NCBI RefSeq assembly: GCF_024807615.1
Contig: NZ_JANUCJ010000003.1
Location: 62,001 to 126,000, forward strand
Direction: 5' to 3'
Source: Tsukamurella ocularis
GTDB lineage: Bacteria > Actinomycetota > Actinomycetes > Mycobacteriales > Mycobacteriaceae
DNA length: 64,000 bases
In this document: positions 1 to 64,000 of the stretch, piece after piece
How positions within the stretch are numbered: position 1 is the first letter of the stretch
How the letters are laid out: each line of letters starts with the position of its first letter
Made by a program: the position numbers and the translations under genes
The notes under the pieces: model-generated
Databases searched by the model: none
Seen by the model: the letters and a program-made list of their open reading frames with translations, nothing else
What the model was told of the DNA's origin: nothing

Positions 1-289
1 CGGTCAGCGCGGGCGCGACGGTGACGTCGCCCCGCTCAACGGCGGCGACGGCGGCGTCCTCCCCCGGCCCGAGCCCCAGCCGGGTCTCGACCGGCGTTCC
101 GGCCGTCCGCAAGGCGTTCGCGTAGATCAGGGCCTCGATCTTCGAGGCGGCGGCCCCCGACGAGCCGACGGTGACCGTGCCGGGCGCGGTGCGCGGGCCC
201 AGGTCGGCGGCGCCGCCGGGGTCCGAGCAACCCGCCAACACCAGCGCGGCGAGGGCCGCGGCGGCGAGGCGGGGCGTGCGAGTTCTCAC
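1..289 (-). CDS. Glycine-betaine/osmoprotectant-type ABC substrate-binding lipoprotein, 3' end beyond window
   Basis: Partial gene: the 96 N-terminal codons are inside the window and the rest lies before base 1. From a GTG start it encodes a short positive n-region, a hydrophobic stretch and the lipobox VLAGC with the lipidated Cys at residue 21, so it should be a secreted lipoprotein. After the lipobox the segment TVTVGSSGAAASKIEALIYA and the later GDVTVAP resemble the opening of ProX/OpuBC/OsmF-type quaternary-amine binding proteins. Function would be capture of a compatible solute for an ABC importer. The family call rests on this short segment only; no permease or ATPase is visible because the operon would continue off the window. 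Confidence 0.6.
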   Translation of the reverse strand, partial: MRTRTPRLAAAALAALVLAGCSDPGGAADLGPRTAPGTVTVGSSGAAASKIEALIYANALRTAGTPVETRLGLGPGEDAAVAAVERGDVTVAPALT

Positions 290-338
290 GCCTACTTTCT
301 ACCCGGCGCCGCCGCAGCCCGGCAGCCTGGCCCGGGTC

Positions 339-344
339 TACTAT
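339..344 (+). promoter_or_regulatory. -10 element of a leaderless corA transcript
   Basis: TACTAT lies exactly 7 nt before the corA ATG, with no Shine-Dalgarno sequence between. The spacing places the transcription start on the start codon. No convincing -35 is visible. Confidence 0.5.
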
Positions 345-351
345 CTCGTCC

Positions 352-1437
352 ATGCCCTCCATCCCGTCCATGCCCCGGCCCGGCGCCGGGCGCCGCGAGG
401 TCCGCGAGGCCGACGTGCCGCGCGTCCCCGTGCCCGTGGCCCGCGCCGTCGTCGACTGCGGCGTCTACGTCGACGGGGAGCGTCTCCCCGGCCGGTTCGG
501 CTACGTCGAGGCGATCGAGGAGGTCCGGCGCCGCGGCGAGGGCTACGTGTGGGTGGGCCTACTCGACCCGGATCAGCACCAGATGGACGAGGTGGCCCGC
601 GTCTTCGGGCTGCACCCGCTGACCGTCGAGGACACGCTGGTCACGCACACCCGGCCCAAGGTCGACCGGTTCGACGACACCCTCTTCCTCATCCTCAAGA
701 CCGTGAACTACGTCGGCCACGACCGCACGGACCCGATGGCGCGCATCGTCGAGACGGGTGAGGTGATGGTGCTCCTCGGCCCCGATCACGTGATCACCGT
801 CCGGCACGGCGACCACGGCAGCCTGCGCCGGGTGCGCCGCAACCTCGAGGCCAACCCGGCGCTGCTGAAGCTGGGGCCGTCGGCGGTGATGCACGCCGTC
901 GCCGACCACGTGGTGGATACCTACGTCGCCGTCTCCGACCTGCTCGAGGACGACATCGACCGGGTCGAGGAGGATGTCTTCCGCGCCGGGGCGCGCACCC
1001 AGGTCGACGAGATCTACCAGCTCAAGCGCGACATCGTGGAGCTGCGCCGCGGAATCCACCCGCTCTCCCATGCGCTGAAGAGGCTGACCTGCGACTTCAG
1101 CGACATCATCCCGCACGAGATCCAGCGCTACTTCTCCGACGTGCTCGACCATCAAGCGATGGTCGCCGACCACGTCGAGACCTACAACGACGTGCTGAGC
1201 TCGCTCATCGACGCCGCCGTGGCGAAGATCGGGATGCAGCAGAACGAGGACATGCGCAAGATGTCGGCCATCATCGGCCTGGTCGCGGTGCCGACGATGA
1301 TCGCCGGTGTCTACGGCATGAACTTCGACAACATGCCCGAGCTGCACTGGCGGTACGGCTACTTCGTCGTGCTGGCGATCATGCTCGTCGCCTGTCTCGG
1401 CCTGTTCGCCGTGTTCCGCAGGATCAAGTGGCTCTAG
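352..1437 (+). CDS. corA: CorA family magnesium/cobalt channel
   Basis: Encodes a 361-residue CorA-type divalent cation channel of the inner membrane, usual length for the family. A large acidic cytoplasmic N-terminal domain is followed by two C-terminal membrane helices. The signature GMN motif (residues 322-324, in YGMNFDNMPE) sits at the end of the first helix and forms the Mg2+ selectivity filter; the protein ends in the positively charged tail RRIKWL. It works as a homopentamer. The start is supported by the -10 hexamer 7 nt upstream. The gene converges on the SUFU-like gene. In M. tuberculosis corA also neighbours sugC, which supports orthology with Rv1239c. Confidence 0.95.
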   Translation: MPSIPSMPRPGAGRREVREADVPRVPVPVARAVVDCGVYVDGERLPGRFGYVEAIEEVRRRGEGYVWVGLLDPDQHQMDEVARVFGLHPLTVEDTLVTHTRPKVDRFDDTLFLILKTVNYVGHDRTDPMARIVETGEVMVLLGPDHVITVRHGDHGSLRRVRRNLEANPALLKLGPSAVMHAVADHVVDTYVAVSDLLEDDIDRVEEDVFRAGARTQVDEIYQLKRDIVELRRGIHPLSHALKRLTCDFSDIIPHEIQRYFSDVLDHQAMVADHVETYNDVLSSLIDAAVAKIGMQQNEDMRKMSAIIGLVAVPTMIAGVYGMNFDNMPELHWRYGYFVVLAIMLVACLGLFAVFRRIKWL

Positions 1438-1445
1438 CGGCTCAC

Positions 1446-1509
1446 GATGTCGGGTTCGGCGGCGACGGACAAGTCCTGACGCACTCGTAGTCCCGCAGAA
1501 CTCGACATC
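1446..1509. repeat. Structured intergenic element, copy A
   Basis: Lies between the convergent corA and SUFU-like genes. GATGTCGGGTTC (1446-1457) is complementary at 11 of 12 positions to GAACTCGACATC (1498-1509), with a 40-nt loop. The blocks GTCGGGTT and CCCGCAGAAC are 43 nt apart, the same spacing as in copy B at 14936-15000. It could be a terminator-like structure, a small dispersed repeat or an RNA element. Confidence 0.4.
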
Positions 1510-1514
1510 CTGCA

Positions 1515-2111
1515 CTAGACCTGGCGGGCTGCGGGCCGCCCGGGATCCACCGGATCGATGCCCGCCTCCGCCCACGCCTCGCGCAGCGCCGCAGCGCCCT
1601 TGAGCCGCACCCACGCGGCCTCGTTCGCGGTGATGGGGTCGGCGCGCAGGAACCGCACCGGCTCTCCGTCCTCGCGATCGAGATCGCGCACCGGCGACTC
1701 CCCCAGCAGGACCGCCGTGAACGGCGCACCCGCCCACAACGGCGCGCTCAGGTCGACCAGAGCGTCGGGCGCGAGCACCAAGCCCTCGACGGCGGGCGTG
1801 GCGGCAAGGATCGCGAGGGAGCGGTGCACCCCGTCCAGAGCGGCCCCCGGCCCGTCGTCCGCAGGTCGCAGCTCCAGGATCACCTCGGCGCGCGGCCCGT
1901 CCTCGACGGTGAGCAGCGCGTTCGGGTCCGTCATCGCGTGCCGTGAGCAGCCGACGCTCGCGAAGGCGACGAGCGGATCCCCCACCCATCGCTGGATCGT
2001 CATCGGCTCGAGCCCGAGGAACGTGACCGACGCCGAGGCGGGCGGCGCGAAGCCGCGCCCGGCGTAGTGCTCGGCCAGGTGCGCACGGACGGCGTCGACG
2101 ACGGAAGTCAC
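1515..2111 (-). CDS. SUFU-like (suppressor of fused domain) protein
   Basis: 198-residue soluble protein that I assign to the bacterial SUFU-domain family by overall pattern: an N-terminal helical segment (VDAVRAHLAEHYAG), a central beta-rich part and a C-terminal LRADPITANEAAWVRLKG stretch like the PITPAE motif of these proteins. Bacterial SUFU proteins have no established reaction; they are often linked to toxin/immunity or stress contexts. GTG start, 26 nt after the ParB-like gene stop, so probably co-transcribed with it, although TAGGAT 8 nt before the GTG could also give a separate leaderless message. Confidence 0.55.
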   Translation of the reverse strand: MTSVVDAVRAHLAEHYAGRGFAPPASASVTFLGLEPMTIQRWVGDPLVAFASVGCSRHAMTDPNALLTVEDGPRAEVILELRPADDGPGAALDGVHRSLAILAATPAVEGLVLAPDALVDLSAPLWAGAPFTAVLLGESPVRDLDREDGEPVRFLRADPITANEAAWVRLKGAAALREAWAEAGIDPVDPGRPAARQV

Positions 2112-2137
2112 GAGAATCGATCCTACGGACCGGGCCG

Positions 2138-3004
2138 TCAGAAGAACTTGCCCGGCTGCCAGGGCGGGTTCTGCGCGGACACCTCGGAGATGATCTCCGG
2201 CGTCCAGACGTGCTTGCGCACCAGGCGGTACCGCTCACAGGCGACGAACAGGTAGACCTCGGCGTCGGTGGAAGACTGCATGATCCCGGCGGCCCGCGCC
2301 ATCTCGATCACCGGCGCGAACTCCTCCTCGTACCAGCGGCCCGCGACGACGGCGCGCGCGAGGTACTCTCCCGCGTCCTGGATCAGCCTGAAACCCCAGG
2401 CCTCCACCGATTCCGCGAGCACGGAGTAGTCCCAGGCGTTGGTGAATCCGATCCGCTCCCGCGCTGCACCCTCCAGCGGCACCCGCTCGAGGAACAACCG
2501 ACGGTGATCCTTGAGCAGCAGGTCGGAGCGGACCGCGATACCGCCCGAGCCGATGCGCGTGACGACCTCGGTGACATCGGCGTCGATGGTGGTGAAGCCG
2601 CGCGCGAACGCGATCGATACACGGTGATGCCCGTCGACCACGAAATACATGTCGCCGACCTTCTTCAGGTCGACGGGCGGCATCGCCTCGCCGCGCCGCT
2701 GCGCCGCGGCCAGCCGTTGCCAGCGGGCACGCAGCGCGGGCGAGCGGGGACGGAAGTAGCGGTCGAAGTCGCGGGTGCGGTCGACGCTACCCACGATCTG
2801 CGCGACCGGCACCACCTGCAGCCCCAGCGACCGCTCGGTGACGTAGCCCAGGGCCGAGACGACCTCGTCGTAGGGCAGCACCTCGTTGACGTCGCCGGGC
2901 CGGCCGCGCACCCACGTCGCGAGGCGGGCGATGTTCGCGCGCCGCCGCGACCGCTCGAAGTCGGTCCGGGCGTCCTCGTCCGGGAAGCCGGTGTCACGCG
3001 CCAC
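2138..3004 (-). CDS. ParB N-terminal-like domain protein
   Basis: 288-residue protein with a ParB/Sulfiredoxin-like domain: VVPVAQIVGSVDR at residues 64-76 corresponds to the ParB entry strand, and DGHHR at 124-128 to the conserved DGxHR box, which in ParB relatives contacts nucleotide or phosphate. No ParB-type helix-turn-helix follows, so it is not a chromosome-partitioning ParB but one of the stand-alone proteins of this fold, some of which are nucleases or CTP/ATP-dependent switches. Its start overlaps the metallophosphoesterase end by 11 nt, indicating co-expression. Specific role unknown. Confidence 0.7.
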   Translation of the reverse strand: MARDTGFPDEDARTDFERSRRRANIARLATWVRGRPGDVNEVLPYDEVVSALGYVTERSLGLQVVPVAQIVGSVDRTRDFDRYFRPRSPALRARWQRLAAAQRRGEAMPPVDLKKVGDMYFVVDGHHRVSIAFARGFTTIDADVTEVVTRIGSGGIAVRSDLLLKDHRRLFLERVPLEGAARERIGFTNAWDYSVLAESVEAWGFRLIQDAGEYLARAVVAGRWYEEEFAPVIEMARAAGIMQSSTDAEVYLFVACERYRLVRKHVWTPEIISEVSAQNPPWQPGKFF

Positions 3005-3668
3005 GTCGCCGCTCCCTCACGCGGTAGGCCCCGGGACTTCCGGGGGTGATCTCGAAGTAGGTGTACCCCACAGTGTTCAGCACCGGCACGCCGTCGATCT
3101 CGCGGTCCGGCCCGGGCCGCCCGAACGGGTGGATGTGCCCGTGCACGAAGACCTGCGGACGCAGTCTCGCGACCAACCGACCGAGGGCAGCCAGGCCGCG
3201 GTGCGGGCCGTCCTCCCCGTCCCCCACGCCCTCCGCGGGCGAGTGCGCGAGCACCACGTCGACGGTCCGCCGCCGGGCCGCGAGCCGCAGCCGCCACGCG
3301 CGCCGCGAGGCCTGCGCCTGCGTCCACTGGTTCGGGCCACCGCGGTACCGGACGGACCCACCGAGGCCCGCCACCGTCAGGCCGCCGACGGAGACGACCC
3401 GCCCGTCCGCGTTGACCCCGCCGCGCGGGCCGGGCGGCTCGCACGGCAACCCCCCGCGCAGGTATCCGCCGCGAGTGCGACGGTACCCGGAGTGATCCGG
3501 GTCATGGTTGCCGGGCACGAAGACGCAGGGCACACCGTATCGGTCGATGAGCGACTCGAGGTACGCGCCGGGCAGGTCGCCCGCCCCGAGGATCAGGTCG
3601 GGGCGCAGCGTCGACGAGGCGAGAGCCAGGCCCGGTACCTCCTCATCGCTGACGGCGAGCACCCGCAC
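2994..3668 (-). CDS. Calcineurin-like metallophosphoesterase
   Basis: 224-residue cytoplasmic metallophosphoesterase. Visible metal-ligand motifs in order are SDEE near residue 8 (in place of the usual D-x-H), GAGD at 28-31, GNHD at 53-56, the HSP segment, and GHIHP near the C-terminus. The unusual first motif occurs in some members of the family and need not abolish activity. Substrate cannot be read from sequence (phosphodiester or phosphomonoester). Begins 7 nt after the sugC stop codon and overlaps the ParB-like gene, so it appears to be a distal member of the lpqY-sugABC transcription unit. Confidence 0.8.
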   Translation of the reverse strand: MRVLAVSDEEVPGLALASSTLRPDLILGAGDLPGAYLESLIDRYGVPCVFVPGNHDPDHSGYRRTRGGYLRGGLPCEPPGPRGGVNADGRVVSVGGLTVAGLGGSVRYRGGPNQWTQAQASRRAWRLRLAARRRTVDVVLAHSPAEGVGDGEDGPHRGLAALGRLVARLRPQVFVHGHIHPFGRPGPDREIDGVPVLNTVGYTYFEITPGSPGAYRVRERRRGA

Positions 3669-3675
3669 GGCGGAC

Positions 3676-4857
3676 CTACAGCGCCAGGTTGTGCCCGGTC
3701 GCGGCGTCGAAGACGGCGATCTTGGTGGGGTCGTAGTACAGGTCCACCTCGGCGCCGCGAGCGGCGGTCGAGTCGGCGGACAGCCGCGCGACGATCTCGT
3801 CGACGCCTGCGGGCGGAGGCAGCTGCTGCCCCGCCGTGAGGTCGCCGAGAACGTCGGTGCGGGCGTCGTCGGCCGCGACGGCGAAGTGCACGAACTTGTC
3901 CGAGCCCATCGACTCCAGTACGTCGACCCGCGCGCGGAAGGTGAGGCCGCCGACGCGCTGGTTGGGGTCGAGCAGGCGGGCGTCCTCGAAGTGCTCGGGC
4001 CGGATGCCGACCACCACGTCGCCGGTCTTGTTGCCGGCGGCGGAGGCCTTCTCCGCCAGCTGCGGCGCGTCGAGCAGCAGGATCTCGCCGAGGGCCGTGT
4101 CGATACCCACGGAGGTGAGGCGGCCGGGCACGAAGTTCATGGCGGGCGAACCGATGAAGCCTGCGACGAACAGGTTGTTCGGACGGTCGTAGAGCTCCTG
4201 CGGGGCGCCGATCTGCTGCACGTCGCCGCTCTTGAGCACGACGACGCGGTCGCCGAGCGTCATGGCCTCGGTCTGGTCGTGCGTCACGTAGACCATCGTG
4301 GTGCCGAGGCGCTTCTGCAAGCGACTGACCTCGGTGCGCATCTGCACACGCAGCTTCGCGTCGAGGTTCGACAGCGGCTCGTCCATGAGGAAGGCCTTGG
4401 GGCTGCGGACGATCGCGCGGCCCATCGCTACGCGCTGCCGCTGCCCGCCCGAGAGCTGCGACGGCCGGCGGTCGAGGTGCTGCGTGAGGTCCAGCGTGCG
4501 GGCGGCGTCCTCGACGGCCGCGTTCACCTGCTCCTTCGGCAGCTTCGCCAGCTTGAGCGGGAAGGCGATGTTCTCCCGCACCGTCATGTGCGGGTACAGC
4601 GCGTAGGACTGGAAGACCATCGCGATGTCGCGGTCCTTCGGTGCCCGCTCGTTGACGCGCTCGCCGCCGATCCGCAGCTCCCCGGAGGAGATGTCCTCCA
4701 GGCCGGCGATCATGTTGAGCGTGGTGGACTTGCCGCAGCCCGACGGGCCCACCAGGATCACGAACTCGCCGTCGGCGATCTCCAGATTGATGTCGCTGAC
4801 GGCGGTGGAGCCGTCGGGGTAGGTCTTCTTGACGTGGTCCAGGACGATGTCGGCCAT
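3676..4857 (-). CDS. sugC: Trehalose ABC importer ATPase SugC
   Basis: 393-residue ABC ATPase of the MalK/UgpC/SugC class that powers sugar import. Walker [10 protein letters not shown] is at residues 37-45, followed by the Q-loop ([10 protein letters not shown]), the LSGGQRQR signature and Walker [12 protein letters not shown]; a C-terminal OB-fold/TOBE regulatory domain of about 150 residues follows, as is typical for carbohydrate importers. It lies directly downstream of both permease genes and the lipoprotein gene. In mycobacteria LpqY-SugABC takes up trehalose released from trehalose monomycolate during mycolate transfer. The gene name rests on family plus the lpqY-sugA-sugB-sugC-corA neighbourhood. 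Confidence 0.93.
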
Positions 4858-4885
4858 GTGATTGCTCCTCGAGTACTTTCCGGCG

Positions 4886-5719
4886 TCAGCCCTTGACCGC
4901 GCCGGAGGTCAGTCCGGCGACGATCCGTCGTTGGAAGATCAGGACGAAGATGATGATGGGGATGGTCACGATCACGGCGGCCGCCGAGATGGAACCGGTG
5001 GGCGTCTCGAACTGCGAGCTGCCGGTGAAGTTGACGATCGCCACGGGCGCGGTGATGGAGGTGTCCGTAGCTGTGAGAGAGAGGGCGAACAGCAGGTCGT
5101 TCCAGCAGAAGATGAAGACGAGGATCGCGGCGGTCACGACGCCGGGCGCGGCCAGCGGGGCGATCACCCGGCGGAAGGCCTGGGCCGGGGTGGCGCCGTC
5201 CATCTTCGCGGCCTTCTCCAGCTCCCACGGGATCTCCCGGAAGAAGGCCGACAGCGTGTAGACGGTCAGCGGCAGCGCGAAGGTGATGTACGGCAGGATC
5301 AGGCCCGCCCAGGTGTCGAACAGTCCGACGCTGCGCTCGATGTTGAACAGCGGCGTGATGAGCGAGACCTGCGGGAACATCGCGATGAGCAGCGCCGCCC
5401 CGACGAACAGCTTCTTGCCCGGGAAGTCGAGCCGGGCGACCGCGTACGCGGCGAACATGCCGATCAGGACCGCGATCGCGGTCGAGATCAGCGCGATGCC
5501 GATCGAGTTCACCAGCGGTCGGATGAAGCCGCCGTCGGAGAAGATGCCCGTGTAGTTCTCGAACGTCGGGTTGCTGGGGAGGAGCTTGCCGTCGGCGATG
5601 CTGGCGGCGGGCTTGAAGGACAGCGAGACGATCCATAGCACGGGGATCAACGCGTACAGGACGACCAGTAGGTCGATCACGGTCCAGCCGATCTTTCGAC
5701 CAGTGGTGTTGGCAGCCAT
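4886..5719 (-). CDS. sugB: Trehalose ABC importer permease SugB
   Basis: 277-residue inner-membrane permease of the MalG type, with six predicted helices. The EAA loop that docks onto the ATPase is seen as [20 protein letters not shown], with the conserved G and the downstream P. Start ATG is preceded by a purine-rich ribosome site (AGGAGAAACTC). It follows sugA by 9 nt and precedes sugC by 28 nt. With SugA it forms the heterodimeric translocation pore for the sugar delivered by LpqY. Confidence 0.92.
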
Positions 5720-5728
5720 GAGTTTCTC

Positions 5729-6667
5729 CTACCGCCGATCGCCGTTGTCGGAGCCCGGCACGGCGGTGCCGAAGGCCTTGATGAAGATGAAGGCGATGAT
5801 CGCCACGCAGAGGAAGATCAGCACCGAGATCGCCGACCCCACGCCCAGGTTGAACGCCTTGAACAGGTTGTTGTAGCCGAGGATCGACACCGATCCCGTC
5901 CCGTTGCTGCCGTTGGTCAGGATGTAGATGTTGTCGAAGATCCGGAACGCGTCCAGGGTGCGGAAGAGCAGCGCCACCAGGATCGCCGGCTTCATCAAAG
6001 GGATCATGATCCGGGTCAGGCGCGTCCACGCGCCGGCACCGTCGAGGGCGGCGGCCTTGAGCAGGTCGTCCGGCACCAGCGCAAGGCCGGAGAGCAGCAG
6101 CAGCGCCATGAACGGCGTCGTCTTCCAAACCTCGGCCAGGATGATGATCGCGACCGACGGCCACTGCTGCGTCAGCGGCGCCGTGCCGTCGGGCAGCAGG
6201 TTCGCGAGGTAGCCGGTCTCCGGCGTCCAGGCGTAATACCAGGAGAACGCGGCCACGACGGTGACGATGCCGTACGGAATGAGCACGACGGTGCGCACGA
6301 GCCCGCGGCCGACGATGGTCCGGTGCATGACCAGGGCGATCGCCATGCCCAGCACGAACTCGATGGCCACCGAGATCACGGTGATCAGCAAGGTCATGCC
6401 CAGCGCTTCCCACCAGTACCCGTCCTGCAGCACGGTGACGTAGTTGCTGAAGCCGATGAACTCGTCCTGGCCGGGTGCCGCGAGCGAGGATTTCTGCAGG
6501 CTCAGCCAGAACGCGTACACGATCGGGTACGCGGTCACGGCGAGCATCACGATCGCCGCGGGGGCGATGAGCACCAGCCCGAGGCGGCGGTCGGCGCGCT
6601 TGCCCTCACTGGCCGGGCCCTGTTCCGCAGGGCCCGGAGTGGCGGTCGCAGTCGTGGCCGTGGTCAT
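5729..6667 (-). CDS. sugA: Trehalose ABC importer permease SugA
   Basis: 312-residue inner-membrane permease of the MalF type. A variable, Ala/Thr/Glu-rich cytoplasmic N-terminus of about 30 residues precedes six predicted membrane helices; the EAA-loop reads KAAALDGAGAWTRLTRIMIP. The start ATG overlaps the lpqY stop codon by 4 nt, so translation is coupled to the binding-protein gene. Partner of SugB and SugC. Confidence 0.92.
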   Translation of the reverse strand: MTTATTATATPGPAEQGPASEGKRADRRLGLVLIAPAAIVMLAVTAYPIVYAFWLSLQKSSLAAPGQDEFIGFSNYVTVLQDGYWWEALGMTLLITVISVAIEFVLGMAIALVMHRTIVGRGLVRTVVLIPYGIVTVVAAFSWYYAWTPETGYLANLLPDGTAPLTQQWPSVAIIILAEVWKTTPFMALLLLSGLALVPDDLLKAAALDGAGAWTRLTRIMIPLMKPAILVALLFRTLDAFRIFDNIYILTNGSNGTGSVSILGYNNLFKAFNLGVGSAISVLIFLCVAIIAFIFIKAFGTAVPGSDNGDRR

Positions 6668-8115
6668 GGCACCAGCCCCTTTCCGTCCATGGCCTTCTGC
6701 GCGGCCTCGGTCAGCTTGTCCGCGAGCTGGTCGGGTTCCTGGCTACCGACCGGCGTCAGGGTGGCCTGTAGCAGCGTCGACATCGCGGTGTACAGCGGCG
6801 TGATCGGCCGCACCGCCGCGGTGTTCTCCTGCAGCTGGTCGCGGATCAACGAAGCCATCGGGTAGGCCTTGCGGAACTCGGGGTCGTCGTAGAGCTTCGA
6901 GAACACCGGCGGCGTGCCGCCCTTGACCGCGTAGGTCCGGCCGGCCTTTTCGTTCGTCAGGCAGTCGAGCGCGGCGAAGGCCTGCTTCTCGTAGCGGGTC
7001 GTCTTCGCGACCGCGAAGTTGATACCGCCGACGGTGGTCTTCGCCGGCTTGCCGGCGATCACCGCGGGGTACGGCGCGAAGTCGAACTTCTGCCGCGTCA
7101 GGTTGTTGATCTCGTTCAGCTGCGCCGTCGTGGGCTCCGGGGGGTCGGTCGCGTCCTTCGGCGGATTGAGCAGTTCGTTGAACTTCTCGAGCTCCGTCAG
7201 GAAGGGCACGGTGCCGGCCGCGCCGTTCTGCTTGGCGCTCGCGAAGACGTAGGGCCAGTTCACCTGGAAGATCGCCTTTCCCGTCTCCATACCGAGCCGG
7301 GCGTCGTTCTCCTTGAGCTGGGTGAAGGAGGGGTCACGCCCCGGCGCGGTGGCGAGCTGCCGCATGATCGTCAGCGCCTTGACGGTGGCGGCCCGGTGCT
7401 CCGGAGTGTCGGTGAGCGTGACGGTCCTACCGTCGTCCGCCAGCATCCGCCCACCGGCGCTCTCGAGCAGCGTGTTGAACCACACCACGACACCCTCGTA
7501 CTGCGCGGCCTGGACCTCCACCTGCGTGGGCCCGCCCAGCTCACCGGAACGCGCGGCGTACTGGATGACCTGGTCCCAGGTCAGCTTCGGCGGGGTGTTG
7601 CCGATCTTGCGGCCCAGCACCTTCTCCAGCGAATCCTTGCGGTACCAGAGCAGCTGGGTGTTGGTCCAGGCCGGCGCCGCGTACTGCTTGTCCTGCCACA
7701 TCGCGGTCTTCAGCGGGCCGGCCAGCATCGTCTTCTTCGCCGCGGCCGCCATCTCGTCGGGCAGCGGCAGAGCCCATCCCGCCTCGGCGAACTCGGCGGT
7801 CCAGTTCACGTCGAGGCCCATGATGTCCATGGTCCGGTCGTTGCCCGCGGCGCGGCGGGCGAGCTGCAGCCGCTGATCGTCCGCGCTCTTGGGCAGCGAA
7901 TGCCCCACCACCTTGTACTCACTGGTGGAACAGGTCTCCGCGACCTCCATCACCGTGGTCGCGCCGTCGGCCGGGGCATACACGTTGAGGGTGATGCCCT
8001 CGCCCTCCGTCCCGCAGCCCGCCAACAGCGTCACCGCCATGGTGGCCGTCAGTCCCACCGCGGCGGCGCGCGACCGCCGCCGGGTGCCGAGCCGCGTTCT
8101 CCGTCGTGTCGTCAC
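6664..8115 (-). CDS. lpqY: Trehalose-binding lipoprotein LpqY
   Basis: 483-residue extracellular solute-binding protein family 1 lipoprotein. It has an Arg-rich n-region, a hydrophobic segment and the lipobox LLAGC with Cys34, then a mature domain of the carbohydrate-binding type. The GTG start is chosen because GAGGAGGC lies just upstream. It is the first gene of the importer operon, so its promoter must lie in the 83 nt before it or further upstream. Assigned as LpqY by operon order rather than by identified ligand residues. It would bind trehalose at the outer face of the membrane and hand it to SugAB. Confidence 0.9.
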   Translation of the reverse strand: MTTRRRTRLGTRRRSRAAAVGLTATMAVTLLAGCGTEGEGITLNVYAPADGATTVMEVAETCSTSEYKVVGHSLPKSADDQRLQLARRAAGNDRTMDIMGLDVNWTAEFAEAGWALPLPDEMAAAAKKTMLAGPLKTAMWQDKQYAAPAWTNTQLLWYRKDSLEKVLGRKIGNTPPKLTWDQVIQYAARSGELGGPTQVEVQAAQYEGVVVWFNTLLESAGGRMLADDGRTVTLTDTPEHRAATVKALTIMRQLATAPGRDPSFTQLKENDARLGMETGKAIFQVNWPYVFASAKQNGAAGTVPFLTELEKFNELLNPPKDATDPPEPTTAQLNEINNLTRQKFDFAPYPAVIAGKPAKTTVGGINFAVAKTTRYEKQAFAALDCLTNEKAGRTYAVKGGTPPVFSKLYDDPEFRKAYPMASLIRDQLQENTAAVRPITPLYTAMSTLLQATLTPVGSQEPDQLADKLTEAAQKAMDGKGLVP

Positions 8116-8198
8116 GCCGCCTCCTCTGCCGCCCTCGACCGGGTGGCGTCCGCTCGAAAGCTAGCCGACGCGGCCGGTGAGGTGAACCACATTCGGCA

Positions 8199-8936
8199 TT
8201 ATCGTGCCAGACCGGAAGCGAGGTCGTTCATGACCTGGCTGAACTCGGCGTCCGGATCCACCTGAAGCCCGAGGGTGCGGGCGGCACCGTCGAGCACGAA
8301 CCACGTGATGTCCGTGAGCGACTCGACCATCTCCGCGCGCGTGCGGCCGCGGACGGAGGCCTCGCCCCGCACCCAGCTGGTGAGCGTGCCCTCGACCATC
8401 GTGAACACGACGAAGGGCACACCGGCGAACGCGGCGGGATCCAGACCGGTGAGTGCCGCGAGGCCCTCGATCGTCTGCTCGGCTCGGGCGACCACGCGGT
8501 GCCGCAGCTCGCCGATCGCGTCGGGCGCCACGGGAAGGCCATCCGGGCCGGTTGCGTCCGTGGGGCCGGCGCGCAGCAGGTCGACGAGGCGCGGATTGTC
8601 CTGCATCCAGGTGGCGGCGCTGGCGATCGAGCGGCGCAGGATCTCCCGCAGGGAGCCGGTAGAAACGTCGAGGTCGACCTCGAGCTCAGCAGCGAACTCG
8701 TCGACGACGAAACCACGGAGCCCCCGGGCCAGATCGTCCTTACTCTTGAACTGCCGGTACACCACGGACTTCACCAGGCCCGCGCGTTCGGCGATGCGCC
8801 GCACCGGGATCGGGGCGCCGGGCTCCGACTCCTCGACGAGCTCGGCGGCCGCGCGCAGGATGAGGTCGCGGCGCTGCGAATTGTGGACGCGCCAGCGCAA
8901 CTCGTAGCCGCTCTCGGGCTCGTGCACGGTCGCCAT
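8199..8936 (-). CDS. TetR family transcriptional regulator
   Basis: 245-residue one-component regulator. The N-terminal TetR helix-turn-helix is clear: VRRIAERAGLVKSVVYRQFK after an ILRAAAELVEE first helix; the remaining helical domain is a ligand pocket of unknown specificity. ATG at 8936 is preferred over an in-frame start 15 codons upstream because the palindrome at 8939-8956 and the spacing to the upstream gene leave no ribosome site for the longer form. It is 63 nt downstream of the AurF-family gene on the same strand and may control it. The Trp-x-Val-HN segment before the HTH resembles regulators of lipid/sterol genes, but that is weak. Confidence 0.85.
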   Translation of the reverse strand: MATVHEPESGYELRWRVHNSQRRDLILRAAAELVEESEPGAPIPVRRIAERAGLVKSVVYRQFKSKDDLARGLRGFVVDEFAAELEVDLDVSTGSLREILRRSIASAATWMQDNPRLVDLLRAGPTDATGPDGLPVAPDAIGELRHRVVARAEQTIEGLAALTGLDPAAFAGVPFVVFTMVEGTLTSWVRGEASVRGRTRAEMVESLTDITWFVLDGAARTLGLQVDPDAEFSQVMNDLASGLAR

Positions 8937-8938
8937 AC

Positions 8939-8956
8939 CGGGCGATATTACGCCCG
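8939..8956. promoter_or_regulatory. Palindrome in front of tetR, candidate operator
   Basis: CGGGCG-ATATTA-CGCCCG is a perfect inverted repeat with 6-nt arms immediately before the tetR start codon. The position would let a bound repressor block translation initiation region or local transcription; the AT-rich centre in a GC-rich surrounding is consistent with an operator. Confidence 0.45.
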
Positions 8957-8999
8957 CGTGTCCCTGCGCCGGACCTCCCAAGGCGGGCCCGGTGGAGCC

Positions 9000-10001
9000 T
9001 CAGGCGGCGAGCTGCGCGGGCCGCGTGGGCTCGCCGCGGTACCGCGCCTTGTGACCGTCGATCTTGAGCACTTTCCACATGAGCCTGCCGACGGGCGTCA
9101 TGAGCCCCAAGTCGTCGGCGAGCGCGCGCATCTCGGCGAAGTAGTCGTTCAGCAGGGCGCGCGCCGTCGGACCGCGCCAGAAGGCCTCGCGCTTGACCTC
9201 GCGCGGCACATCGAACCGCTCGAAGAACTCCTTCGGCGGGGTGAAGATCTCGCCCACCAACCAGCGCATCGCGAGCGGGAAGGCAAGGGCGCAGATCCGC
9301 TTCTGCCGCGCGGTCATGTCACGCAGGTGGGCGTGCAGGAACTCGTGCGCGAAGGAGATGTGCCGGGCCTCCTCGGCGACATGGATCTCCATGGTGCGGA
9401 GCACGAGCGGCGGCACCTGGCCGCCGTGCCGCATGATCGCCTTCTGGTAGTGGTCGATCGGCTCCTCGCCGCCGAGGATGCCCATGAACAGGATCACGTG
9501 GGCGTAGCCGCCGAGCACGCCGATCATCGGCGAGGCCCGCCGGAACCACTTCCGCATGCCGGGGACGTCCACGTCGACGCGATTGACCAGTTCCTGGAAC
9601 ATCTGGATGTGGTTGCACTCCTCCGTCATCTCGTGGAGCGAGTACCGGAACTCCGGCGACTGGTTCGGGAGCTTCATGATGTATTGCATCATTCCGCGGA
9701 TCAGGATCGACTCGAAGGCGGCGCCCACCTTGATGGTGTTGGCCATCCGCCACTTGCCGATCTCGATGCGGCGCTCGAGCGGCAGGTCGCGGTACCACTG
9801 CGTCGCGCCCAACGAATCGAGGGTCGGCGGCAGCACCCAGCGCGGGTCGTTCGGATCAAGCTGCAGCTCCGGCGCGTCCCAGTCGATGTCGAGGAACGGA
9901 TCGAACCGGCGGTGCACCGAGCCCTCCGACAGGTCCTCCAGCACGTCGCGGTAGCCCTGCTCCAGCTCGCGCCGGCTCACGCGCCCCAGGATGTCCGCCA
10001 T
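9000..10001 (-). CDS. AurF-family di-iron N-oxygenase-like protein
   Basis: 333-residue ferritin-like di-iron protein of the AurF (p-aminobenzoate N-oxygenase) family. Iron-binding motifs are visible as MTEECNHIQMF and VAEEARHISFAHEF, each giving an ExxH-type pair in a four-helix bundle. AurF oxidises an arylamine to a nitro group, but relatives in Mycobacteriales have unknown substrates, and hydroxylation or lipid-linked roles are possible. The start ATG at 10001 is fixed by AAGGAGGA 6 nt upstream; longer in-frame starts lack a ribosome site. It is followed by a tetR gene, and an inverted repeat lies just upstream. Confidence 0.82.
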   Translation of the reverse strand: MADILGRVSRRELEQGYRDVLEDLSEGSVHRRFDPFLDIDWDAPELQLDPNDPRWVLPPTLDSLGATQWYRDLPLERRIEIGKWRMANTIKVGAAFESILIRGMMQYIMKLPNQSPEFRYSLHEMTEECNHIQMFQELVNRVDVDVPGMRKWFRRASPMIGVLGGYAHVILFMGILGGEEPIDHYQKAIMRHGGQVPPLVLRTMEIHVAEEARHISFAHEFLHAHLRDMTARQKRICALAFPLAMRWLVGEIFTPPKEFFERFDVPREVKREAFWRGPTARALLNDYFAEMRALADDLGLMTPVGRLMWKVLKIDGHKARYRGEPTRPAQLAA

Positions 10002-10014
10002 GAGAGTCCTCCTT

Positions 10015-10028
10015 GTGATCGCTATCAC
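10015..10028. promoter_or_regulatory. Inverted repeat upstream of the aurF-like gene
   Basis: GTGAT-CGCT-ATCAC forms a dyad immediately upstream of the ribosome binding site. The neighbouring sequence is AT-richer than the window average. A possible regulator site for the downstream TetR or another factor. Confidence 0.35.
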
Positions 10029-10169
10029 TTCGCAATTTAGCAGGACTTCGCGACCCGGTAAATGGTTCGACCGGAATCGCGCCGTCATCGCAGGTCGACG
10101 GGGTTCGACGGTGCGCCGCCGCGCGGCCTCGGCACCCGGCGAAGTCGGAATCGCCGGCCGCCACAGAAA

Positions 10170-10205
10170 CGCCGCTCGCCCCACACAGGTGCGGGGCGAG
10201 CGGCG
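10170..10205 (-). terminator. Terminator of the Rv1231c-like gene
   Basis: A perfect 13-bp stem, CGCCGCTCGCCCC (10170-10182) with GGGGCGAGCGGCG (10193-10205), and a 10-nt loop; on the minus strand it is followed by TTTCTGT. It sits 37 nt past the stop codon of the minus-strand gene. Confidence 0.8.
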
Positions 10206-10242
10206 AGATCTGCAGCGCGCGGCGGGCTCGGCCGCGCCAGGG

Positions 10243-10764
10243 CTACTGGATGTTCAGCCGCGCCAGCATGTCGCGGGCGCGTTCGGCGACCTGAGGGTCG
10301 CACAGCACGTCGTACCGTCCGGCGACGAGCTGCATCGTCGACGAGAAGTCGCGGGTGCCGCGCGAGGCCCAGTACGGCACGGATGCGCTGATCAGGCCGA
10401 AGACGACGCCGCCGATGACGCCAGCGATCACCGTCGACACCAACTTGTCTCCGCCGCCCACGAACAGGCCCACAAGCATGCCGAGGAACAGGCCCAGCCA
10501 CGCGCCGGAGGCGGCGCCGGCGCTGAGCACGCGACCCCAGGTCAGGCGGCCGGTGATGCGCTCGACCTGCATCAGGTCGACGCCCACGATGGTCACGTTC
10601 TGGACCGGGAACTCCTCGTCCGAGAGGTAGTCGACGGCGCGCTGCGCCTCGGCATAGGTGTTGTACGAGCCGATTGGCCAGCCCTTCGGCGGCGTCGGCA
10701 GGCCACGTCCGGCGGGCCCTCCCGGCTGGTTCGGCGACCCGGGTCCGGATAGCGGTTGCGACAT
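10243..10764 (-). CDS. General stress protein 17M-like membrane protein (Rv1231c-like)
   Basis: 173 residues. A Pro/Gly-rich N-terminus leads into an YflT/GSP17M-like segment (PIGSYNTYAEAQRAVDYLSD, then VQNVTIVGVDLMQVER), followed by two glycine-rich membrane helices around residues 80-130 and a C-terminal VAGRYDVLCDP segment. Start has AGGGAGGG 6 nt upstream. It is divergent from the MgtE-like gene, the arrangement seen around Rv1231c-Rv1232c. No enzymatic function is known. Confidence 0.75.
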   Translation of the reverse strand: MSQPLSGPGSPNQPGGPAGRGLPTPPKGWPIGSYNTYAEAQRAVDYLSDEEFPVQNVTIVGVDLMQVERITGRLTWGRVLSAGAASGAWLGLFLGMLVGLFVGGGDKLVSTVIAGVIGGVVFGLISASVPYWASRGTRDFSSTMQLVAGRYDVLCDPQVAERARDMLARLNIQ

Positions 10765-10802
10765 TCGACGCCCTCCCTCACATGCGATGCGTAGAACGAA
10801 AC

Positions 10803-10808
10803 TACCCT
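10803..10808 (+). promoter_or_regulatory. -10 element of a leaderless transcript
   Basis: TACCCT ends 7 nt before the ATG of the PRC/MgtE_N/CBS gene, with no Shine-Dalgarno sequence between them. Confidence 0.5.
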
Positions 10809-10815
10809 GAAGTAC

Positions 10816-12105
10816 ATGTCGGCTGTCTCCAGAGTATTCGTCGCACGACTGTCCGGCTTGCCCGTCGTCGGCCCGGACGGCGAATCCGTCGGCCGCGTCC
10901 GCGATGCGGTGATCGGCCTACGCGCCGACCGCAAGGCTCCGCGCGTCCTCGGACTCGCCGTCGAGCTCGCCAACCGCCGTCGCATCTTCGTGCCGATGCT
11001 GCGGGTGACCAGCATCGAACCCGCCGCCGTCACCCTGAACACGGGCTCGGTGAGCCTGCGCCGCCTGCACATCCGCCCCGGCGAGGCGCTGGCCCTCGGC
11101 CAGCTCCTGGGCACCAAGGTCCGCATCGAGGAGCCGGGCGAGCCGTACGACGGTGCCGACGCCACCGTCGTCGACGTCGGGATCGAGCAGACCCGCACCC
11201 GCGACTGGGTGGTGCACCGCCTGGCAGTGAAGATCCGCGCGACGGGTTGGAACCGGCGCGGCGGCGTCCAGGTGGTGGACCTCCCCCATGTCTCCGGGTT
11301 CACGACGACCGCGCTCACCGGCGCCGATCACGACATCGCCGAAGCCCTGACCGTTTTCGAGGACATGCGCGCGACCGACGTCGCGCAGGCCCTGCGGGAG
11401 CTGCCGACGCAACGCCGGCTGTCCATCGCCGCCGCCTTCGACGACGAGCGGCTCGCCGACGTGCTCCAGGAGCTCGGCGACGACGACCAGGCCGAGGTGA
11501 TCGCCCACCTGTCCAAGGCGCGCGCCGCCGACGTGCTCGAGGCCATGGATCCCGACGACGCTGCCGACCTCCTCGGCGAGCTGCCCGACACGCAGCGCGA
11601 GGAACTGCTCGCGGTGATGGACCCCGAGGACTCGGGCACCGTCCGCCGCCTGCTCACGTTCTCGCCCTACACCGCGGGCGGCATGATGACGCCCGAACCG
11701 ATCGTGGTCACCCCGTCGACCACGGTGGCCGAGGCCCTGGCCCGGGTCCGCAACCCCGACATCACCCCGGCGCTGGCCAGCATGGTCTTCGTGGTGCGTC
11801 CGCCCACCGCAACACCGACGGGCCGATATCTCGGCGCGGTGCACCTACAGCAGTTGCTGCGCGAGCCCCCGGCCGATCTGGTGGGTGGCATCGTCGACAC
11901 CGACCTGCCGCGCCTCGGGCCCGACGATCCCCTGGGCGCGGTGACGCGGTACTTCGCGGCGTACAACCTGGTCACCGGACCCGTCGTCGACGCGGAGAAC
12001 CACCTGTTGGGCGCAGTCTCGGTCGACGATCTGCTCGACCATCTGCTGCCGGAGGATTGGCGCGACGAGGATCTGGACGAGGGAACTGAGGAGGTCACCG
12101 GATGA
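10816..12105 (+). CDS. PRC-barrel, MgtE N-domain and CBS protein without a channel domain
   Basis: 429 residues, Rv1232c-like. A PRC-barrel-like N-terminus (about 1-95, with GLPVVGPDGESVGRVRDAVIG) is followed by the superhelical MgtE intracellular domain (about 180-290; repeated Leu-Asp/Ala helices such as MDPDDAADLLGELP) and a CBS pair (about 285-420). The C-terminal membrane pore of MgtE is absent, so this is a soluble or membrane-associated protein and not a transporter by itself. It overlaps the DUF1003 gene by 4 nt. A role as Mg2+/nucleotide-sensing partner of the membrane protein encoded next is plausible but unproven. Confidence 0.85.
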   Translation: MSAVSRVFVARLSGLPVVGPDGESVGRVRDAVIGLRADRKAPRVLGLAVELANRRRIFVPMLRVTSIEPAAVTLNTGSVSLRRLHIRPGEALALGQLLGTKVRIEEPGEPYDGADATVVDVGIEQTRTRDWVVHRLAVKIRATGWNRRGGVQVVDLPHVSGFTTTALTGADHDIAEALTVFEDMRATDVAQALRELPTQRRLSIAAAFDDERLADVLQELGDDDQAEVIAHLSKARAADVLEAMDPDDAADLLGELPDTQREELLAVMDPEDSGTVRRLLTFSPYTAGGMMTPEPIVVTPSTTVAEALARVRNPDITPALASMVFVVRPPTATPTGRYLGAVHLQQLLREPPADLVGGIVDTDLPRLGPDDPLGAVTRYFAAYNLVTGPVVDAENHLLGAVSVDDLLDHLLPEDWRDEDLDEGTEEVTG

Positions 12106-12629
12106 AGGAACGCTCCCGCCTCGACACTCCGCGGCAGGGCCGCAGCTTCCACCTGAATCTCGGCGACGACATGATCGGCCAGGGCGCCGAACGCGTCGCC
12201 CGTTTCCTCGGCACCGGTCGGTACCTCGCGATCCAGACCGTGATCGTGATCATCTGGATCCTGCTCAACGTCCTGTGGTTCACGTTCCACTTCGACCCGT
12301 ACCCGTTCATCCTGCTCAACCTGGCCTTCTCCACGCAGGCCGCGTACGCCGCGCCGCTCATCCTGCTCGCGCAGAACCGGCAGGAGAGCCGTGACCGCGT
12401 CTCGCTCGATGAGGACCGGACGCGCGCAGCGCAGACGAAGGCCGACACCGAGTTCCTGGCCCGGGAGCTGGCGTCGGTACGTCTGGCCGTGGGCGAGGCG
12501 GCGAGCCGCGACTACATGCGGCGCGAGCTCGACGAGGTGCACGAGAAGCTGGACGCGCTCACGGCACTCCTGCAGGCGATGGAGCACCGTCGGCACGCAC
12601 CGGAGGCGCGCGCAGATGCGCCCGACTGA
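12102..12629 (+). CDS. DUF1003 family membrane protein (Rv1234-like)
   Basis: 175 residues. Two membrane helices separated by a short loop lie in the first half (YLAIQTVIVIIWILLNVLWF and the PFILLNLAFSTQAAYAAPLI segment), followed by a charged, coiled-coil-like C-terminal tail with regularly spaced Glu/Arg/Leu. This is the architecture of DUF1003. Its ATG overlaps the previous stop codon (ATGA), so it is translated with the MgtE-like protein, and its end overlaps the next gene by 14 nt. Confidence 0.85.
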   Translation: MKERSRLDTPRQGRSFHLNLGDDMIGQGAERVARFLGTGRYLAIQTVIVIIWILLNVLWFTFHFDPYPFILLNLAFSTQAAYAAPLILLAQNRQESRDRVSLDEDRTRAAQTKADTEFLARELASVRLAVGEAASRDYMRRELDEVHEKLDALTALLQAMEHRRHAPEARADAPD

Positions 12630-13404
12630 CCCGCGCGAGCTACTGCACCCCGTCCTCCCGCCGGAGACCTACGAGCGGTTGGGGATCGCTCCGCCGCGGC
12701 CGCCGCAGCTCTACGGCACGGGTGGACCCGTCTCCTCGGCGGGCACGCCCTACCTGACGGGGCGCGCCGTGACGGGGGCGCCCGCCCCGTCGGGCCAGGG
12801 CGTACCCGGGCAGACCTCGCCGGCACAGTCGAGCCAGGGCGTGTCGGCCCCGAGCGCGGTCGCCACGGCCGGCCCCGGCTCGCCGCCGGCGTACGCGCCC
12901 GGCTCGCCCCCGTACGTCCCGGCGGCGCCCGGCGGCCCCCCGCCGGCGAAGGACCGGTCCGTAGCGATCGTGCTCGGGGCGACGGTGGCCATCATCGCGA
13001 TCATCCTCGGCACCACCTGGTACATCCTGGCCAACCGCGGCGGCCCCGACGACGAACAGCAGATCCGCGACGTGATCGCCGCCGAGACCAAGACCCTCAA
13101 CGACCGGGACCTCGCCGCACTGATCGGCGTCCGCTGCGCCGCGGACGTCCAGATGCTGCGGACCCAGTTCACGTCGCAGACCTTCGCGGCCGAGATCGAC
13201 ACCCTGCTCGGGCCGGACGGCCGCTGGCAGGTCGTCGTCGGGGAGGTCCGCCTCGCCGCCGGCGCGGGCAAGGCGGAGGCCGAGGTCACGTCGACGCCGG
13301 TGGGCTCGTCGACGGTCGTCTCGCGGTCCCTCACAGACACGACCACCCTCCGGAAGGAATCCGGAGGGTGGAAGGTGTGTATCAGTTCGTCGCGCGTGCG
13401 CTAG
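12616..13404 (+). CDS. Proline-rich single-pass membrane protein
   Basis: 262 residues. The N-terminal 110 residues are Pro/Gly/Ala/Ser-rich and disordered, beginning with MRPTDPRELLHPVLPPETYERLG; one membrane helix (SVAIVLGATVAIIAIILGTTWYI region) follows, and the outer domain of about 130 residues contains two Cys and resembles the DUF4878/NTF2-like extracytoplasmic domains found after Pro-rich tails in Mycobacteriales. ATG at 12616 overlaps the DUF1003 gene. Likely equivalent to Rv1233c. Function unknown; topology suggests N-in with an exported domain. Confidence 0.75.
   Translation: MRPTDPRELLHPVLPPETYERLGIAPPRPPQLYGTGGPVSSAGTPYLTGRAVTGAPAPSGQGVPGQTSPAQSSQGVSAPSAVATAGPGSPPAYAPGSPPYVPAAPGGPPPAKDRSVAIVLGATVAIIAIILGTTWYILANRGGPDDEQQIRDVIAAETKTLNDRDLAALIGVRCAADVQMLRTQFTSQTFAAEIDTLLGPDGRWQVVVGEVRLAAGAGKAEAEVTSTPVGSSTVVSRSLTDTTTLRKESGGWKVCISSSRVR
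13343..13371 (-). terminator. Terminator of ahcY embedded in the convergent coding region
   Basis: CCACCCTCCGG (13343-13353) and CCGGAGGGTGG (13361-13371) form a perfect 11-bp stem with a 7-nt loop, 37 nt past the ahcY stop codon, but inside the 3' end of the convergent proline-rich protein gene. No long T run follows. Confidence 0.5.
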
Positions 13405-13407
13405 CGC

Positions 13408-14874
<1,467 letters not shown>

Positions 14875-14881
14875 GCGCTCC

Positions 14882-14887
14882 AGGCTA
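14882..14887 (-). promoter_or_regulatory. -10 element of a leaderless ahcY transcript
   Basis: On the minus strand TAGCCT is followed by 7 nt and the GTG start codon; there is no ribosome binding site between. Confidence 0.5.
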
Positions 14888-14935
14888 TCGCTCCTGGTGC
14901 TCGCCGGTGCCGCCGCCCAGTGCGGTTGCGTTCCG

Positions 14936-15000
14936 AACGTCGGGTTTTTCGACGGTCCGCGGCCTGATTCGGTTGCGAAACCCCGCAGAACCTGAATTTC
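14936..15000. repeat. Structured intergenic element, copy B
   Basis: Located between ahcY and the permease terminator. GTCGGGTT (14939) and CCCGCAGAAC (14982) are 43 nt apart, exactly as in copy A at 1446-1509. The stem here pairs TCGGGTT with AACCTGA, and after a 2x2 internal loop GAA with TTC. The paired positions differ between copies while pairing is kept. Confidence 0.4.
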
Positions 15001-15035
15001 GGGACGCAGTCACGAACGGGGCCCCCGAAACGCAG

Positions 15036-15069
15036 AACCGCGGCGGGAGCAGGTGCTCCGGCCGCGGTT
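15036..15069 (-). terminator. Terminator of the amino-acid permease gene
   Basis: AACCGCGGC (15036-15044) pairs with GCCGCGGTT (15061-15069); inside, GGAGC pairs with GCTCC around an AGGT loop, giving one long hairpin 20 nt past the stop codon. Confidence 0.7.
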
Positions 15070-15088
15070 CCCAGCGTGTACGGACCGA

Positions 15089-16588
15089 TCAGTCGGCCAG
15101 CGACTCGATGACCTCGCCGCGCTCGCGCCTGCCGAGGATCGAGTGGTTCTTCGAATACAGGAAGTAGACGACCACGCCGAGCGCCATCCAGCAGACGAAC
15201 CGGAACCAGGTCTCCAGCGAGAGGTTCAGCATGAGCCAACCGCACGCGATGACGGACAGGATCGGCACCAGCGGCACCAGCGGGGCGGTGAAGCCGCGCT
15301 TGAGGTCCGGACGCTGCTTGCGCAGCACGACCACTCCGACGGACACCAGGACGAAGGCGAAGAGGGTGCCGATGTTGATCAGCGACGCCAGCTCGCTCAG
15401 CGGGACGAGGCCCGCGAAGATCGCGACCACGACGCCGACGCCCACCGAGATCCGCACCGGGACGCCGCGATCGGAGGTCTTCGCGAGCTTGCGGGGCAGC
15501 AGGCCGTCTCGCGCCATGGCGAAGAGCACGCGGTTCTGGCCCATGAGCAGCACCATGACGACGGTGGTGAGGCCGGCCAGGGCGCCGATGGAGATGATCG
15601 TCGCCGCCCAGTCGACACCGTTGAGGGAGAAGGCGTACGCGAGGTTCTTCTCCTTGCCGTTGCCGGCGGACGTCGCGAGGTCCTTGTAGCTCGCCATGCC
15701 GGTGACCACGACGGTCACCGCGATGTAGAGGACGGTGACGATCGCGAGCGAGCCGAGGATGCCGCGCGGCACGTCGCGCTGGGGGTTCACGGTCTCCTCG
15801 GCGGAGGTCGCGACGATGTCGAAGCCGATGAACGCGAAGAAGACGATGCCGGCGCCGGCGAGCACGCCGTACCAGCCGTACGTCGAACCCGAGCCGCCGC
15901 TGATGGCCTGGAACAGCGTGGTCGCCCAGCTCACGTCGCTGCTCGCACCGGGCACGGAATCAGGAATGAACGGGGAGTAGTTGGAGCCCTTGATGTAGAA
16001 GGCGCCGACAACGATGACCAGCAGCACCACTGCCACCTTGATCGCGGTGATCACCGCGGACACGCGAGAGGAGACCTTCGCCCCGAACGTGAGTAGCACC
16101 GTCAGCACGGCGACGATGAGCATCGCACCCCAGTCGACGGTGAAGCCGCTGACCGTGAACGCCGCCGGCCCGGTGCCGAAGACCGTGCCGAGATAGCTCG
16201 ACCAACCGCTGGCGACCGCCGCCGCGGCGATGGAGAACTCCAGCACCAGGTCCCAGCCGATGATCCACGCGGCGAACTCGCCGAAGGTCGCGTAGGAGAA
16301 CGTGTACGCGGAACCGGCGACCGGCACCGTCGACGCGAACTCGGCGTAGCAGAGCGCCGCCAGACCGCACGCGATCGCGGCGATGACGAACGAGATCGAC
16401 ACGGCCGGGCCGGAGAAGTCACCGGCGGTCGAGGCGCCGATGGTGAAGATGCCGGCACCGACGACCACGGCGACACCGAAGATCGTGAGGTCCCATGCGG
16501 TCAGCTGCTTCTTCAGCCGGGTGCCGACCACCTCGGTGTCGGCGATCGACTGTTCCACCGATTTGGTGCGCAGCAGTGGGTTGGCCAT
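15089..16588 (-). CDS. APC family cationic amino-acid permease (Rv3253c-like)
   Basis: 499-residue secondary transporter with about 12-14 membrane helices. The first helix carries the APC signature WDLTIFGVAVVVGAGIFTIG, whose G-x-G-I-F unwound segment binds the amino-acid backbone; FIGFDIVATSAEE (helix 6 region, with conserved Phe and Glu pair) is typical of CAT-like cationic amino-acid transporters such as YfnA. ATG at 16588 has AGGAG 8 nt upstream; longer in-frame versions are unsupported. Position between ahcY and the mannose genes matches Rv3253c. Exact substrate is not determinable. Confidence 0.88.
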   Translation of the reverse strand: MANPLLRTKSVEQSIADTEVVGTRLKKQLTAWDLTIFGVAVVVGAGIFTIGASTAGDFSGPAVSISFVIAAIACGLAALCYAEFASTVPVAGSAYTFSYATFGEFAAWIIGWDLVLEFSIAAAAVASGWSSYLGTVFGTGPAAFTVSGFTVDWGAMLIVAVLTVLLTFGAKVSSRVSAVITAIKVAVVLLVIVVGAFYIKGSNYSPFIPDSVPGASSDVSWATTLFQAISGGSGSTYGWYGVLAGAGIVFFAFIGFDIVATSAEETVNPQRDVPRGILGSLAIVTVLYIAVTVVVTGMASYKDLATSAGNGKEKNLAYAFSLNGVDWAATIISIGALAGLTTVVMVLLMGQNRVLFAMARDGLLPRKLAKTSDRGVPVRISVGVGVVVAIFAGLVPLSELASLINIGTLFAFVLVSVGVVVLRKQRPDLKRGFTAPLVPLVPILSVIACGWLMLNLSLETWFRFVCWMALGVVVYFLYSKNHSILGRRERGEVIESLAD

Positions 16589-16656
16589 GCGTGCTCCTGT
16601 GTCGTCTCGGGTGTGACGATTCATCAAACACCACTGCGGCGCCGCAGCGGGGCATT

Positions 16657-18354
16657 TCAGACGTCTGCACCGGCCTCGAGCGTCACCTGTCCGTCGAGCA
16701 CTCGGTAGCAGCGGTCGGCCGCGGCGCGAAGCAGCGGATCGTGCGTGATCACGATGACGGTGCGGCGCATCGCGATCGACTGCAGCACTCCGGCCAGACG
16801 CTCGGTGTTTGCCTCGTCCAGCCCGGTGCTCGGCTCGTCGAGGATCAGCACCGGAGTGGGCCGCCCGATGCCCCGCGCGAGTGCGATCCGCTGCCGCTGA
16901 CCGCCCGAGAGTTCCTCCCCGCCCAGGGAGGTCGGTGTCGCGTAGCCGGCGGGCAGTCGGCGCACGAACTCGTCGGCGCCCGCCAGGTCGCCCGCGGCGC
17001 ACGGATCGGCCCCGCTGCCGTAGGCGATGTTCGACGCCAAAGTCCCCGTGCGGATCACCGCGCGCTGCGGCACGAGCGTCACCAGCTCGCGCAGGCCCGG
17101 GCCCACCGTCCCCATCCGATCCCCCAGGCCGACGGTGCCCTCCGCACTCGTCAGGCCCGCGAGGACGTGCGCGAGCGTCGACTTGCCGGAGCCGGACGGG
17201 CCCGTCACGGCGGTGAGGACGCCGGGATCGGCCGAGAACTCGGGGCAGTCGAGCAGGAAGTCTCCGCGCCGCGCCGCGAGCCCGGTCACCCGCACCGGCA
17301 CGCCGGTCCGCACCAGCTGCGCCTCATCGCGCCGGGCACCGTCGAAAGCAGCCATGGACACGGCACTGTCGACCCCGGTGCTCCGCGCGGGACTGCCGAG
17401 CGGCCCCGCGAGCTCGGCGAGGCGCTCCGCGCTGATCCGTGCGCCGACGAGGGCTAGCCGGCTCTCGGCGACGTCCTGCACCCGGGGATAGAGGTAGCCG
17501 AGATAGCCTGTGAGCGCGATCAGCGCGCCGTAGGTGAGGCTCCCCGTACGCACGAGCGCGACACCCGCGACCGACACGGCGATCAGTGTGAGCGCCTGCG
17601 CCGAGCCCAGCACCCCGCCGAAGGCGGCGTGCACCCGCGCCTCGCGCATCCGCGCGCCGAAAAGCGCCGCACCCCGCCGGTGGACCTCGGCAGCCTCCGC
17701 CGTCTCCATGGCGTGCAGCCGCGCGAGCTCGACGGTGCCGGTCACCTCGGCGATCACCGTCCCGAGCGCGGAGTGGGCTTCTCGCTCGCGCGCGGTCGCC
17801 CGCTCCTGCGCGCCCCGGAACGCACGGGCGAGCCCGGTGAGCACGGGAACCGCGACCAGCGCGATCAGGGTGAGCTGCCAGCTCAGCCACCACGCGACTG
17901 CGACCAATCCACCGGTCGTGAGGACCGCAACCACGGCCTGCACGACCGAGACCGACAGCGCGGTCTCCAGCACCACGACGTCCTCGGTCAGCCGAACCAC
18001 GACGTCGCCGGTGGAGAGGCGATGCACCTGGTCCATCGGCAGTCGCAGAACCCGGGCCAGGACCTCGTCGCGCAGGGCGAGAACGGTGCCCTCGGCGGCG
18101 CGGCAGGTCGCGAGGGTCCCGCCGTAGGTCAACAGCGCGCCCAGGAGAGTCGCGCCGACCCACGCGCCGACTCCGCGGGCGGTGCCGGCGAGCGAGGTGG
18201 AGCCGAGGACCGCGGTCAGCACGTCGGCCATGACGAGCACCGACGCCACCTCGACCAGGGCCGCCCCGACCAACAGCACCAGGCCACCGACGAGGGATCG
18301 TCGGTGGCCCGGCGTGTGGGCCCACAGCAGCCGCAGCATGTCCGTGGACGTCAT
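16657..18354 (-). CDS. ABC exporter half-transporter, candidate peptide exporter
   Basis: 565 residues: an exporter-type transmembrane domain (about 20-300, six helices) fused to an ATPase domain. Walker A GPSGSGKST is at 385-393, Q-loop VPQRAVIRTGTLASNIAYG near 428-446, signature LSGGQRQR at 482-489, Walker B VLILDEP at 502-508. No C39 peptidase domain is present. The start ATG follows GAGGAGTCCG. It lies 13 nt downstream of a 42-codon gene for a Trp/Arg-rich peptide and is very likely translated from the same message, which makes the peptide a candidate cargo. A general multidrug or lipid exporter remains possible. The stop is 68 nt before the permease gene. Confidence 0.85.
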   Translation of the reverse strand: MTSTDMLRLLWAHTPGHRRSLVGGLVLLVGAALVEVASVLVMADVLTAVLGSTSLAGTARGVGAWVGATLLGALLTYGGTLATCRAAEGTVLALRDEVLARVLRLPMDQVHRLSTGDVVVRLTEDVVVLETALSVSVVQAVVAVLTTGGLVAVAWWLSWQLTLIALVAVPVLTGLARAFRGAQERATAREREAHSALGTVIAEVTGTVELARLHAMETAEAAEVHRRGAALFGARMREARVHAAFGGVLGSAQALTLIAVSVAGVALVRTGSLTYGALIALTGYLGYLYPRVQDVAESRLALVGARISAERLAELAGPLGSPARSTGVDSAVSMAAFDGARRDEAQLVRTGVPVRVTGLAARRGDFLLDCPEFSADPGVLTAVTGPSGSGKSTLAHVLAGLTSAEGTVGLGDRMGTVGPGLRELVTLVPQRAVIRTGTLASNIAYGSGADPCAAGDLAGADEFVRRLPAGYATPTSLGGEELSGGQRQRIALARGIGRPTPVLILDEPSTGLDEANTERLAGVLQSIAMRRTVIVITHDPLLRAAADRCYRVLDGQVTLEAGADV

Positions 18355-18367
18355 CGGACTCCTCGGG

Positions 18368-18496
18368 TCACTGCCAGACCCAGTCCCAACGTCGGGCCTG
18401 CGGGTTCCAGCGACGCACCCGGCGGCGCTGGGGCTGCTGCGGCTTGGGCTGACCCGGTCGCTGTCCCTGACCGTTGCCCTGTCCCGGTGCTGCCAT
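18368..18496 (-). CDS. Trp/Arg-rich cationic 42-residue peptide
   Basis: Short gene with a strong ribosome site (AAGGAGATGAACTC before ATG). The product starts with a Gly/Gln/Pro-rich stretch (MAAPGQGNGQGQRPGQPKP) and ends in RRRVRRWNPQARRWDWVWQ, with four Trp and seven Arg in the last 19 residues and only one acidic residue. There is no signal peptide, no Cys, and no double-Gly cleavage site. Such Trp/Arg-rich tails are like cationic antimicrobial peptides. The next gene, 13 nt on, encodes an ABC exporter. Alternative: a leader peptide whose Trp/Arg codons control translation of the exporter. No homologue is recognised. Confidence 0.65.
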   Translation of the reverse strand: MAAPGQGNGQGQRPGQPKPQQPQRRRVRRWNPQARRWDWVWQ

Positions 18497-18622
18497 GAGT
18501 TCATCTCCTTGCGTCGTGGCCTTGTCGGCCGTTCTTCGTTGCAAGGACCACTCTCGCGCCGCCGCCTGGGCGCACTCTGCCGTGCGGCTGGCAGTCCCAT
18601 GGGAGCGTCGAAGTTACCGACG

Positions 18623-18673
18623 AGTGTTACTCGTTGGTAGGTGAAAAGTGTTGGCGTACCAGCAAGTAACACT
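18623..18673 (+). promoter_or_regulatory. 17-bp inverted repeat operator overlapping a promoter
   Basis: Left arm AGTGTTACTCGTTGGTA (18623-18639) and right arm TACCAGCAAGTAACACT (18657-18673) are complementary at 15 of 17 positions, with a 17-nt spacer. The right arm exactly fills the space between the -35 (TTGGCG, 18651-18656) and -10 (TACCGT, 18674-18679) of the Phd-like gene, so a bound protein would block RNA polymerase. Confidence 0.7.
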
Positions 18674-18679
18674 TACCGT
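18651..18679 (+). promoter_or_regulatory. Promoter of the Phd-like gene
   Basis: TTGGCG (18651-18656), 17-nt spacer, TACCGT (18674-18679), then 7 nt to the ATG at 18687. The geometry predicts a leaderless message. Confidence 0.6.
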
Positions 18680-18686
18680 CGGGCTT

Positions 18687-18890
18687 ATGACCAAGACTTT
18701 CGCGCACACCACCGACCAGACGGTCGCCCAGCTCCTCAACATCGTCGAGGGTGGAGACGATGTGCTGCTCACGCGCGACGGCAAGCCGCTCGCCGTGCTC
18801 AGCAAGGCGCAGCCCGAGGCCGTCGCCGTGGCGAACATGCAGACCTTCGACATCCCCGAGACCTTCTACGAGAACCTCGGTGGCTGCTGA
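18687..18890 (+). CDS. Phd/YefM-like small protein, orphan antitoxin or repressor
   Basis: 67 residues. The segment QTVAQLLNIVEGGDDVLLTRDGKPLAVLSK matches the Phd/YefM antitoxin N-terminal fold (helix, turn with a Gly pair, then the strand with R-x-GKP-x-AVL). The C-terminal third (FDIPETFYENLGGC) is where such proteins wrap a toxin. However, no toxin gene follows: the stop is 12 nt from the convergent manA end. ATG at 18687 is supported by the promoter spacing; a start 13 codons upstream would lie inside the operator. Phd proteins bind palindromic operators, and one lies right at its own promoter. It is divergent from the Trp/Arg-rich peptide and exporter genes, so it may regulate both. Confidence 0.65.
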   Translation: MTKTFAHTTDQTVAQLLNIVEGGDDVLLTRDGKPLAVLSKAQPEAVAVANMQTFDIPETFYENLGGC

Positions 18891-18902
18891 TCCGACCGTG
18901 AC

Positions 18903-20144
18903 CTAGTGCCCGCCCACCAGGGTGCGGAAGAACTCCGCAACGGGTGAGTGGGCCGTCACCACGACGCCCGGGTCGGTCGCGGCCATCCATAGGCCGCTGC
19001 CCGCCGGGACGTCGATCGACCGGCCCGCGCTGCGCACCGTCACCGTTCCCTCGGTGACGACGAGCAGCTGCGGGCCGCGTGCGTCCAGCTCCACCGACGC
19101 GGCACGCTTGAGTGCAGTCCCGTCGAGCCGCACCCGCGAGACCCGGAACTCCGGCGCGGGCGTCGCGAAGACGACCTCCGGGCCGACCGTCGCCGTGCGG
19201 GGCGCCAGGTCCGACGGTGCGCGGGGCGTGAAGTCCAGCACCCGCAGCAGCTCCGGCACGTCGACGTGCTTGGGCGTGAGGCCGCCGCGCAGCACGTTGT
19301 CGGAGTTCGCCATGACCTCGACGGCCGCGCCGTTCACGTAGGCGTGCAGGTTTCCCGCCGAGAGGTACAGCGCCTGCCCGGGGTCGAGCACGATCCGGTT
19401 GAGCAGCAGCGCCGCAAGCACCCCGGCGTCGTCCGGGTAGCGCTCCCCCAGCGTCAGCGCGAGCTGCGCCTCGCCCTTGAACTGCTCGGCGCCGCTCTCC
19501 AGGTAGCGCACGCAGCCCGCGAGGACCGCGGGCACCAGTACCGCGAGCGCAGGCTGCGGCAGAGTGATCCAGGTGGTGACCAGCGCGCGCAGGCCCTGCG
19601 AGTCCGGTTGCCCGGCGAGCAGGCCGAGGTAGCTGTCCAGCTCCGGCACCGCCAGCGCGCGCAGCAGTTCGACGGTGACCGCCGGGTCGCGGAATCCGGC
19701 CAACGCCTCGAACCGACTGAGGGCGATGACGACCTCCGGCTTGTGCGCGGCATCGCGGTAGTTGCGCTCCGGGGCGTCGAGAGGGATCCCCGCGGCGTTC
19801 TCGCGGGCGAAGCCCTCCTCGGCCTGCTCTCGCGAGGGGTGGGCCTGCAGCGAGAGCGGCTCGTCGGCCGCGAGCACCTTCACCAGGTAGGGCAGGCGAT
19901 CGCCGAACTCGTCGCGGCAGATGCGCCCGAGCTGGCCGTCGAGATCGGCGCCGATCGCGGAGAGCAGGTCGCCGTCGGTCGCGGTGTCGGCGGCGTCGTA
20001 CAGCTTGGCCGGGTCGGCGGGGTGCGCGCCGAACCACAGCTCGGCCTCGGGATGGTTGGACGGCACGTGCCGTCCCTGCATCGTCGCCAGGACCGTGCGC
20101 GAGCCCCAGGCGTACGGCCGGATGACTCCCTCGATCCGCTGCAT
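18903..20144 (-). CDS. manA: Mannose-6-phosphate isomerase, class I
   Basis: 413-residue type I phosphomannose isomerase, a zinc enzyme that interconverts fructose-6-phosphate and mannose-6-phosphate and feeds GDP-mannose and polyprenyl-phosphomannose for glycolipid synthesis. Recognised from PYAWGSRTVL at the N-terminus, PEAELWFGAHP, the metal-binding QAHPSREQAEEGFARE region and AGNLHAYVNG in the cupin fold. The ATG at 20144 overlaps the upstream SIS gene stop as TGATG; a GTG one codon earlier is equally possible. Third in the manB-SIS-manA operon, as Rv3255c. Confidence 0.93.
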   Translation of the reverse strand: MQRIEGVIRPYAWGSRTVLATMQGRHVPSNHPEAELWFGAHPADPAKLYDAADTATDGDLLSAIGADLDGQLGRICRDEFGDRLPYLVKVLAADEPLSLQAHPSREQAEEGFARENAAGIPLDAPERNYRDAAHKPEVVIALSRFEALAGFRDPAVTVELLRALAVPELDSYLGLLAGQPDSQGLRALVTTWITLPQPALAVLVPAVLAGCVRYLESGAEQFKGEAQLALTLGERYPDDAGVLAALLLNRIVLDPGQALYLSAGNLHAYVNGAAVEVMANSDNVLRGGLTPKHVDVPELLRVLDFTPRAPSDLAPRTATVGPEVVFATPAPEFRVSRVRLDGTALKRAASVELDARGPQLLVVTEGTVTVRSAGRSIDVPAGSGLWMAATDPGVVVTAHSPVAEFFRTLVGGH

Positions 20145-21250
20145 CACGCCTCCCCCGTCAGGCGCCGGTAGACCGACGCGAGATCGAACCGTACTGCCAG
20201 CGCCAGGAGATCCAGCGCGTCGGCGCGCGGCCCCGTCGCCTCCGGCGCTCGCTCCGCACCCTCGTCGACGGGGAGCGACTCCACATCGGGCAGGGCGCGC
20301 AGCCGCGCCTCAACCAGGGGCGCGCGCTGCTCCGTGGTCAGGATCAGGACCCGCAGGGGCGTCTGCGCTGCCGGACCGTCGAGGAACGGGTCGTGGAACA
20401 GCGGATCTACTGCGGCACCCGTCTCGAGCGCGCCTCCGGGCGGCGCGGCCGCCAGTTCGGGGGTTGCGAGCTCGACGTCGGCGAGGCCGACCGCGGCGAC
20501 GACCTGGCCGCCGAGCGTGAGGGCCTGCGACGCCGCGTGTTCGGCGACGGCGAGGCCGGGCGCAGTGTCGGCGGTGAGCGCCACCCGCCGGCCCGTCATC
20601 CGGGCGGCGAGGCGCTTCGCGGGATTGGACTCGACGTCGCGGTCCGGCGCGCCGCGCACGGCCTCGTCGTCGAGGGTCTCGGCGAGCGTGTGCAGGAAGC
20701 CCTCACCGGGCGCGTCGCCGCGGTCGGTGCCGGCGAGGCGGCCCAGCACGGCGAGCAGCGCGGCGGCGACGCCGACGAAGCCGAACCGCTCGGGTACGCG
20801 CAGGCGGGGTGAGAGGTCGACCGCGCGGCCCGCGGCCGCCTCGGCGACGGGGCCCTCCATCGGCACGGCGACCACGACGACGGCGCCGCGGCGCGCAGCG
20901 GTGGCGATGGCCCGGGCGAGCACGAGATCGCCCGCGTCGAAGCCGCAAACGACGACCACGTCGAGCGCTCCCACCCAGGGCGGCAGCTCGGTGGAGCGGA
21001 CGAGCGGGACGTCGAACCGGCCTGCTGTGAGGGCCTCGACGAAGCCCGCGGCGGCGGCCGCGGGGCCCGCGCCGCAGACCACGACGACGGCACGCGGCGC
21101 GAGGCCGTCGAGCTGGGCGAGCGCCCCCTCATCAACGGCGGTCGCGACCGCGCGCGCCTGCGCGCCCGCGAGGGCAGCGGCACGCAGGTGGCCGCCCACG
21201 TCGGCCGCGATCAGGCCCGCCGGATCATCGAGATCGGCAATCTCGGTCAC
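20144..21250 (-). CDS. SIS-domain sugar-phosphate isomerase-like protein (Rv3256c-like)
   Basis: 368 residues. A double-SIS-domain architecture like bifunctional phosphoglucose/phosphomannose isomerases is suggested by AVVVVCGAGPAAAAAGFVEAL and DVVVVCGFDAGDLVLARAIA (first sugar-binding half) and a more variable second half. Catalytic residues of known isomerases could not be placed, so activity is uncertain; actinobacterial members always lie between manB and manA. GTG at 21250 is preferred because GGGAGGA is 6 nt upstream; an ATG six codons earlier has none. The stop overlaps manA. Confidence 0.75.
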   Translation of the reverse strand: MTEIADLDDPAGLIAADVGGHLRAAALAGAQARAVATAVDEGALAQLDGLAPRAVVVVCGAGPAAAAAGFVEALTAGRFDVPLVRSTELPPWVGALDVVVVCGFDAGDLVLARAIATAARRGAVVVVAVPMEGPVAEAAAGRAVDLSPRLRVPERFGFVGVAAALLAVLGRLAGTDRGDAPGEGFLHTLAETLDDEAVRGAPDRDVESNPAKRLAARMTGRRVALTADTAPGLAVAEHAASQALTLGGQVVAAVGLADVELATPELAAAPPGGALETGAAVDPLFHDPFLDGPAAQTPLRVLILTTEQRAPLVEARLRALPDVESLPVDEGAERAPEATGPRADALDLLALAVRFDLASVYRRLTGEA

Positions 21251-21318
21251 GGCTTCCTCCCGTCCCATCGGCGTCGCGTCCCGTCGGCACCGTTCCGACC
21301 GCCGGGCACATCGCGCGA

Positions 21319-22689
21319 TCAGGCACGTACGATCGCCAGGATCCGCTCGGTCAGCGCGCGCACCTCGTCCGTGGTCGCCGCCTCGACGTTCAGTCGGAGC
21401 AGCGGCTCGGTGTTGGAAGCGCGCAGGTTGAACCAGGCGCCCGAATCCAACTGTACCGTCACGCCGTCCAGTTCATCGGTGCTCTGGATTTCGTCTGCGA
21501 AAGCATCGAGTACGGCGCGCGTGCGCTCGCCCTGGTCCGCCACCGTCGAGTTGATCTCGCCCGACGCGGCGTACCGGTCGTAGACGCCCATCAGCTCCGA
21601 GAGCGGCTTCGCCTGCTCGCCGAGCGCGGCCAGCACGTGCATCGCCGCCAGCATGCCGGAGTCGGCGCCCCAGAACTCGCGGAAGTAGTAGTGCGCGGAG
21701 TGCTCGCCGCCGAAGACGGCGCCCGTCTCCGCCATCTGCGCCTTGATGAAGGAGTGGCCGACGCGCGTGCGCACGGCGGTGCCGCCGTTCTCGACGATGA
21801 TCTCGGGCACTGCCTTGGACGTGATCAGGTTGTGGATCACGGTGGCGCCCGGGTTCTTCGCGAGCTCACGCTCGGCGACGAGGGCCGTCACGGCCGACGG
21901 CGAGACCGGCTCGCCCTTCTCGTCGACGACGAAGCAGCGGTCGGCGTCGCCGTCGAACGCGAGACCGATGTCGGCGCCCTGCTCGACGACGAACTTCTGC
22001 AGGTCGACGAGGTTCTTCGGGTCGAGCGGGTTGGCCTCGTGGTTCGGGAAGGTGCCGTCCAGCTCGAAGAACAGCGGCCGCACGTCGAGCGCGTCGACGG
22101 GGCCGAGCACCGAGGGCACGGTGAAGCCGCCCATCCCGTTGCCGGCGTCGACGGCCACGCGCAGCGGGCGCGAGCCGGAGAGGTCGACAAGCGTGCGGAG
22201 GTAGTCGCCGTACTCGTCGAGCACGTCCCGCTCGGACACCCGGCCGGGGGCACCGTCGTACGACGGGGCGCCGTCGGCCACCTGCTGGGTGATCTGTCGC
22301 AGCCCCGTCTCCTGCCCCACGGGCTTGGCGCCGGCGCGGCACAGCTTGATGCCGTTGTAGGCGGCGGGGTTGTGCGAGGCGGTGAACATCGCACCCGGGC
22401 AGTCGAGCAGACCGGAGGCGAAGTACAGCTCGTCCGTGGAGGCGAGGCCGATGAGGGTGACGTTCACGCCCTGCGCGGTCACGCCCTCGGCGAAGGCCGC
22501 GGACAGCGACGGCGACGAGTCGCGCATGTCGTGGCCCACGACGGCGTCGGTCGCGCCCTCGCCGCGGATCAGCGAGCCGAAGGCGGCACCCACGTCGCGG
22601 ACGAAGGCCTCGTCGATCTGCTCCCCGACAAGGCCGCGCACGTCGTACGCCTTGATGACAGCCTGCACCGACTCCAGCGCTCGAACCAC
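21319..22689 (-). CDS. manB: Phosphomannomutase/phosphoglucomutase
   Basis: 456-residue alpha-D-phosphohexomutase which converts mannose-6-phosphate to mannose-1-phosphate, with possible action on glucose-phosphate. Four-domain family signature: phosphoserine loop FTASHNPAAYNGIK, metal loop DGDADR, sugar-binding loop GGEHSAHYYFRE and the C-terminal phosphate loop with RASNTEPLLRLNVEA. Length is typical. GTG start with AGGAGG 9 nt upstream. First gene of the manB-SIS-manA unit. Confidence 0.95.
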   Translation of the reverse strand: MVRALESVQAVIKAYDVRGLVGEQIDEAFVRDVGAAFGSLIRGEGATDAVVGHDMRDSSPSLSAAFAEGVTAQGVNVTLIGLASTDELYFASGLLDCPGAMFTASHNPAAYNGIKLCRAGAKPVGQETGLRQITQQVADGAPSYDGAPGRVSERDVLDEYGDYLRTLVDLSGSRPLRVAVDAGNGMGGFTVPSVLGPVDALDVRPLFFELDGTFPNHEANPLDPKNLVDLQKFVVEQGADIGLAFDGDADRCFVVDEKGEPVSPSAVTALVAERELAKNPGATVIHNLITSKAVPEIIVENGGTAVRTRVGHSFIKAQMAETGAVFGGEHSAHYYFREFWGADSGMLAAMHVLAALGEQAKPLSELMGVYDRYAASGEINSTVADQGERTRAVLDAFADEIQSTDELDGVTVQLDSGAWFNLRASNTEPLLRLNVEAATTDEVRALTERILAIVRA

Positions 22690-22816
22690 GCTCGACGACC
22701 TCCTGTGAAACGGCGTGCGGAAACCCGGCGGGCTCCGTGCGGACGCCCCACCCTATCGGCAATCGGGGCGCGGGCCGGCATTCGGCGCGGAGATGCGGAC
22801 GCTTCTCCGGCGACTC

Positions 22817-23296
22817 CTAATCGACGGGGTCGGGCAGCACCCGCAGATGGCCGCGGCGGCCCGGCCGGGCGGCGTGCTTCGGTGCCGCTCCCCCGGGCTG
22901 CGCCGAGGGCGTGACCTGGGGTCCACTTAGACCGTCAAGGACGGGGCGCATCGCACCGATCGGCGGGAGGGAGCGCAGGGGGGCGTCGGCGGGCTCGGGG
23001 GCGCGGCGTCCCTGGTCGCGGGCGGCGCGCTCGTGGACCGTGTCGGCCAGCGCGGTGAGGTCGTCGTCGAGAGCCGCGTTGCCGACTGCACTGTAGGCCG
23101 GGAGGTTACGGAGCATCTCCCAGCCGCGCGGCGCGGTCATGCGGGTGGCATGGAACTCGCAGAGGTCCCAGGAATGAGGCTCGCTCGTGGTTCCGAGCGG
23201 GCCCAGCACCGCGATCGACTGGCGGTAGTCGAACGTCAGCGTCGCCACGGCGAGGTTCCTGCAGCCGGGACGGCAGCACTGACGGACGGAGTTCAC
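22817..23296 (-). CDS. DUF3499 protein (Rv3258c-like)
   Basis: 159 residues. The conserved N-terminal 70-80 residues include CCRPGC near the start and CEFHATRMTAPRGWE later, a likely zinc-binding cluster, and are characteristic of the actinobacterial DUF3499 family; the C-terminal half is variable and Pro/Arg-rich. Function unknown. GTG start is supported by TAACCT 7 nt upstream. Divergent from the metallopeptidase-like gene, as in M. tuberculosis. Confidence 0.85.
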   Translation of the reverse strand: MNSVRQCCRPGCRNLAVATLTFDYRQSIAVLGPLGTTSEPHSWDLCEFHATRMTAPRGWEMLRNLPAYSAVGNAALDDDLTALADTVHERAARDQGRRAPEPADAPLRSLPPIGAMRPVLDGLSGPQVTPSAQPGGAAPKHAARPGRRGHLRVLPDPVD

Positions 23297-23303
23297 AGCA
23301 AGA

Positions 23304-23309
23304 AGGTTA
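23304..23309 (-). promoter_or_regulatory. -10 element of a leaderless DUF3499 transcript
   Basis: TAACCT on the minus strand followed by 7 nt and the GTG start at 23296, with no Shine-Dalgarno sequence. Confidence 0.5.
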
Positions 23310-23397
23310 ACCCGTGGCCCGGGCGGCGCGCTCCCGACACACCGGACGACCGCGCGCGACGGACGACCGCCGCGACTCCACCTAGACTGAGAGCATC

Positions 23398-23898
23398 ATG
23401 AGAAGCAGGAGAGGGACACCCGAGGGGGGCGCGCAGTTGCGGCGCCGGGTGGCGCGCGACCGGCGCGGCCACGGTCTTCGCGGGCCGCTGGTGCCCCGCG
23501 ATCTCCCGGCGCACCGGACGCGCGCGCAGGACTTCGACGAGGTGGTGCTCGACGCCTTCGCGGAGATCGACTCACTGTGGCACGACAAGCTGACCGACCT
23601 GGACATCGCGGTCGACGACGTGCCGGGCATCCTGCCGCACGATCCGGACGCGGTGTCGTGGCCCGCTGAGGTGGAGGCGGACGGCCCGATACCGTTGGCG
23701 CGCATGGTTCCCGTGGGCATCGACCGTCGGGGCAATCGCACCCGGGCACGGCTGATCCTGTTCCGCCGGCCGCTGCAGCGTCGCACGAAGACGGAGGCAG
23801 ACCTACTCGATGAAATCCTCGCGATCCTGGTACACCAGATCAGCGATTACCTCGGCGTGACCGAGGAGACACTGCTCGCCGGCCCGGACGCGCTCTGA
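23398..23898 (+). CDS. Zincin-like metallopeptidase family protein with degenerate active site (Rv3259-like)
   Basis: 166 residues. The fold and length match the small zincin-like family (DUF1025): FDEVVLDAFAEI, DVPG, RLILFRRPLQR, then the helix that normally has HExxHxxG. Here the motif reads HQISDYLG (residues 146-153), so the catalytic Glu and the second zinc His are replaced by Gln and Asp. It is therefore probably not an active protease. It is divergent from DUF3499 and converges on whiB2, the same neighbourhood as Rv3259, which suggests a conserved non-catalytic role. Confidence 0.75.
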   Translation: MRSRRGTPEGGAQLRRRVARDRRGHGLRGPLVPRDLPAHRTRAQDFDEVVLDAFAEIDSLWHDKLTDLDIAVDDVPGILPHDPDAVSWPAEVEADGPIPLARMVPVGIDRRGNRTRARLILFRRPLQRRTKTEADLLDEILAILVHQISDYLGVTEETLLAGPDAL

Positions 23899-23926
23899 AC
23901 GCGGGCGACCACGGCCGGACGAACGG

Positions 23927-24253
23927 TCAGATAATGCCGCGCTTGAGCTTCCGGCGCTCACGCTCGGACAAGCCGCCCCAGATGCCGAACCGCTCATCCT
24001 TCTGGAGGGCGTACTCGAGGCATTCGTTGCGAACCTCGCAGCCCAGGCAGATGCGCTTGGCCTCGCGAGTGGAGCCGCCCTTTTCGGGGAAGAACGCCTC
24101 GGGATCCGTCTGCGAGCACAGTGCGCGGTCCTGCCACTGATCCTCGACGGCCTCGTAGAGTTCCTCGAAACCCGCGGGCACGACACTCAGGTGCGCACGG
24201 CTGGACCCACCGGAGAAGCTTCCGAACGGTTCACGATGAGCGTCGATCGTCAT
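23927..24253 (-). CDS. whiB2: WhiB2 iron-sulfur transcription factor
   Basis: 108-residue Wbl protein. Four cluster-ligand Cys at 46, 69, 72 and 78 (C-x22-C-x2-C-x5-C), the GIWGG turn at 90-94 and the basic C-terminal tail RERRKLKR for DNA contact. WhiB2/WhmD is needed for septation and binds the housekeeping sigma factor. The ATG at 24253 follows GGAGGCGGGCC; it gives the usual length. Gene position next to the metallopeptidase-like gene and fbiA identifies it as WhiB2 rather than another paralogue. Confidence 0.93.
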   Translation of the reverse strand: MTIDAHREPFGSFSGGSSRAHLSVVPAGFEELYEAVEDQWQDRALCSQTDPEAFFPEKGGSTREAKRICLGCEVRNECLEYALQKDERFGIWGGLSERERRKLKRGII

Positions 24254-24351
24254 CGGCCCGCCTCCCTCGTTGCTTTCGTGGTGTTCGATGGATTGCTGTC
24301 TGCATGCCCCGCGCCGGCGAAGAAGTCGCCGCACTGAATGACACGGTTGTG

Positions 24352-24380
24352 ATTACACACGTGCAAAGCCGCCACGTCAA
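24352..24380 (-). promoter_or_regulatory. Consensus-like whiB2 promoter
   Basis: On the minus strand TTGACG (24380-24375), a 17-nt spacer and TGTAAT (24357-24352). This is the best sigma-70-type promoter in the window and predicts a leader of about 90 nt before the whiB2 ATG. Confidence 0.7.
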
Positions 24381-24589
24381 GCTGAACCGGAAAATTAGCT
24401 AATACCACCTGGATGCCCGAATGCGAGCCCTCGACACGTGGTTGAGATGTGATCCGCGTCATATTTCACACGCGCCCGCCGACCCACCACAACAGCGCGT
24501 CGCACAACTGATCATGCCAGGAACGGGGGCGTTCGCGCGACCTCCTCGATCACCTCGACCCGTCCCGAGAGCCTCCGCCCGGCGACCAC

Positions 24590-24595
24590 TACCCT
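24590..24595 (+). promoter_or_regulatory. -10 element of a leaderless fbiA transcript
   Basis: TACCCT, then 7 nt, then the GTG start at 24603. The GGGAGGA in between abuts the GTG and would be correctly spaced only for an internal GTG two codons later. Confidence 0.5.
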
Positions 24596-24602
24596 GGGAG
24601 GA

Positions 24603-25628
24603 GTGAAGGTGACGGTGCTGGTGGGCGGTGTCGGCGGTGCGCGGTTCCTTGAAGGCGCACGCGAGCGCTTCGGAGTGACACCGTTCCCGGAGAAGGACGG
24701 ACCGGCCCCCGACGGCGCCGCCGGAGACTCCGTGACCGCCGTGGTGAACGTGGGCGACGACGCCTGGATGCACGGCGTGCGGATCTGCCCCGACCTCGAC
24801 ACCTGCATGTACACCCTGGGTGGCGGCATCGATACCGAGCGCGGCTGGGGCCACCGCAACGAGACCTGGCACGCCAAGGAGGAGCTCGCGAAGTACGGCG
24901 CCGATCCGGACTGGTTCGGCCTCGGCGACCGCGACCTCGCAACGCACCTCATCCGCACCCAGATGCTCTCCTCCGGATATCCCCTCACCGACGTCACCGC
25001 GGCGCTGTGCAATCGATGGCAGCCGGGCGTACGGCTGCTCCCCGCGACCGACGGGCGGCACGAGACGCACGTCGTGGTCGCCGACCCGGAGTCCACCGAC
25101 GGCGCGAAGAAGGCCATCCACTTCCAGGAGTGGTGGGTGCGGTACCGCGCCGACATCGAGACCTTCGGCTTCGCGCAGGTGGGCGGCGCGGACGGCGGCG
25201 GCTCCGGCAAGGCGCTGGCCTCGCGGGCCGCGATCGCCGCCATCGAGGAGGCGGACGTCGTCTTCCTCGCCCCGTCGAACCCGGTCGTGTCGATCGGCGC
25301 GATCCTGTCCGTCGGCGGGGTCCGCGCCGCACTGCGCTCCACGAAGGCCAGGGTCATCGGCGTCTCCCCCGTGATCGGCGGCGCGCCGCTGCGCGGCATG
25401 GCCGACCGCTGCCTGGACGTACTCGGGATCGAGACCAGCGCCCAGGCCATCGGCGAGCACTTCGGCGCCCGCAGCGGCAACGGCATCCTCGACGGCTGGC
25501 TCGTGTCGGAGGAGGACGCGGGCGTCGCGATCGACGGTCTGCCCGTCGCCGCGGTGCCCCTGCTCATGAGTTCGCCCCAGGCCACCGCAGCGATGATCGA
25601 CGCCGGACTCGAACTGGTGGGCCTGTGA
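24603..25628 (+). CDS. fbiA: 2-phospho-L-lactate/phosphoenolpyruvate transferase FbiA
   Basis: 341-residue CofD/FbiA enzyme which transfers the activated three-carbon phosphoacid to the 5-deazaflavin Fo, giving dehydro-F420-0 or F420-0. Recognised from [17 protein letters not shown] at the N-terminus, [19 protein letters not shown] (metal/nucleotide site), and [15 protein letters not shown] followed by [11 protein letters not shown] 24603 matches the M. tuberculosis N-terminus (MKVTVL). Its stop overlaps fbiB by 4 nt. Confidence 0.97.
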
Positions 25629-27034
25629 GCTCCCGACCCGAGCGCGACCACGGCGCCGCCTCGCTCGAGATCCTGCCCGTTCTCGGCGTGCCCGAAGTTG
25701 AGCCGGGCGACGACGTGGCGGCCCTGCTCGCCGTTGCGGCGCCGTGGCTCGCGGACGGCGACGTCGTCGTGATCACCTCGAAGGTCTTCTCCAAGGCCGA
25801 GGGCCGGGTGCTCGACGCACCGTCGGACCCCGAGGAGCGGGACGCCTTCCGGCGCCGCCTGATCGCAGAGGAGTCGGTGCGCGTTCTCGCGACCAAGGGC
25901 CGCACCTGGATCACCGAGAACAGGCTCGGCGTCGTGCAGGCCGCGTCGGGCGTGGACGCCTCGAACGTGGCCTCCGACACCGTCGCCCTGTTGCCCGAGG
26001 ATCCTGACGGCAGCGCGGCCGTCGTGCGCGCCGGACTGCGCGAACGCCTCGGCATCGACGTGGCCGTACTGGTCACCGACACCATGGGGCGGGCCTGGCG
26101 CAACGGCCAGACGGACGCCGCGATCGGCGCCGCCGGCATGGAGGTGCTGCACGGCTACGCGGGCGCCGTCGACGCCTACGGTAACGACCTCGTGGTCACC
26201 GAGATCGCCGTCGCCGACGAGCTGGCCGCCGCCGCGGACCTCGTCAAGGGCAAGCTGGGCGGCGTCCCCGCCGCGGTGGTGCGCGGCTTCGCAGTCCGTG
26301 CGCCCCGGGCGGATTCGCCCCTCGCGACCGCCCGCGGCCTCGTACGCCCGGGCGAGGACGACCTGTTCCACACGGGCGTCGAGCTCGCGCGTCGGCAGGC
26401 GCTGCTCGTGCGGCGGTCCGTCCGGGCCTTCGCCGACGAGCCGGTACCGGCCGAGGACGTGCGCGACGCCGTAGCGGAGGCTCTGACGGCCCCTGCGCCC
26501 CATCACACGCATCCCGTGCGGTTCGTGTGGGTGCGGGACGCGGAGCGCCGCACGGCCCTGCTGGACGCCATGAAGGCGCAGTGGGCGACGGACCTCGACG
26601 GTGACGGGCGCACGCCCGAGTCCGTGGCGAAGCGGGTGCGGCGCGGGCAGCTGCTCTACGACGCCCCCGAGCTGATCCTGCCGTTCATGGTGCCCGACGG
26701 CGCCCACTCCTACCCTGACGGTCGGCGCACTGCCGCCGAGGAGACGATGTTCACCGTGGCCGTGGGCGCCGCCGTGCAATCGCTGCTGGTGGCGCTGGCC
26801 GTGCGGGGGATCGGTAGCTGTTGGGTCGGATCGACGATCTTCGCCGCCGACACCGTGCGCGAGGTGCTGCGACTGCCCGACGACTACCGCCCCGCGGGCG
26901 CGATCGCCGTCGGCTACCCGGCGGATCCGTCCGCGCTGTCCTCGCCCCGGCCGCCGCTCCCGCCGGGCGACATGCTCATCGAGATACCGGCTCCCGCCGG
27001 CGCCGCGGAGCCCGATTCGCCGGAAGAGCGGTAG
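25625..27034 (+). CDS. fbiB: Bifunctional F420:gamma-glutamyl ligase / FMN reductase FbiB
   Basis: 469 residues with two domains. Residues 1-245 are CofE-like and add glutamates to F420-0 ([50 protein letters not shown]). Residues 260-460 are a nitroreductase-fold FMN domain ([12 protein letters not shown] and [12 protein letters not shown]) that reduces dehydro-F420-0. GTG at 25625 overlaps the fbiA stop (GTGA). This fusion is typical of actinobacteria; archaeal CofE lacks the second domain. Confidence 0.97.
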
Positions 27035-27038
27035 CCGA

Positions 27039-27596
27039 GTGACTTTCGCCTCCCTACACGCCTCCGCGATCGACGTCCTCGCGCGGTTCGACGCCCGCTC
27101 CGACGGAGACGATGCCCTGCGCCACACGGTGCTCGCCTTCCTCGACGCTCAGCCCAATGCCTGCGCCCGCGCGAACGTGCCCGGCCACATCACGGCGTCG
27201 GTGGTGATCCTCAACGAGGCCCGCACCCACGTGGTGCTCACCCACCACCCGCGGGTGGGCGAGTGGCTGCAGTTGGGCGGGCACTGCGAGGACACCGATT
27301 CGACGGTGGCCGCCGCCGCACTGCGCGAGGGGCACGAGGAGTCCGGCCTCGCCGACCTCGTCCTCGACGCCGATCTCCTGACGCTGCACACCCACCCGAT
27401 CCGCTGCTCGCTCGGCGTCCCGACGCGCCACCTGGACCTGCGCTTCCGAGCCTTCGCCGTAGGCGCCGACACCCCGGAGCTCGCGATCAGCGAGGAATCG
27501 AACGACCTGCGCTGGTGGCCCGTCGACGCCCTTCCTGAGTCCGCGGAGCACACCACCGTCGCCCATCAGGTACGCGCCGCCCTCGCCCGCGACTGA
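27039..27596 (+). CDS. NUDIX hydrolase
   Basis: 185 residues. The Nudix box reads GGHCEDTDSTVAAAALREGHEESGL, containing the REGHEE metal-binding core; the upstream variable position is a Ser/Asp in place of Glu, as in relatives with GGHCEPGDxSL. N-terminal HITASVVILNEARTHVVLTHH is the standard first strand. Substrate unknown (nucleoside diphosphate derivative expected). It starts 5 nt after fbiB and is therefore in the fbiAB operon; a link to nucleotide clean-up around F420 or GTP/GDP is only a guess. No motif is longer here than needed to describe the box. Confidence 0.85.
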   Translation: MTFASLHASAIDVLARFDARSDGDDALRHTVLAFLDAQPNACARANVPGHITASVVILNEARTHVVLTHHPRVGEWLQLGGHCEDTDSTVAAAALREGHEESGLADLVLDADLLTLHTHPIRCSLGVPTRHLDLRFRAFAVGADTPELAISEESNDLRWWPVDALPESAEHTTVAHQVRAALARD

Positions 27597-27777
27597 ACGC
27601 AGCGCACGCCAGGAGGTGCACGCCGGAGCGTCCGTGCGCAGCCGAAACCCATCACCAGCGACTTTTCTGAGAGGTATTGCGTCCGCATCTATCAATCCGT
27701 AGGCTCCGAACAATCCGTCCGGCGCACCGTCGGACCCCGCGGGCCCCGCCCGCCCGACCACGACGAGGTGGCACGAG

Positions 27778-28584
27778 ATGTTGGCGTACGAACGATTCGG
27801 CTCGGGTGAGCCGCTGGTCCTGGTCCACGGGATCGCGCACCGCCGGCAGGCCTGGTACCCCGTCGCCGAGCGGCTCGCGGAGCACCGCGAGGTCGTCCTG
27901 TTCGACCTCCCCGGCCACGGCGAGTCCCCCGCGCTCGACCTCGCGGGGCGCACCGTCCAGGAGGCCCTGCAGCAGCACCTTGAGGACCTGTTCGATGAGC
28001 TGGGCCTCGAGCGCCCGCACATCGCCGGCAATTCGCTGGGCGGACGCATCGCGCTCGAGGCCGCGGCCAGCGGCATCGTCAGCAGCGCGACGGGCCTGTC
28101 CCCTGCCGGCTTCTGGCGCGATGAGAAGGACTTCCAGCTGATCCGCGCGCACTTCGCCGCGCTGATCACCGCGGGCCGGCTGGCGGCGCCACTCGCTCCG
28201 CTGCTCACCCGCAGCGGCATCGGCCGCCGCCTCATGCTCGCCTCGCTGATGACGCACGGCGAGCGCCTCACCGCCGACCGCGTGCTCGGCGACCTCCGCA
28301 ACATGGTCGACGCCCGGCACACGCTCCACGACATCATCGGGGGCGCCTTCCCGTTCGAGGCCGACATCGCCGCCGATATCCCCGTCACGATCGCCTGGGG
28401 CACGCAGGACCGCGTGCTCCTCCCCTATCAGGGCCGGCGGGCCCGCCGTCACCTACCCACGGCCGAACACATCTGGCTCCCCGGGAGCGGTCACGTCCCG
28501 ATGTCCGACGATGCCGACGCCGTCGTCGAGATCATCCTGCGCGGCTCCTCTCACGGCCTGCTCGCCCGCGCTGACGCGGCCTGA
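27778..28584 (+). CDS. Alpha/beta hydrolase
   Basis: 268-residue alpha/beta-fold hydrolase. Oxyanion segment LVHGIAHRRQAW (15-26), nucleophile elbow GNSLGG with Ser86, catalytic acid in the WGTQDRVL region and catalytic His in GSGHVPMSDD. The start ATG follows ACGAGGTGGCACGAG. Stand-alone, with a 181-nt upstream gap from the NUDIX gene and converging on merR. Substrate cannot be predicted. Confidence 0.85.
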   Translation: MLAYERFGSGEPLVLVHGIAHRRQAWYPVAERLAEHREVVLFDLPGHGESPALDLAGRTVQEALQQHLEDLFDELGLERPHIAGNSLGGRIALEAAASGIVSSATGLSPAGFWRDEKDFQLIRAHFAALITAGRLAAPLAPLLTRSGIGRRLMLASLMTHGERLTADRVLGDLRNMVDARHTLHDIIGGAFPFEADIAADIPVTIAWGTQDRVLLPYQGRRARRHLPTAEHIWLPGSGHVPMSDDADAVVEIILRGSSHGLLARADAA

Positions 28585-28593
28585 TCGGAGCGC

Positions 28594-28607
28594 GCCGCTT
28601 GAGCGGC
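28594..28607. terminator. Short hairpin between convergent genes
   Basis: GCCGC-TTGA-GCGGC in the 30-nt gap between the hydrolase and merR stop codons. Weak stem without T run; a possible bidirectional terminator. Confidence 0.3.
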
Positions 28608-28614
28608 CACCCCG

Positions 28615-29100
28615 TCAGTGCGTCCCGCCCCGGCCGTAGACTGCGATCTTGTACTCCGTGGCGGCCAGGGAAAGCGTCAGCTCGCGCATGCGGCGCCGAA
28701 TGGTGTCCCGATGCTCGAGGAGCATCTCGAGTCGCTCCTCGACGGAATCGTCTCCCACATCAACCAGTTCGACGTAATGCTGAAGGTCCCGCATTGACAT
28801 CCCGGACAGTCTCATACGGGTGATGAAGACCAATCGCCGCTGCGCTTCTGCGTCGTACGTCCGGTGCCCGAGAGAATCCCGATCCACTGCAATCAGCCCC
28901 GCCCGCTCGTAGTACCGGATCGAATGCGGCGAGAGTTCGAGCATGTCCGCCACCTCCGCGATCGAGCGCACAGGCGGATCGTCGCCCGCGTGGACCAGCC
29001 GATGGATCGTCTCCACCGAGACCGCCCCATCGATCTCGGCATACTCATCCACTTCGCGGAGTACCCGGGCCATCACGTCGTCGGTCGCCACCGTCGTCAC
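28615..29100 (-). CDS. MerR family regulator
   Basis: 161 residues. Unlike most MerR proteins, about 40 residues precede the winged helix-turn-helix, which reads SIAEVADMLELSPHSIRYYERAGLI (about 46-70) with the wing at HRTYDAEAQRRLVFI; a coiled-coil dimerisation helix and a short C-terminal tail without Cys follow, so it is not a metal sensor of the classical type. GTG start overlaps the SDR stop (GTGA), with AAGGAGC just upstream. It probably controls the SDR operon. Confidence 0.83.
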   Translation of the reverse strand: MTTVATDDVMARVLREVDEYAEIDGAVSVETIHRLVHAGDDPPVRSIAEVADMLELSPHSIRYYERAGLIAVDRDSLGHRTYDAEAQRRLVFITRMRLSGMSMRDLQHYVELVDVGDDSVEERLEMLLEHRDTIRRRMRELTLSLAATEYKIAVYGRGGTH

Positions 29101-29945
29101 GCTCCTTCACTCGGAAAGTCCGCGGATCGCGCTACGTCTGCCCACTCCCGGACATCGTCGATCGCCGCAGTGTAGGTCTGCAGCAGGCGGTCCACCGCCT
29201 CAGCGCCCAACGGGAGCCGGAGCGGAATCCGCTCCGACCGGATCAGGTCCCCGATGATTTCCGCCGCGCGCGCAGGGTCACCCTCCTGCTCGCCGTCCGC
29301 CGTCGCCAGTCCGTCCTGCACCGCTCCGACGGTTGCGGCATACACCTCCGACGGTACGGCAACCTCCAGCGAATGGGCCGTGTTGAAACCGGTGCGGAAA
29401 CGCGACGGCTCGACCAGCACAACTCTGATACCGAATTCCGCCACCTCGGCCGCAAGCGCCTCGGACCAGCCCTCCAGCGCGAACTTGCTCGCCGAGTACG
29501 CGCCGACGCCCGGGAACGACAGCCTGCCGCCCTGGCTGCTCATCTGCACGATCGTCCCCGTTCGACGGTGCCGCATCCCCGGCAGGGCCGCACGGGTCAG
29601 CGCCGCCACAGCGAAGAAGTTCAGCTCCACTTGCTCCCGCAGCTGCTCTATCCCCAGGTCCTCTGCCGATCCGCTGATCGCCCGCCCTGCGTTGTTGACC
29701 AGGACGTCGATCGGCGACCGCGCGATCCGGTCGATGACCCGATCCACCGCCCGCTCGTCACGCAGGTCCGCCTCGATCACATCCAGCCGCCCCGGATAGG
29801 CGGCGACGAGATCCCGCACGGACGCCCCGGCGCGGACCACCGCCGTCACGGCGTCGCCGCGCCCCAGCGCGTCCTCTAACAGGCACCGGCCGAATCCCTG
29901 TGAAGCGCCGGTGATCAGCCAGTTCAGATCTCTGTCCGTCGTCAT
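29097..29945 (-). CDS. Short-chain dehydrogenase/reductase
   Basis: 282-residue classical SDR. Cofactor motif TGASQGFG near residue 12, NNAG (structural), catalytic Ser in the QMSSQGGR segment and YSASK with the Tyr-Lys pair. Early Arg/Asp residues after the glycine motif leave NAD versus NADP preference open. ATG at 29945 is chosen because it starts 10 residues before the first strand; the longer in-frame version is not supported. Co-transcribed with the MerR gene. Substrate unknown. Confidence 0.87.
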   Translation of the reverse strand: MTTDRDLNWLITGASQGFGRCLLEDALGRGDAVTAVVRAGASVRDLVAAYPGRLDVIEADLRDERAVDRVIDRIARSPIDVLVNNAGRAISGSAEDLGIEQLREQVELNFFAVAALTRAALPGMRHRRTGTIVQMSSQGGRLSFPGVGAYSASKFALEGWSEALAAEVAEFGIRVVLVEPSRFRTGFNTAHSLEVAVPSEVYAATVGAVQDGLATADGEQEGDPARAAEIIGDLIRSERIPLRLPLGAEAVDRLLQTYTAAIDDVREWADVARSADFPSEGA

Positions 29946-30003
29946 GCCTGCGAAGCTAGGCCTTCGAGCGCACTCAAACGCAAGCCCCGGGCAGGAACCT
30001 GGC

Positions 30004-31221
30004 TCAGCCGATCCGGAAACCCTTACCGACGGTGACCACACCGCCGGCGGAGACGTTGAACCGCTCGCGCTCGCGCTCCAGGTTCACGCCGAGGATCTCG
30101 CCGCGCCCGACCACGACGTTCTTGTCGAGGATCGCGCGCCGAACCACTGCGCCCGCCTCGATCTTGACGCCGGGCATGAGCACGGAGCCCTCGACGGTCG
30201 CACCGTCGCCGATGGTGACATTGGCGCCGATGACGGAGTTGCGCACCGTCGCACCCGAGATGATGCTGCCGGCGCCCACCATGGACTCCTGCGCGAGCCC
30301 GCCGCGGGCGAACTTCGCCGGGGGCAGATTGTCGTTCTCGCAACGGATGGGCCACTGCCGGTTGTAGAGGTTGAAGATCGGGTACACCGAGACGAGGTCC
30401 ATGTGGGCCTCATAGAAGGCGTCGATGGTGCCGACGTCTCGCCAGTATCCGGCGTCGCGTTCGGTGGCTCCCGGCACCTGGTTGTCGCTGAAGTCGTAGA
30501 CCGCCGCCTCCCCGCGGGCCACGAACGCGGGGATGATGTCGCCGCCCATGTCGTGATCGGAATCCGGGTTCTCGGCATCGGCGATGATCGCCTCGACGAG
30601 GGCCTGCCGACTGAACACGTAGTTGCCCATCGACGCGAAGGTGACCTCGGGGTCGTCGGGCGTGCCAGGCGGGTCCGCCGGCTTCTCCAGGAATTGGGTG
30701 ATGCGACCGGAGTCATCGGATTCGATGCAGCCGAAGGCCTTCGCCTCCGCACGCGGCACGCGGATTCCCGCGACGGTGACGCCCGCGCCGGACTCGATGT
30801 GCGCCTGCACCATCTGCGACGGGTCCATCCGGTACACGTGGTCCGCGCCGAAGACCACGATGTAGTCGGGGTCGTCGTCGGTGATGAGATTCATCGACTG
30901 GAAGATCGCGTCGGCACTGCCCGTGAACCAGCGCTTGCCCACGCGCTGCTGCGCCGGCACCGGGGTGATGTACTCGCCGCGGAAGCCGAACATGCGCCAG
31001 GTCTGGCTGATGTGCCGGTCCAGCGAGTGCGACTTGTACTGGGTCAGCACGCACAACCTCTGGTATCCGGCGTTCACCAGATTCGACAGCACGAAGTCGA
31101 TGAGGCGGTACGAACCGCCGAAGGGCACGGCGGGCTTCGCGCGGTCCGCGGTCAGCGGATACAGGCGCTTGCCCTCGCCACCGGCGAGGACGATTCCCAG
31201 GACTCGAGGCTGGTTGCTCAC
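30004..31221 (-). CDS. glgC: Glucose-1-phosphate adenylyltransferase
   Basis: 405-residue ADP-glucose pyrophosphorylase, the donor-making step for glycogen and, with GlgM, for maltose-1-phosphate. Nucleotidyltransferase signature [20 protein letters not shown] at the N-terminus, substrate segment [10 protein letters not shown], and a C-terminal left-handed beta-helix built of hexapeptides ([18 protein letters not shown]). GTG start with the -10 TAGCGT 7 nt upstream. Divergent from glgM, as in M. tuberculosis Rv1212c/Rv1213. Confidence 0.97.
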
Positions 31222-31228
31222 GGGGTCC

Positions 31229-31234
31229 ACGCTA
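31229..31234 (-). promoter_or_regulatory. -10 element of a leaderless glgC transcript
   Basis: TAGCGT on the minus strand, 7 nt before the GTG start. The divergent glgM gene has the same hexamer at the same distance. Confidence 0.55.
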
Positions 31235-31376
31235 ACCCCAATCCGGGCACCCGTGCAGCGTTCTGCGGCAGTGCATCCTGTTCCACGACGATGCACAGGC
31301 GTCCGGGCGGAGAACCACAGGTGAACCGCACCGTTCGGGCTCCGTCGAACCGCCTGCGTGCAGCCCCAGCAGGCTC

Positions 31377-31382
31377 TAGCGT
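31377..31382 (+). promoter_or_regulatory. -10 element of a leaderless glgM transcript
   Basis: TAGCGT, 7 nt before the ATG at 31390, mirroring glgC across a 168-nt divergent region. Confidence 0.55.
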
Positions 31383-31389
31383 GGTGGCC

Positions 31390-32571
31390 ATGCGTGTAGC
31401 GATGATGACGAGGGAATACCCGCCGGAGGTCTACGGCGGCGCGGGCGTGCATGTGACCGAACTCGTCGCGCGACTGCGCAACCTCTGCGAGGTCGACGTG
31501 CATTGCATGGGCGCCCCCCGCCCGGACATGGACGGGGTCACCGTCTCCGGGCCGGACCCGGAGCTCGCGGGCGCGAACACCGCCCTCGAGATGTTCTCCA
31601 CCGACCTGCGGATGGCGAACCTCGCCGCGGAGGCCGAGGTGGTACACAGCCACACCTGGTACACCGGACTCGCCGGGCACGTCGCCGCGCAGCTCTACGG
31701 CGTCCCGCACGTCCTCACCGCGCACTCACTCGAACCCCACCGCCCGTGGAAGGCCGAGCAGCTGGGCGGCGGCTACCGCCTCTCCAGCTGGGCCGAGCGC
31801 AACGCCGTCGAGTACGCGGACGCGGTGATCGCCGTGAGCCGCGGTATGGCGGACGACGTGCTCGACGCGTACCCGAACCTCGACCCCGCCCGGGTCCACG
31901 TGGTGCTCAACGGCATCGACTCGGAGATGTGGCACCCCGCCGCCACCTTCGGCGATGACTCCCCACTGGTCGAGCGCGGCGTTGACCCGGACCGCCCCAT
32001 CGCCGCCTTCGTCGGCCGCATCACGCGGCAGAAGGGGGTCAAGCACCTGGTCGCCGCGGCACACCGGTTCGATCCGGACATCCAGCTCGTGCTGTGCGCC
32101 GGCGCCCCGGACACCCCCGAGATCGCCGCGGAGACCGCGGACGCAGTTGCCGCGCTGGCCGAGTCGCGGGATGGCGTGCACTGGGTGCAGGACATGTTGC
32201 CGACCCCGAAGGTGCGCGAGATCCTCAGCGCCGCGACGGTGTTCGTCTGCCCGTCGGTGTACGAGCCGCTGGGCATCGTCAACCTCGAGGCCATGGCCTG
32301 CGGCACCGCCGTGGTCGCCTCGGACGTGGGCGGCATCCCCGAGGTGGTCGTCGACGGAGAGACCGGCACGCTCGTGCACTACGACGAGGTGCACACCGAC
32401 GCCTTCGAGGCCGGCCTCGCCGACGCCGTGAACGCGCTCTGCGCGGCCCCGGCGCGGGCCGCGGCGTACGGCGCCGCCGGCCGAGCGCGGGCGGTCGCTG
32501 ACTTCAGCTGGGAGTCCATCGCCGCGCAGACCCTGGACGTCTACCGGCACGCCATCGCCGCCCGCGGGTAA
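31390..32571 (+). CDS. glgM: Alpha-maltose-1-phosphate synthase GlgM (GT4)
   Basis: 393-residue GT4-family glycosyltransferase. Recognised from [21 protein letters not shown] (donor-binding loop; quoted in part as [13 protein letters not shown]), [28 protein letters not shown] and the C-terminal E-x7-E motif in [18 protein letters not shown]. Older annotations call it glycogen synthase GlgA; the mycobacterial enzyme mainly joins ADP-glucose to glucose-1-phosphate to make maltose-1-phosphate for GlgE. ATG 31390 is fixed by the promoter spacing. Confidence 0.93.
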
Positions 32572-32679
32572 CACCCACTCGCGGCTGAACTCTCGCAGGT
32601 TCCCACGGCTCGATGTGCGCCGCTCGAGCGGGCGGCCGTTCGGCGTGCCGGATCGGGGTGGGCGATGCGCACACTCGGC

Positions 32680-32711
32680 GTATCCGCGCATGCGGCACGG
32701 GTATCCGCGCA
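32680..32711. repeat. 11-bp direct repeat in the glgM downstream region
   Basis: GTATCCGCGCA occurs at 32680-32690 and again at 32701-32711, 21 bp apart (about two helical turns), in a 220-nt gene-free stretch. No gene is seen in this gap. Confidence 0.35.
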
Positions 32712-32791
32712 CCGCGCGCGACTGTGCGAACGCGGCACGTACGCACAGCGGCGTCCCGTGCGCGGCGGCCTCCCGCGCACGCGAAGCACGC

Positions 32792-33655
32792 CTACCGCAC
32801 CTCGTAGACGCTGACGGTGCCGGACGCCGTCACGGCCGCGGTGCCGCCCGCCGTGAGGTCCGCGATCGCGGCGGCGCGCGCCTCGGCCGCACCGTGGTGC
32901 GCGCTCGGCCCCATCGCGACGAGATCGGTCGCGGCGTCAGGGGTGAGATCCATGACCCACTCGTGCTTCTCGCGGTCGACGAGCGAGAAGTCGTGCAGCG
33001 CACCGTCGAGCCGCGCCACCTTGCCCTCCTCGACCGAGATCATGCCGAGCGGCTCGACGATCTCGCGGAGGTGCCGCGGCCCCGGCGTGAGCACCACGAG
33101 CCGGCCGCCGGGGGCGAGGACGCGCGCGAACTCGGCGGCGTTGCGGGGCGCGAACACCGACAGCACCGCGGCGACGGCACCGTCGGCGACGGGCAGCCGC
33201 GCCCACCCGTTCGCGACCACCGCACCGATCGACGGCCCCCGCCGGGCGGTGCGCCGCGCCGCGGGCTTCGAGAGGTCGAGCCCGATGCCGGTGCCGCCGA
33301 GCCCGTTCGCGGCGCGCGCGGCGCAGGCTCGCGCGAGGTACTCACCCTCGCCCGCGCCGCAGTCGAGGACGGGTCCGGCCGGCGCGCCCGTGGCGGCGGT
33401 CGCGACCGCGGCGTGAAAGGTCTCGTAATGGCCGGTCGCGAAGAACCGCTCGCGGGCGGCGATCATCGCGGCGTCGTCGGCGATCAGTCCGCTCGCGTCG
33501 CCGGCGAGAAGGGAGACGTAACCCTGCCGCGCGACGTCGAAGGCGTGCCCGGCGGGGCACAGCAGAGTGCCACTGTCGACGTCGAATCCGCCGCCGCAGT
33601 GCGGGCAGGCCAGCGCGGGCAGCGCCGCGACCAGGCCGGGCGGGACTTGCACCAT
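32792..33655 (-). CDS. RlmA-like 23S rRNA guanine-N1 methyltransferase
   Basis: 287 residues. N-terminal zinc finger CPHCGG...CPAGHAFD (Cys17/20, Cys33, His37 region), then DVARQGYVSLL and a class I SAM-dependent fold with LDCGAGEGEYLA. This is the RlmA-I/RlmA-II (TlrB/RrmA) layout, whose members methylate G745 or G748 in 23S rRNA hairpin 35; the G748 type in tylosin producers lowers macrolide sensitivity. Which site is used here cannot be told. It lies 76 nt downstream of the DUF3117 gene on the same strand. Confidence 0.82.
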   Translation of the reverse strand: MVQVPPGLVAALPALACPHCGGGFDVDSGTLLCPAGHAFDVARQGYVSLLAGDASGLIADDAAMIAARERFFATGHYETFHAAVATAATGAPAGPVLDCGAGEGEYLARACAARAANGLGGTGIGLDLSKPAARRTARRGPSIGAVVANGWARLPVADGAVAAVLSVFAPRNAAEFARVLAPGGRLVVLTPGPRHLREIVEPLGMISVEEGKVARLDGALHDFSLVDREKHEWVMDLTPDAATDLVAMGPSAHHGAAEARAAAIADLTAGGTAAVTASGTVSVYEVR

Positions 33656-33731
33656 GGGATACCCCCCGGGGGAACGAGGAGATCCCGCACGGTGGCACCG
33701 CGCGGGATCTCAGGGAAAGCAGTTCTACCGG

Positions 33732-33899
33732 CTACGACGTGACGCCGCGCAGCTCCTCGCCGAGTGCGGCGGCCTCGTCCGGCGTGAGCTCGACCACGAG
33801 GCGTCCACCACCCTCCAGCGGCACGCGCATCACGATCCCGCGCCCCTCCTTGGTCGCTTCCAAGGGGCCGTCCCCCGTACGTGGCTTCATAGCCGCCAT
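33732..33899 (-). CDS. DUF3117 small protein (Rv1211-like)
   Basis: 55 residues, beginning MAAMKPRTGDGPLEATKEGR and ending LGEELRGVTS. This near-invariant actinobacterial protein (DUF3117) is a single small domain with a conserved KPRTGDGPLE(A/V)TKEGRG core; its function is not known. ATG preceded by AAGGGAGCAACGG, which gives a reasonable ribosome site. It is too short for most gene-calling cut-offs but the conservation makes it certain. Confidence 0.9.
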   Translation of the reverse strand: MAAMKPRTGDGPLEATKEGRGIVMRVPLEGGGRLVVELTPDEAAALGEELRGVTS

Positions 33900-34010
33900 C
33901 CGTTGCTCCCTTCAAATCCTTCACCCGCCCGAGCGCAGCCCGCAGCGGGTCCGCTCCACATTCTAGCCTGTGCGCTGCATCGATCGGCGCGGACCGCTGG
34001 CAATGCGGGC

Positions 34011-34331
34011 CTAGTCGGCCTCGCCGGAGGCCTCGGTCGCGGCGGAGGCAGGCGCCTGTTCGGCGGCCAGCCGTGCGCGCAGGACGTCGATCTCCCGCGC
34101 CAGTCGTTCGAGCGCCCAGTCCACCTCGGCGGGCTTGTACCCGCGTACCACCTGCTGGAACCGGAGCGCGCGGACGTCCATGCCCGCGACGTCGTCCGCG
34201 GGCAGCACGGTCGGCGTGGCAGCCGTCTCCAGCGGCGGGGTGTCGTCACCTCGCCCGAAGACCAGCGCTGCCACGCCGTACAGCACGGCCGCGACGGCCA
34301 GCAGTCCCAGGGCGTACAAGACGATCACCAT
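34011..34331 (-). CDS. DivIVA-domain small membrane protein (Rv1209-like)
   Basis: 106 residues. One N-terminal membrane helix (MVIVLYALGLLAVAAVLYGV) is followed by a linker and a short DivIVA-like segment, DVRALRFQQVVRGYKPAEVDW, the conserved L-R-F-x3-RGY-x4-VD motif, and then an Ala/Glu-rich helix. Such proteins sit at the membrane near the pole in Mycobacteriales. Starts 7 nt after the esterase-like gene and lies in the same neighbourhood as Rv1209 (next to gpgS and DUF3117), so the esterase-like gene appears inserted between them. Confidence 0.78.
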   Translation of the reverse strand: MVIVLYALGLLAVAAVLYGVAALVFGRGDDTPPLETAATPTVLPADDVAGMDVRALRFQQVVRGYKPAEVDWALERLAREIDVLRARLAAEQAPASAATEASGEAD

Positions 34332-34338
34332 GAGGCCA

Positions 34339-35526
34339 TCATGCCCGAACCTCCGACAGGAAGAGGACACCGTCGGTCTCCGCCAGCCGGTCGACGTCCA
34401 GCGGGAAGTACGCCCCCATCGCGTCCCGATCGGCCCGCACGGGCGCACCGCGGAGCCGCTCGGCGAGCTCCGGCCCCGTGTACAGGTGGGCCGGATCGGC
34501 CTGCTCCCACGACAGCTCGCCCTCGACCGTCCCCGGTGCCGGCGCCGCGAGCCCGTGCGCGGGTGCGGCGCCGATGGCCATCGCCACGTGCCGGTAGCCG
34601 TCGCCGAGGCTCGCTGCGGCCTGCGCCCCGCCGCTGAACCAGCGCACGGTGTGCGGCCCCATCTGCATCTCGCTCACCCCGCGCTGCAGGTGCAGGTTGT
34701 GCGCGAAGGCGAGGGTGCCGCCGCGCGGCGCCTCACGGTCGACGATCGCCAGCAGGTTCCGCCCCATCATCACGTCCCGCTGGGCGCTGAGCCGGCCGAG
34801 CCGATCGGGAGTGTCCGTCGCCATGATCGCGTGGTACCGCAGCAGGCCGACGGCGGTCGCCGCGTCGGCCCGCAGCCACCACCCATCGTCCCCCCGCGCG
34901 GCCAGTTCCGGCGCGTACGCGTCGAGGACCGCGCACAGGTCGTCGGCCAGCAGGCGCAGGCGATCGGCGTCGACGGTGCGCCCGACGCCCCAGTCCGCCT
35001 CATACATGGCACGTTCCTCGGTCCACCGCGACTCGTCACGGAGCAGCGCATCGAACTCCGGCTCGGCGGCGACGCTCGGGGCGATGTCGGCGAGCGCCGC
35101 GCGGAGCCGGAGGAGGTACGTGCGCGGGCTCGGGGCGGCCGCCATCTCCATCGGCCCGTCGAAGCCGTAGAACCGCACCGGCGTCTCCAGTGTCCGATTG
35201 AGCGCACGGAGGTTGCGCAGCAATTCGCCCGTCGCCTCCAGCGCGTGGACGTAAGGATGGCTGAAACCCTCGTCGAGGACCCGCTGCAGGTCGATCTCCG
35301 CGCCCGCGAGGTAGTCGTTCACCAGCGGCGCGCGGTGCAGGTCCGACTCGACGGCGATCGAGCGGTAGCCGCCGCGCACCACGAGGTCCTCGATCACTGC
35401 GTTGCGGGCTCGGAGGATCTCCTCCGATCCGTGCATGGGCTCGCCGAGGGCCAGCAGGCGGGTCGCGGTGGGCTGGGCGTCGAGGAAGGAAACGAGGTCT
35501 ACCTGGTCCGGATTCATTCCTTCCAC
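34339..35526 (-). CDS. Erythromycin-esterase-like protein
   Basis: 395 residues of the EreA/EreB-like family. Typical sites: GEPMHGS near 28-34 (family GExxHG, general base His32), SIAVESDLHRA, YGFDGPMEM and the late AHNLHLQRG. EreA/B open the lactone of macrolides, but many family members act on other or unknown substrates, so resistance is not implied. GTG start at 35526; an ATG three codons later directly after GGAAGGA is an alternative. Divergent from a double-MerR regulator gene with only 49 nt between the starts, which suggests direct control by that protein. Confidence 0.83.
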   Translation of the reverse strand: MEGMNPDQVDLVSFLDAQPTATRLLALGEPMHGSEEILRARNAVIEDLVVRGGYRSIAVESDLHRAPLVNDYLAGAEIDLQRVLDEGFSHPYVHALEATGELLRNLRALNRTLETPVRFYGFDGPMEMAAAPSPRTYLLRLRAALADIAPSVAAEPEFDALLRDESRWTEERAMYEADWGVGRTVDADRLRLLADDLCAVLDAYAPELAARGDDGWWLRADAATAVGLLRYHAIMATDTPDRLGRLSAQRDVMMGRNLLAIVDREAPRGGTLAFAHNLHLQRGVSEMQMGPHTVRWFSGGAQAAASLGDGYRHVAMAIGAAPAHGLAAPAPGTVEGELSWEQADPAHLYTGPELAERLRGAPVRADRDAMGAYFPLDVDRLAETDGVLFLSEVRA

Positions 35527-35575
35527 GATATCGTTGAAGCGTCCATTGAAACTTTGCCGCAGAATCGCCAGTCCC

Positions 35576-36274
35576 GTGCCCGATAACCTTCAAACCTCGC
35601 TTCGACCCGTCGACCTCGCACGCCCGCACGGGCTCTCCACCCAGGCGGTACGCAACTACGAGGAGCAGGGCGTCCTACCCCCGGCCGGGCGCACCCCGTC
35701 GGGCTACCGGGCCTACACCGAGCGGCACCGACTCGCGCTCGACGCCTTCCTCGCACTGATCCCCGGCTGCGGGCACGCGCGGGCGGGCTCCATCCTGCGC
35801 GCGGTGCACCGCGGCGACCTCGACGCCGCCTTCGCGCTGCTCGACCAGGCGCACGAGGAGCTGGCCGGCGATCGCGACACCTTCCGCCGGGTGCGCGCAG
35901 CACTCGCGGACCTGGGCGACCCCGGCAACGACGACGGCGCCGCACTGTTCGTCGGCGAGGTGGCCCACCTCCTGGGCGTCGTCCCCGCCACGCTGCGCTC
36001 GTGGGAGCGGGCGGGCATCGTCCGGCCGGAGCGGGACCGCGCCACCGGCTACCGCGTGTACTCCCCCGCCGACGTCCGCGACGCGCGGATGGCGGAGCAG
36101 CTGCGACGCGGCGGCTACGGCCTCGCCCGGATCGCCGAGCTCACGGAGCACGTCCGCGACGCGAGCGGCGTGGAGCCGCTGCGCGCGACGTTGGACGGCT
36201 GGCACGCGAACCTGGGCCGACGGGGCCGTGCCCTCGTCTCCGGCGCCGCGGCGCTCGACGCCCTGCTGGGCTGA
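35576..36274 (+). CDS. Regulator with two MerR-type DNA-binding domains
   Basis: 232 residues. Two separate MerR winged helix segments are visible: GLSTQAVRNYEEQGVLPPAGRTPSGYR (about 19-45, split here as STQAVRNYEEQG and the wing TPSGYR) and LGVVPATLRSWERAGIV with wing ATGYRVYS (about 128-160). A helical stretch separates them and a second one follows. Proteins with this duplicated layout (TioE-like) are found next to antibiotic resistance or biosynthesis genes. GTG start chosen so that the first MerR domain begins at residue 10. Divergent from the esterase-like gene. Confidence 0.8.
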   Translation: MPDNLQTSLRPVDLARPHGLSTQAVRNYEEQGVLPPAGRTPSGYRAYTERHRLALDAFLALIPGCGHARAGSILRAVHRGDLDAAFALLDQAHEELAGDRDTFRRVRAALADLGDPGNDDGAALFVGEVAHLLGVVPATLRSWERAGIVRPERDRATGYRVYSPADVRDARMAEQLRRGGYGLARIAELTEHVRDASGVEPLRATLDGWHANLGRRGRALVSGAAALDALLG

Positions 36275-36278
36275 GCCG

Positions 36279-37187
36279 CTACGACAGCGATGTGACCGGC
36301 GGCCGGTCCCGGAGGGAGACCTCCGTGGTGACCTCGGTGAACCGGTCCTCCGGCCCCGGCTCCACGAGGTACTGCGTGATCCCCGCACCCGAGTCCTCGA
36401 TCCCGCAGCGCCGCAACGCCGTCCCCAGGATCTGCCGACTCATCACGCCGAGGTCGCGCAGGTCACGGTTGCGGTGCTTGCGCACGGAGAGATTGACCTG
36501 CGCGATCCCCGCCATGCCGTAGCGGGCTTCTGCATCCAGCAGCAGCCCGATCTCCACGCCGTATCCGGGCGCGAAGGGCACGGAGGCGAGAAACTCGCGC
36601 GTCCCCGCGTACTCGCCGCCCAGCGGCTGCAGGATCGCGCGCAGCTGTGGTCGCAGCGCCGCCAGCAGCGGCCGCGCGACGAGCTCCGTCACGCGGCCGC
36701 CGCCCGTCGGGTCCTCGCCCTGCTTGAAGACGCGCAGCGGGCGCCGGTAGTACGCCTTGACGAGGTGCACCTCGGGGTGGAACAGCATGGGCCCCAACAG
36801 CCGCGGCACGTACCGCGGGTCGGGCTCGATCAGGTCGGAGTCGACGAAGGCGATCAGGTCGCCCGATGCGGCCGCGACCCCGCGCCACAGGGCCTCCCCC
36901 TTGCCGGGTACCGGCGGCAGCCCGGGGATCGCCTCCTCGCGGCTGATCACCGTGGCGCCGGCGGCGCGGGCCCGCTCGGCCGTGGCGTCGGTCGAGCCCG
37001 AGTCGAGCACGATCAGCTCGTCGACGAGGGTCCCCAGGAGCGGCGTGATCGTCGCCACCACCGCGCCGACGGTGGCCTCCTCGTTCAACGCCGGGAGCAC
37101 CACGGAGACGGTACGTCCGGCCTTCGCGGCGACGAGTTCGTCGACGCTCCAGCGGGGCTCCTCGAACGACCGGTGGGCGGTGCTCAC
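36279..37187 (-). CDS. gpgS: Glucosyl-3-phosphoglycerate synthase
   Basis: 302-residue GT81 retaining glucosyltransferase that starts methylglucose lipopolysaccharide synthesis, joining NDP-glucose to 3-phosphoglycerate. UDP-binding VVLPALNEEATVG, the metal-binding DSD at 116-118, RRPLRVFKQGEDPTGGGRVTEL and GYGVEIGLLLD are visible and match mycobacterial GpgS (Rv1208). GTG start overlaps the folP2 stop as GTGA. Confidence 0.95.
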   Translation of the reverse strand: MSTAHRSFEEPRWSVDELVAAKAGRTVSVVLPALNEEATVGAVVATITPLLGTLVDELIVLDSGSTDATAERARAAGATVISREEAIPGLPPVPGKGEALWRGVAAASGDLIAFVDSDLIEPDPRYVPRLLGPMLFHPEVHLVKAYYRRPLRVFKQGEDPTGGGRVTELVARPLLAALRPQLRAILQPLGGEYAGTREFLASVPFAPGYGVEIGLLLDAEARYGMAGIAQVNLSVRKHRNRDLRDLGVMSRQILGTALRRCGIEDSGAGITQYLVEPGPEDRFTEVTTEVSLRDRPPVTSLS

Positions 37188-38077
37188 GCGAGCCCCCGCA
37201 CGACGCGGGCCGGCGCGCGCGTGCCGTCGATGGAGGCCACCATCTCCACCACCCGGCGGGTGTCCGCCACCTGGTGCACGCGGAACATCCGGGCCCCGGC
37301 GTGCGCGGCGAGGGCGGTCGCGGCGAGGGTCCCGGCCACTCGCTCCTCGAGTCCGGCATCCAGGGTCTCGCCGATGAAGTCCTTGTTGGACAGGGCCATC
37401 AGCACCGGCCAGCCTGTGCCGACGAGCTCATCCAGGTGCCGCAGCAGCGCGAGCCCGTGATGGGTGTTCTTGCCGAAGTCATGGGTGGGGTCGATGACGA
37501 TGCCGTCCTCCCGCACCCCGGCCGCGAAGGCGGCCTCCGCGGCGGCGGCGAGCGAGTCGCGGACGTCGGCGACGACGTCGGGATAGCGCACCCGGAACGG
37601 GCGGGTACGGGGCACGGCGCCGCCGGTGTGCGAGCAGACGAGGCCCGCGCCGGTAGCCGCGGCGATCCGGGGCAGGTCGGGGTCGGCGCCGGCCCAGGTG
37701 TCGTTGATGAGATCTGCGCCGGCGTCGACGGCGGCCTCGGCGACGGAGGCCCGCCAGGTATCCACGCTGATCAGCAGGTCGGGGTGCCGGTCGCGCACCT
37801 GCGCGATGAACGGCACGGTGCGCGCGATCTCCTCGGTCGCGTCGACCTCCTGGCCGGGTCCGGCCTTGACGCCGCCCACGTCCACGACGTCCGCGCCCTC
37901 GGCCACGGCGGTGTCGACGCGCGCGAGCGCGGCGTCCACGGCGAAGTAGCTCCCCCGGTCGTAGAACGAGTCCGGCGTGCGGTTGATGATCGCCATCACC
38001 AGCGCCCGGTCCGTCGGGACCGGGCGGCCGCAGAAGGTGGGGCGCACGGGGACCGGGCCCACCGACGGTGCGGTCAT
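37184..38077 (-). CDS. folP2: Dihydropteroate synthase homologue FolP2
   Basis: 297-residue TIM-barrel protein of the dihydropteroate synthase family. INRTPDSFYDRG takes the place of the usual N-x-TPDSFSDGG, DVGGVKAGPG of the pterin-binding DIGGEST, and SVDTWRASVAEAA and DPTHDFGKNTHH follow. These deviations are those of FolP2, the second paralogue beside gpgS and fadD6; the mycobacterial counterpart is reported to lack dihydropteroate synthase activity. ATG is 1 nt after the fadD6 stop codon. True function uncertain. Confidence 0.9.
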   Translation of the reverse strand: MTAPSVGPVPVRPTFCGRPVPTDRALVMAIINRTPDSFYDRGSYFAVDAALARVDTAVAEGADVVDVGGVKAGPGQEVDATEEIARTVPFIAQVRDRHPDLLISVDTWRASVAEAAVDAGADLINDTWAGADPDLPRIAAATGAGLVCSHTGGAVPRTRPFRVRYPDVVADVRDSLAAAAEAAFAAGVREDGIVIDPTHDFGKNTHHGLALLRHLDELVGTGWPVLMALSNKDFIGETLDAGLEERVAGTLAATALAAHAGARMFRVHQVADTRRVVEMVASIDGTRAPARVVRGLA

Positions 38078-38078
38078 C

Positions 38079-39890
38079 CTAGGAGCGCAGATCCGGGACC
38101 TTGGCGGCCGCGACGTCGTCCGCGTACCCGTCGTAGGCGGGGACGTAGCCGTCCGCACCGCCGACGAAGACGTACAGCGGGTCATCGCCTGTGTCGGCGA
38201 AGCCCTGCTTGCGGAGTTCGCCCTTGAGGCTCTTGAACGTGGAGGTGACCTCGAGGCTCGGCACGACGCGCGCGTACAGCGGGATCGCGTAGGCGGGCAG
38301 CTCGTTCCGCAGCTGCGTCGCGAGCGCGGCGCCGTCGAAGTCTCGGCCCTCGGCGAGCTTGACTGCGGCCATGCCGGCCTTGCCATCGGCACCGGGGATC
38401 GCGACGCCGTAGACGATCGCACCCTCCACTTGATCGGCCTCGTCGAGCGCGCCCTCGACCTCCGTGGTCGCGACGTTCTCGCCCTTCCACCGGAAGGTGT
38501 CGCCGAGGCGATCGACGAAGGCGATGTGATCGAAGCCCTGGTTGGTCACCACGTCGCCGGTGTTGAACCATACGTCGCCGCTCGTGAAGCCGTCGCGGAT
38601 CAGCTTGGCGTCGTTCGCCTTCCCGTCGGTGTAGCCGTCGAAGGGCGCGGACTTGGTGATCTTGGTCAGCAGCAGGCCGTTCTGCCCGCGCTTCACGCGC
38701 TGGAGCCGGCCCTTCGCGTTGCGCAGCGGTCCGGCGGTATCGATGTCGTACTCGACCACGGCGTGCGGCAGGGGGCACAGGCCGACGGTGGCCTCGATGT
38801 TGAAGACGTTGACGAAGGCGATGTTCGTCTCGCTCGCGGCATAGAACTCCATGATCCGCTCGATCCCGAAGCGCTCCTGGAACTCCCGCCAGATCTCCGG
38901 CCGCATGCCGTTGCCGGCGGCCACCCGGATCGTGTTCGACCGGTCACTCGGCGTGGGCGGCTGGTTGAGCAGGTAGCGGCAAATCTCGCCGATGTAGATG
39001 AACATCGTCGCCGAGTTCTCGTTGGCTTCGTCCCAGAACCGCGTCGCCGAGAACTTGCGGCCGATCGCGAGGGTGGCGCCCGAGACGAGCACCGAGCCGA
39101 GCGCGACGAGGGCGGCGTTGTTGTGGTACAGCGGAAGCGGGCAGTACATGACGTCGTCGCGGCGCATGCGGACGGCCGTCGCACCGAAGCCCGCCATGCC
39201 CTTGAGCCAGCGGTAGTGCGTCATGATCGACGCCTTCGGCATGCCCGTGGTGCCCGAGGTGAAGACGTAGAACGCGCGGGTGCTCGCGGGCAGCGTCGCG
39301 GTGACGGCCGGGTTCTCCGTGGCGCGGGGATCCGCGGCGCGCGCCTGCCGGGCCTGCTCGGCCAGCTCGTCGATCGTGAGCACGACGCCATCGGCGGGCC
39401 GGTCCGCGGCATCGAGCGAATCGAATGCTTCGAGGTCCTCGGCGCCGACGATGATCGTGCCGGTTTCGAGGATGCCGAGGCTGTGCGCGAGGACGGCGCC
39501 GCGCTGGTTGTAGTTGACCAGGCCCGCGGTGGCGCCGACCTTCACGATGGCGAGCATCACCAGCACCATCTGCGGGTGGTTGTGCATGACGACGCCGACG
39601 ACGTCGCCCACCTTCACGCCGCGCTGGAGCAGCACGCGCGCATAGGTGTTCACGGTGGCGTTCGCCTCGCCGTAGCTGACGCCCTCGCCCTGGAACCGCA
39701 GGAAGTCGCGCGACGGGTGCTGGGCTGCGCGCTTGGCGAACACCGTGCCGATGGTCTCCTTGCTGTTCGGCGTGCGCAGCAGGATCGACGGGCCCTCCTT
39801 GATCAGGAGGGGCAGATCGGGAATCAGCTTGCCGACGCCGCGCGCCAGATCCACGATGCCGACGGTGCTGTTCTTATGCGTAGAGCTCAC
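38079..39890 (-). CDS. fadD6: Long-chain/very-long-chain acyl-CoA synthetase FadD6
   Basis: 603-residue acyl-CoA synthetase of the FATP/FadD6 type. AMP-binding P-loop YVFTSGTTGMPKAS, the A-loop region AASETNIAFVN, FVDRLGDTFRWKGENVATTEVE and the C-terminal ELRKQGF with the catalytic Lys. It activates long fatty acids with ATP and CoA. GTG start supported by TAGGCT 6 nt upstream. Heads the fadD6-folP2-gpgS operon; these three genes are consecutive also in M. tuberculosis (Rv1206-1208). Confidence 0.93.
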   Translation of the reverse strand: MSSTHKNSTVGIVDLARGVGKLIPDLPLLIKEGPSILLRTPNSKETIGTVFAKRAAQHPSRDFLRFQGEGVSYGEANATVNTYARVLLQRGVKVGDVVGVVMHNHPQMVLVMLAIVKVGATAGLVNYNQRGAVLAHSLGILETGTIIVGAEDLEAFDSLDAADRPADGVVLTIDELAEQARQARAADPRATENPAVTATLPASTRAFYVFTSGTTGMPKASIMTHYRWLKGMAGFGATAVRMRRDDVMYCPLPLYHNNAALVALGSVLVSGATLAIGRKFSATRFWDEANENSATMFIYIGEICRYLLNQPPTPSDRSNTIRVAAGNGMRPEIWREFQERFGIERIMEFYAASETNIAFVNVFNIEATVGLCPLPHAVVEYDIDTAGPLRNAKGRLQRVKRGQNGLLLTKITKSAPFDGYTDGKANDAKLIRDGFTSGDVWFNTGDVVTNQGFDHIAFVDRLGDTFRWKGENVATTEVEGALDEADQVEGAIVYGVAIPGADGKAGMAAVKLAEGRDFDGAALATQLRNELPAYAIPLYARVVPSLEVTSTFKSLKGELRKQGFADTGDDPLYVFVGGADGYVPAYDGYADDVAAAKVPDLRS

Positions 39891-39896
39891 GCGGCG

Positions 39897-39902
39897 AGCC
39901 TA
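39897..39902 (-). promoter_or_regulatory. -10 element of a leaderless fadD6 transcript
   Basis: TAGGCT on the minus strand, 6 nt before the GTG start. It overlaps the stop region of the upstream LOG gene, so fadD6 may be read both from its own promoter and from upstream. Confidence 0.45.
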
Positions 39903-40448
39903 CCGTGGGACCGCCGTACCACGGCACGCCTCGAGAGCGGCCGTGACGTCAGTCGCGCGGAGCAGCCGGCCGAGAGCGGCGTCACCGACGAACCCCTTGG
40001 CCTTGAGACCCTCGATCCAGTCGAGCAGCGGCGCGTAGAAGCCGTCGTGGTCGAGGATCACGACCGGCTTGTCGTGCATGGAGAGATAGCCGGCGGTCCA
40101 CGCCTCGAAGAACTCCTCGAGGGTGCCCACGCCGCCCGGCAGCACCAGGAAGGCGCCCGCGTTGTCGTCCATGAGCTGCTTGCGCTCGCGCATGGTGTCG
40201 ACCACGAGGAGCTCGTCCGCGCCGTGGTCGGCGACCTCGCGGTCGACGAGGGCGGTCGGGATCACGCCCAGGGTGTGGGCGCCGCCGTCGCGGGCGGCCT
40301 GCGCGACCGCACCCATCATGGAGACGTGTCCGCCGCCCCAGACCAGCGAGTCCCCCCCAGCAGCGATACCCCGCCCCACCTCGGTCGCGAGGTCGATGTA
40401 CTCCTGCGGCACGGGGCGCGAGGCGCAGAAGACGGCGATCGCGGTCAC
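39900..40448 (-). CDS. LOG family protein (cytokinin riboside monophosphate phosphoribohydrolase-like)
   Basis: 182 residues with the LOG motif PGGVGTLEEFFE and an N-terminal MTAIAVFCAS Rossmann start. These enzymes cleave the N-glycosidic bond of nucleoside monophosphates, in M. tuberculosis Rv1205 releasing cytokinins. Its start overlaps the second LOG gene by 4 nt (GTGA), an arrangement that makes two paralogues in tandem. Confidence 0.9.
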   Translation of the reverse strand: MTAIAVFCASRPVPQEYIDLATEVGRGIAAGGDSLVWGGGHVSMMGAVAQAARDGGAHTLGVIPTALVDREVADHGADELLVVDTMRERKQLMDDNAGAFLVLPGGVGTLEEFFEAWTAGYLSMHDKPVVILDHDGFYAPLLDWIEGLKAKGFVGDAALGRLLRATDVTAALEACRGTAVPR

Positions 40449-41233
40449 GAGGGATCCACCTGCGTCGCCTCGGCCTCGCGCGCGGCGTCGGCGCGCACGA
40501 TGATGTCGATGGCCTCCGCGACGGAGTCCGTGACGGTGATCAGGTCGACGTCGCCGGGCGAAACCATGCCCTGCTCGGTCAGCGTGCCGCGGATCCAGTC
40601 GACGAGGCCGCCCCAGTACGCGGAGCCGAGCAGGACGATGGGGAACCGGGTCACCTTGTGCGTCTGGACCAGCGTGAGCGCCTCGAAGAGCTCATCGAGC
40701 GTGCCGAAACCGCCGGGCAGGCAGACGAAGGCCTGCGCGTACTTGACGAACATCGTCTTGCGGACGAAGAAGTAGCGGAAGTTGATGCCGAGGTCGACCC
40801 AGTCGTTGAGGCCCTGCTCGAAGGGCAGCTCGATACCCAGCCCCACGGAGAGGCCGTCGGCGTCCTTCGCGCCGCGGTTCGCGGCCTCCATGGCGCCGGG
40901 GCCGCCGCCGGTGATCACGGCGTAGCCCGCCCGTACCAGTCCGGCGCCGAGCTCGCGGCCGGTGGCGTACTCGGGCGAATCCGGCTTGATCCGAGCGGAT
41001 CCGAAGACGGTGACGGCCTGCGGCAGTTCCGCGAGGGCCCCGAAGCCCTCGACGAACTCGGCCTGGATCCGCATCACCCGCCAGGGATCGCGGTGCAGCC
41101 AGTCGGCGTCGTCCGCGTTCGCGAGGAGCCGCTGGTCAGTGGTCGACGATTCCGTCGCCGCCGCGCCCTGCACGCGGACGGGGCCGCGGTAGCGCAGGTA
41201 GTGGTCGTGGGAGGGCTTCTTATCGGAGGCCAT
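40445..41233 (-). CDS. LOG family protein, TIGR00730 type
   Basis: 262 residues. Longer than the neighbouring LOG protein by an N-terminal extension of about 70 residues, then VTVFGSARIKPDSPEY, GGGPGAMEAANRGA and LPGGFGTLDELFEAL with the catalytic Glu. Nucleoside monophosphate phosphoribohydrolase activity is expected, exact base unknown. ATG at 41233 is preferred to a start three codons upstream. The stop codon overlaps the next LOG gene. Confidence 0.88.
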   Translation of the reverse strand: MASDKKPSHDHYLRYRGPVRVQGAAATESSTTDQRLLANADDADWLHRDPWRVMRIQAEFVEGFGALAELPQAVTVFGSARIKPDSPEYATGRELGAGLVRAGYAVITGGGPGAMEAANRGAKDADGLSVGLGIELPFEQGLNDWVDLGINFRYFFVRKTMFVKYAQAFVCLPGGFGTLDELFEALTLVQTHKVTRFPIVLLGSAYWGGLVDWIRGTLTEQGMVSPGDVDLITVTDSVAEAIDIIVRADAAREAEATQVDPS

Positions 41234-41243
41234 GACCCACAAC

Positions 41244-42320
41244 CTACCCAGCGAGGAAGGCGCGCAGCACGGCGGCCACCTCGGTGATCTGCGCGATCTC
41301 GACGTGCTCGTCGCGCTTGTGAGCGTAGTTGGGGTCGCCCGGTCCGAAGTTCACCGCCGGGATACCCAGCGCGGCGAACCGCGAGACGTCGGTCCAGCCG
41401 TACTTGGCGCGGAACCTGCCGCCGGCGGCCGCGACGAGCTTCGCCGCGGCGGGGGCGCCGAGGCCGGGCAGCGCACCAGGCGCGGCGTCCGTCACCTCGA
41501 AGGCGAGGGCACCGTCGGCGAGCGGCCCCGCCAGGGCCTCGCGGACGTGCGCCACGGCCTGATCGACGGTGCGGTCCGGCGCGAAGCGGAAGTTGACGTC
41601 GACGAAGGCCTCGTCGGGCACCACGTTCCCGGCGACGCCGCCCTCGATCTTCACGGCGGAGAGTCCCTCGCGGTACTCGCAGCCGTCGATGTCGACGGTG
41701 CGCGCGGTGTACGCCTGAAGAGCGGTGAGCACGGGGCCGAGCTTGTGGATCGCGTTGTCGCCCAGCCAGGACCGGGCGCTGTGGGCGCGCACGCCGCCCG
41801 CGGTGATGCGGACGCGGATGGTGCCCTGGCAGCCGGCCTCGATGAGCCCACCCGAGGGCTCGCCGAGGATCGCGACATCGGCGGCCAACCACTCGGGGAG
41901 CTCGCGTTCGATGCGGCCGAGACCGTTGAACTGCGAGGCGATCTCCTCGCACTCGTAGAAGATCAGCGTCAGGTCGTACGCGGGGTCGGCCATCGTGGCG
42001 GCGAGGTGCAGGAAGACCGCGTCGCCGCTCTTCATGTCGACGGTGCCGCAGCCGTGCAGGATCCCGCCCTCGCGGCGGCTGGGCACGTTGTCGGCGATCG
42101 GCACGGTGTCGAGATGGCCGGCGAGCATCACCCGCTGCGGCAGACCGCGATTCGTCCGAGCGAGCACGTTGTTGCCCACGCGGAGCACCTCGAAGCCCTC
42201 CAGCGCGCGGAGCGCGGCCTCCACCTCGTTCGCGATCCGTTCCTCGTCGTGGCTGACGCTGGGAATGTCCACCAGCGCGGCGGTGAGGTCGATCGGGTCA
42301 ATGGCGATGTCGAGGGGCAC
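41244..42320 (-). CDS. dapE: Succinyl-diaminopimelate desuccinylase
   Basis: 358-residue di-zinc M20 family hydrolase that removes succinate from N-succinyl-LL-diaminopimelate, the step before epimerisation to the cross-linking amino acid of peptidoglycan. Metal-ligand motifs [17 protein letters not shown] and YECEEI (general base Glu), plus [12 protein letters not shown] of the dimerisation domain, are visible. GTG start with TACGCT 6 nt upstream. 11 nt upstream of the LOG gene; close to dapD. Confidence 0.95.
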
Positions 42321-42326
42321 AGCCCC

Positions 42327-42332
42327 AGCGTA
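42327..42332 (-). promoter_or_regulatory. -10 element of a leaderless dapE transcript
   Basis: TACGCT on the minus strand, 6 nt before the GTG start; no ribosome binding site is present. Confidence 0.5.
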
Positions 42333-42397
42333 GTAGCGCTACGGGACGCGGCCACCACCAAGGCCGCACGGCAGAGTCACCCCTCCAGGGGTAGTGC

Positions 42398-43750
42398 TCA
42401 GATCGGGAGGATCGCCTTGGCGACCAGGAAGTAGAGGATGAGGCCGGTCGCGTCGACGAAGGTGCTGATGAACGGGTTGGAGAAGACGGCCGGGTCGACG
42501 CCGATGGATTTCGCGACGATCGGCATGAGCCCGCCGACGGTGGCCGACATGGTGCACACGCCGAACAACGTGGCGCCGATGACCAGGCCCACGTCGACCC
42601 CGAAGAGGACGCCGGCGATGACCGCGCCGAGGGTGCCGAGGACCAGGCCCAGCGTCGCGCCGACGCGGACCTCGCGGCCGAGCACTCGGAAGACGTCGGC
42701 GGTCGTGATGTCGCCGAGCGCGAGCGCGCGGGTCACAGTCGTCGCGGCCTGATTGCCGGTGTTGCCGCCGGTGCCGATGATCAGCGGCACGAACAGCGAG
42801 AGCACCACCATCTCCTGCAGGCTGTCCTCGAAGACCGACAGCACCTTCACGGTCAACGTCGCGCCGATCGCCAGTACCAGCAGCCACACCACCCGTGAGC
42901 GCACCAGCGTCCGCACGGGCGTCGACAGGTAGGGGCGGTTCAGGGGCTCCACGCCGCCCTGACGTGCCGCGTCCTCGCTCTCGGCCTCCTCCAGGATGCG
43001 GAGCGCATCGTCGACGGTGAGGATGCCGACGAGGCGGTGCTCGTCGTCGACGATGGGCATCACCAGCAGGCGCTGCTCGGCGCAGCGGCGGGCGGCCTCC
43101 TCCGCGGACTCCCGCGCCCGGGCGGTCCCGGCGACGTTCATGATCTCGCTCACCGGAGTCTCCGGTGCGCTACGCAGGAGGCCACGGAGCCCGACGATGC
43201 CCACGAGGACGCGCCCGGGGCCGACGACCGGGATGCCGTAGATGGTCTCGACGTCGTCGATGCGGGCCCGCACCGCGGCGAGGGCCCGGTCAGCGGTGTC
43301 GCCGGGGTGGACGGAGACGAACTCGGGGGTCATCTCGCGGCCGACGGATCCCTGGGGGTAGCCGAGCAGGGCCGCGGTGGCGGTGCGCTCGCCGTCCGGG
43401 AGGCCGTGGAGCAGGCGTCCGGCGACGGTCGCGGGCAGCTCGTCGAGCAAGGTCACGCGGTCGTCGGGATCGAGCTCGGCGAACAGGCCGGTGACCTGGT
43501 CGTCCTGGAGGTCGTGGATGAGCTCGCCCTGCAGGGGCGCGTCGAGGGATTCGAAGACCGTGAGTGCTTCGTCCTTCGCCAGCAGCCGGAAGACGACGGC
43601 ACGGTCCTTGCGACTGAGTCGCTCGAGGACGTCCGCGACCTGGTGCGAGGTCAGGGGTGCGATGAGTGCCGCGACGGCGCTCAGGTCCCCGTCGTCGACC
43701 GCGTCGTCGATCCGGTTGGCGAGCTTGGCCGTGTCGAGCGTCGTAGTCAC
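42398..43750 (-). CDS. mgtE: MgtE magnesium channel
   Basis: 450 residues with full MgtE layout: N-terminal superhelical domain (about 20-125), CBS pair (about 130-255), plug helix, and five C-terminal membrane helices with the pore motif [19 protein letters not shown] and the conserved Asp (DATGLIL) for Mg2+. Cytoplasmic domains close the pore at high Mg2+. GTG start with TACCGT 7 nt upstream. Divergent from dapD. It differs from the 10816-12105 protein by having the pore. Confidence 0.94.
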
Positions 43751-43757
43751 TCGCTGC

Positions 43758-43763
43758 ACGGTA
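43758..43763 (-). promoter_or_regulatory. -10 element of a leaderless mgtE transcript
   Basis: TACCGT on the minus strand followed by 7 nt and the GTG at 43750; back-to-back with the dapD promoter in a 78-nt divergent region. Confidence 0.5.
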
Positions 43764-43816
43764 TCCGACTCCGGCAGCTCCGCAGCGCGAGCGACCGCGG
43801 CCCCAGTGGCGCCCGG

Positions 43817-43822
43817 TACCCT
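43817..43822 (+). promoter_or_regulatory. -10 element of a leaderless dapD transcript
   Basis: TACCCT, 6 nt before the dapD GTG, no ribosome binding site. Confidence 0.5.
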
Positions 43823-43828
43823 GATCGC

Positions 43829-44779
43829 GTGACGAATCGTGGAGCGAAGGCGTACGGACTGGCCACCCTTACCGACGACGGGACGGTGCTCGACACCTGG
43901 TTCCCTGCGCCGGAGCTGACCGACGGTGGCGGCACCACCGGCACAGTGCAGGATCCCGACGGCGCGCCGGAGGTCCTGACCGCCTCGGCCGGGGCCGACG
44001 CGGCGCGCAAGGTACGGGTGGTGGTCGTGCAGACCACGATCGCAGACCTCGACGCGGCACCCGTCGACGCACACGACGTCTACCTGCGCCTGCACCTGCT
44101 GAGTCATCGCCTGGTGCAGCCGCACGGCCTCAGCCTCGATGGCCAGTTCGGCCTGCTCGCGAACGTCGTGTGGACCAATTTCGGCCCTTGCTCCCCGGTG
44201 GACTTCGAGTCGGTCCGCGCGGCGCTCCTCCCCCGCGGCCGTGTCACCGTCTACTCGGTGGACAAGTTCCCGCGCATGGTCGATTACGTGCTGCCGAGCG
44301 GCGTGCGCATCGGCGACGCCGACCGCGTCCGCCTCGGCGCGCACCTGGCCGACGGCACGACCGTCATGCACGAGGGCTTCGTGAACTTCAACGCCGGCAC
44401 GCTCGGCACCGCGATGGTCGAGGGCCGGATCTCGGCGGGCGTCGTCATCGGCGATCACTCCGACGTGGGTGGCGGCGCCTCGACGATGGGCACCCTCTCG
44501 GGCGGCGGCAAGGAGATCATCAAGCTCGGCGAGCGGTGCCTGCTGGGCGCCAACTCCGGCCTGGGCATCCCGCTCGGCGACGACTGCGTGCTCGAGGCCG
44601 GCCTCTACCTCACCGCCGGCACCAAGGTGACCGGCCCGGACGGGACGCAGGTCAAGGCTCGCGAGTTGTCCGGGCAGAGCAACCTCCTGTTCCGCCGCAA
44701 CTCGGTGACCGGCGCGGTTGAGGTCGTGCCGTGGAAGAGCGAGGGCGTCGAGCTCAACGCCGCGCTGCACAAGAACTGA
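43829..44779 (+). CDS. dapD: Tetrahydrodipicolinate N-succinyltransferase
   Basis: 316-residue actinobacterial-type DapD which succinylates tetrahydrodipicolinate with succinyl-CoA. An N-terminal globular domain precedes a left-handed beta-helix of hexapeptide repeats ([35 protein letters not shown]), with the long [16 protein letters not shown] turn. Matches Rv1201c by length and motif. A strong terminator follows directly. Confidence 0.95.
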
Positions 44780-44790
44780 GGTCGCACGCG

Positions 44791-44822
44791 AACGGCGGCC
44801 GGTGCACGCACCGGCCGCCGTT
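44791..44822 (+). terminator. Rho-independent terminator of dapD
   Basis: AACGGCGGCCGGTG (44791-44804), loop CACG, CACCGGCCGCCGTT (44809-44822), then TTCG. Perfect 14-bp stem, 11 nt past the dapD stop; the best terminator in the window. Confidence 0.9.
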
Positions 44823-44843
44823 TTCGTACATCAATAGTGAATT

Positions 44844-45107
44844 CTATTTCGTGACGACACCCATCGGAGCCCCGCCACCGGAGCAGCGCACCCCGTCGAG
44901 CATGCGGTCGAGAGCGCTGCTTAGCGCGGGCCGCTCGCCGACGAGCTCCGCGGCCGCCACCCGCGGCGATCCTGTGCCGACACACTCCGGGTGAGCGCTG
45001 ACCAGGCGCGACTCGATGATCCACAGCGCCACGCCGCTCAGCACCACGACAGTGCAGAGCATCGCCACCAGACCGAATCTGATCTTCGTGAATATCACCT
45101 TCACCAC
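44844..45107 (-). CDS. Small single-pass membrane protein, unknown
   Basis: 87 residues: a basic start (MVKVIFTKIRFG), one membrane helix of about 20 residues ending at WIIESRL, and a short outer tail with two Cys (ECVGTG and VRCSGG) that could form a disulfide. The region upstream (45110-45165) is AT-rich for this genome and could hold the promoter. No family recognised; coding status rests on the helix, plausible start (GAGGGTG before GTG) and the free-standing position facing the dapD terminator. Confidence 0.45.
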   Translation of the reverse strand: MVKVIFTKIRFGLVAMLCTVVVLSGVALWIIESRLVSAHPECVGTGSPRVAAAELVGERPALSSALDRMLDGVRCSGGGAPMGVVTK

Positions 45108-45295
45108 CCTCGTTCAACGAAACCTCGCTACCCTTTGCTATAGCGTATCAGATTGAGGGTTGATGGTTCGCAGACGAAACCACTGGCGACTGTGGGTACG
45201 ACCACCAGCGTTCGCCGGCATCTCAGCCCGCCAAAGGAGCGCCCGAGTTCGTCGACCCGCTGCACCGGGACTTCCTCCGGCCGCTCGGTAGCGCG

Positions 45296-45697
45296 TCAGG
45301 CCCCGTAGACCCGGGCCCCGACGCGGACGACGGGGCGGCCGCGCGCCACCGCCCAGCGCCGCGCGCCGCTGCGCACCGACTCGACGGCCACCCACGCGCG
45401 CTCGGCCTCCGTGCCGTGGGCACGCAGCCAGCCGACGTACGCGCGGGCGTCGTGGGCGGAGCAGTCCACCTTCGGGTGCGCCGCCGCGTAGCCGACGAAG
45501 CCGCCCGGCCAGCCAGGCAGGCTCGTCAACGCCGGGAGGGCCCTGGCCGCGGAGCCCGCGCGCTTCACCGCGAGGACCCGGGCGGTCAGGGCCGCGCCGC
45601 CGACGTCGAACCCGGCCGGCACCCGTCCGGCGAGGAGATCGGTGAGCACCACCGCCTGGCGGTGCCGCAGCCGGTCCCGCACCTCAGGAGGAACCAC
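45296..45697 (-). CDS. Putative MNIO partner protein (SCO6045-like C-terminal domain)
   Basis: 133 residues, helical, Arg/Ala-rich: LRHRQAVVLTDLLAGRVPAGFD then ALTARVLAVKRAGSAARALPAL and a later AHDARAYVGWLRAHG. This pattern, helix, VPAGFD turn, K-R/A helix, resembles the small proteins (SCO6045-like/DUF2063-like) encoded next to DUF692 enzymes, which bind the precursor peptide and deliver it to the enzyme. Two GTG starts are possible: 45697, which overlaps the Ser/Cys-tailed peptide gene by 14 nt, and 45682, 1 nt past its stop; both imply translational coupling. Last gene of the fdxC-dapC-MNIO operon. No enzyme motif seen. Confidence 0.68.
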   Translation of the reverse strand: MVPPEVRDRLRHRQAVVLTDLLAGRVPAGFDVGGAALTARVLAVKRAGSAARALPALTSLPGWPGGFVGYAAAHPKVDCSAHDARAYVGWLRAHGTEAERAWVAVESVRSGARRWAVARGRPVVRVGARVYGA

Positions 45698-45968
45698 AGC
45701 TGCTCGAACTGCTCGACGAGCTGGAGCCGCAGCTACTGGCCCCGCAGCTGCTCGCGCTGCAGTTGGAGCCCGAGTCATGGCCCGAGTGGTGCGAGCCGCC
45801 GCCGGAGTCGCCGAAGAACCAGGCCGATCCGGCGCCGGAGTCGCCCGACGACCCACTGCGCCCGCGGGACCGCCCGCGGCGCCGCCCACCGCTCTGGCCG
45901 CCCGAAGCGGCGGAGACGCACACCGCGATCACCGCGAAGATCACGAACAGAACCACCACAGCTTCCAT
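45684..45968 (-). CDS. Membrane-anchored Ser/Cys/Gly-tailed peptide, candidate MNIO substrate
   Basis: 94 residues. One N-terminal membrane helix or uncleaved signal (EAVVVLFVIFAVIAVCVSAA), an Arg/Ser/Gly linker (26-48), a His cluster HHSGH at 60-64 and a tail rich in Ser, Cys and Gly with Cys70, Cys75, Cys80 and Cys91 in repeating SSCG units, including a run of nine Ser. GGGAGG 6 nt before the ATG is a strong ribosome site. Located between the DUF692 enzyme gene (21 nt upstream) and its partner gene. DUF692 enzymes modify Cys or Asp of such peptides using iron and oxygen; the Cys repeats are the likely targets. It may correspond to a shortened form of the TIGR04222-type membrane proteins with Cys/Gly tails found beside DUF692 in other actinobacteria. 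Confidence 0.72.
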   Translation of the reverse strand: MEAVVVLFVIFAVIAVCVSAASGGQSGGRRRGRSRGRSGSSGDSGAGSAWFFGDSGGGSHHSGHDSGSNCSASSCGASSCGSSSSSSSSSCGSS

Positions 45969-45989
45969 CTCGCACCTCCCGATCGTCGT

Positions 45990-46886
45990 TCAGTCGATCC
46001 CGAGAACCTCTCGTAGGCACAGCATCTCGTGCCGGACGGCGGATTCGATCACGGACTCGTCACGTTCCAGCAACACTCCGGGCAACGTGCTCCCACCTGC
46101 AGAAACACCCCCAAGAGAACGCTGTGAATCCCGCCAGACCGCGAGGAGATCCAGAACTTCCGGGCATATCGGGTCGGCGTGGGTGTCGAGGTAGAGGCCC
46201 TTGTCGAAGCGGCCGCCCGCGATGTGGACGTACGCGACCGCCTCCAGCGGATACCGCCGCAGCTCGCCGGCGGCATCCGCTCCGCGGGCCGTGCACGAGG
46301 CGTAGACATTGGCCAGGTCGAGGACTAGGCGTACCCCCGTCCGGTCGACCAGCTCCCGCAGGTAAGCCGGCTCGTCGTAGCGGTCCTCGGGCCACGCGAA
46401 CAGGGCGGCGATGTTCTCCAGCGCGAGCGGCACGGGCAGCGCGGCCTGCGCGGCGCGCACGTTCTCCACCAGCACGTCGAGCGCCTCGGCCGTGCGCGGG
46501 GCAGGCATCAGGTGGCCGGCCTCGAGGACGTCCTCGTGAGGGCCGGACGCCGTGTCGGCGGGATCGTCGTCCAGCCCGACGGTGCCCGCCCGCACGAAGG
46601 CGATGTGCTCGCTCACCAGCGGCGCGTCCAGCGCCACCGCGAGGTCGGCGAGCCGCCGCAACCGGTCGGGATCGGGGAGGTCCGCACCCGCGATGCCGAG
46701 CGTGACCCCGTGCGGCACCACCGTGACGCCCAAGCCCACCAGTTCCGCCAGCTCGGCGGGCAGCGCGGCCGGATCGGCGTTCTCCGCCACGATCTCGGTG
46801 AACGCGACAGAACCCGCGCGCGCACCGTCGAGCAGCATCCCGGCGAGTTCGGGCCGCCACGCGGCCGAGACGCCGGAGATCCCCAT
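45990..46886 (-). CDS. MNIO (DUF692) multinuclear non-heme iron oxidative enzyme
   Basis: 298-residue TIM-barrel enzyme of the DUF692 family, the family of MbnB (methanobactin), TglH (3-thiaglutamate) and ChrH. Candidate metal ligands and conserved motifs: PHG at 58-60, SEH at 92-94, LEN at 156-158, DLANVY at 190-195, HIAGG at 221-225, DTH at 234-236 and LLERD near 272-276. These follow the family order. Known members bind two or three irons and rework Cys or Asp in a ribosomal peptide, helped by a partner protein. The ATG overlaps the dapC stop (TGATG). Followed by a Ser/Cys-tailed peptide gene and a partner-like gene. Confidence 0.9.
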   Translation of the reverse strand: MGISGVSAAWRPELAGMLLDGARAGSVAFTEIVAENADPAALPAELAELVGLGVTVVPHGVTLGIAGADLPDPDRLRRLADLAVALDAPLVSEHIAFVRAGTVGLDDDPADTASGPHEDVLEAGHLMPAPRTAEALDVLVENVRAAQAALPVPLALENIAALFAWPEDRYDEPAYLRELVDRTGVRLVLDLANVYASCTARGADAAGELRRYPLEAVAYVHIAGGRFDKGLYLDTHADPICPEVLDLLAVWRDSQRSLGGVSAGGSTLPGVLLERDESVIESAVRHEMLCLREVLGID

Positions 46887-47986
46887 CAGGCCAAGCGCTC
46901 GGCGGCGGCGGCGATCCGCTCGTCCGTCGCGGTCATCGCGATCCGCACGTGCTGCGCGCCCTGCGGGCCGTAGAACTCACCCGGCGCGGCGAGGATGCCG
47001 CGCTCGGCCAGCCAGTCGACGGTCTCGCGGCAGGGCTCGCCGCGCGTCGACCACAGGTACAGCCCGGCCTCGGAGTGGTCGACGGTGAAGCCCGCTCCCT
47101 GGACGGCCCGCAGCAGCACCGCACGGCGGGCGGCGTAGCGGGCGCGCTGTTCCGCCTCGTGCTCGTCCACTGAGAGGGCGTAGGTCATCGCGGCCTGCAC
47201 CGGGAAGGGCACGATAGCGCCGGCGTGCTTGCGCACCGCGGCGAGTTCGGCGATGAGCGCGGGATCGCCCGCGAGGAAGCCGGCGCGGTAGGACGCCAGG
47301 TTCGAGGTCTTCGACAGCGAGTGGATCGCGATCAGCCCGGCGGTGTCGCCGTCACAGACGCGCGGGTCGAGGACCGAGACGGGCTCGGCCTCCCAGGCCA
47401 GGCCGAGGTAGCACTCGTCGGACGCCACGATCGCACCGCGCTCGCGCGCCCACTGCACCACCTTGCGCAGGTGGTCCACGCCGAGCACCTTGCCCGTCGG
47501 GTTCGACGGCGAGTTCACGAAGACCAGCGCCGGCCGTTCCGGGCCGAGCTGGGCGGTACCGTCGGCCCGCACCGGCCGGGCCCCGGCCAGCAGCGCGCCC
47601 ACCTCGTAGGTGGGGTACGCGACCTCGGGGATGACGACGACGTCACCGCTTCCGAGCCCGAGTTGCGACGGCAGCTGCGCGATCGCCTCCTTGGTCCCGA
47701 TCACGGGCAGGATCGCGTTCTCCGGCAGCGCGACGGTGCCGTACCGGCGGCTCAGCGCGGCCGCGGCGGCCTCACGCACGGCGACGGTGCCGATCGTGGC
47801 CGGGTAGCCGGGGAACGCGGAGCCCTCGAAGAGGGCGCGGCGGATCGGCTCGGCGACCGGGTCCACGGGTGTGCCGACGGAGAGGTCGACGATGCCGCCG
47901 ACGTGCGCCGCGGCCTTCTCCTTCGCGCCCGCGAGGGTGTCCCACGGGAAGTCCGGCAGTCCGGACGCCACGGGCACGCGCGACAC
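46886..47986 (-). CDS. dapC: Succinyldiaminopimelate aminotransferase
   Basis: 366-residue fold-type I PLP aminotransferase converting N-succinyl-2-amino-6-ketopimelate to N-succinyl-LL-diaminopimelate. VNSPSNPTGKVL, VASDECYLGLAW and the Schiff-base Lys in HSLSKTSNLASYRAGF are visible. Length and position next to fdxC match Rv1178. GTG start 1 nt after the fdxC stop. Its stop codon shares a base with the start of the MNIO gene. Confidence 0.93.
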   Translation of the reverse strand: MSRVPVASGLPDFPWDTLAGAKEKAAAHVGGIVDLSVGTPVDPVAEPIRRALFEGSAFPGYPATIGTVAVREAAAAALSRRYGTVALPENAILPVIGTKEAIAQLPSQLGLGSGDVVVIPEVAYPTYEVGALLAGARPVRADGTAQLGPERPALVFVNSPSNPTGKVLGVDHLRKVVQWARERGAIVASDECYLGLAWEAEPVSVLDPRVCDGDTAGLIAIHSLSKTSNLASYRAGFLAGDPALIAELAAVRKHAGAIVPFPVQAAMTYALSVDEHEAEQRARYAARRAVLLRAVQGAGFTVDHSEAGLYLWSTRGEPCRETVDWLAERGILAAPGEFYGPQGAQHVRIAMTATDERIAAAAERLA

Positions 47987-47987
47987 G

Positions 47988-48320
47988 TCAGTGCTCGGTG
48001 TCGGTGTTCATGGGCGGGAGCGCCTTGATGAAGGGGTGGTCGTAGTCGATCTTCCCCTGCTTCGCGGCACCACCGGGCGAACCGATCTCGTCGAAGAAAT
48101 CGATGTTCGCGCTCACGTATTCGGCCCACTCGTCCGGCACGTCGTCCTCATAGAAGATGGCCTCGACGGGGCACACGGGCTCGCAGGCGCCGCAGTCCAC
48201 GCACTCATCCGGCTGGATGTACAGCATCCGGTTGCCCTCGTAGATACAGTCGACCGGGCACTCCTCAATACATGCCTTGTCGAGCACATCCACACAGGGC
48301 TCTGCGATGGTGTACGTCAC
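47988..48320 (-). CDS. fdxC: 7Fe ferredoxin
   Basis: 110-residue ferredoxin of the FdxA/FdxC class with eight Cys: 9, 17, 21 and 25 in CVDVLDKACIEECPVDC, and 40, 43, 46 and 50 in CVDCGACEPVC, giving one [3Fe-4S] and one [4Fe-4S] cluster; the C-terminal extension is typical. AAGGAGATGACAG precedes the GTG. First gene of the operon that runs through dapC and the MNIO cassette; it might provide electrons to that enzyme, though its link with dapC is older and general. Confidence 0.95.
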   Translation of the reverse strand: MTYTIAEPCVDVLDKACIEECPVDCIYEGNRMLYIQPDECVDCGACEPVCPVEAIFYEDDVPDEWAEYVSANIDFFDEIGSPGGAAKQGKIDYDHPFIKALPPMNTDTEH

Positions 48321-48398
48321 CTGTCATCTCCTTCGCACCGACTGCTTCCACCCGACAGTATTCCGCGCCGTTGGAAGGTGTCACAAAGAAGTGTCGCC

Positions 48399-48404
48399 TA
48401 ACCT
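48399..48404 (+). promoter_or_regulatory. -10 element of a leaderless nupC transcript
   Basis: TAACCT, 6 nt before the GTG at 48411; no ribosome binding site is seen. Confidence 0.45.
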
Positions 48405-48410
48405 GCCGGT

Positions 48411-49652
48411 GTGTGCTTTCATTCACCAGTGCACGTAATCGTCGGTGTGTTCGGACTCGTCGTCTTCCTCCTCCTCGCGTACCTGCCCACGCGGAACGTC
48501 GCCCTGCTCAAGAAGAAGGCGCCGTACATCCTGGGCATGCTCGCGATCCAGTTCGTGCTGGGCCTGATCATGCTCAAGACCCCGGTGGGGCAGAACGTCA
48601 TCGACTGGCTGTCGCGGGGTTTCAAGAACCTGCTCCAGTTCGCCCACGAGGGCACGGCGTTCGTGTTCGGCGGCCTCGTCGACTACAACAAGGCCCCGGA
48701 CGGCCCGGGCCCGTTCTTCATGAACGTGCTGCTGCCGATCATCGTGATCTCGTCCCTGATCGGCATCCTGCAGTTCCTCAAGCTGCTGCCCCTGATCATC
48801 AAGTACCTCGGCCTGGCGCTGTCCACGGTGACCGGCATGCCGAAGCTGGAGTCGTTCAATGCGGTCAGTTCGGCGATCATCGGCCAGTCCGAGAACTTCA
48901 TCGCGATCAAGAAGATCCTGCCGACGCTGCCGCCGAACCGCCTCTACACGCTCTCGGCGTCCGCGATGTCGACCGTGTCGATGTCGATCGTCGGCTCGTA
49001 CATGACGATGATCGAGCCCCGGTACGTGGTCGCGGCCATCGTGCTCAACCTGTTCGGCGCGTTCATCGTGGTCTCGCTGATCAACCCGTACGAGGTCGCT
49101 CCCGAGGACGACGTCTTCGCCGCGCCCGAGCAGAAGAAGCAGTCCTTCTTCGAGATGCTCGGCGAATACATCATGGACGGCGCGAAGGTGGCGCTCACCG
49201 TGGCCGCGATGCTGATCGGCTTCGTCGCACTGCTCGCGCTCGTCAACGGGCTCTTCGCCTGGATCTTCGGTGGCACCACGTTCCAGGACGTCCTCGGGTA
49301 CGTGTTCGCGCCGCTGGCGTGGCTCACCGGCGTGCCGTGGTCCGAGAGCGTGCAGGCGGGCGAGATCATGGCGACCAAACTGGTGAGCAACGAGTTCGTC
49401 GCCATGATGTCGTTCACCGAGATGAACCCGTCCGGCAACGGCCCCGTCGTGATGAGCGAGCGCGCCACCGCGATCGTCCAGACCTTCCTGGTCTCCTTCG
49501 CGAACTTCAGCTCCATCGGCATCATCGCCGGTGCCGCGAAATCTCTCGCCCCCGACCAGGGCGACCAGATCGCCAAGTTCGGCCTCAAGCTGCTCTACGG
49601 CGCCACGCTGGTCTCGTTCATCTCCGCGACGGTCGTGGGGCTCATCTCGTAG
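48411..49652 (+). CDS. NupC/CNT family nucleoside transporter
   Basis: 413-residue concentrative nucleoside transporter, 8-10 membrane helices. Family motifs include MPKLESFNAVSSAIIGQSENFIAIK (the substrate-binding GQSE core), LYTLSASAMSTVSMSIVGSY and LVSNEFVAMMSF. Uptake of nucleosides with H+ or Na+ is expected. GTG 48411 is favoured by the promoter spacing; GTG 48429 is possible. Confidence 0.9.
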   Translation: MCFHSPVHVIVGVFGLVVFLLLAYLPTRNVALLKKKAPYILGMLAIQFVLGLIMLKTPVGQNVIDWLSRGFKNLLQFAHEGTAFVFGGLVDYNKAPDGPGPFFMNVLLPIIVISSLIGILQFLKLLPLIIKYLGLALSTVTGMPKLESFNAVSSAIIGQSENFIAIKKILPTLPPNRLYTLSASAMSTVSMSIVGSYMTMIEPRYVVAAIVLNLFGAFIVVSLINPYEVAPEDDVFAAPEQKKQSFFEMLGEYIMDGAKVALTVAAMLIGFVALLALVNGLFAWIFGGTTFQDVLGYVFAPLAWLTGVPWSESVQAGEIMATKLVSNEFVAMMSFTEMNPSGNGPVVMSERATAIVQTFLVSFANFSSIGIIAGAAKSLAPDQGDQIAKFGLKLLYGATLVSFISATVVGLIS

Positions 49653-49677
49653 TTTCCCGACGGTGCTCTCGGGTCGC

Positions 49678-49714
49678 GACAGGGTGGGGGTGGATGTCCG
49701 CCCCACCCCTTGTC
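49678..49714. terminator. Hairpin between convergent nupC and Uma2-family gene
   Basis: GGGTGGGG (49682-49689) pairs with CCCCACCC (49701-49708); flanking GACA and TGTC extend the stem past a small bulge. Lies between two stop codons and probably serves both strands. Confidence 0.6.
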
Positions 49715-50249
49715 AGGTCAGTGCGGTCAGGTCCACGCGGAGGTCGAAGGGCACCGTCGTCGTGAATTCGCCTGTGGAGGTTGCGCCTTCGTATTGGCCG
49801 TCGCGGAGTGCGAGGGCCTCGATGCTCGGTCCGCCGGCGAGGTCGACGATCCAGTAGTGCGGGATACCCGCGTCGGCGTACTCGCTGCGCTTGGTCACCA
49901 GATCCTGGCGACGGGTGCCGGGCGAGAGGATCTCGACGATCAGGAGAACACGATCAGCCGTCACCTCGTCCGGAGCGGTGACGGGAACAACGATGAGATC
50001 GGGACGACGCACCGTCGGCGGAAAGCCGGCTTCGACGATGACGTCGAAGTCCGGCACGAGCTCGAGGCCATCGGGCAGGTATGTGGCCAGCCGCATCGCC
50101 AATTTCAAACCGGCGGTCTGGTGCAGCTTGCGCGGACTCGGAGACACGATCAGGACCCCCTCCTGAAGCTCCGACCGCCCCGACGTGTCCTCCCCCAAGG
50201 CACGCCAGTCGTCCAGCGACATCAAGTCGACTCTCCGAGCTGCGGTCAT
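49713..50249 (-). CDS. Uma2 family (PD-(D/E)XK fold) protein
   Basis: 178 residues of the Uma2/DUF820 family. PD-(D/E)XK-like core: RRPDLIVV, VLLIVEILSPGTRRQDLVTKRSEYADAG and PHYWIVDL. These proteins look like restriction-type nucleases and often occur as single genes; actual activity is seldom shown. Stand-alone, convergent with nupC. Confidence 0.87.
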   Translation of the reverse strand: MTAARRVDLMSLDDWRALGEDTSGRSELQEGVLIVSPSPRKLHQTAGLKLAMRLATYLPDGLELVPDFDVIVEAGFPPTVRRPDLIVVPVTAPDEVTADRVLLIVEILSPGTRRQDLVTKRSEYADAGIPHYWIVDLAGGPSIEALALRDGQYEGATSTGEFTTTVPFDLRVDLTALT

Positions 50250-50287
50250 GCGCCGAGTCTAACGCCGCGGACCGACAGGAATCGGGG

Positions 50288-51055
50288 CTACGCCTCGGGT
50301 TCGGGGTCCGCCTCGACGCCCGACGGAGCCGCGCTTCCGGCGAAGGCTGCTTCCAGGCCGAGGATCTTGGCGCCGTCGGACGCGCGGGCCTCGACGATGC
50401 GGAGCGTGGCGAACTCACCGACGTAGCCGGCGGCCGCACCCACGACCGGGAGCCTCCCCACCGTGTCGAAGACACCGCCCGGACGCGGGCGCGATTCGAG
50501 CGCCGCGCGCGCCGACTTCACGGTGTGAAGCACGTCGCGGACCGCGCCGAACGCCGAGAAGACGCCGCCCCGCAGCTTCTCGCTCGTCTCGCGCACGGGC
50601 ACGAGGTCCTGGAAGCCCGGCTGGTCCCCGAGGAGCGCGCGGGCGTCGATCTGGCGGCGCGCGAGGACCCGCGCGACGAGATCGATCTGCTCCGGCACCT
50701 GGTCCACGCCGTGCTCCCCCGCGACGCCCACGACGACAAGGGTCTGGTTCGCGAAGCCCAGGTAGGTCTGCAGCGGCAGCAGACGGGCGACGAAGCCGAG
50801 GGCCCCGGGCCAGGCCACCGCGACCGTCGAGACCGCGCCGACGGGGATGACCCACCAGCGGGAACGGCCGTCGGCATCGCGCTTGAGGTAGCCGTTGACC
50901 AGCGGGATCGGGGTGAGTCCGGCCAGTGTGGAGACGACCCGCACGCCGGCCACCGCGGGACGGGCGACCGTCACGAAGACGCCGACGGTGCGCGCCAGCT
51001 CCAGGTCGGTCACCGTGCCCGTGACCGCGCCGCCGCGCGGCTCCAGCGCGTTCAC
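50288..51055 (-). CDS. Conserved hypothetical protein in the fbiC operon
   Basis: 255 residues. No family recognised. Mostly helical, Ala/Val/Gly-rich, with a segment [27 protein letters not shown] that may be an amphipathic or membrane-associated stretch, and an acidic C-terminal tail (DPEPEA). GTG start overlaps the fbiC stop by 4 nt, so it is translated after FbiC. This gene is not at this position in M. tuberculosis; a function related to F420 is not evident from sequence. Confidence 0.65.
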
Positions 51056-53643
51056 GCGGCACCCCGCTGGGCGTGCGTCGTGGTGCGCTCGCGCGCCGGG
51101 CGCCCGATGCCGTTCGCGATCGCGTGCAGTTCCGCCACCGTCTTCTCCGATCCGTGCGCCGATCCCGCCATCCGCGAGATCGTCTCCTCCATCAGGGTGC
51201 CACCCAGGTCGTTCGCGCCGCCCTGCAACATGGCCTGCGTGCCCGCCGTACCCAGCTTCACCCAGGACGTCTGGACGTGATCGATGCGGCCGTGCAGCAT
51301 GACCCGCGCCAGCGCGTGCACCGCGCGGTTGTCCCGCTTGGTCGGCCCCGGGCGAGCAGCGCCCGCGAGGTACAGCGGCGCGCTCTGGTGCACGAAGGGC
51401 AGCGGCACGAACTCGGTGAAGCCGCCCGTGCGGTCCTGGATGTCGCGCAGCACGTTCAGGTGCGTCACCCAATGCGACGGGTTGTCGACGTGGCCGTACA
51501 TCATCGTCGAGCTCGACCGGATACCCACCTCATGGGCCGTGGTGACCACGTCGACCCACGCCGACGTGGGCAGCTTGCCCTTGGTGAGCACCCAGCGGAC
51601 CTCGTCGTCGAGGATCTCGGCAGCGGTGCCGGGAATCGTGTCGAGACCGGCCTCGCGCAGCCCGATCAGCCAATCCCGCACCGACTCCCCCGAGTGGGCC
51701 GCGCCGTTGACGATCTCCATCGGGCTGAAGGCGTGCACGTGCATGCCCGGGACGCGCTGCTTGACAGCGCGCACCAGGTCGGCGTAGCCGGTGGCGGGCA
51801 GGTCGGGGTCGATGCCGCCCTGCATGCACACCTCGGTGGCGCCCACCTGCCACGCCTCCTCGGCGCGGTCGGCGACCTCCTTCATGGAGAGCGTGAAGGC
51901 GTCGGCGTCACCCTTGCGCTGCGCGAAGGCGCAGAACCGGCAGCCGGTGTAGCAGATGTTGGTGAAGTTGATGTTCCGGTTGACCACGTAGGTCACCACG
52001 TCGCCCACGACGTCCTTGCGCAGCTGATCCGCCAGGGCCACCAGGGCTTCGAGCCCGGCGTCGTCGGCGTACGCGAGCGCCCGGTACTGGTCGTCGGACA
52101 GCCCGCCGGGGTTGCGCTCCGCGGCCCGTAGCGCCGAGAGCACGTCGGACTCCACCTTCTCCGGCGCCGACAGCGAGAGCACCTGCTCGCGCACGGACTC
52201 CCAGTCTCCGAAAGCGGAGCCGAGATCCGACCGGGTGTCGGTGTTGCGGCCGTCGACGTCGATGGCGGTGTTCAGGTCCGTGCGCCCCGACGACGCCCAC
52301 TCCTCGTCGGGTTCCTGCCAGGGCACGCCGACGGGCATCGCGTCCGGGTCCGCGAGCCCCGTCTCCGGGTCGGCGAGGGCCGCGACGTGCGGCGCGACCC
52401 GCGGATCGATCCACGGGCTGCCGGCGCGCACGTACTTGGGTTGCGCCGTGAGTCGCTGCCGCAGCTCGAATCCCGCGTCGGCAGTGATCTGCGCCAGCGC
52501 ATCGAGGTCCGGCCAGGGGCGCTCGGGGTTGACGTGGTCCGGAGTCACGGGCGAGACGCCACCCCAGTCGTCGACGCCGGCCTCCAGCAGCAGCCGGCAC
52601 TCGTCGGCGGAGACCAGGTTCGGCGGCGCCTGCACCCGCATCGCGGGCCCCAGCACCATCCGGGTCACGGCGATCGCCGCGCGGTAGACCTCGAGGTCCG
52701 CGTCCTCCACCGACCGCATGGCGGTATCGGGCTTGGCGCGGAAGTTCTGGATGATGACCTCCTGCACGTGGCCGAAGGCCTTGTGCACCTTGCGGATGGC
52801 CATGATCGACTCGGCGCGCTCGCGCTCGTCCTCGCCGATGCCGATGAGCAGCCCCGTCGTGAAGGGCACCGAGAGGCGGCCCGCGTCGGTGAGGGTGCGC
52901 AGCCGGACCGCCGGGTCCTTGTCGGGCGAGCCGTAGTGCGGCTGCCCCTTCTCGGTGAACAGGCGCTCGGAGGTGGTCTCGAGCATCATGCCCATCGACG
53001 GCGCGACGGGCTTGAGCCGCGAGAGCTCCTCCCAGCTCATGACGCCCGGGTTGAGGTGCGGCAGCAGCCCCGTCTCCTCCAGCACCCGGATGGCCATGGC
53101 CCGCACGTAGTCCAGCGTGGAGTCGTAGCCGCGCTCGTCGAGCCAGGTCCGGGCCGCCTCCCAGCGGTCCTCCGGCCGGTCGCCCAGAGTGAACAACGCC
53201 TCGTGGCAGCCCAGCTCCGCGCCGCGGCGCGCGATCTCGAGGATCTCGTCCGGCTCCATGTAGGCGCCGTGCCCCTCGGCCGCCAACTTGCCCGGCACCG
53301 TCACGAAGGTGCAGTAGTGGCACTTGTCGCGGCACAGCCGCGTGATGGGGATGAAGACCTTCTTGCTGTAGGTGACCTGCGGCGTACCGTCTGCCCCCGT
53401 CAGCCCGGCCTCGAGGAGCCCGGCGTCGCGCACCCGCGCCGCGGAGCGGCACAGGTCGTCCAGGTCGTCGCCGCGGGCCGCGAGCAGCACCTGCGCCTCG
53501 TCGACGTTGAGCACCGCCCCGTCCCGCGCCCGGCGCAGGGCGCGGCGCATCGCCGACGCGGTCGGTACGTACGGCTCCGCGGCTCGCTTCGGCACCGTCG
53601 GCACCGGGAGGAGAGCGGGAGATTGCTCTGAAGCGTCCGTCAC
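51052..53643 (-). CDS. fbiC: 7,8-didemethyl-8-hydroxy-5-deazariboflavin (Fo) synthase FbiC
   Basis: 863 residues with two radical-SAM halves: the CofG half (about 85-400) with cluster motif C104-x3-C108-x2-C111 and the CofH half (about 480-840) with CYTGCRFC. Together they make the deazaflavin core of F420 from a ribityl-diaminouracil and tyrosine. The fused form is typical of actinobacteria. GTG at 53643 overlaps the stop codon of the upstream membrane-protein gene (GTGA). Confidence 0.97.
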
Positions 53644-53993
53644 TCTATCGATGATGCCAGGTGTCCCGCGAGGATCGGCATCCCGATTCCACAGAGCAGG
53701 AGCAAGAGCAGCCGCCAGTCGGCGTACAGCACGATGTCGCCGCCCGGCCCGCCGAGCAGGAAGGCCACGATCACCAGGAGGAACGCGATTACCGGCAGTG
53801 CCCCGTGGACCGGCTCGCCGCCCAGCCGGCGGGCCGCGACGGAGATCCCCGCGAGCAGCGCGCCGAACAGAACCGCGGAGAGCGGAAGAGGCACGGCGCC
53901 GGCGTACAGGTAGAGGTACATCGTGGCGCCGACCGCGCACACCGCGCCGCCCACGGTCGCGACACCGAGCAGGATCCGGTCGAGCGGCTCCAT
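53640..53993 (-). CDS. Small membrane protein (Rv1171-like)
   Basis: 117 residues with four predicted membrane helices ([54 protein letters not shown] and [18 protein letters not shown] regions). ATG overlaps the mshB stop (TGATG), and the stop overlaps fbiC. A gene of this kind follows mshB also in M. tuberculosis. Function unknown. Confidence 0.82.
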
Positions 53994-54904
53994 CACGCCA
54001 CCCCCGCGAACAGGTCCCGCTCGACCCCGTCGGGGCCGGGGGCCACGGCGCCGCGGGCCAGGACGTAGGCCTCCTGGGCGAACACCGGCTGCGCGATCCG
54101 GTTGGTCAGGGCGAGGGCTGCGCCGTCCGCACTGACGCCGAGCTGGGTCGCGTGGGCACGGAGCGCGGTGCGCTTGCGGTCGAGGACGGACGAGACGTCG
54201 ATCCGGGTGGTGATCGCCGCGGCGTCGTGGGCGGGCAGCTCGGCGGCGGCGGGCACGCGCCAGCCGTCGGGCAGCTCCACGCGGCGCAGATCGTCGAGCC
54301 CGGCGTCGAGGTCGTCGTGCGCGGTCACCGTCCAGTACAGCTTCGCGACCTCCCAGGGCTCCCCCGGGACGCCGGCGTCCGACGCGGCCTCGACGGCGGC
54401 GTGCGTGAGCAGGTGCGCGGCGATGTGGTCGGGATGGCCGTAGCCGCCGACCTCGTCGTAGGTGATCACGACCTGCGGCCGCGTCTCCCTGATGACGCGG
54501 GTGAGGGCCTGCAGCGGGCCGCCGTCGACCCACTCCAGGTAGGACGACGAGGCGAATGCCCGCGGGTGCTCCGCGGCGGGGGTGCCGGCCATGCCGGAGT
54601 CGCGCCAGCGGCCCATGCCGCCGAGGAAGCGGGGCCGCAGTACCGGCCCGGCTGGGTCGCTCAGCGCGGCCAGCGCGCCCGTCAGCTCGCCGATCCGATA
54701 GCCGCCGAGCTGGTCGGCGTTGTCAGCGGTGAGCTGCGCGAAGGGCGGCTCCATCACCTCGCCCTCCTCGCCCAGGGTGCAGGTCACGACGGTCACCTCG
54801 GCGCCCTCGGCGAGGTAGCGCGCGATGGTGCCGCCGGTGGTGATGGTCTCGTCGTCGGGGTGCGCGTGCACCAGCAGCAGGCGCCGTCCGCTCACGTCGG
54901 TCAC
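53993..54904 (-). CDS. mshB: Mycothiol deacetylase MshB
   Basis: 303-residue zinc deacetylase that removes acetate from GlcNAc-inositol in mycothiol synthesis. N-terminal AHPDDE (residues 14-19, His15 and Asp18 as ligand and base region), [25 protein letters not shown] and GYGHPDHI with the third metal His. GTG at 54904 overlaps the lpqW stop and aligns with the known N-terminus; an ATG four codons upstream is possible. Confidence 0.95.
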
Positions 54905-56760
54905 GGGCGGGCCCATCCCTCCACGCCGGTGAAGACGCCGTCACGCGGAGGGCCCTCCAGCGTGACCCCCTGCACCGACGGGCCGACTGCCGTCAGCGTC
55001 ACATCCTGCAGGATCGGCAGGACCGTCGCGCGCAACCACAGCTGCGCGTCGATCGCCGCGAGGTCGATGGGGCCGCCGCGCAGCCCGTCGAGTGCGAGAC
55101 CCTGCAGGTCCGCGTCGCACAGGCCGGAGAGGTTGCCGCCCACCGTGGTGGCGGCCGGGTCGTTCTCGAGGTTCGGCGCCTGCGGCGTGCTGGTGGTGGT
55201 CGGCCGCTGGCCGTCCTCGGACGGGGGCGCGGGGCACTCGACGCGGGAGGCGAACCGCTCGGCGGGCGTGGGGCCGGCGCTGGACCAGCCGACCACCGCG
55301 TCAACGGAACCGTCGAGCAGCGCGGTCCCGGCGACCACCTGCGGCTCCAGCGCGACCACCGACGCGAAGACGCCCATGGCGCGCAGTTGGTCGGTGGCGT
55401 TGCTGGCGACGGCGAACGCCGCGACGTTGCCCTGCGGCACGCCGATCCGTAGGAACATCGGCACCCCGTCGCGGACGTACTGCTGCACGTTCTCGCCCGG
55501 CGACGGGGAGGGCGGCACCGGCAGCGCCGACGGGTCGATGCTGGTGCTCGGGCCGGCCGGCTCGGTCGTCGCGGGCGGCGGCGTGGGCGGCACGCTCTGG
55601 CTGGGCGGGATCGGCGCGTTCTGCAGCGTGTAGCCGGCGCCGGCGAGGGCCTGTTCCAGGCGGGCCTTCGCCTCCGCGGGCGCGGGGCGCGCGGGCATCG
55701 TCGGGGCGTAGCCGGGATCCGACGGTGCCAGCACCTGCGCGCGGGCGGGGCGCGCAGCGTCGCCGCCGGAACCGACGGTGGTGAGCAGGTCCACGTTCAC
55801 GGCGTCCAGCAGTGCGCGGCGTACCTCGACGTCGGCGAGGAACTTCGAGCGGGTGTTCAGCGTCAGCGACAGCACCCGGGGATCGACCTGCTCCACGGCG
55901 CGCACCTGGTAGATCGACGTGAGCTGCGCCAGCAACGACGGTCCGCCGTGCACCGAGACCACCTGCACATCGCCCGTGCGGACGGAGTTGGCGAGCTGGG
56001 TGTCGGTGCCGCCCTTGCGGAGCACGATGCGGTCGACGCGGGCGGGCTTCATCCAGTACCGGTCGTTGCGCTCGAGGGTGACCTCGTCGCGTGCCACGTC
56101 GACCTTCTTGACCAGGTAGCCGGCGCCGGAGGCGGGGATCTTCTCCCGCATGGCGCCGTTGAAGCCGCCGGGCGAGCCCTTGATCAGGTGGCTGGGCAGC
56201 AGGTTCTGGAACAGGGTCCGCCAGCCGGGCAGCGGCGCCTTCAGGGTGACGATGACGCGCTTGCCGCCGGCGCCCGAGGCCACCGACTCGATCTGCCGGT
56301 AGGGCGCCGACCCGACCGTGTCGGGGGCGGTGGTCATCGACTGCCAGAGGTACACGAAGTCCTCAGCAGCGATCGGCGCGCCGTCGGACCACTGCGCGTC
56401 CTGCCGGATCGTGTAGGCGATCTGCAGCGGCGCGGGGTGCTCGATCGCCGGGATCAGGTCGGTGTTCTGCTGCAGCGTCACCCGCCCGTCCTGCCCCCGG
56501 ACCTCACGGAAGACGCTCGGCAGGGTCATCGCTGCCAGGGCCCGCGACGCCGAGGATGAGTTCGACGCGAGGTGCGGGTTGAAACCCGGGCCCAGGCCGT
56601 CGATCGCCACCTGCACGGTGGCGCCGGTGGCGGCGGGGGCCTGCGGCGGCGCGGAGGTCTCCGACCCCGGCACCGCCGGCGGCGGGTCCGCGACGCACGC
56701 GGTCAGGGTCGTCGCGAGCAGTACCGACGCCACCGTCAGCCCCAGGGACCTGTGCCGCAC
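54901..56760 (-). CDS. lpqW: Lipoprotein LpqW
   Basis: 619 residues. Lipobox LTAC with Cys22 after a hydrophobic signal, then a family 5 (peptide/nickel) solute-binding fold: QWSDGAPIAAEDFVYLWQ and LKAPLPGWRTLFQNLLP are its usual landmarks. No transport genes are nearby. In mycobacteria LpqW (Rv1166) influences the branch between PIM and lipoarabinomannan synthesis at the membrane. Its place between typA and mshB fits. Pro/Thr-rich insertion near residues 385-420 is low-complexity and probably a loop. Confidence 0.9.
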   Translation of the reverse strand: MRHRSLGLTVASVLLATTLTACVADPPPAVPGSETSAPPQAPAATGATVQVAIDGLGPGFNPHLASNSSSASRALAAMTLPSVFREVRGQDGRVTLQQNTDLIPAIEHPAPLQIAYTIRQDAQWSDGAPIAAEDFVYLWQSMTTAPDTVGSAPYRQIESVASGAGGKRVIVTLKAPLPGWRTLFQNLLPSHLIKGSPGGFNGAMREKIPASGAGYLVKKVDVARDEVTLERNDRYWMKPARVDRIVLRKGGTDTQLANSVRTGDVQVVSVHGGPSLLAQLTSIYQVRAVEQVDPRVLSLTLNTRSKFLADVEVRRALLDAVNVDLLTTVGSGGDAARPARAQVLAPSDPGYAPTMPARPAPAEAKARLEQALAGAGYTLQNAPIPPSQSVPPTPPPATTEPAGPSTSIDPSALPVPPSPSPGENVQQYVRDGVPMFLRIGVPQGNVAAFAVASNATDQLRAMGVFASVVALEPQVVAGTALLDGSVDAVVGWSSAGPTPAERFASRVECPAPPSEDGQRPTTTSTPQAPNLENDPAATTVGGNLSGLCDADLQGLALDGLRGGPIDLAAIDAQLWLRATVLPILQDVTLTAVGPSVQGVTLEGPPRDGVFTGVEGWARP

Positions 56761-56795
56761 TGCTCGTGCCTCCTACGCTCGCTGGAAGTCCACCG

Positions 56796-56814
56796 CCCGA
56801 CGGTCACCGTCGGG
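56796..56814 (-). terminator. Hairpin between typA and lpqW
   Basis: CCCGACGG-TCA-CCGTCGGG, a perfect 8-bp stem, 22 nt past the typA stop codon; no T run. It may attenuate read-through into lpqW. Confidence 0.45.
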
Positions 56815-56835
56815 CCCGTCGCCGCGACCGCGGGA

Positions 56836-58743
56836 TCAGCCCGCGGACTGATCCCGCGACTTGGCGCGCGAGCGCTCACGGGCGCGCTCGGTACCGTTCA
56901 AATGCACCTTACGCACCCGAACGACCTCGGGGGTGACCTCGACGCACTCGTCGCCGGCACAGAACTCCATCGCGGCCTCGAGCTCCAGCTTGATGGGCTT
57001 GGCGAGGGTCTCCATCACGTCGGCGGAGGACTGACGCATGTTGGTCAGCTTCTTCTCCTTGGTGACGTTGATGTCGAGGTCCTCGGCGCGCGGGTTGATG
57101 CCCACGACCATGCCCTCGTAGGTGTCGGCGCCGGGCTCGACGAAGAAGGTGCCGCGGTCGGCGAGCTGGATCATCGCGAACGGGGTCACGCTGCCCTGGC
57201 GGTCCGAGACCAGCGAGCCGGTGTGGCGGGCGCGGATCTCGCCGGCCCACGGCGCGTACTCGTGGAAGACGGCGTTGGCGATGCCGGTGCCGCGGGTCTC
57301 GGTGAGGAAGTCGGTGCGGAAGCCGATGAGGCCGCGCGACGGGACGACGAACTCCATGCGGACCCAGCCGGTGCCCTGGTTGGCCATGGTCTCCATGCGG
57401 CCGCGACGGTTCGCGAGCAGCTGGGTGACCGAGCCGAGGTACTCCTCGGGGACGTCGATGGTGAGGTGCTCGAAGGGCTCGTGCACCTTGCCGTCGACCT
57501 TGCGCGTGACGACCTGGGGCTTGCCGACGGTGAGCTCGAAGCCCTCGCGTCGCATCTGCTCGACGAGGATGGCCAGCGCCAGCTCGCCGCGGCCCTGCAC
57601 CTCCCACTGGTCGGGCTTGCCGATGTCGAGCACCTTGAGCGAGACGTTGCCGATGAGCTCGGAGTCGAGGCGCGACTTCACCATGCGGGCGGTCAGCTTG
57701 TGACCCGAGACCTTGCCGACCAGCGGGGACGTGTTGGTGCCGATGGTCACGGAGATGGCGGGCTGGTCGACCGTGATGCGGGGCAACGCGACGGGGTTCT
57801 CCAGGTCGGCGAGGGTGTCGCCGATCATGATCTCGGGGAAGCCCGCGACGGCGACGATGTCGCCGGCAACAGCCTCCTCGGCGGGCTTGCGCTCGACGCC
57901 GTCGGTGGCGAGCAGCTCGGTGACCTTGGCGTTGGTGACCACGGGCTCGCCGTCGACCTCGCGCATCCAGGCGACGGTCTGGCCCTTGCGGAGGGTGCCG
58001 TTGTGGATGCGGACCAGCGCGAGGCGGCCGAGGAAGGCCGACGCGTCGAGGTTGGTGACGTGGGCCTGCAGCGGCGCCGCGGCGTCGCCCTTGGGGGCGG
58101 GGATGTGGTCGTGCAGGATCTGGAACAGCTCGTCGAGGTTCTCGGCGTCCGGGACCGTGCCGTTGGCGGGGGCCGTCGTCGAGGCCTTGCCCTCGCGGCC
58201 CGACGCGTAGATCACAGGGAGGCCGAGCGCGAGCTCGGCGGCCTCAGCGGCCTCGTCGGACAGGTCCGAGGCGAGGTCCAGCAGCAGGTCCTGTGCCTCG
58301 GTGACGACCTCCTCGATGCGCGCGTCGGGGCGGTCGGTCTTGTTCACGACCAGGATGACGGGCAGCGACGCGGCGAGCGCCTTGCGCAGCACGAAGCGGG
58401 TCTGCGGAAGCGGGCCCTCGGAGGCGTCGACCAGCAGGACGACACCGTCGACCATCGACAGGCCGCGCTCGACCTCGCCACCGAAGTCGGCGTGGCCCGG
58501 GGTGTCGATCACGTTGATGACGGTGGTGGTGCCGTCGGCGTTCACACGGTGCACGGCCGTGTTCTTCGCCAGGATGGTGATGCCCTTCTCCTTCTCCAGG
58601 TCACCCGAGTCCATGACCCGGTCAACCAGCTCGGCGCGCTCGGCGAACGCGCCGGACTGCCGCAGCATGGCGTCGACGAGGGTGGTCTTCCCGTGGTCGA
58701 CGTGCGCGACGATGGCGACGTTGCGGAAGCTGGGCTGAGCCAC
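56836..58743 (-). CDS. typA: Ribosome-associated GTPase TypA/BipA
   Basis: 635-residue translational GTPase. G1 AHVDHGKTT (13-21), the G2 region GITI, G3 DTPGHADF, G4 NKTD; then the beta-barrel, two EF-G-like domains and the BipA-specific C-terminal domain. Helps ribosome assembly and growth in stress or cold. GTG start with AGGAG 10 nt upstream. Position before lpqW as in M. tuberculosis (Rv1165). Confidence 0.96.
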   Translation of the reverse strand: MAQPSFRNVAIVAHVDHGKTTLVDAMLRQSGAFAERAELVDRVMDSGDLEKEKGITILAKNTAVHRVNADGTTTVINVIDTPGHADFGGEVERGLSMVDGVVLLVDASEGPLPQTRFVLRKALAASLPVILVVNKTDRPDARIEEVVTEAQDLLLDLASDLSDEAAEAAELALGLPVIYASGREGKASTTAPANGTVPDAENLDELFQILHDHIPAPKGDAAAPLQAHVTNLDASAFLGRLALVRIHNGTLRKGQTVAWMREVDGEPVVTNAKVTELLATDGVERKPAEEAVAGDIVAVAGFPEIMIGDTLADLENPVALPRITVDQPAISVTIGTNTSPLVGKVSGHKLTARMVKSRLDSELIGNVSLKVLDIGKPDQWEVQGRGELALAILVEQMRREGFELTVGKPQVVTRKVDGKVHEPFEHLTIDVPEEYLGSVTQLLANRRGRMETMANQGTGWVRMEFVVPSRGLIGFRTDFLTETRGTGIANAVFHEYAPWAGEIRARHTGSLVSDRQGSVTPFAMIQLADRGTFFVEPGADTYEGMVVGINPRAEDLDINVTKEKKLTNMRQSSADVMETLAKPIKLELEAAMEFCAGDECVEVTPEVVRVRKVHLNGTERARERSRAKSRDQSAG

Positions 58744-58901
58744 TGTGGTTCTCCTGGAGGTGGTCGTGCGCGCGCAGCGGGCAATGGTCCGTGGGCGCGT
58801 CGAAGGGGGCGTGCGGACACGCCTGGTCGTGACCAGGTTACTTCCCGAAGGCCCGAGGAGCCGCATCGTGACCGCCGGATGTGACGGTTGGCATCCCACG
58901 A

Positions 58902-58920
58902 TTAGGTTGCTCTAACCTAT
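58902..58920 (+). promoter_or_regulatory. IdeR/DtxR iron box
   Basis: TTAGGTTGCTCTAACCTAT matches the published IdeR consensus TTAGGTTAGGCTAACCTAA at 15 of 19 positions, with both 7-bp half sites intact. It covers the -10 hexamer of the next gene, the expected position for iron-dependent repression. Confidence 0.72.
58913..58918 (+). promoter_or_regulatory. -10 element of a leaderless transcript inside the iron box
   Basis: TAACCT, 6 nt before the ATG at 58925. The hexamer is part of the right half of the IdeR-like box. Confidence 0.55.
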
Positions 58921-58924
58921 TCAG

Positions 58925-59122
58925 ATGAGTAAGACCAAGGCGCACAAACTCGTGGGCAGCAAGCCCAAGAAGAAGTGCTGCCGCAAGAAGACGCGGTGCA
59001 TGAAGTGCCCCGTGGTGATCCACAGGCTCAACCGGCTGGCCGCGCACGGCGCCTCCAAGAAGGAACTCGAGAAGTCCCTGAAGACGGTGCGCGCCAACCC
59101 GGAACGCACGCGCGTGGCCTAG
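58925..59122 (+). CDS. Small basic Cys-rich protein under an iron box
   Basis: 65 residues, strongly basic, with Cys18, Cys19, Cys25 and Cys28 in CCRKKTRCMKCPV, a likely metal-binding knuckle, followed by a Lys/Arg-rich helix. Similar very short proteins occur in other actinobacteria without known function. The start codon lies 4 nt beyond an IdeR/DtxR-like box and 6 nt after the -10, and there is no ribosome site, so the message should be leaderless and repressed by iron. Its last 4 nt overlap the end of the convergent VOC gene. It could bind iron or zinc, or nucleic acid. Confidence 0.8.
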   Translation: MSKTKAHKLVGSKPKKKCCRKKTRCMKCPVVIHRLNRLAAHGASKKELEKSLKTVRANPERTRVA

Positions 59123-59826
59123 TCCGCCTGTTCCAGCAACTGCCGCAGGGCGCCAGGATCGGCCGCGGTCGCGACGGCGCGGTCGAGCTCCTCCGGGGTC
59201 ACCGGCAACGCCCGCAGCTCCCCGATCAGACCCGGCACGTCCGCGTCGCGGCCGGCCGCCGGCGCGATCTCGAGCAGGAAGGCCAGGGCGAGGGCCCGGT
59301 CGGCGTCGGTATCGCCGTCCTTCGGGCGACGCAGCGCCGAGGTCAGCGCCCGGTATGCCGCGGCGTCGTCGCCCTTGAAGCCGCTGAGGATGCGGGCGTT
59401 GTCGAGCGTCTTGGCGAGCCCCGACAGCTCCGTCGCGCCGCCGTACTCGAACTCCGGCTCGTCCTTCCGGATGATCAGCAGCTGGTTGCCCGACGGGTCG
59501 ACGAGGGTGAACCGCGAGGCGCCCGGACGGAACCGGGTCAGCCGCGGCTCCCCCGAGGCGGGCACCTTCCCGAGGAGTCCCTTGATCGCGGCCTTGAACG
59601 CGGCGTGCTCGGCGGCCACGTCGTCGACCAGCAGCAGGCAGATGCCCGTGTCCTCGGCGTCGCGGGCGAAGCGCGCGAAGTGGACGTCCGCACCGTCGCG
59701 CGTGAACGCCAGGTACAGGTACGGACGGACCTGGTAGCCGGTGCACGCGAATCCGAGGGCGGTGTAGAAGTCGCGGGTGGCCTCGGGATCGACGCAGGGC
59801 AGGACGGGAACGGCGGTGGTGGGCAC
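59119..59826 (-). CDS. VOC superfamily protein
   Basis: 235 residues. N-terminal glyoxalase/bleomycin-resistance-like domain (about 1-120): PVLPCVDPEATRDFYTALGFA and RFTLVDPSGNQLLII are the typical first and last strands. The C-terminal 110 residues are helical and unlike other VOC proteins, with a DDAAAYRALTSAL-like repeat and a negatively charged stretch, and may be a separate small domain. GTG start with TAGCCT 6 nt upstream. Substrate unknown. Confidence 0.8.
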   Translation of the reverse strand: MPTTAVPVLPCVDPEATRDFYTALGFACTGYQVRPYLYLAFTRDGADVHFARFARDAEDTGICLLLVDDVAAEHAAFKAAIKGLLGKVPASGEPRLTRFRPGASRFTLVDPSGNQLLIIRKDEPEFEYGGATELSGLAKTLDNARILSGFKGDDAAAYRALTSALRRPKDGDTDADRALALAFLLEIAPAAGRDADVPGLIGELRALPVTPEELDRAVATAADPGALRQLLEQAD

Positions 59827-59832
59827 GCCGCC

Positions 59833-59838
59833 AGGCTA
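59833..59838 (-). promoter_or_regulatory. -10 element of a leaderless VOC-gene transcript
   Basis: TAGCCT on the minus strand, 6 nt before the GTG at 59826. Confidence 0.45.
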
Positions 59839-59851
59839 GTGCGGAATACGG

Positions 59852-60565
59852 TCAGTTCCTGTCCGCCGGCGCCGTCTCCAGCAGGTTCGTCAGCACCGAC
59901 GAGAGCACGTCGACCAGCTCCGCGGGGTTCGCGCCCTCATCGGCACGCTGCCACCACGCGAGGAGGAACTCGTTGACGGAGGGGATGAATGCGGCGTACA
60001 CCCAGGGGGCGACGGCCCGCGATCCGACGGCCTCCACTGCGGACCGCACCAGAGCGGCCCACCCAGCACGGTTGTCCAGGCGGTAGCGCTCCATCTCGGG
60101 GCTCACCCCGACCACTTCGACGAACGCCACCCGCAGGCCACGCGGGTCGGTGAGCACCGCGTCGATGTAGGCCCTCACTCCGGCCAGCACCAGCGCGCGA
60201 CGGGCCTCCGCCGTCGGCAGGCCGCCCACGCGCGACATGCCCTCCGCGAGCGCGGTCTCGACCGCGACGCGGCCCCGCTGCTGGAGCCCGGTGTGCAGGT
60301 GTCGCAGCAGCGCCTCGCGGTCGGCGAACTGCTCGTAGAAGTGGCGCCGCGAGACCTTGGCCCGCTCGCAGACGTCCGCGACCGTCGTTTGCTGGTATCC
60401 GGCGGTGGCGAACAGGTCGAGTCCCGCCTCCTCGAGCCGGGCGAGCCGCTCCGCATGCCGGGTCCGCGCGTCGGCGCCGCCGTACAGCCGCCCGGTCGCG
60501 CTCTGTCCGGTCGCGCTCTGTCCGGTCGCGCTCTGTCGGGCAGCGCCGGTCCGCGTCGCGGTCAT
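59852..60565 (-). CDS. TetR family regulator with repeat-bearing N-terminus
   Basis: 237 residues. TetR helix-turn-helix: TTVADVCERAKVSRRHFYEQF, preceded by LEEAGLDLFATAGY; a ligand-binding helical domain follows. The first 40 residues before the HTH are unusual, containing three copies of SATGQ encoded by a 15-bp tandem repeat. ATG overlaps the stop codon of the aldo/keto reductase gene (ATGA), so the reductase is a probable target. Confidence 0.85.
   Translation of the reverse strand: MTATRTGAARQSATGQSATGQSATGRLYGGADARTRHAERLARLEEAGLDLFATAGYQQTTVADVCERAKVSRRHFYEQFADREALLRHLHTGLQQRGRVAVETALAEGMSRVGGLPTAEARRALVLAGVRAYIDAVLTDPRGLRVAFVEVVGVSPEMERYRLDNRAGWAALVRSAVEAVGSRAVAPWVYAAFIPSVNEFLLAWWQRADEGANPAELVDVLSSVLTNLLETAPADRN
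60493..60537. repeat. 15-bp tandem repeat, three copies, in the tetR gene
   Basis: CGGTCGCGCTCTGTC repeats exactly three times without gaps. Being a multiple of 3, changes in copy number would only add or remove five residues in the TetR N-terminus. Confidence 0.85.
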
Positions 60566-61626
60566 GACGTCGAGGCGGTGGCGCCCCACCAGATGTTCAG
60601 GTCACCGTCTACGGCGAACTCGTCGATGGCGGCGAGCTCCTCAGCGGTGAAACCGAGGTTCGCGACGGCGCCCACACTGTCCTCGAGCTGCGCGACGCTG
60701 GACGCCCCGATTAGCGCGGAGGTCACCGCCGGCGAGCGGAGCACCCACGCGATCGCCATTTGCGCGAGCGTCTGCCCGCGGTCGGCGGCGATCCCGGCCA
60801 GCCCGCGCACGCGCGCCAGGTTCTCATCCGAGAGCATGGCGCCGGAAAGGCTCTTGCCCGCGGCCGCGCGGGAGTCCTCGGGCACACCGCGGAGGTACCG
60901 GTCGGTGAGAAGGCCCTGTGCCAGCGGCGAGAAGGCGATGACGCCCATGCCCTCGGCGGCCGTGGTCTCCAGCAGCGACGGTCCGCCGGTCTCTCCGGCG
61001 CGCTCGACCCAGCGATTGAGCATCGAGTACGAGGGCTGGTGGATGAGCAGCGGTGTGCCCAGATCGCGCATGATCTCCTGCGCCCGCGCGGTGAGCTCGG
61101 CGCCGTACGACGAGATACCCACGTACAGCGCGCGCCCCGAGGTGACGGCCGTGTGCAGCGCGCCCATGGTCTCCTCCAGCGGCGTCTCCGGGTCGGGCCG
61201 GTGACTGTAGAAGATGTCCACGTGGTCCAGGCCCATCCGCCGCAGCGAGGCGTCCAGCGAGGAGAGCAGGTACTTGCGGGAGCCGCCGAAGCCGTACGGA
61301 CCCGGCTGCATGTCCCAGCCCGCCTTCGACGAGATGATCAGCTGGTCGCGGTAGGGGCGGAAGTCCTCGGCGAAGAGCGTGCCGAAGTTCCGCTCGGCGC
61401 TGCCGGGCGGCGGGCCGTAGTTGTTCGCGAGGTCGAAATGGGTGACACCCAGGTCGAAGGCGCGCCGCAGGACGTCGCGCTGGCTCTGCAGCGGCTTGTC
61501 GTCGCCGAAGTTGTGCCACAGGCCGAGCGAGATCGCCGGCAGCCGCAGGCCCGACTCCCCCACCCGGCGGTACGGCGCCCCGTCGTAGCGACGGTCGTCG
61601 GCGACGTACGGATCGAATGCACCCAT
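60562..61626 (-). CDS. Aldo/keto reductase, YghZ/Gpr type
   Basis: 354-residue NADPH-dependent aldo/keto reductase. Catalytic tetrad visible as Asp65 and Tyr70 (HFDLANNYG), Lys101 (SSKAGW) and His142 ([13 protein letters not shown]); the [19 protein letters not shown] segment is typical of the L-glyceraldehyde-3-phosphate reductase/YghZ group. ATG at 61626 gives the normal length. Co-transcribed with the tetR gene that follows. Confidence 0.92.
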
Positions 61627-61662
61627 GCCCCCATCATGCCCGGCGCGTACCGCCGCCGGGCA

Positions 61663-61668
61663 TACGAT
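61663..61668 (+). promoter_or_regulatory. -10 element in front of the CDF transporter gene
   Basis: TACGAT, 7 nt before the ATG at 61676; compatible with a leaderless transcript although a weak GGCAGG ribosome site overlaps the gap. Confidence 0.4.
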
Positions 61669-61675
61669 CGGCAGG

Positions 61676-62674
61676 ATGAGCGACGAGCCGGCGGACGGAA
61701 CCCAGGACGAGAGTCTGCTGACGGTGCTCATCGCATTCGGCGCGAACGTGCTGATCGCGATGGCGAAGTCGGTCGCCGCGGTGATCACCGGCTCGGCCGC
61801 GATGGTGGCCGAGGCCGCGCACTCGTGGGCGGACACGGGCAACGAGGTCTTCCTCCTCATCGGCGCGAAGCGTGCGGCCAAACCCGCCGACGAGTCGCAC
61901 CCTTTCGGCTACGGCCGCTCGGGCTACGTGTGGTCGATGTTCGCTGCCTTCGGCCTGTTCAGCGTGGGCTCCGCCGTCTCGGTGTGGCACGGTATCTCCG
62001 CACTCGGTGCGCCGGAGGAGGCGGCGGACTACGGCTGGGGCTACGCCGTGCTGGCCATCTCCTTCGTGCTCGAGGGGATCTCGTTCCTGCAAGCGCTTCG
62101 CCAGACCAAGGAGGGCGCTCGGGAGCGGATGCTGCACCCGCTGCGGTACGTGCGGATGACGTCGAACCCGGTGCTGCGCTCGGTCTTCGCAGAGGACCTC
62201 AGCGCGCTGATCGGCATCGTCATCGCCGCCACCGCGATGGCCCTGCATCAGGTCACCGGAAACCCCGTCTGGGACGCCGTCGGATCGATCCTGGTCGGCA
62301 TCCTGCTGGGCTTCGTCGCGGTGTTTCTGATCCGGCGCAACATGGACTTCCTCACGGGCGAGGAGGCGACGCCGCTCGCCCGCAACCGCATGCTGGAGGC
62401 GCTGCAGTCGCACCCGGACGTCAAGCAGGTGAGCTTCCTGCACATGGAGTGGGTCGGCGCGGACCGCCTGTTCCTCGTCGCAGCCGTCGACCTCGAGGGC
62501 GACCTGCCGGAGTCGCAGGTCGCGGCGCGGCTGGCGGCGATCTCGGACGACATGAACCGCATCCCCCGCATCCAGCGGGCCCTCTTCACCCTCACCCGCC
62601 CCGGTGATACCACCCGTCTGACCGCCGAGCCGCTCCCCGACTGGTACCTGCCCGAGGACGAGCGCCGTCCCTAG
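61676..62674 (+). CDS. Cation diffusion facilitator transporter
   Basis: 332 residues. Membrane domain with metal-site HSWAD (His49, Asp53 in helix 2) and EDLSALIG (helix 5 Asp), about six helices, followed by a cytoplasmic metal-binding-like domain (about 240-310). These proteins export Zn2+, Mn2+, Fe2+ or Co2+ in exchange for H+. The two-site pattern H-x3-D/ED-x-SA belongs to the actinobacterial group close to Fe/Zn exporters, but the metal cannot be told. Confidence 0.9.
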
Positions 62675-62691
62675 CGGGACGGCCACGCCGC

Positions 62692-64000
62692 CTACCCGAG
62701 ACGAGCCGCCAACCTCGAGGCGTTCATGTGCGCAATGGCCTCGATGGAGATCATCGGATTGACGCCACTCGGCGTGGGGAAGCAGGAGGCGTCGGCCACG
62801 ACGAGGTTGGGCACCTCCCACGTCGCGCCGTCGGGGTCCGTCGCGGAGGTATCTCGGCTGCCGCCCATCGCTGCCGTACCCATGATGTGCAGGGCTGCCA
62901 TCATGCATCGCGCCGGGGCATATCCCTGCGCCCGGGCCCGGCCGGCGAGGTCGGCGATCCGGTCCGCACGGCGGCCGGCGTCGGCGGTGCCCGACAGATC
63001 CACTGCCACGCGCACCTGGTGGGCGGTACGCACCGCCGTCGCACCGGCGGCGGCGAGGATCTCGGCGGCACCCACCACCCCGCGGTGCAGGTGCGCAGCG
63101 TCGTAGTCGCTGATCCGGTAGTGCGCCACGGGCTCGCCGTCGCGCCCGACGGTGACCCTGCCTGCGCCGGTGTCACGCAGGATCACACCCACCACCCCGG
63201 TGCGGCGCAGGGCCCGCATGTCGTCGGCGAGGTGGGCCGCGGCGTGCCAGGGCTGGAAAGCGACGGCAGCCCCCGGATGCATGGGGCCCGTCTCGTAGAT
63301 CACGCCGTAACCGTGGCCGTCGAGGTCGGCGTGTTCGGTGGAGTAGCGGGTCTGCAGGCCGCCCTCCCACGGCCGGATGTCCTCGTCGAAGCGACCGGCC
63401 ACCGCAGTCGCGGGGTGCAGCCGCAGGTTCGCCCCGATCCGCTCGTTGCTCAGCCCGGATCGGCGCAACAGAGCGGGGGTCTGGATCGAGCCGGCCGACA
63501 CCACCACGGCCCGAGCGTCGACGGTGACCCGCCTCCCGTCCGCGAGCGTCACCTCGACACCCGTGGCGCGGCCACGGTCGACCCGCACCCGCCGCACGTC
63601 GGCGTCGACGACGATGCGGGCCCCGACCTCGGCGGCGTCCTGCAACCACGTCTTCGTCACCGACTGTTTGGCCCCGATCCGGCAGCCGTAGCCGCACCGT
63701 CCGCACTCGACGCCCTGATCGCAACCGAGCACATTGCGCGGCATCGGGGCGCAGTGCCGGCCCAGTGCGACCAGTCCACGCTCCATGATTGCGTCGCGCT
63801 GGGCGATGGCGCCGTGATCGAGGTTCACCGACAGCCTCTGCTGGACCGCCTCCAGCGCGCGGGTGTACTCCTCGCCGGCGAACTGCCGCGCCCCGTGCGC
63901 GGCCCACTCCGCTCGCACGTGGTCGGGGGTGGCGAACGAGGTGGTCCAATTGACGACGGTGCCGCCGCCCAGGGTGCCGCCGGACATGAGCGCGAGCTGC
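62692..64000 (-). CDS. GMC family oxidoreductase (long-chain alcohol oxidase type), N-terminus beyond window
   Basis: At least 436 residues visible; the reading frame is open to base 64000 and the FAD-binding N-terminus (Rossmann GxGxxG) lies outside. GMC features seen: CGRCGYGCRIGAKQS (the Cys-rich segment of long-chain fatty-alcohol oxidases), VVSAGSIQTPALLRRSG (GMC signature 2), LHIMGTAAMG with the catalytic His and SGVNPMISIEA. Likely oxidises long-chain alcohols or sterol-like substrates with FAD. Converges on the CDF gene at 17 nt. Confidence 0.88.
   Translation of the reverse strand, partial: QLALMSGGTLGGGTVVNWTTSFATPDHVRAEWAAHGARQFAGEEYTRALEAVQQRLSVNLDHGAIAQRDAIMERGLVALGRHCAPMPRNVLGCDQGVECGRCGYGCRIGAKQSVTKTWLQDAAEVGARIVVDADVRRVRVDRGRATGVEVTLADGRRVTVDARAVVVSAGSIQTPALLRRSGLSNERIGANLRLHPATAVAGRFDEDIRPWEGGLQTRYSTEHADLDGHGYGVIYETGPMHPGAAVAFQPWHAAAHLADDMRALRRTGVVGVILRDTGAGRVTVGRDGEPVAHYRISDYDAAHLHRGVVGAAEILAAAGATAVRTAHQVRVAVDLSGTADAGRRADRIADLAGRARAQGYAPARCMMAALHIMGTAAMGGSRDTSATDPDGATWEVPNLVVADASCFPTPSGVNPMISIEAIAHMNASRLAARLG

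Follow-up and report, generated by a model that had tools for sequence, protein, structure and literature searches.

A candidate MNIO maturation cassette with a single-pass, Cys-tailed membrane peptide in Tsukamurella ocularis

Three adjacent genes in Tsukamurella ocularis may form a minimal MNIO maturation system in which a single-pass membrane peptide is the substrate, its Cys tail being oxidised and the product remaining anchored on the cytoplasmic side of the membrane as a metal binder. We regard this reading as somewhat better than an even bet. The genes lie in the window, here meaning the whole 64,000 nucleotide stretch that was analysed, which comes from a 4.31 Mb genome; among named relatives, Tsukamurella sp. 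M9C is the closest at this locus, its MNIO being 96% identical. An ORF check confirmed what the earlier note had described, namely three overlapping or nearly touching minus-strand genes following fdxC and dapC. The ORFs are tightly packed at 45296..46886 in the order MNIO, peptide, partner. The last base of the dapC ORF overlaps the MNIO ORF (1 nt in common), the gap between MNIO and peptide is 21 nt, and the peptide and partner ORFs overlap by 14 nt. The partner start is a GTG, picked both in the earlier note and in this analysis; the longest ORF there is 197 aa. The features, by window coordinates, are:

45126..45145, minus strand: terminator-like stem downstream of the partner gene, at chance level (0.9 expected)
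45296..45697, minus strand: partner, 133 aa, DUF2063/MbnC-like helical domain plus a three-strand sheet (ORF, homologues, model)
45684..45968, minus strand: 94-aa single-pass membrane peptide with a Ser/Cys tail, the putative substrate (ORF, alignment, hydropathy)
45687..45791, minus strand: His/Ser/Cys tail of the peptide, residues 60-94, with Cys 70, 75, 80 and 91
45858..45884, minus strand: Arg cluster after the helix, residues 29-37, a positive-inside signal for a cytoplasmic tail
45906..45962, minus strand: residues 3-21 of the peptide, its best hydrophobic stretch and predicted transmembrane helix (hydropathy only)
45990..46886, minus strand: MNIO (DUF692, PF05114) oxidative enzyme, 298 aa (ORF, Pfam, ligands, clade membership)
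46886..47986, minus strand: dapC-like aminotransferase, upstream gene of the host operon and outside the cassette (name from the earlier note)
47988..48320, minus strand: fdxC-like ferredoxin, upstream gene of the host operon (name from the earlier note)
48357..48384, minus strand: promoter-like site upstream of fdxC (consensus match, the sole one in 45000-48600; 0.2 expected)

The assignment of the first gene to the DUF692 family was upheld, as its product matches PF05114 with an E value of 4.9e-54 and 183.8 bits, far over the cut-off of 25. Alignment places the putative iron ligands at H59, H94, E157, D190, N193, H221, D234, H236 and E274. Loss of ligands relative to the MbnB/TglH family had been named beforehand as grounds for rejection, and all were kept: the equivalents of TglH H71, H107, E151, D184, N187, H216, D229, H231 and E258 are present (9/9) and invariant in 115 aligned relatives. 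The iron site is intact, and the cassette MNIO is predicted to be a peptide-oxidising enzyme. The best NCBIfam model is BufB, the second ApyH (which we take not to be a Cys oxidase) and the third HvfB, all below cut-off; the bufferin maturase BufB model (NF050167) gave 133.3 bits against an equivalog cut-off of 310, and the MbnB model scored far below BufB.

The third gene product had been described as a 133-residue helical protein like those that escort precursors. The helical domain stands, but the structural model also ends in a three-strand sheet. The top structural match of the predicted model is MbnC; TglI and NGO1945 (3dee) are not among the fold matches listed. The partner has no Pfam match at E up to 1, so DUF2063 (PF09836), the PME-type 1 signature, is absent; hhalign against DUF2063 gave a weak match, and a search of PDB sequences returned nothing relevant. 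The alignment of the window partner covered 47 of the 57 references. Judged by its model, the partner is of the DUF2063/MbnC-like kind, and, being encoded with an MNIO and without the DUF2063 signature, it answers to the description of PME-type 2. Homologues are present in 122 of 125 MNIO loci, and at 18 of these loci a single reading frame encodes both MNIO and partner (L022, L023, L024, L026, L028, L031, L033, L037, L038, L044, L045, L053, L054, L055, L060, L062, L104 and L051, the last partial). The predicted barrel of a fused relative matches MbnB and TglH, and these natural frames have a counterpart in an engineered HvfB-HvfC fusion (PMC13419390).

The peptide has Arg at positions 29, 30, 31, 33, 35 and 37 and His at 60, 61 and 64, and a further Cys, Cys17, which the earlier note did not mention, lies inside the helix. 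When ORFs were screened for a hydrophobic 19-mer together with at least three Cys and at least 25 G/S/H/D/N among the 45 C-terminal residues, only one of the 333 ORFs of at least 60 aa in the whole window was returned, the 94-aa peptide. Across loci L003-L081, 62 such ORFs, single-pass and TIGR04222-like proteins pooled, were found within 2 kb of an MNIO (374 kb), versus none elsewhere (422 kb). Conservation of Cys70, 75, 80 and 91, which the earlier note had singled out, is borne out only in part: all four are kept in the seven closest orthologues, but across the wider set of 29 aligned peptides 3-8 Cys follow the helix and the spacing is not strict. Among the closest orthologues the conservation is weak evidence, because the tail Ser are as well conserved (18/19), and it was set aside as uninformative as proof of function.

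Charge distribution points to a cytoplasmic tail. With the starts as used, none of the 30 small peptides has K or R before the helix, and all have 2-8 within the 20 residues after it; many of the 30 rows are orthologues of each other. In nine, a script placed the start within a longer ORF, and the stretch before that start contains K or R (L005, one each in L006, L007, L012 and L013, and L014, L102, L122 and L128); the remaining 21, including that of the window, begin at the helix in the longest ORF or one residue into that ORF. Applying the positive-inside rule, we infer that the helix inserts with its N-terminus out and its C-terminus in. The helix and Arg region (residues 1-58) also gives a sub-threshold match to the YxzE-like family PF25184, which matches 6 of 29 peptides at E up to 0.1. 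A bacteriocin (YxzE) label was rejected, as the window peptide scored 27.9 bits, under the cut-off of 40.

The helix-Arg-Cys-tail peptide is found with the MNIO and the partner, and sorts with them on the tree. Absence of the peptide gene beside the enzyme in close relatives had been named beforehand as grounds for rejection, and the gene is present there in 11/11 Tsukamurella loci that have this MNIO. Single-pass Cys-tail peptides were also found in Aeromicrobium (L014), G088 (L102), G482 (L128), all six Williamsia-type loci and, of the six Mycobacteroides-type loci, L015 and L017. The peptide gene is upstream of the MNIO in Aeromicrobium and after it in all other such loci. Two peptide genes are present in Tsukamurella L093 and L094, one in the other nine Tsukamurella loci, and two in each Williamsia-type locus (L006, L007, L008, L010, L012 and L013); paired genes mostly encode one Gly-rich and one Ser-rich tail. 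L012, recorded as Kitasatospora arboriphila, is nearly identical to a Williamsia muralis locus and is possibly mislabelled or contaminated. FdxC and DapC homologues are encoded upstream in all 11 Tsukamurella and all six Williamsia-type loci; they were not found at the remaining loci of the window's MNIO clade.

Among 16 congeneric genomes, the MNIO and partner are both present in the same 11, and the other five have at most a second kind of MNIO. DapC was found in 15 of the 16, the exception being G011; as that assembly is in approximately 890 contigs and the missing dapC match may be an assembly gap, four cassette absences are firm. At these four sites (L133-L136), the 5.5 kb surrounding dapC contain no ORF with a Cys tail by the above criterion. 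In the window, the cassette is followed by the gene for an 87-aa membrane protein (44844-45107, minus strand), and homologues of this gene also follow dapC in two cassette-free genomes, directly in G013 and, in G001 (L133), after approximately 30 bp that resemble the start of an MNIO gene. Other genes follow dapC in G005 and G012.

In a quick tree of 115 MNIO rows, one side (SH-aLRT 97) holds 21 of the 22 rows with a one-pass neighbour and five with none, and the other holds all 70 multi-pass rows, 18 with none and a single one-pass row, L082, which was misflagged by the script (a 285-aa three-helix protein adjoins the MNIO) and was left out of the 56-row tree. The careful tree of 56 of the 117 MNIO rows, L128 and L129 included, recovers the window's clade at 100/99, with 16 one-pass rows, five with none and no multi-pass row. 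The other 35 rows comprise 32 multi-pass, three with none and no one-pass; for 22 of the 35 the locus protein is among the 38 scanned for TIGR04222, and the rest were classed by helix count alone. A tree of 51 partner domains (94 columns), chosen from 96 stand-alone and 18 fused partners, has the same split, 18 versus 33, at 100/99. Neither the trees nor the set of 29 peptides include second copies of the window or of loci already represented at greater length (L002, L092-L099 and L101).

The peptide had been set apart from the larger TIGR04222-type proteins usually found beside such enzymes in actinobacteria, and this distinction holds, as it has a single helix and lacks the domain. No match to the TIGR04222 model was obtained at E up to 0.1 for any of the 29 small peptides, that of the window included, and TIGR04222 membership was rejected. 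As a positive control, the model matched 38/38 large neighbours of the sister enzymes at E up to 0.001, the 38 being the aligned subset of 78. In 12 genomes of the clade, Tsukamurella not among them, there was no TIGR04222 match over the cut-off and one match below it, in Williamsia. Published systems that combine TIGR04222 proteins, MNIOs and PME-type 2 partners resemble the cassette in their sister MNIOs, homologous short partner, actinobacterial hosts and Gly/Ser tail with spaced Cys (PMC12452194); for the peptide, that Ser/Gly-rich C-terminal region is no more than a shared character. The substrates here have one helix and 75-121 aa, whereas the large TIGR04222 proteins scanned have at least 276 aa and the published ones 70-643 (PMC12452194). 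The predicted side of the tail is also opposite, cytoplasmic here and extracytoplasmic for TIGR04222 proteins (PMC12452194). Our own count on an alignment of 38 TIGR04222 proteins agrees with this: in 33 the loop that precedes the last segment carries more basic residues than the start of the tail, in two the reverse holds, and three are ties. In Streptomyces-type proteins the last segment is hardly hydrophobic, and a cruder last-helix charge count over the 78 TIGR04222-like proteins gave no clear answer (42 versus 35, one tie). Since the multi-pass TIGR04222 protein of other actinobacteria has a similar tail, one membrane anchor can apparently stand in for another, with the tail as the likely common target.

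A broader reading can be offered tentatively, at somewhat less than an even chance. An MNIO lineage of its own, so far represented in Tsukamurella, Williamsia, Mycobacteroides, Aeromicrobium, G088 and G482, would mature single-pass peptides whose oxidised Cys tail lies at the inner membrane face and binds metal on the cytoplasmic side. Compared with TIGR04222 proteins, the anchor would have been exchanged, and in some Tsukamurella and all six Williamsia-type loci one enzyme would have two substrates.

Relatives that have lost the tail bear on what the enzyme acts on. In Mycobacteroides-type loci L016, L018, L019 and L020 (6264-6434), of which L016 and L018 are recorded as Mycobacterium sp., the peptide gene is without approximately 90 nt of the tail, in frame. 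The shortened genes stop at the same aligned place, and their products keep the helix and the GYSGAS(C/Y)G end, with one Cys left in three and none in L019. Across all 15 pairs of the six Mycobacteroides-type loci, dN/dS is 0.056-0.109 for the MNIO and 0.090-0.158 for the partner, and across the six pairs of the four tail-less loci it is 0.060-0.098 and 0.097-0.128, respectively. For the shortened peptide, one close pair gives 0.703 and the other five pairs 0.112-0.290. The corresponding values for four Tsukamurella loci (six pairs) are 0.10-0.19 for the MNIO, 0.15-0.34 for the peptide and 0.31-0.50 for the partner. As the tail has been lost and yet the MNIO and the partner are under purifying selection, something besides the multi-Cys tail keeps the enzyme there, and these loci provide a natural control. 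They count towards a different reading, which we consider unlikely, that the MNIO acts on the anchored peptide mainly at a non-Cys residue or solely at the first Cys past the helix, with the Cys-rich tail left as an unmodified metal-binding extension. Action on non-Cys residues has precedent in MNIOs of other subfamilies, described as yielding ortho-Tyr and homocitrulline, and ApyH ranks second among the models. Several Cys follow the helix throughout the 29 aligned peptides, which argues against a non-Cys target, as does the fact that the peptides and the TIGR04222 proteins of the sister MNIOs have in common, as far as seen, only a membrane anchor and a Gly/Ser/Cys tail. The best model, BufB, is moreover a Cys-modifying enzyme, acting on bufferins (PMC12452194).

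That the true substrate is encoded elsewhere in the genome and the small peptide is an accessory protein, for recruitment, storage or docking, seems quite improbable. The tail loss in Mycobacteroides-type loci would fit such a role, as would L009 and L129, MNIOs of the window's clade for which no such peptide was found within the stretch examined around the locus. Against it, the peptide accompanies the enzyme in every Tsukamurella locus and was not seen at the four cassette-free sites, and a search of the window's own genome for a tail-like DNA pattern returned the peptide gene and 11 other places, against 54 for a backward control, which is chance level. We give still less credence to the same system with its tail facing outward, or exported once modified, an arrangement published for the products of TIGR04222 and bufferin systems. 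The predicted extracytoplasmic tails of TIGR04222 proteins (PMC12452194), with which our own count agrees in 33/38, favour this arrangement; the charge pattern of all 30 small peptides, which in 21 is independent of the chosen start, opposes it. An ordinary neighbourhood, in which a metabolic TIM-barrel protein adjoins two unrelated small genes, is barely credible. The enzyme does match the xylose-isomerase-like barrel PF01261 over its cut-off (41.1 versus 31.1 bits), but the ligands, the MNIO-partner fusions, the co-occurrence and the structure match largely contradict a metabolic role, and this candidate was set aside.

If the anchored peptide is indeed oxidised at its Cys tail, the partner might dock on the MNIO barrel, help to load the peptide and enable the mixed-valent iron state that is active, a role that HvfC has with HvfB (PMC13419390). 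The thiolates of the tail Cys would bind iron and then be oxidised by the MNIO iron cluster. The product would most likely be 5-thiooxazole, with a change of approximately -4 Da per Cys and at most -16 Da if all four tail Cys react; MNIO-PME1 systems are reported to form 5-thiooxazole, with a shift of -8 Da in a substrate of two repeats (PMC13097082). We consider 5-thiooxazole a better guess than an oxazolone/thioamide because BufB is the best NCBIfam model and MbnB is far lower, with all models below cut-off and ApyH second. Held by the helix, the tail would stay on the cytoplasmic side of the membrane, the side expected for the enzyme, and the anchored product would be a membrane-bound binder or buffer of soft metals (Cu(I)-like). 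By analogy, the matured tail probably binds metal.

The enzyme and partner have known relatives, and the single-pass substrate appears to be little described. The cassette has the same iron ligands as MbnBC and TglHI, and MbnC is the top match of the partner model; we know of no MbnBC or TglHI substrate that is anchored by a membrane helix. It has in common with BufB and HvfB systems a Cys-rich substrate, a partner and the first- and third-ranked NCBIfam models. In bufferin and oxazolin systems the precursor has a Sec signal peptide, the partner is of the DUF2063 type and the gene order is precursor-MNIO-partner (PMC12452194), while the cassette has no DUF2063 match and the order MNIO-peptide-partner. 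By charge count, the N-terminus of the peptide shows no basic n-region. Pfam and NCBIfam searches with the peptide, at E up to 1, gave neither DUF2282 nor any other curated bufferin signature. The lipidated MNIO products DybA and NedA are also kept at the membrane; there, the anchor comes from lipoprotein processing and not from an uncleaved N-terminal helix (PMC12636315).

In the papers used here, Cys-modifying MNIO substrates have Sec or lipoprotein signal peptides or are candidate TIGR04222 proteins, and in the open-licence literature found, judged by titles and the starts of abstracts, no single-pass MNIO substrate is described. Tsukamurella and Williamsia do not appear in the main text of PMC12452194. 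As the precursor search in that work covered genes preceding the MNIO, downstream substrates may be under-counted. The same paper lists among genes after MNIOs an adjamnio-V group of 'very small proteins' (PMC12452194), which may or may not be the family of the peptide. A system as small as this one, with a 94-aa one-helix substrate and a 133-aa partner, could show whether the Cys tail alone is recognised by this actinobacterial enzyme group and whether cells can retain a modified, metal-binding tail on the inside.

The genome that contains the window has a second MNIO (L001, G000:C2:228058-228831), which neighbours the only TIGR04222 protein of that genome, of 342 aa and ending in a Cys-rich tail. 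The partner-like frame at L001 is of only 69 aa.
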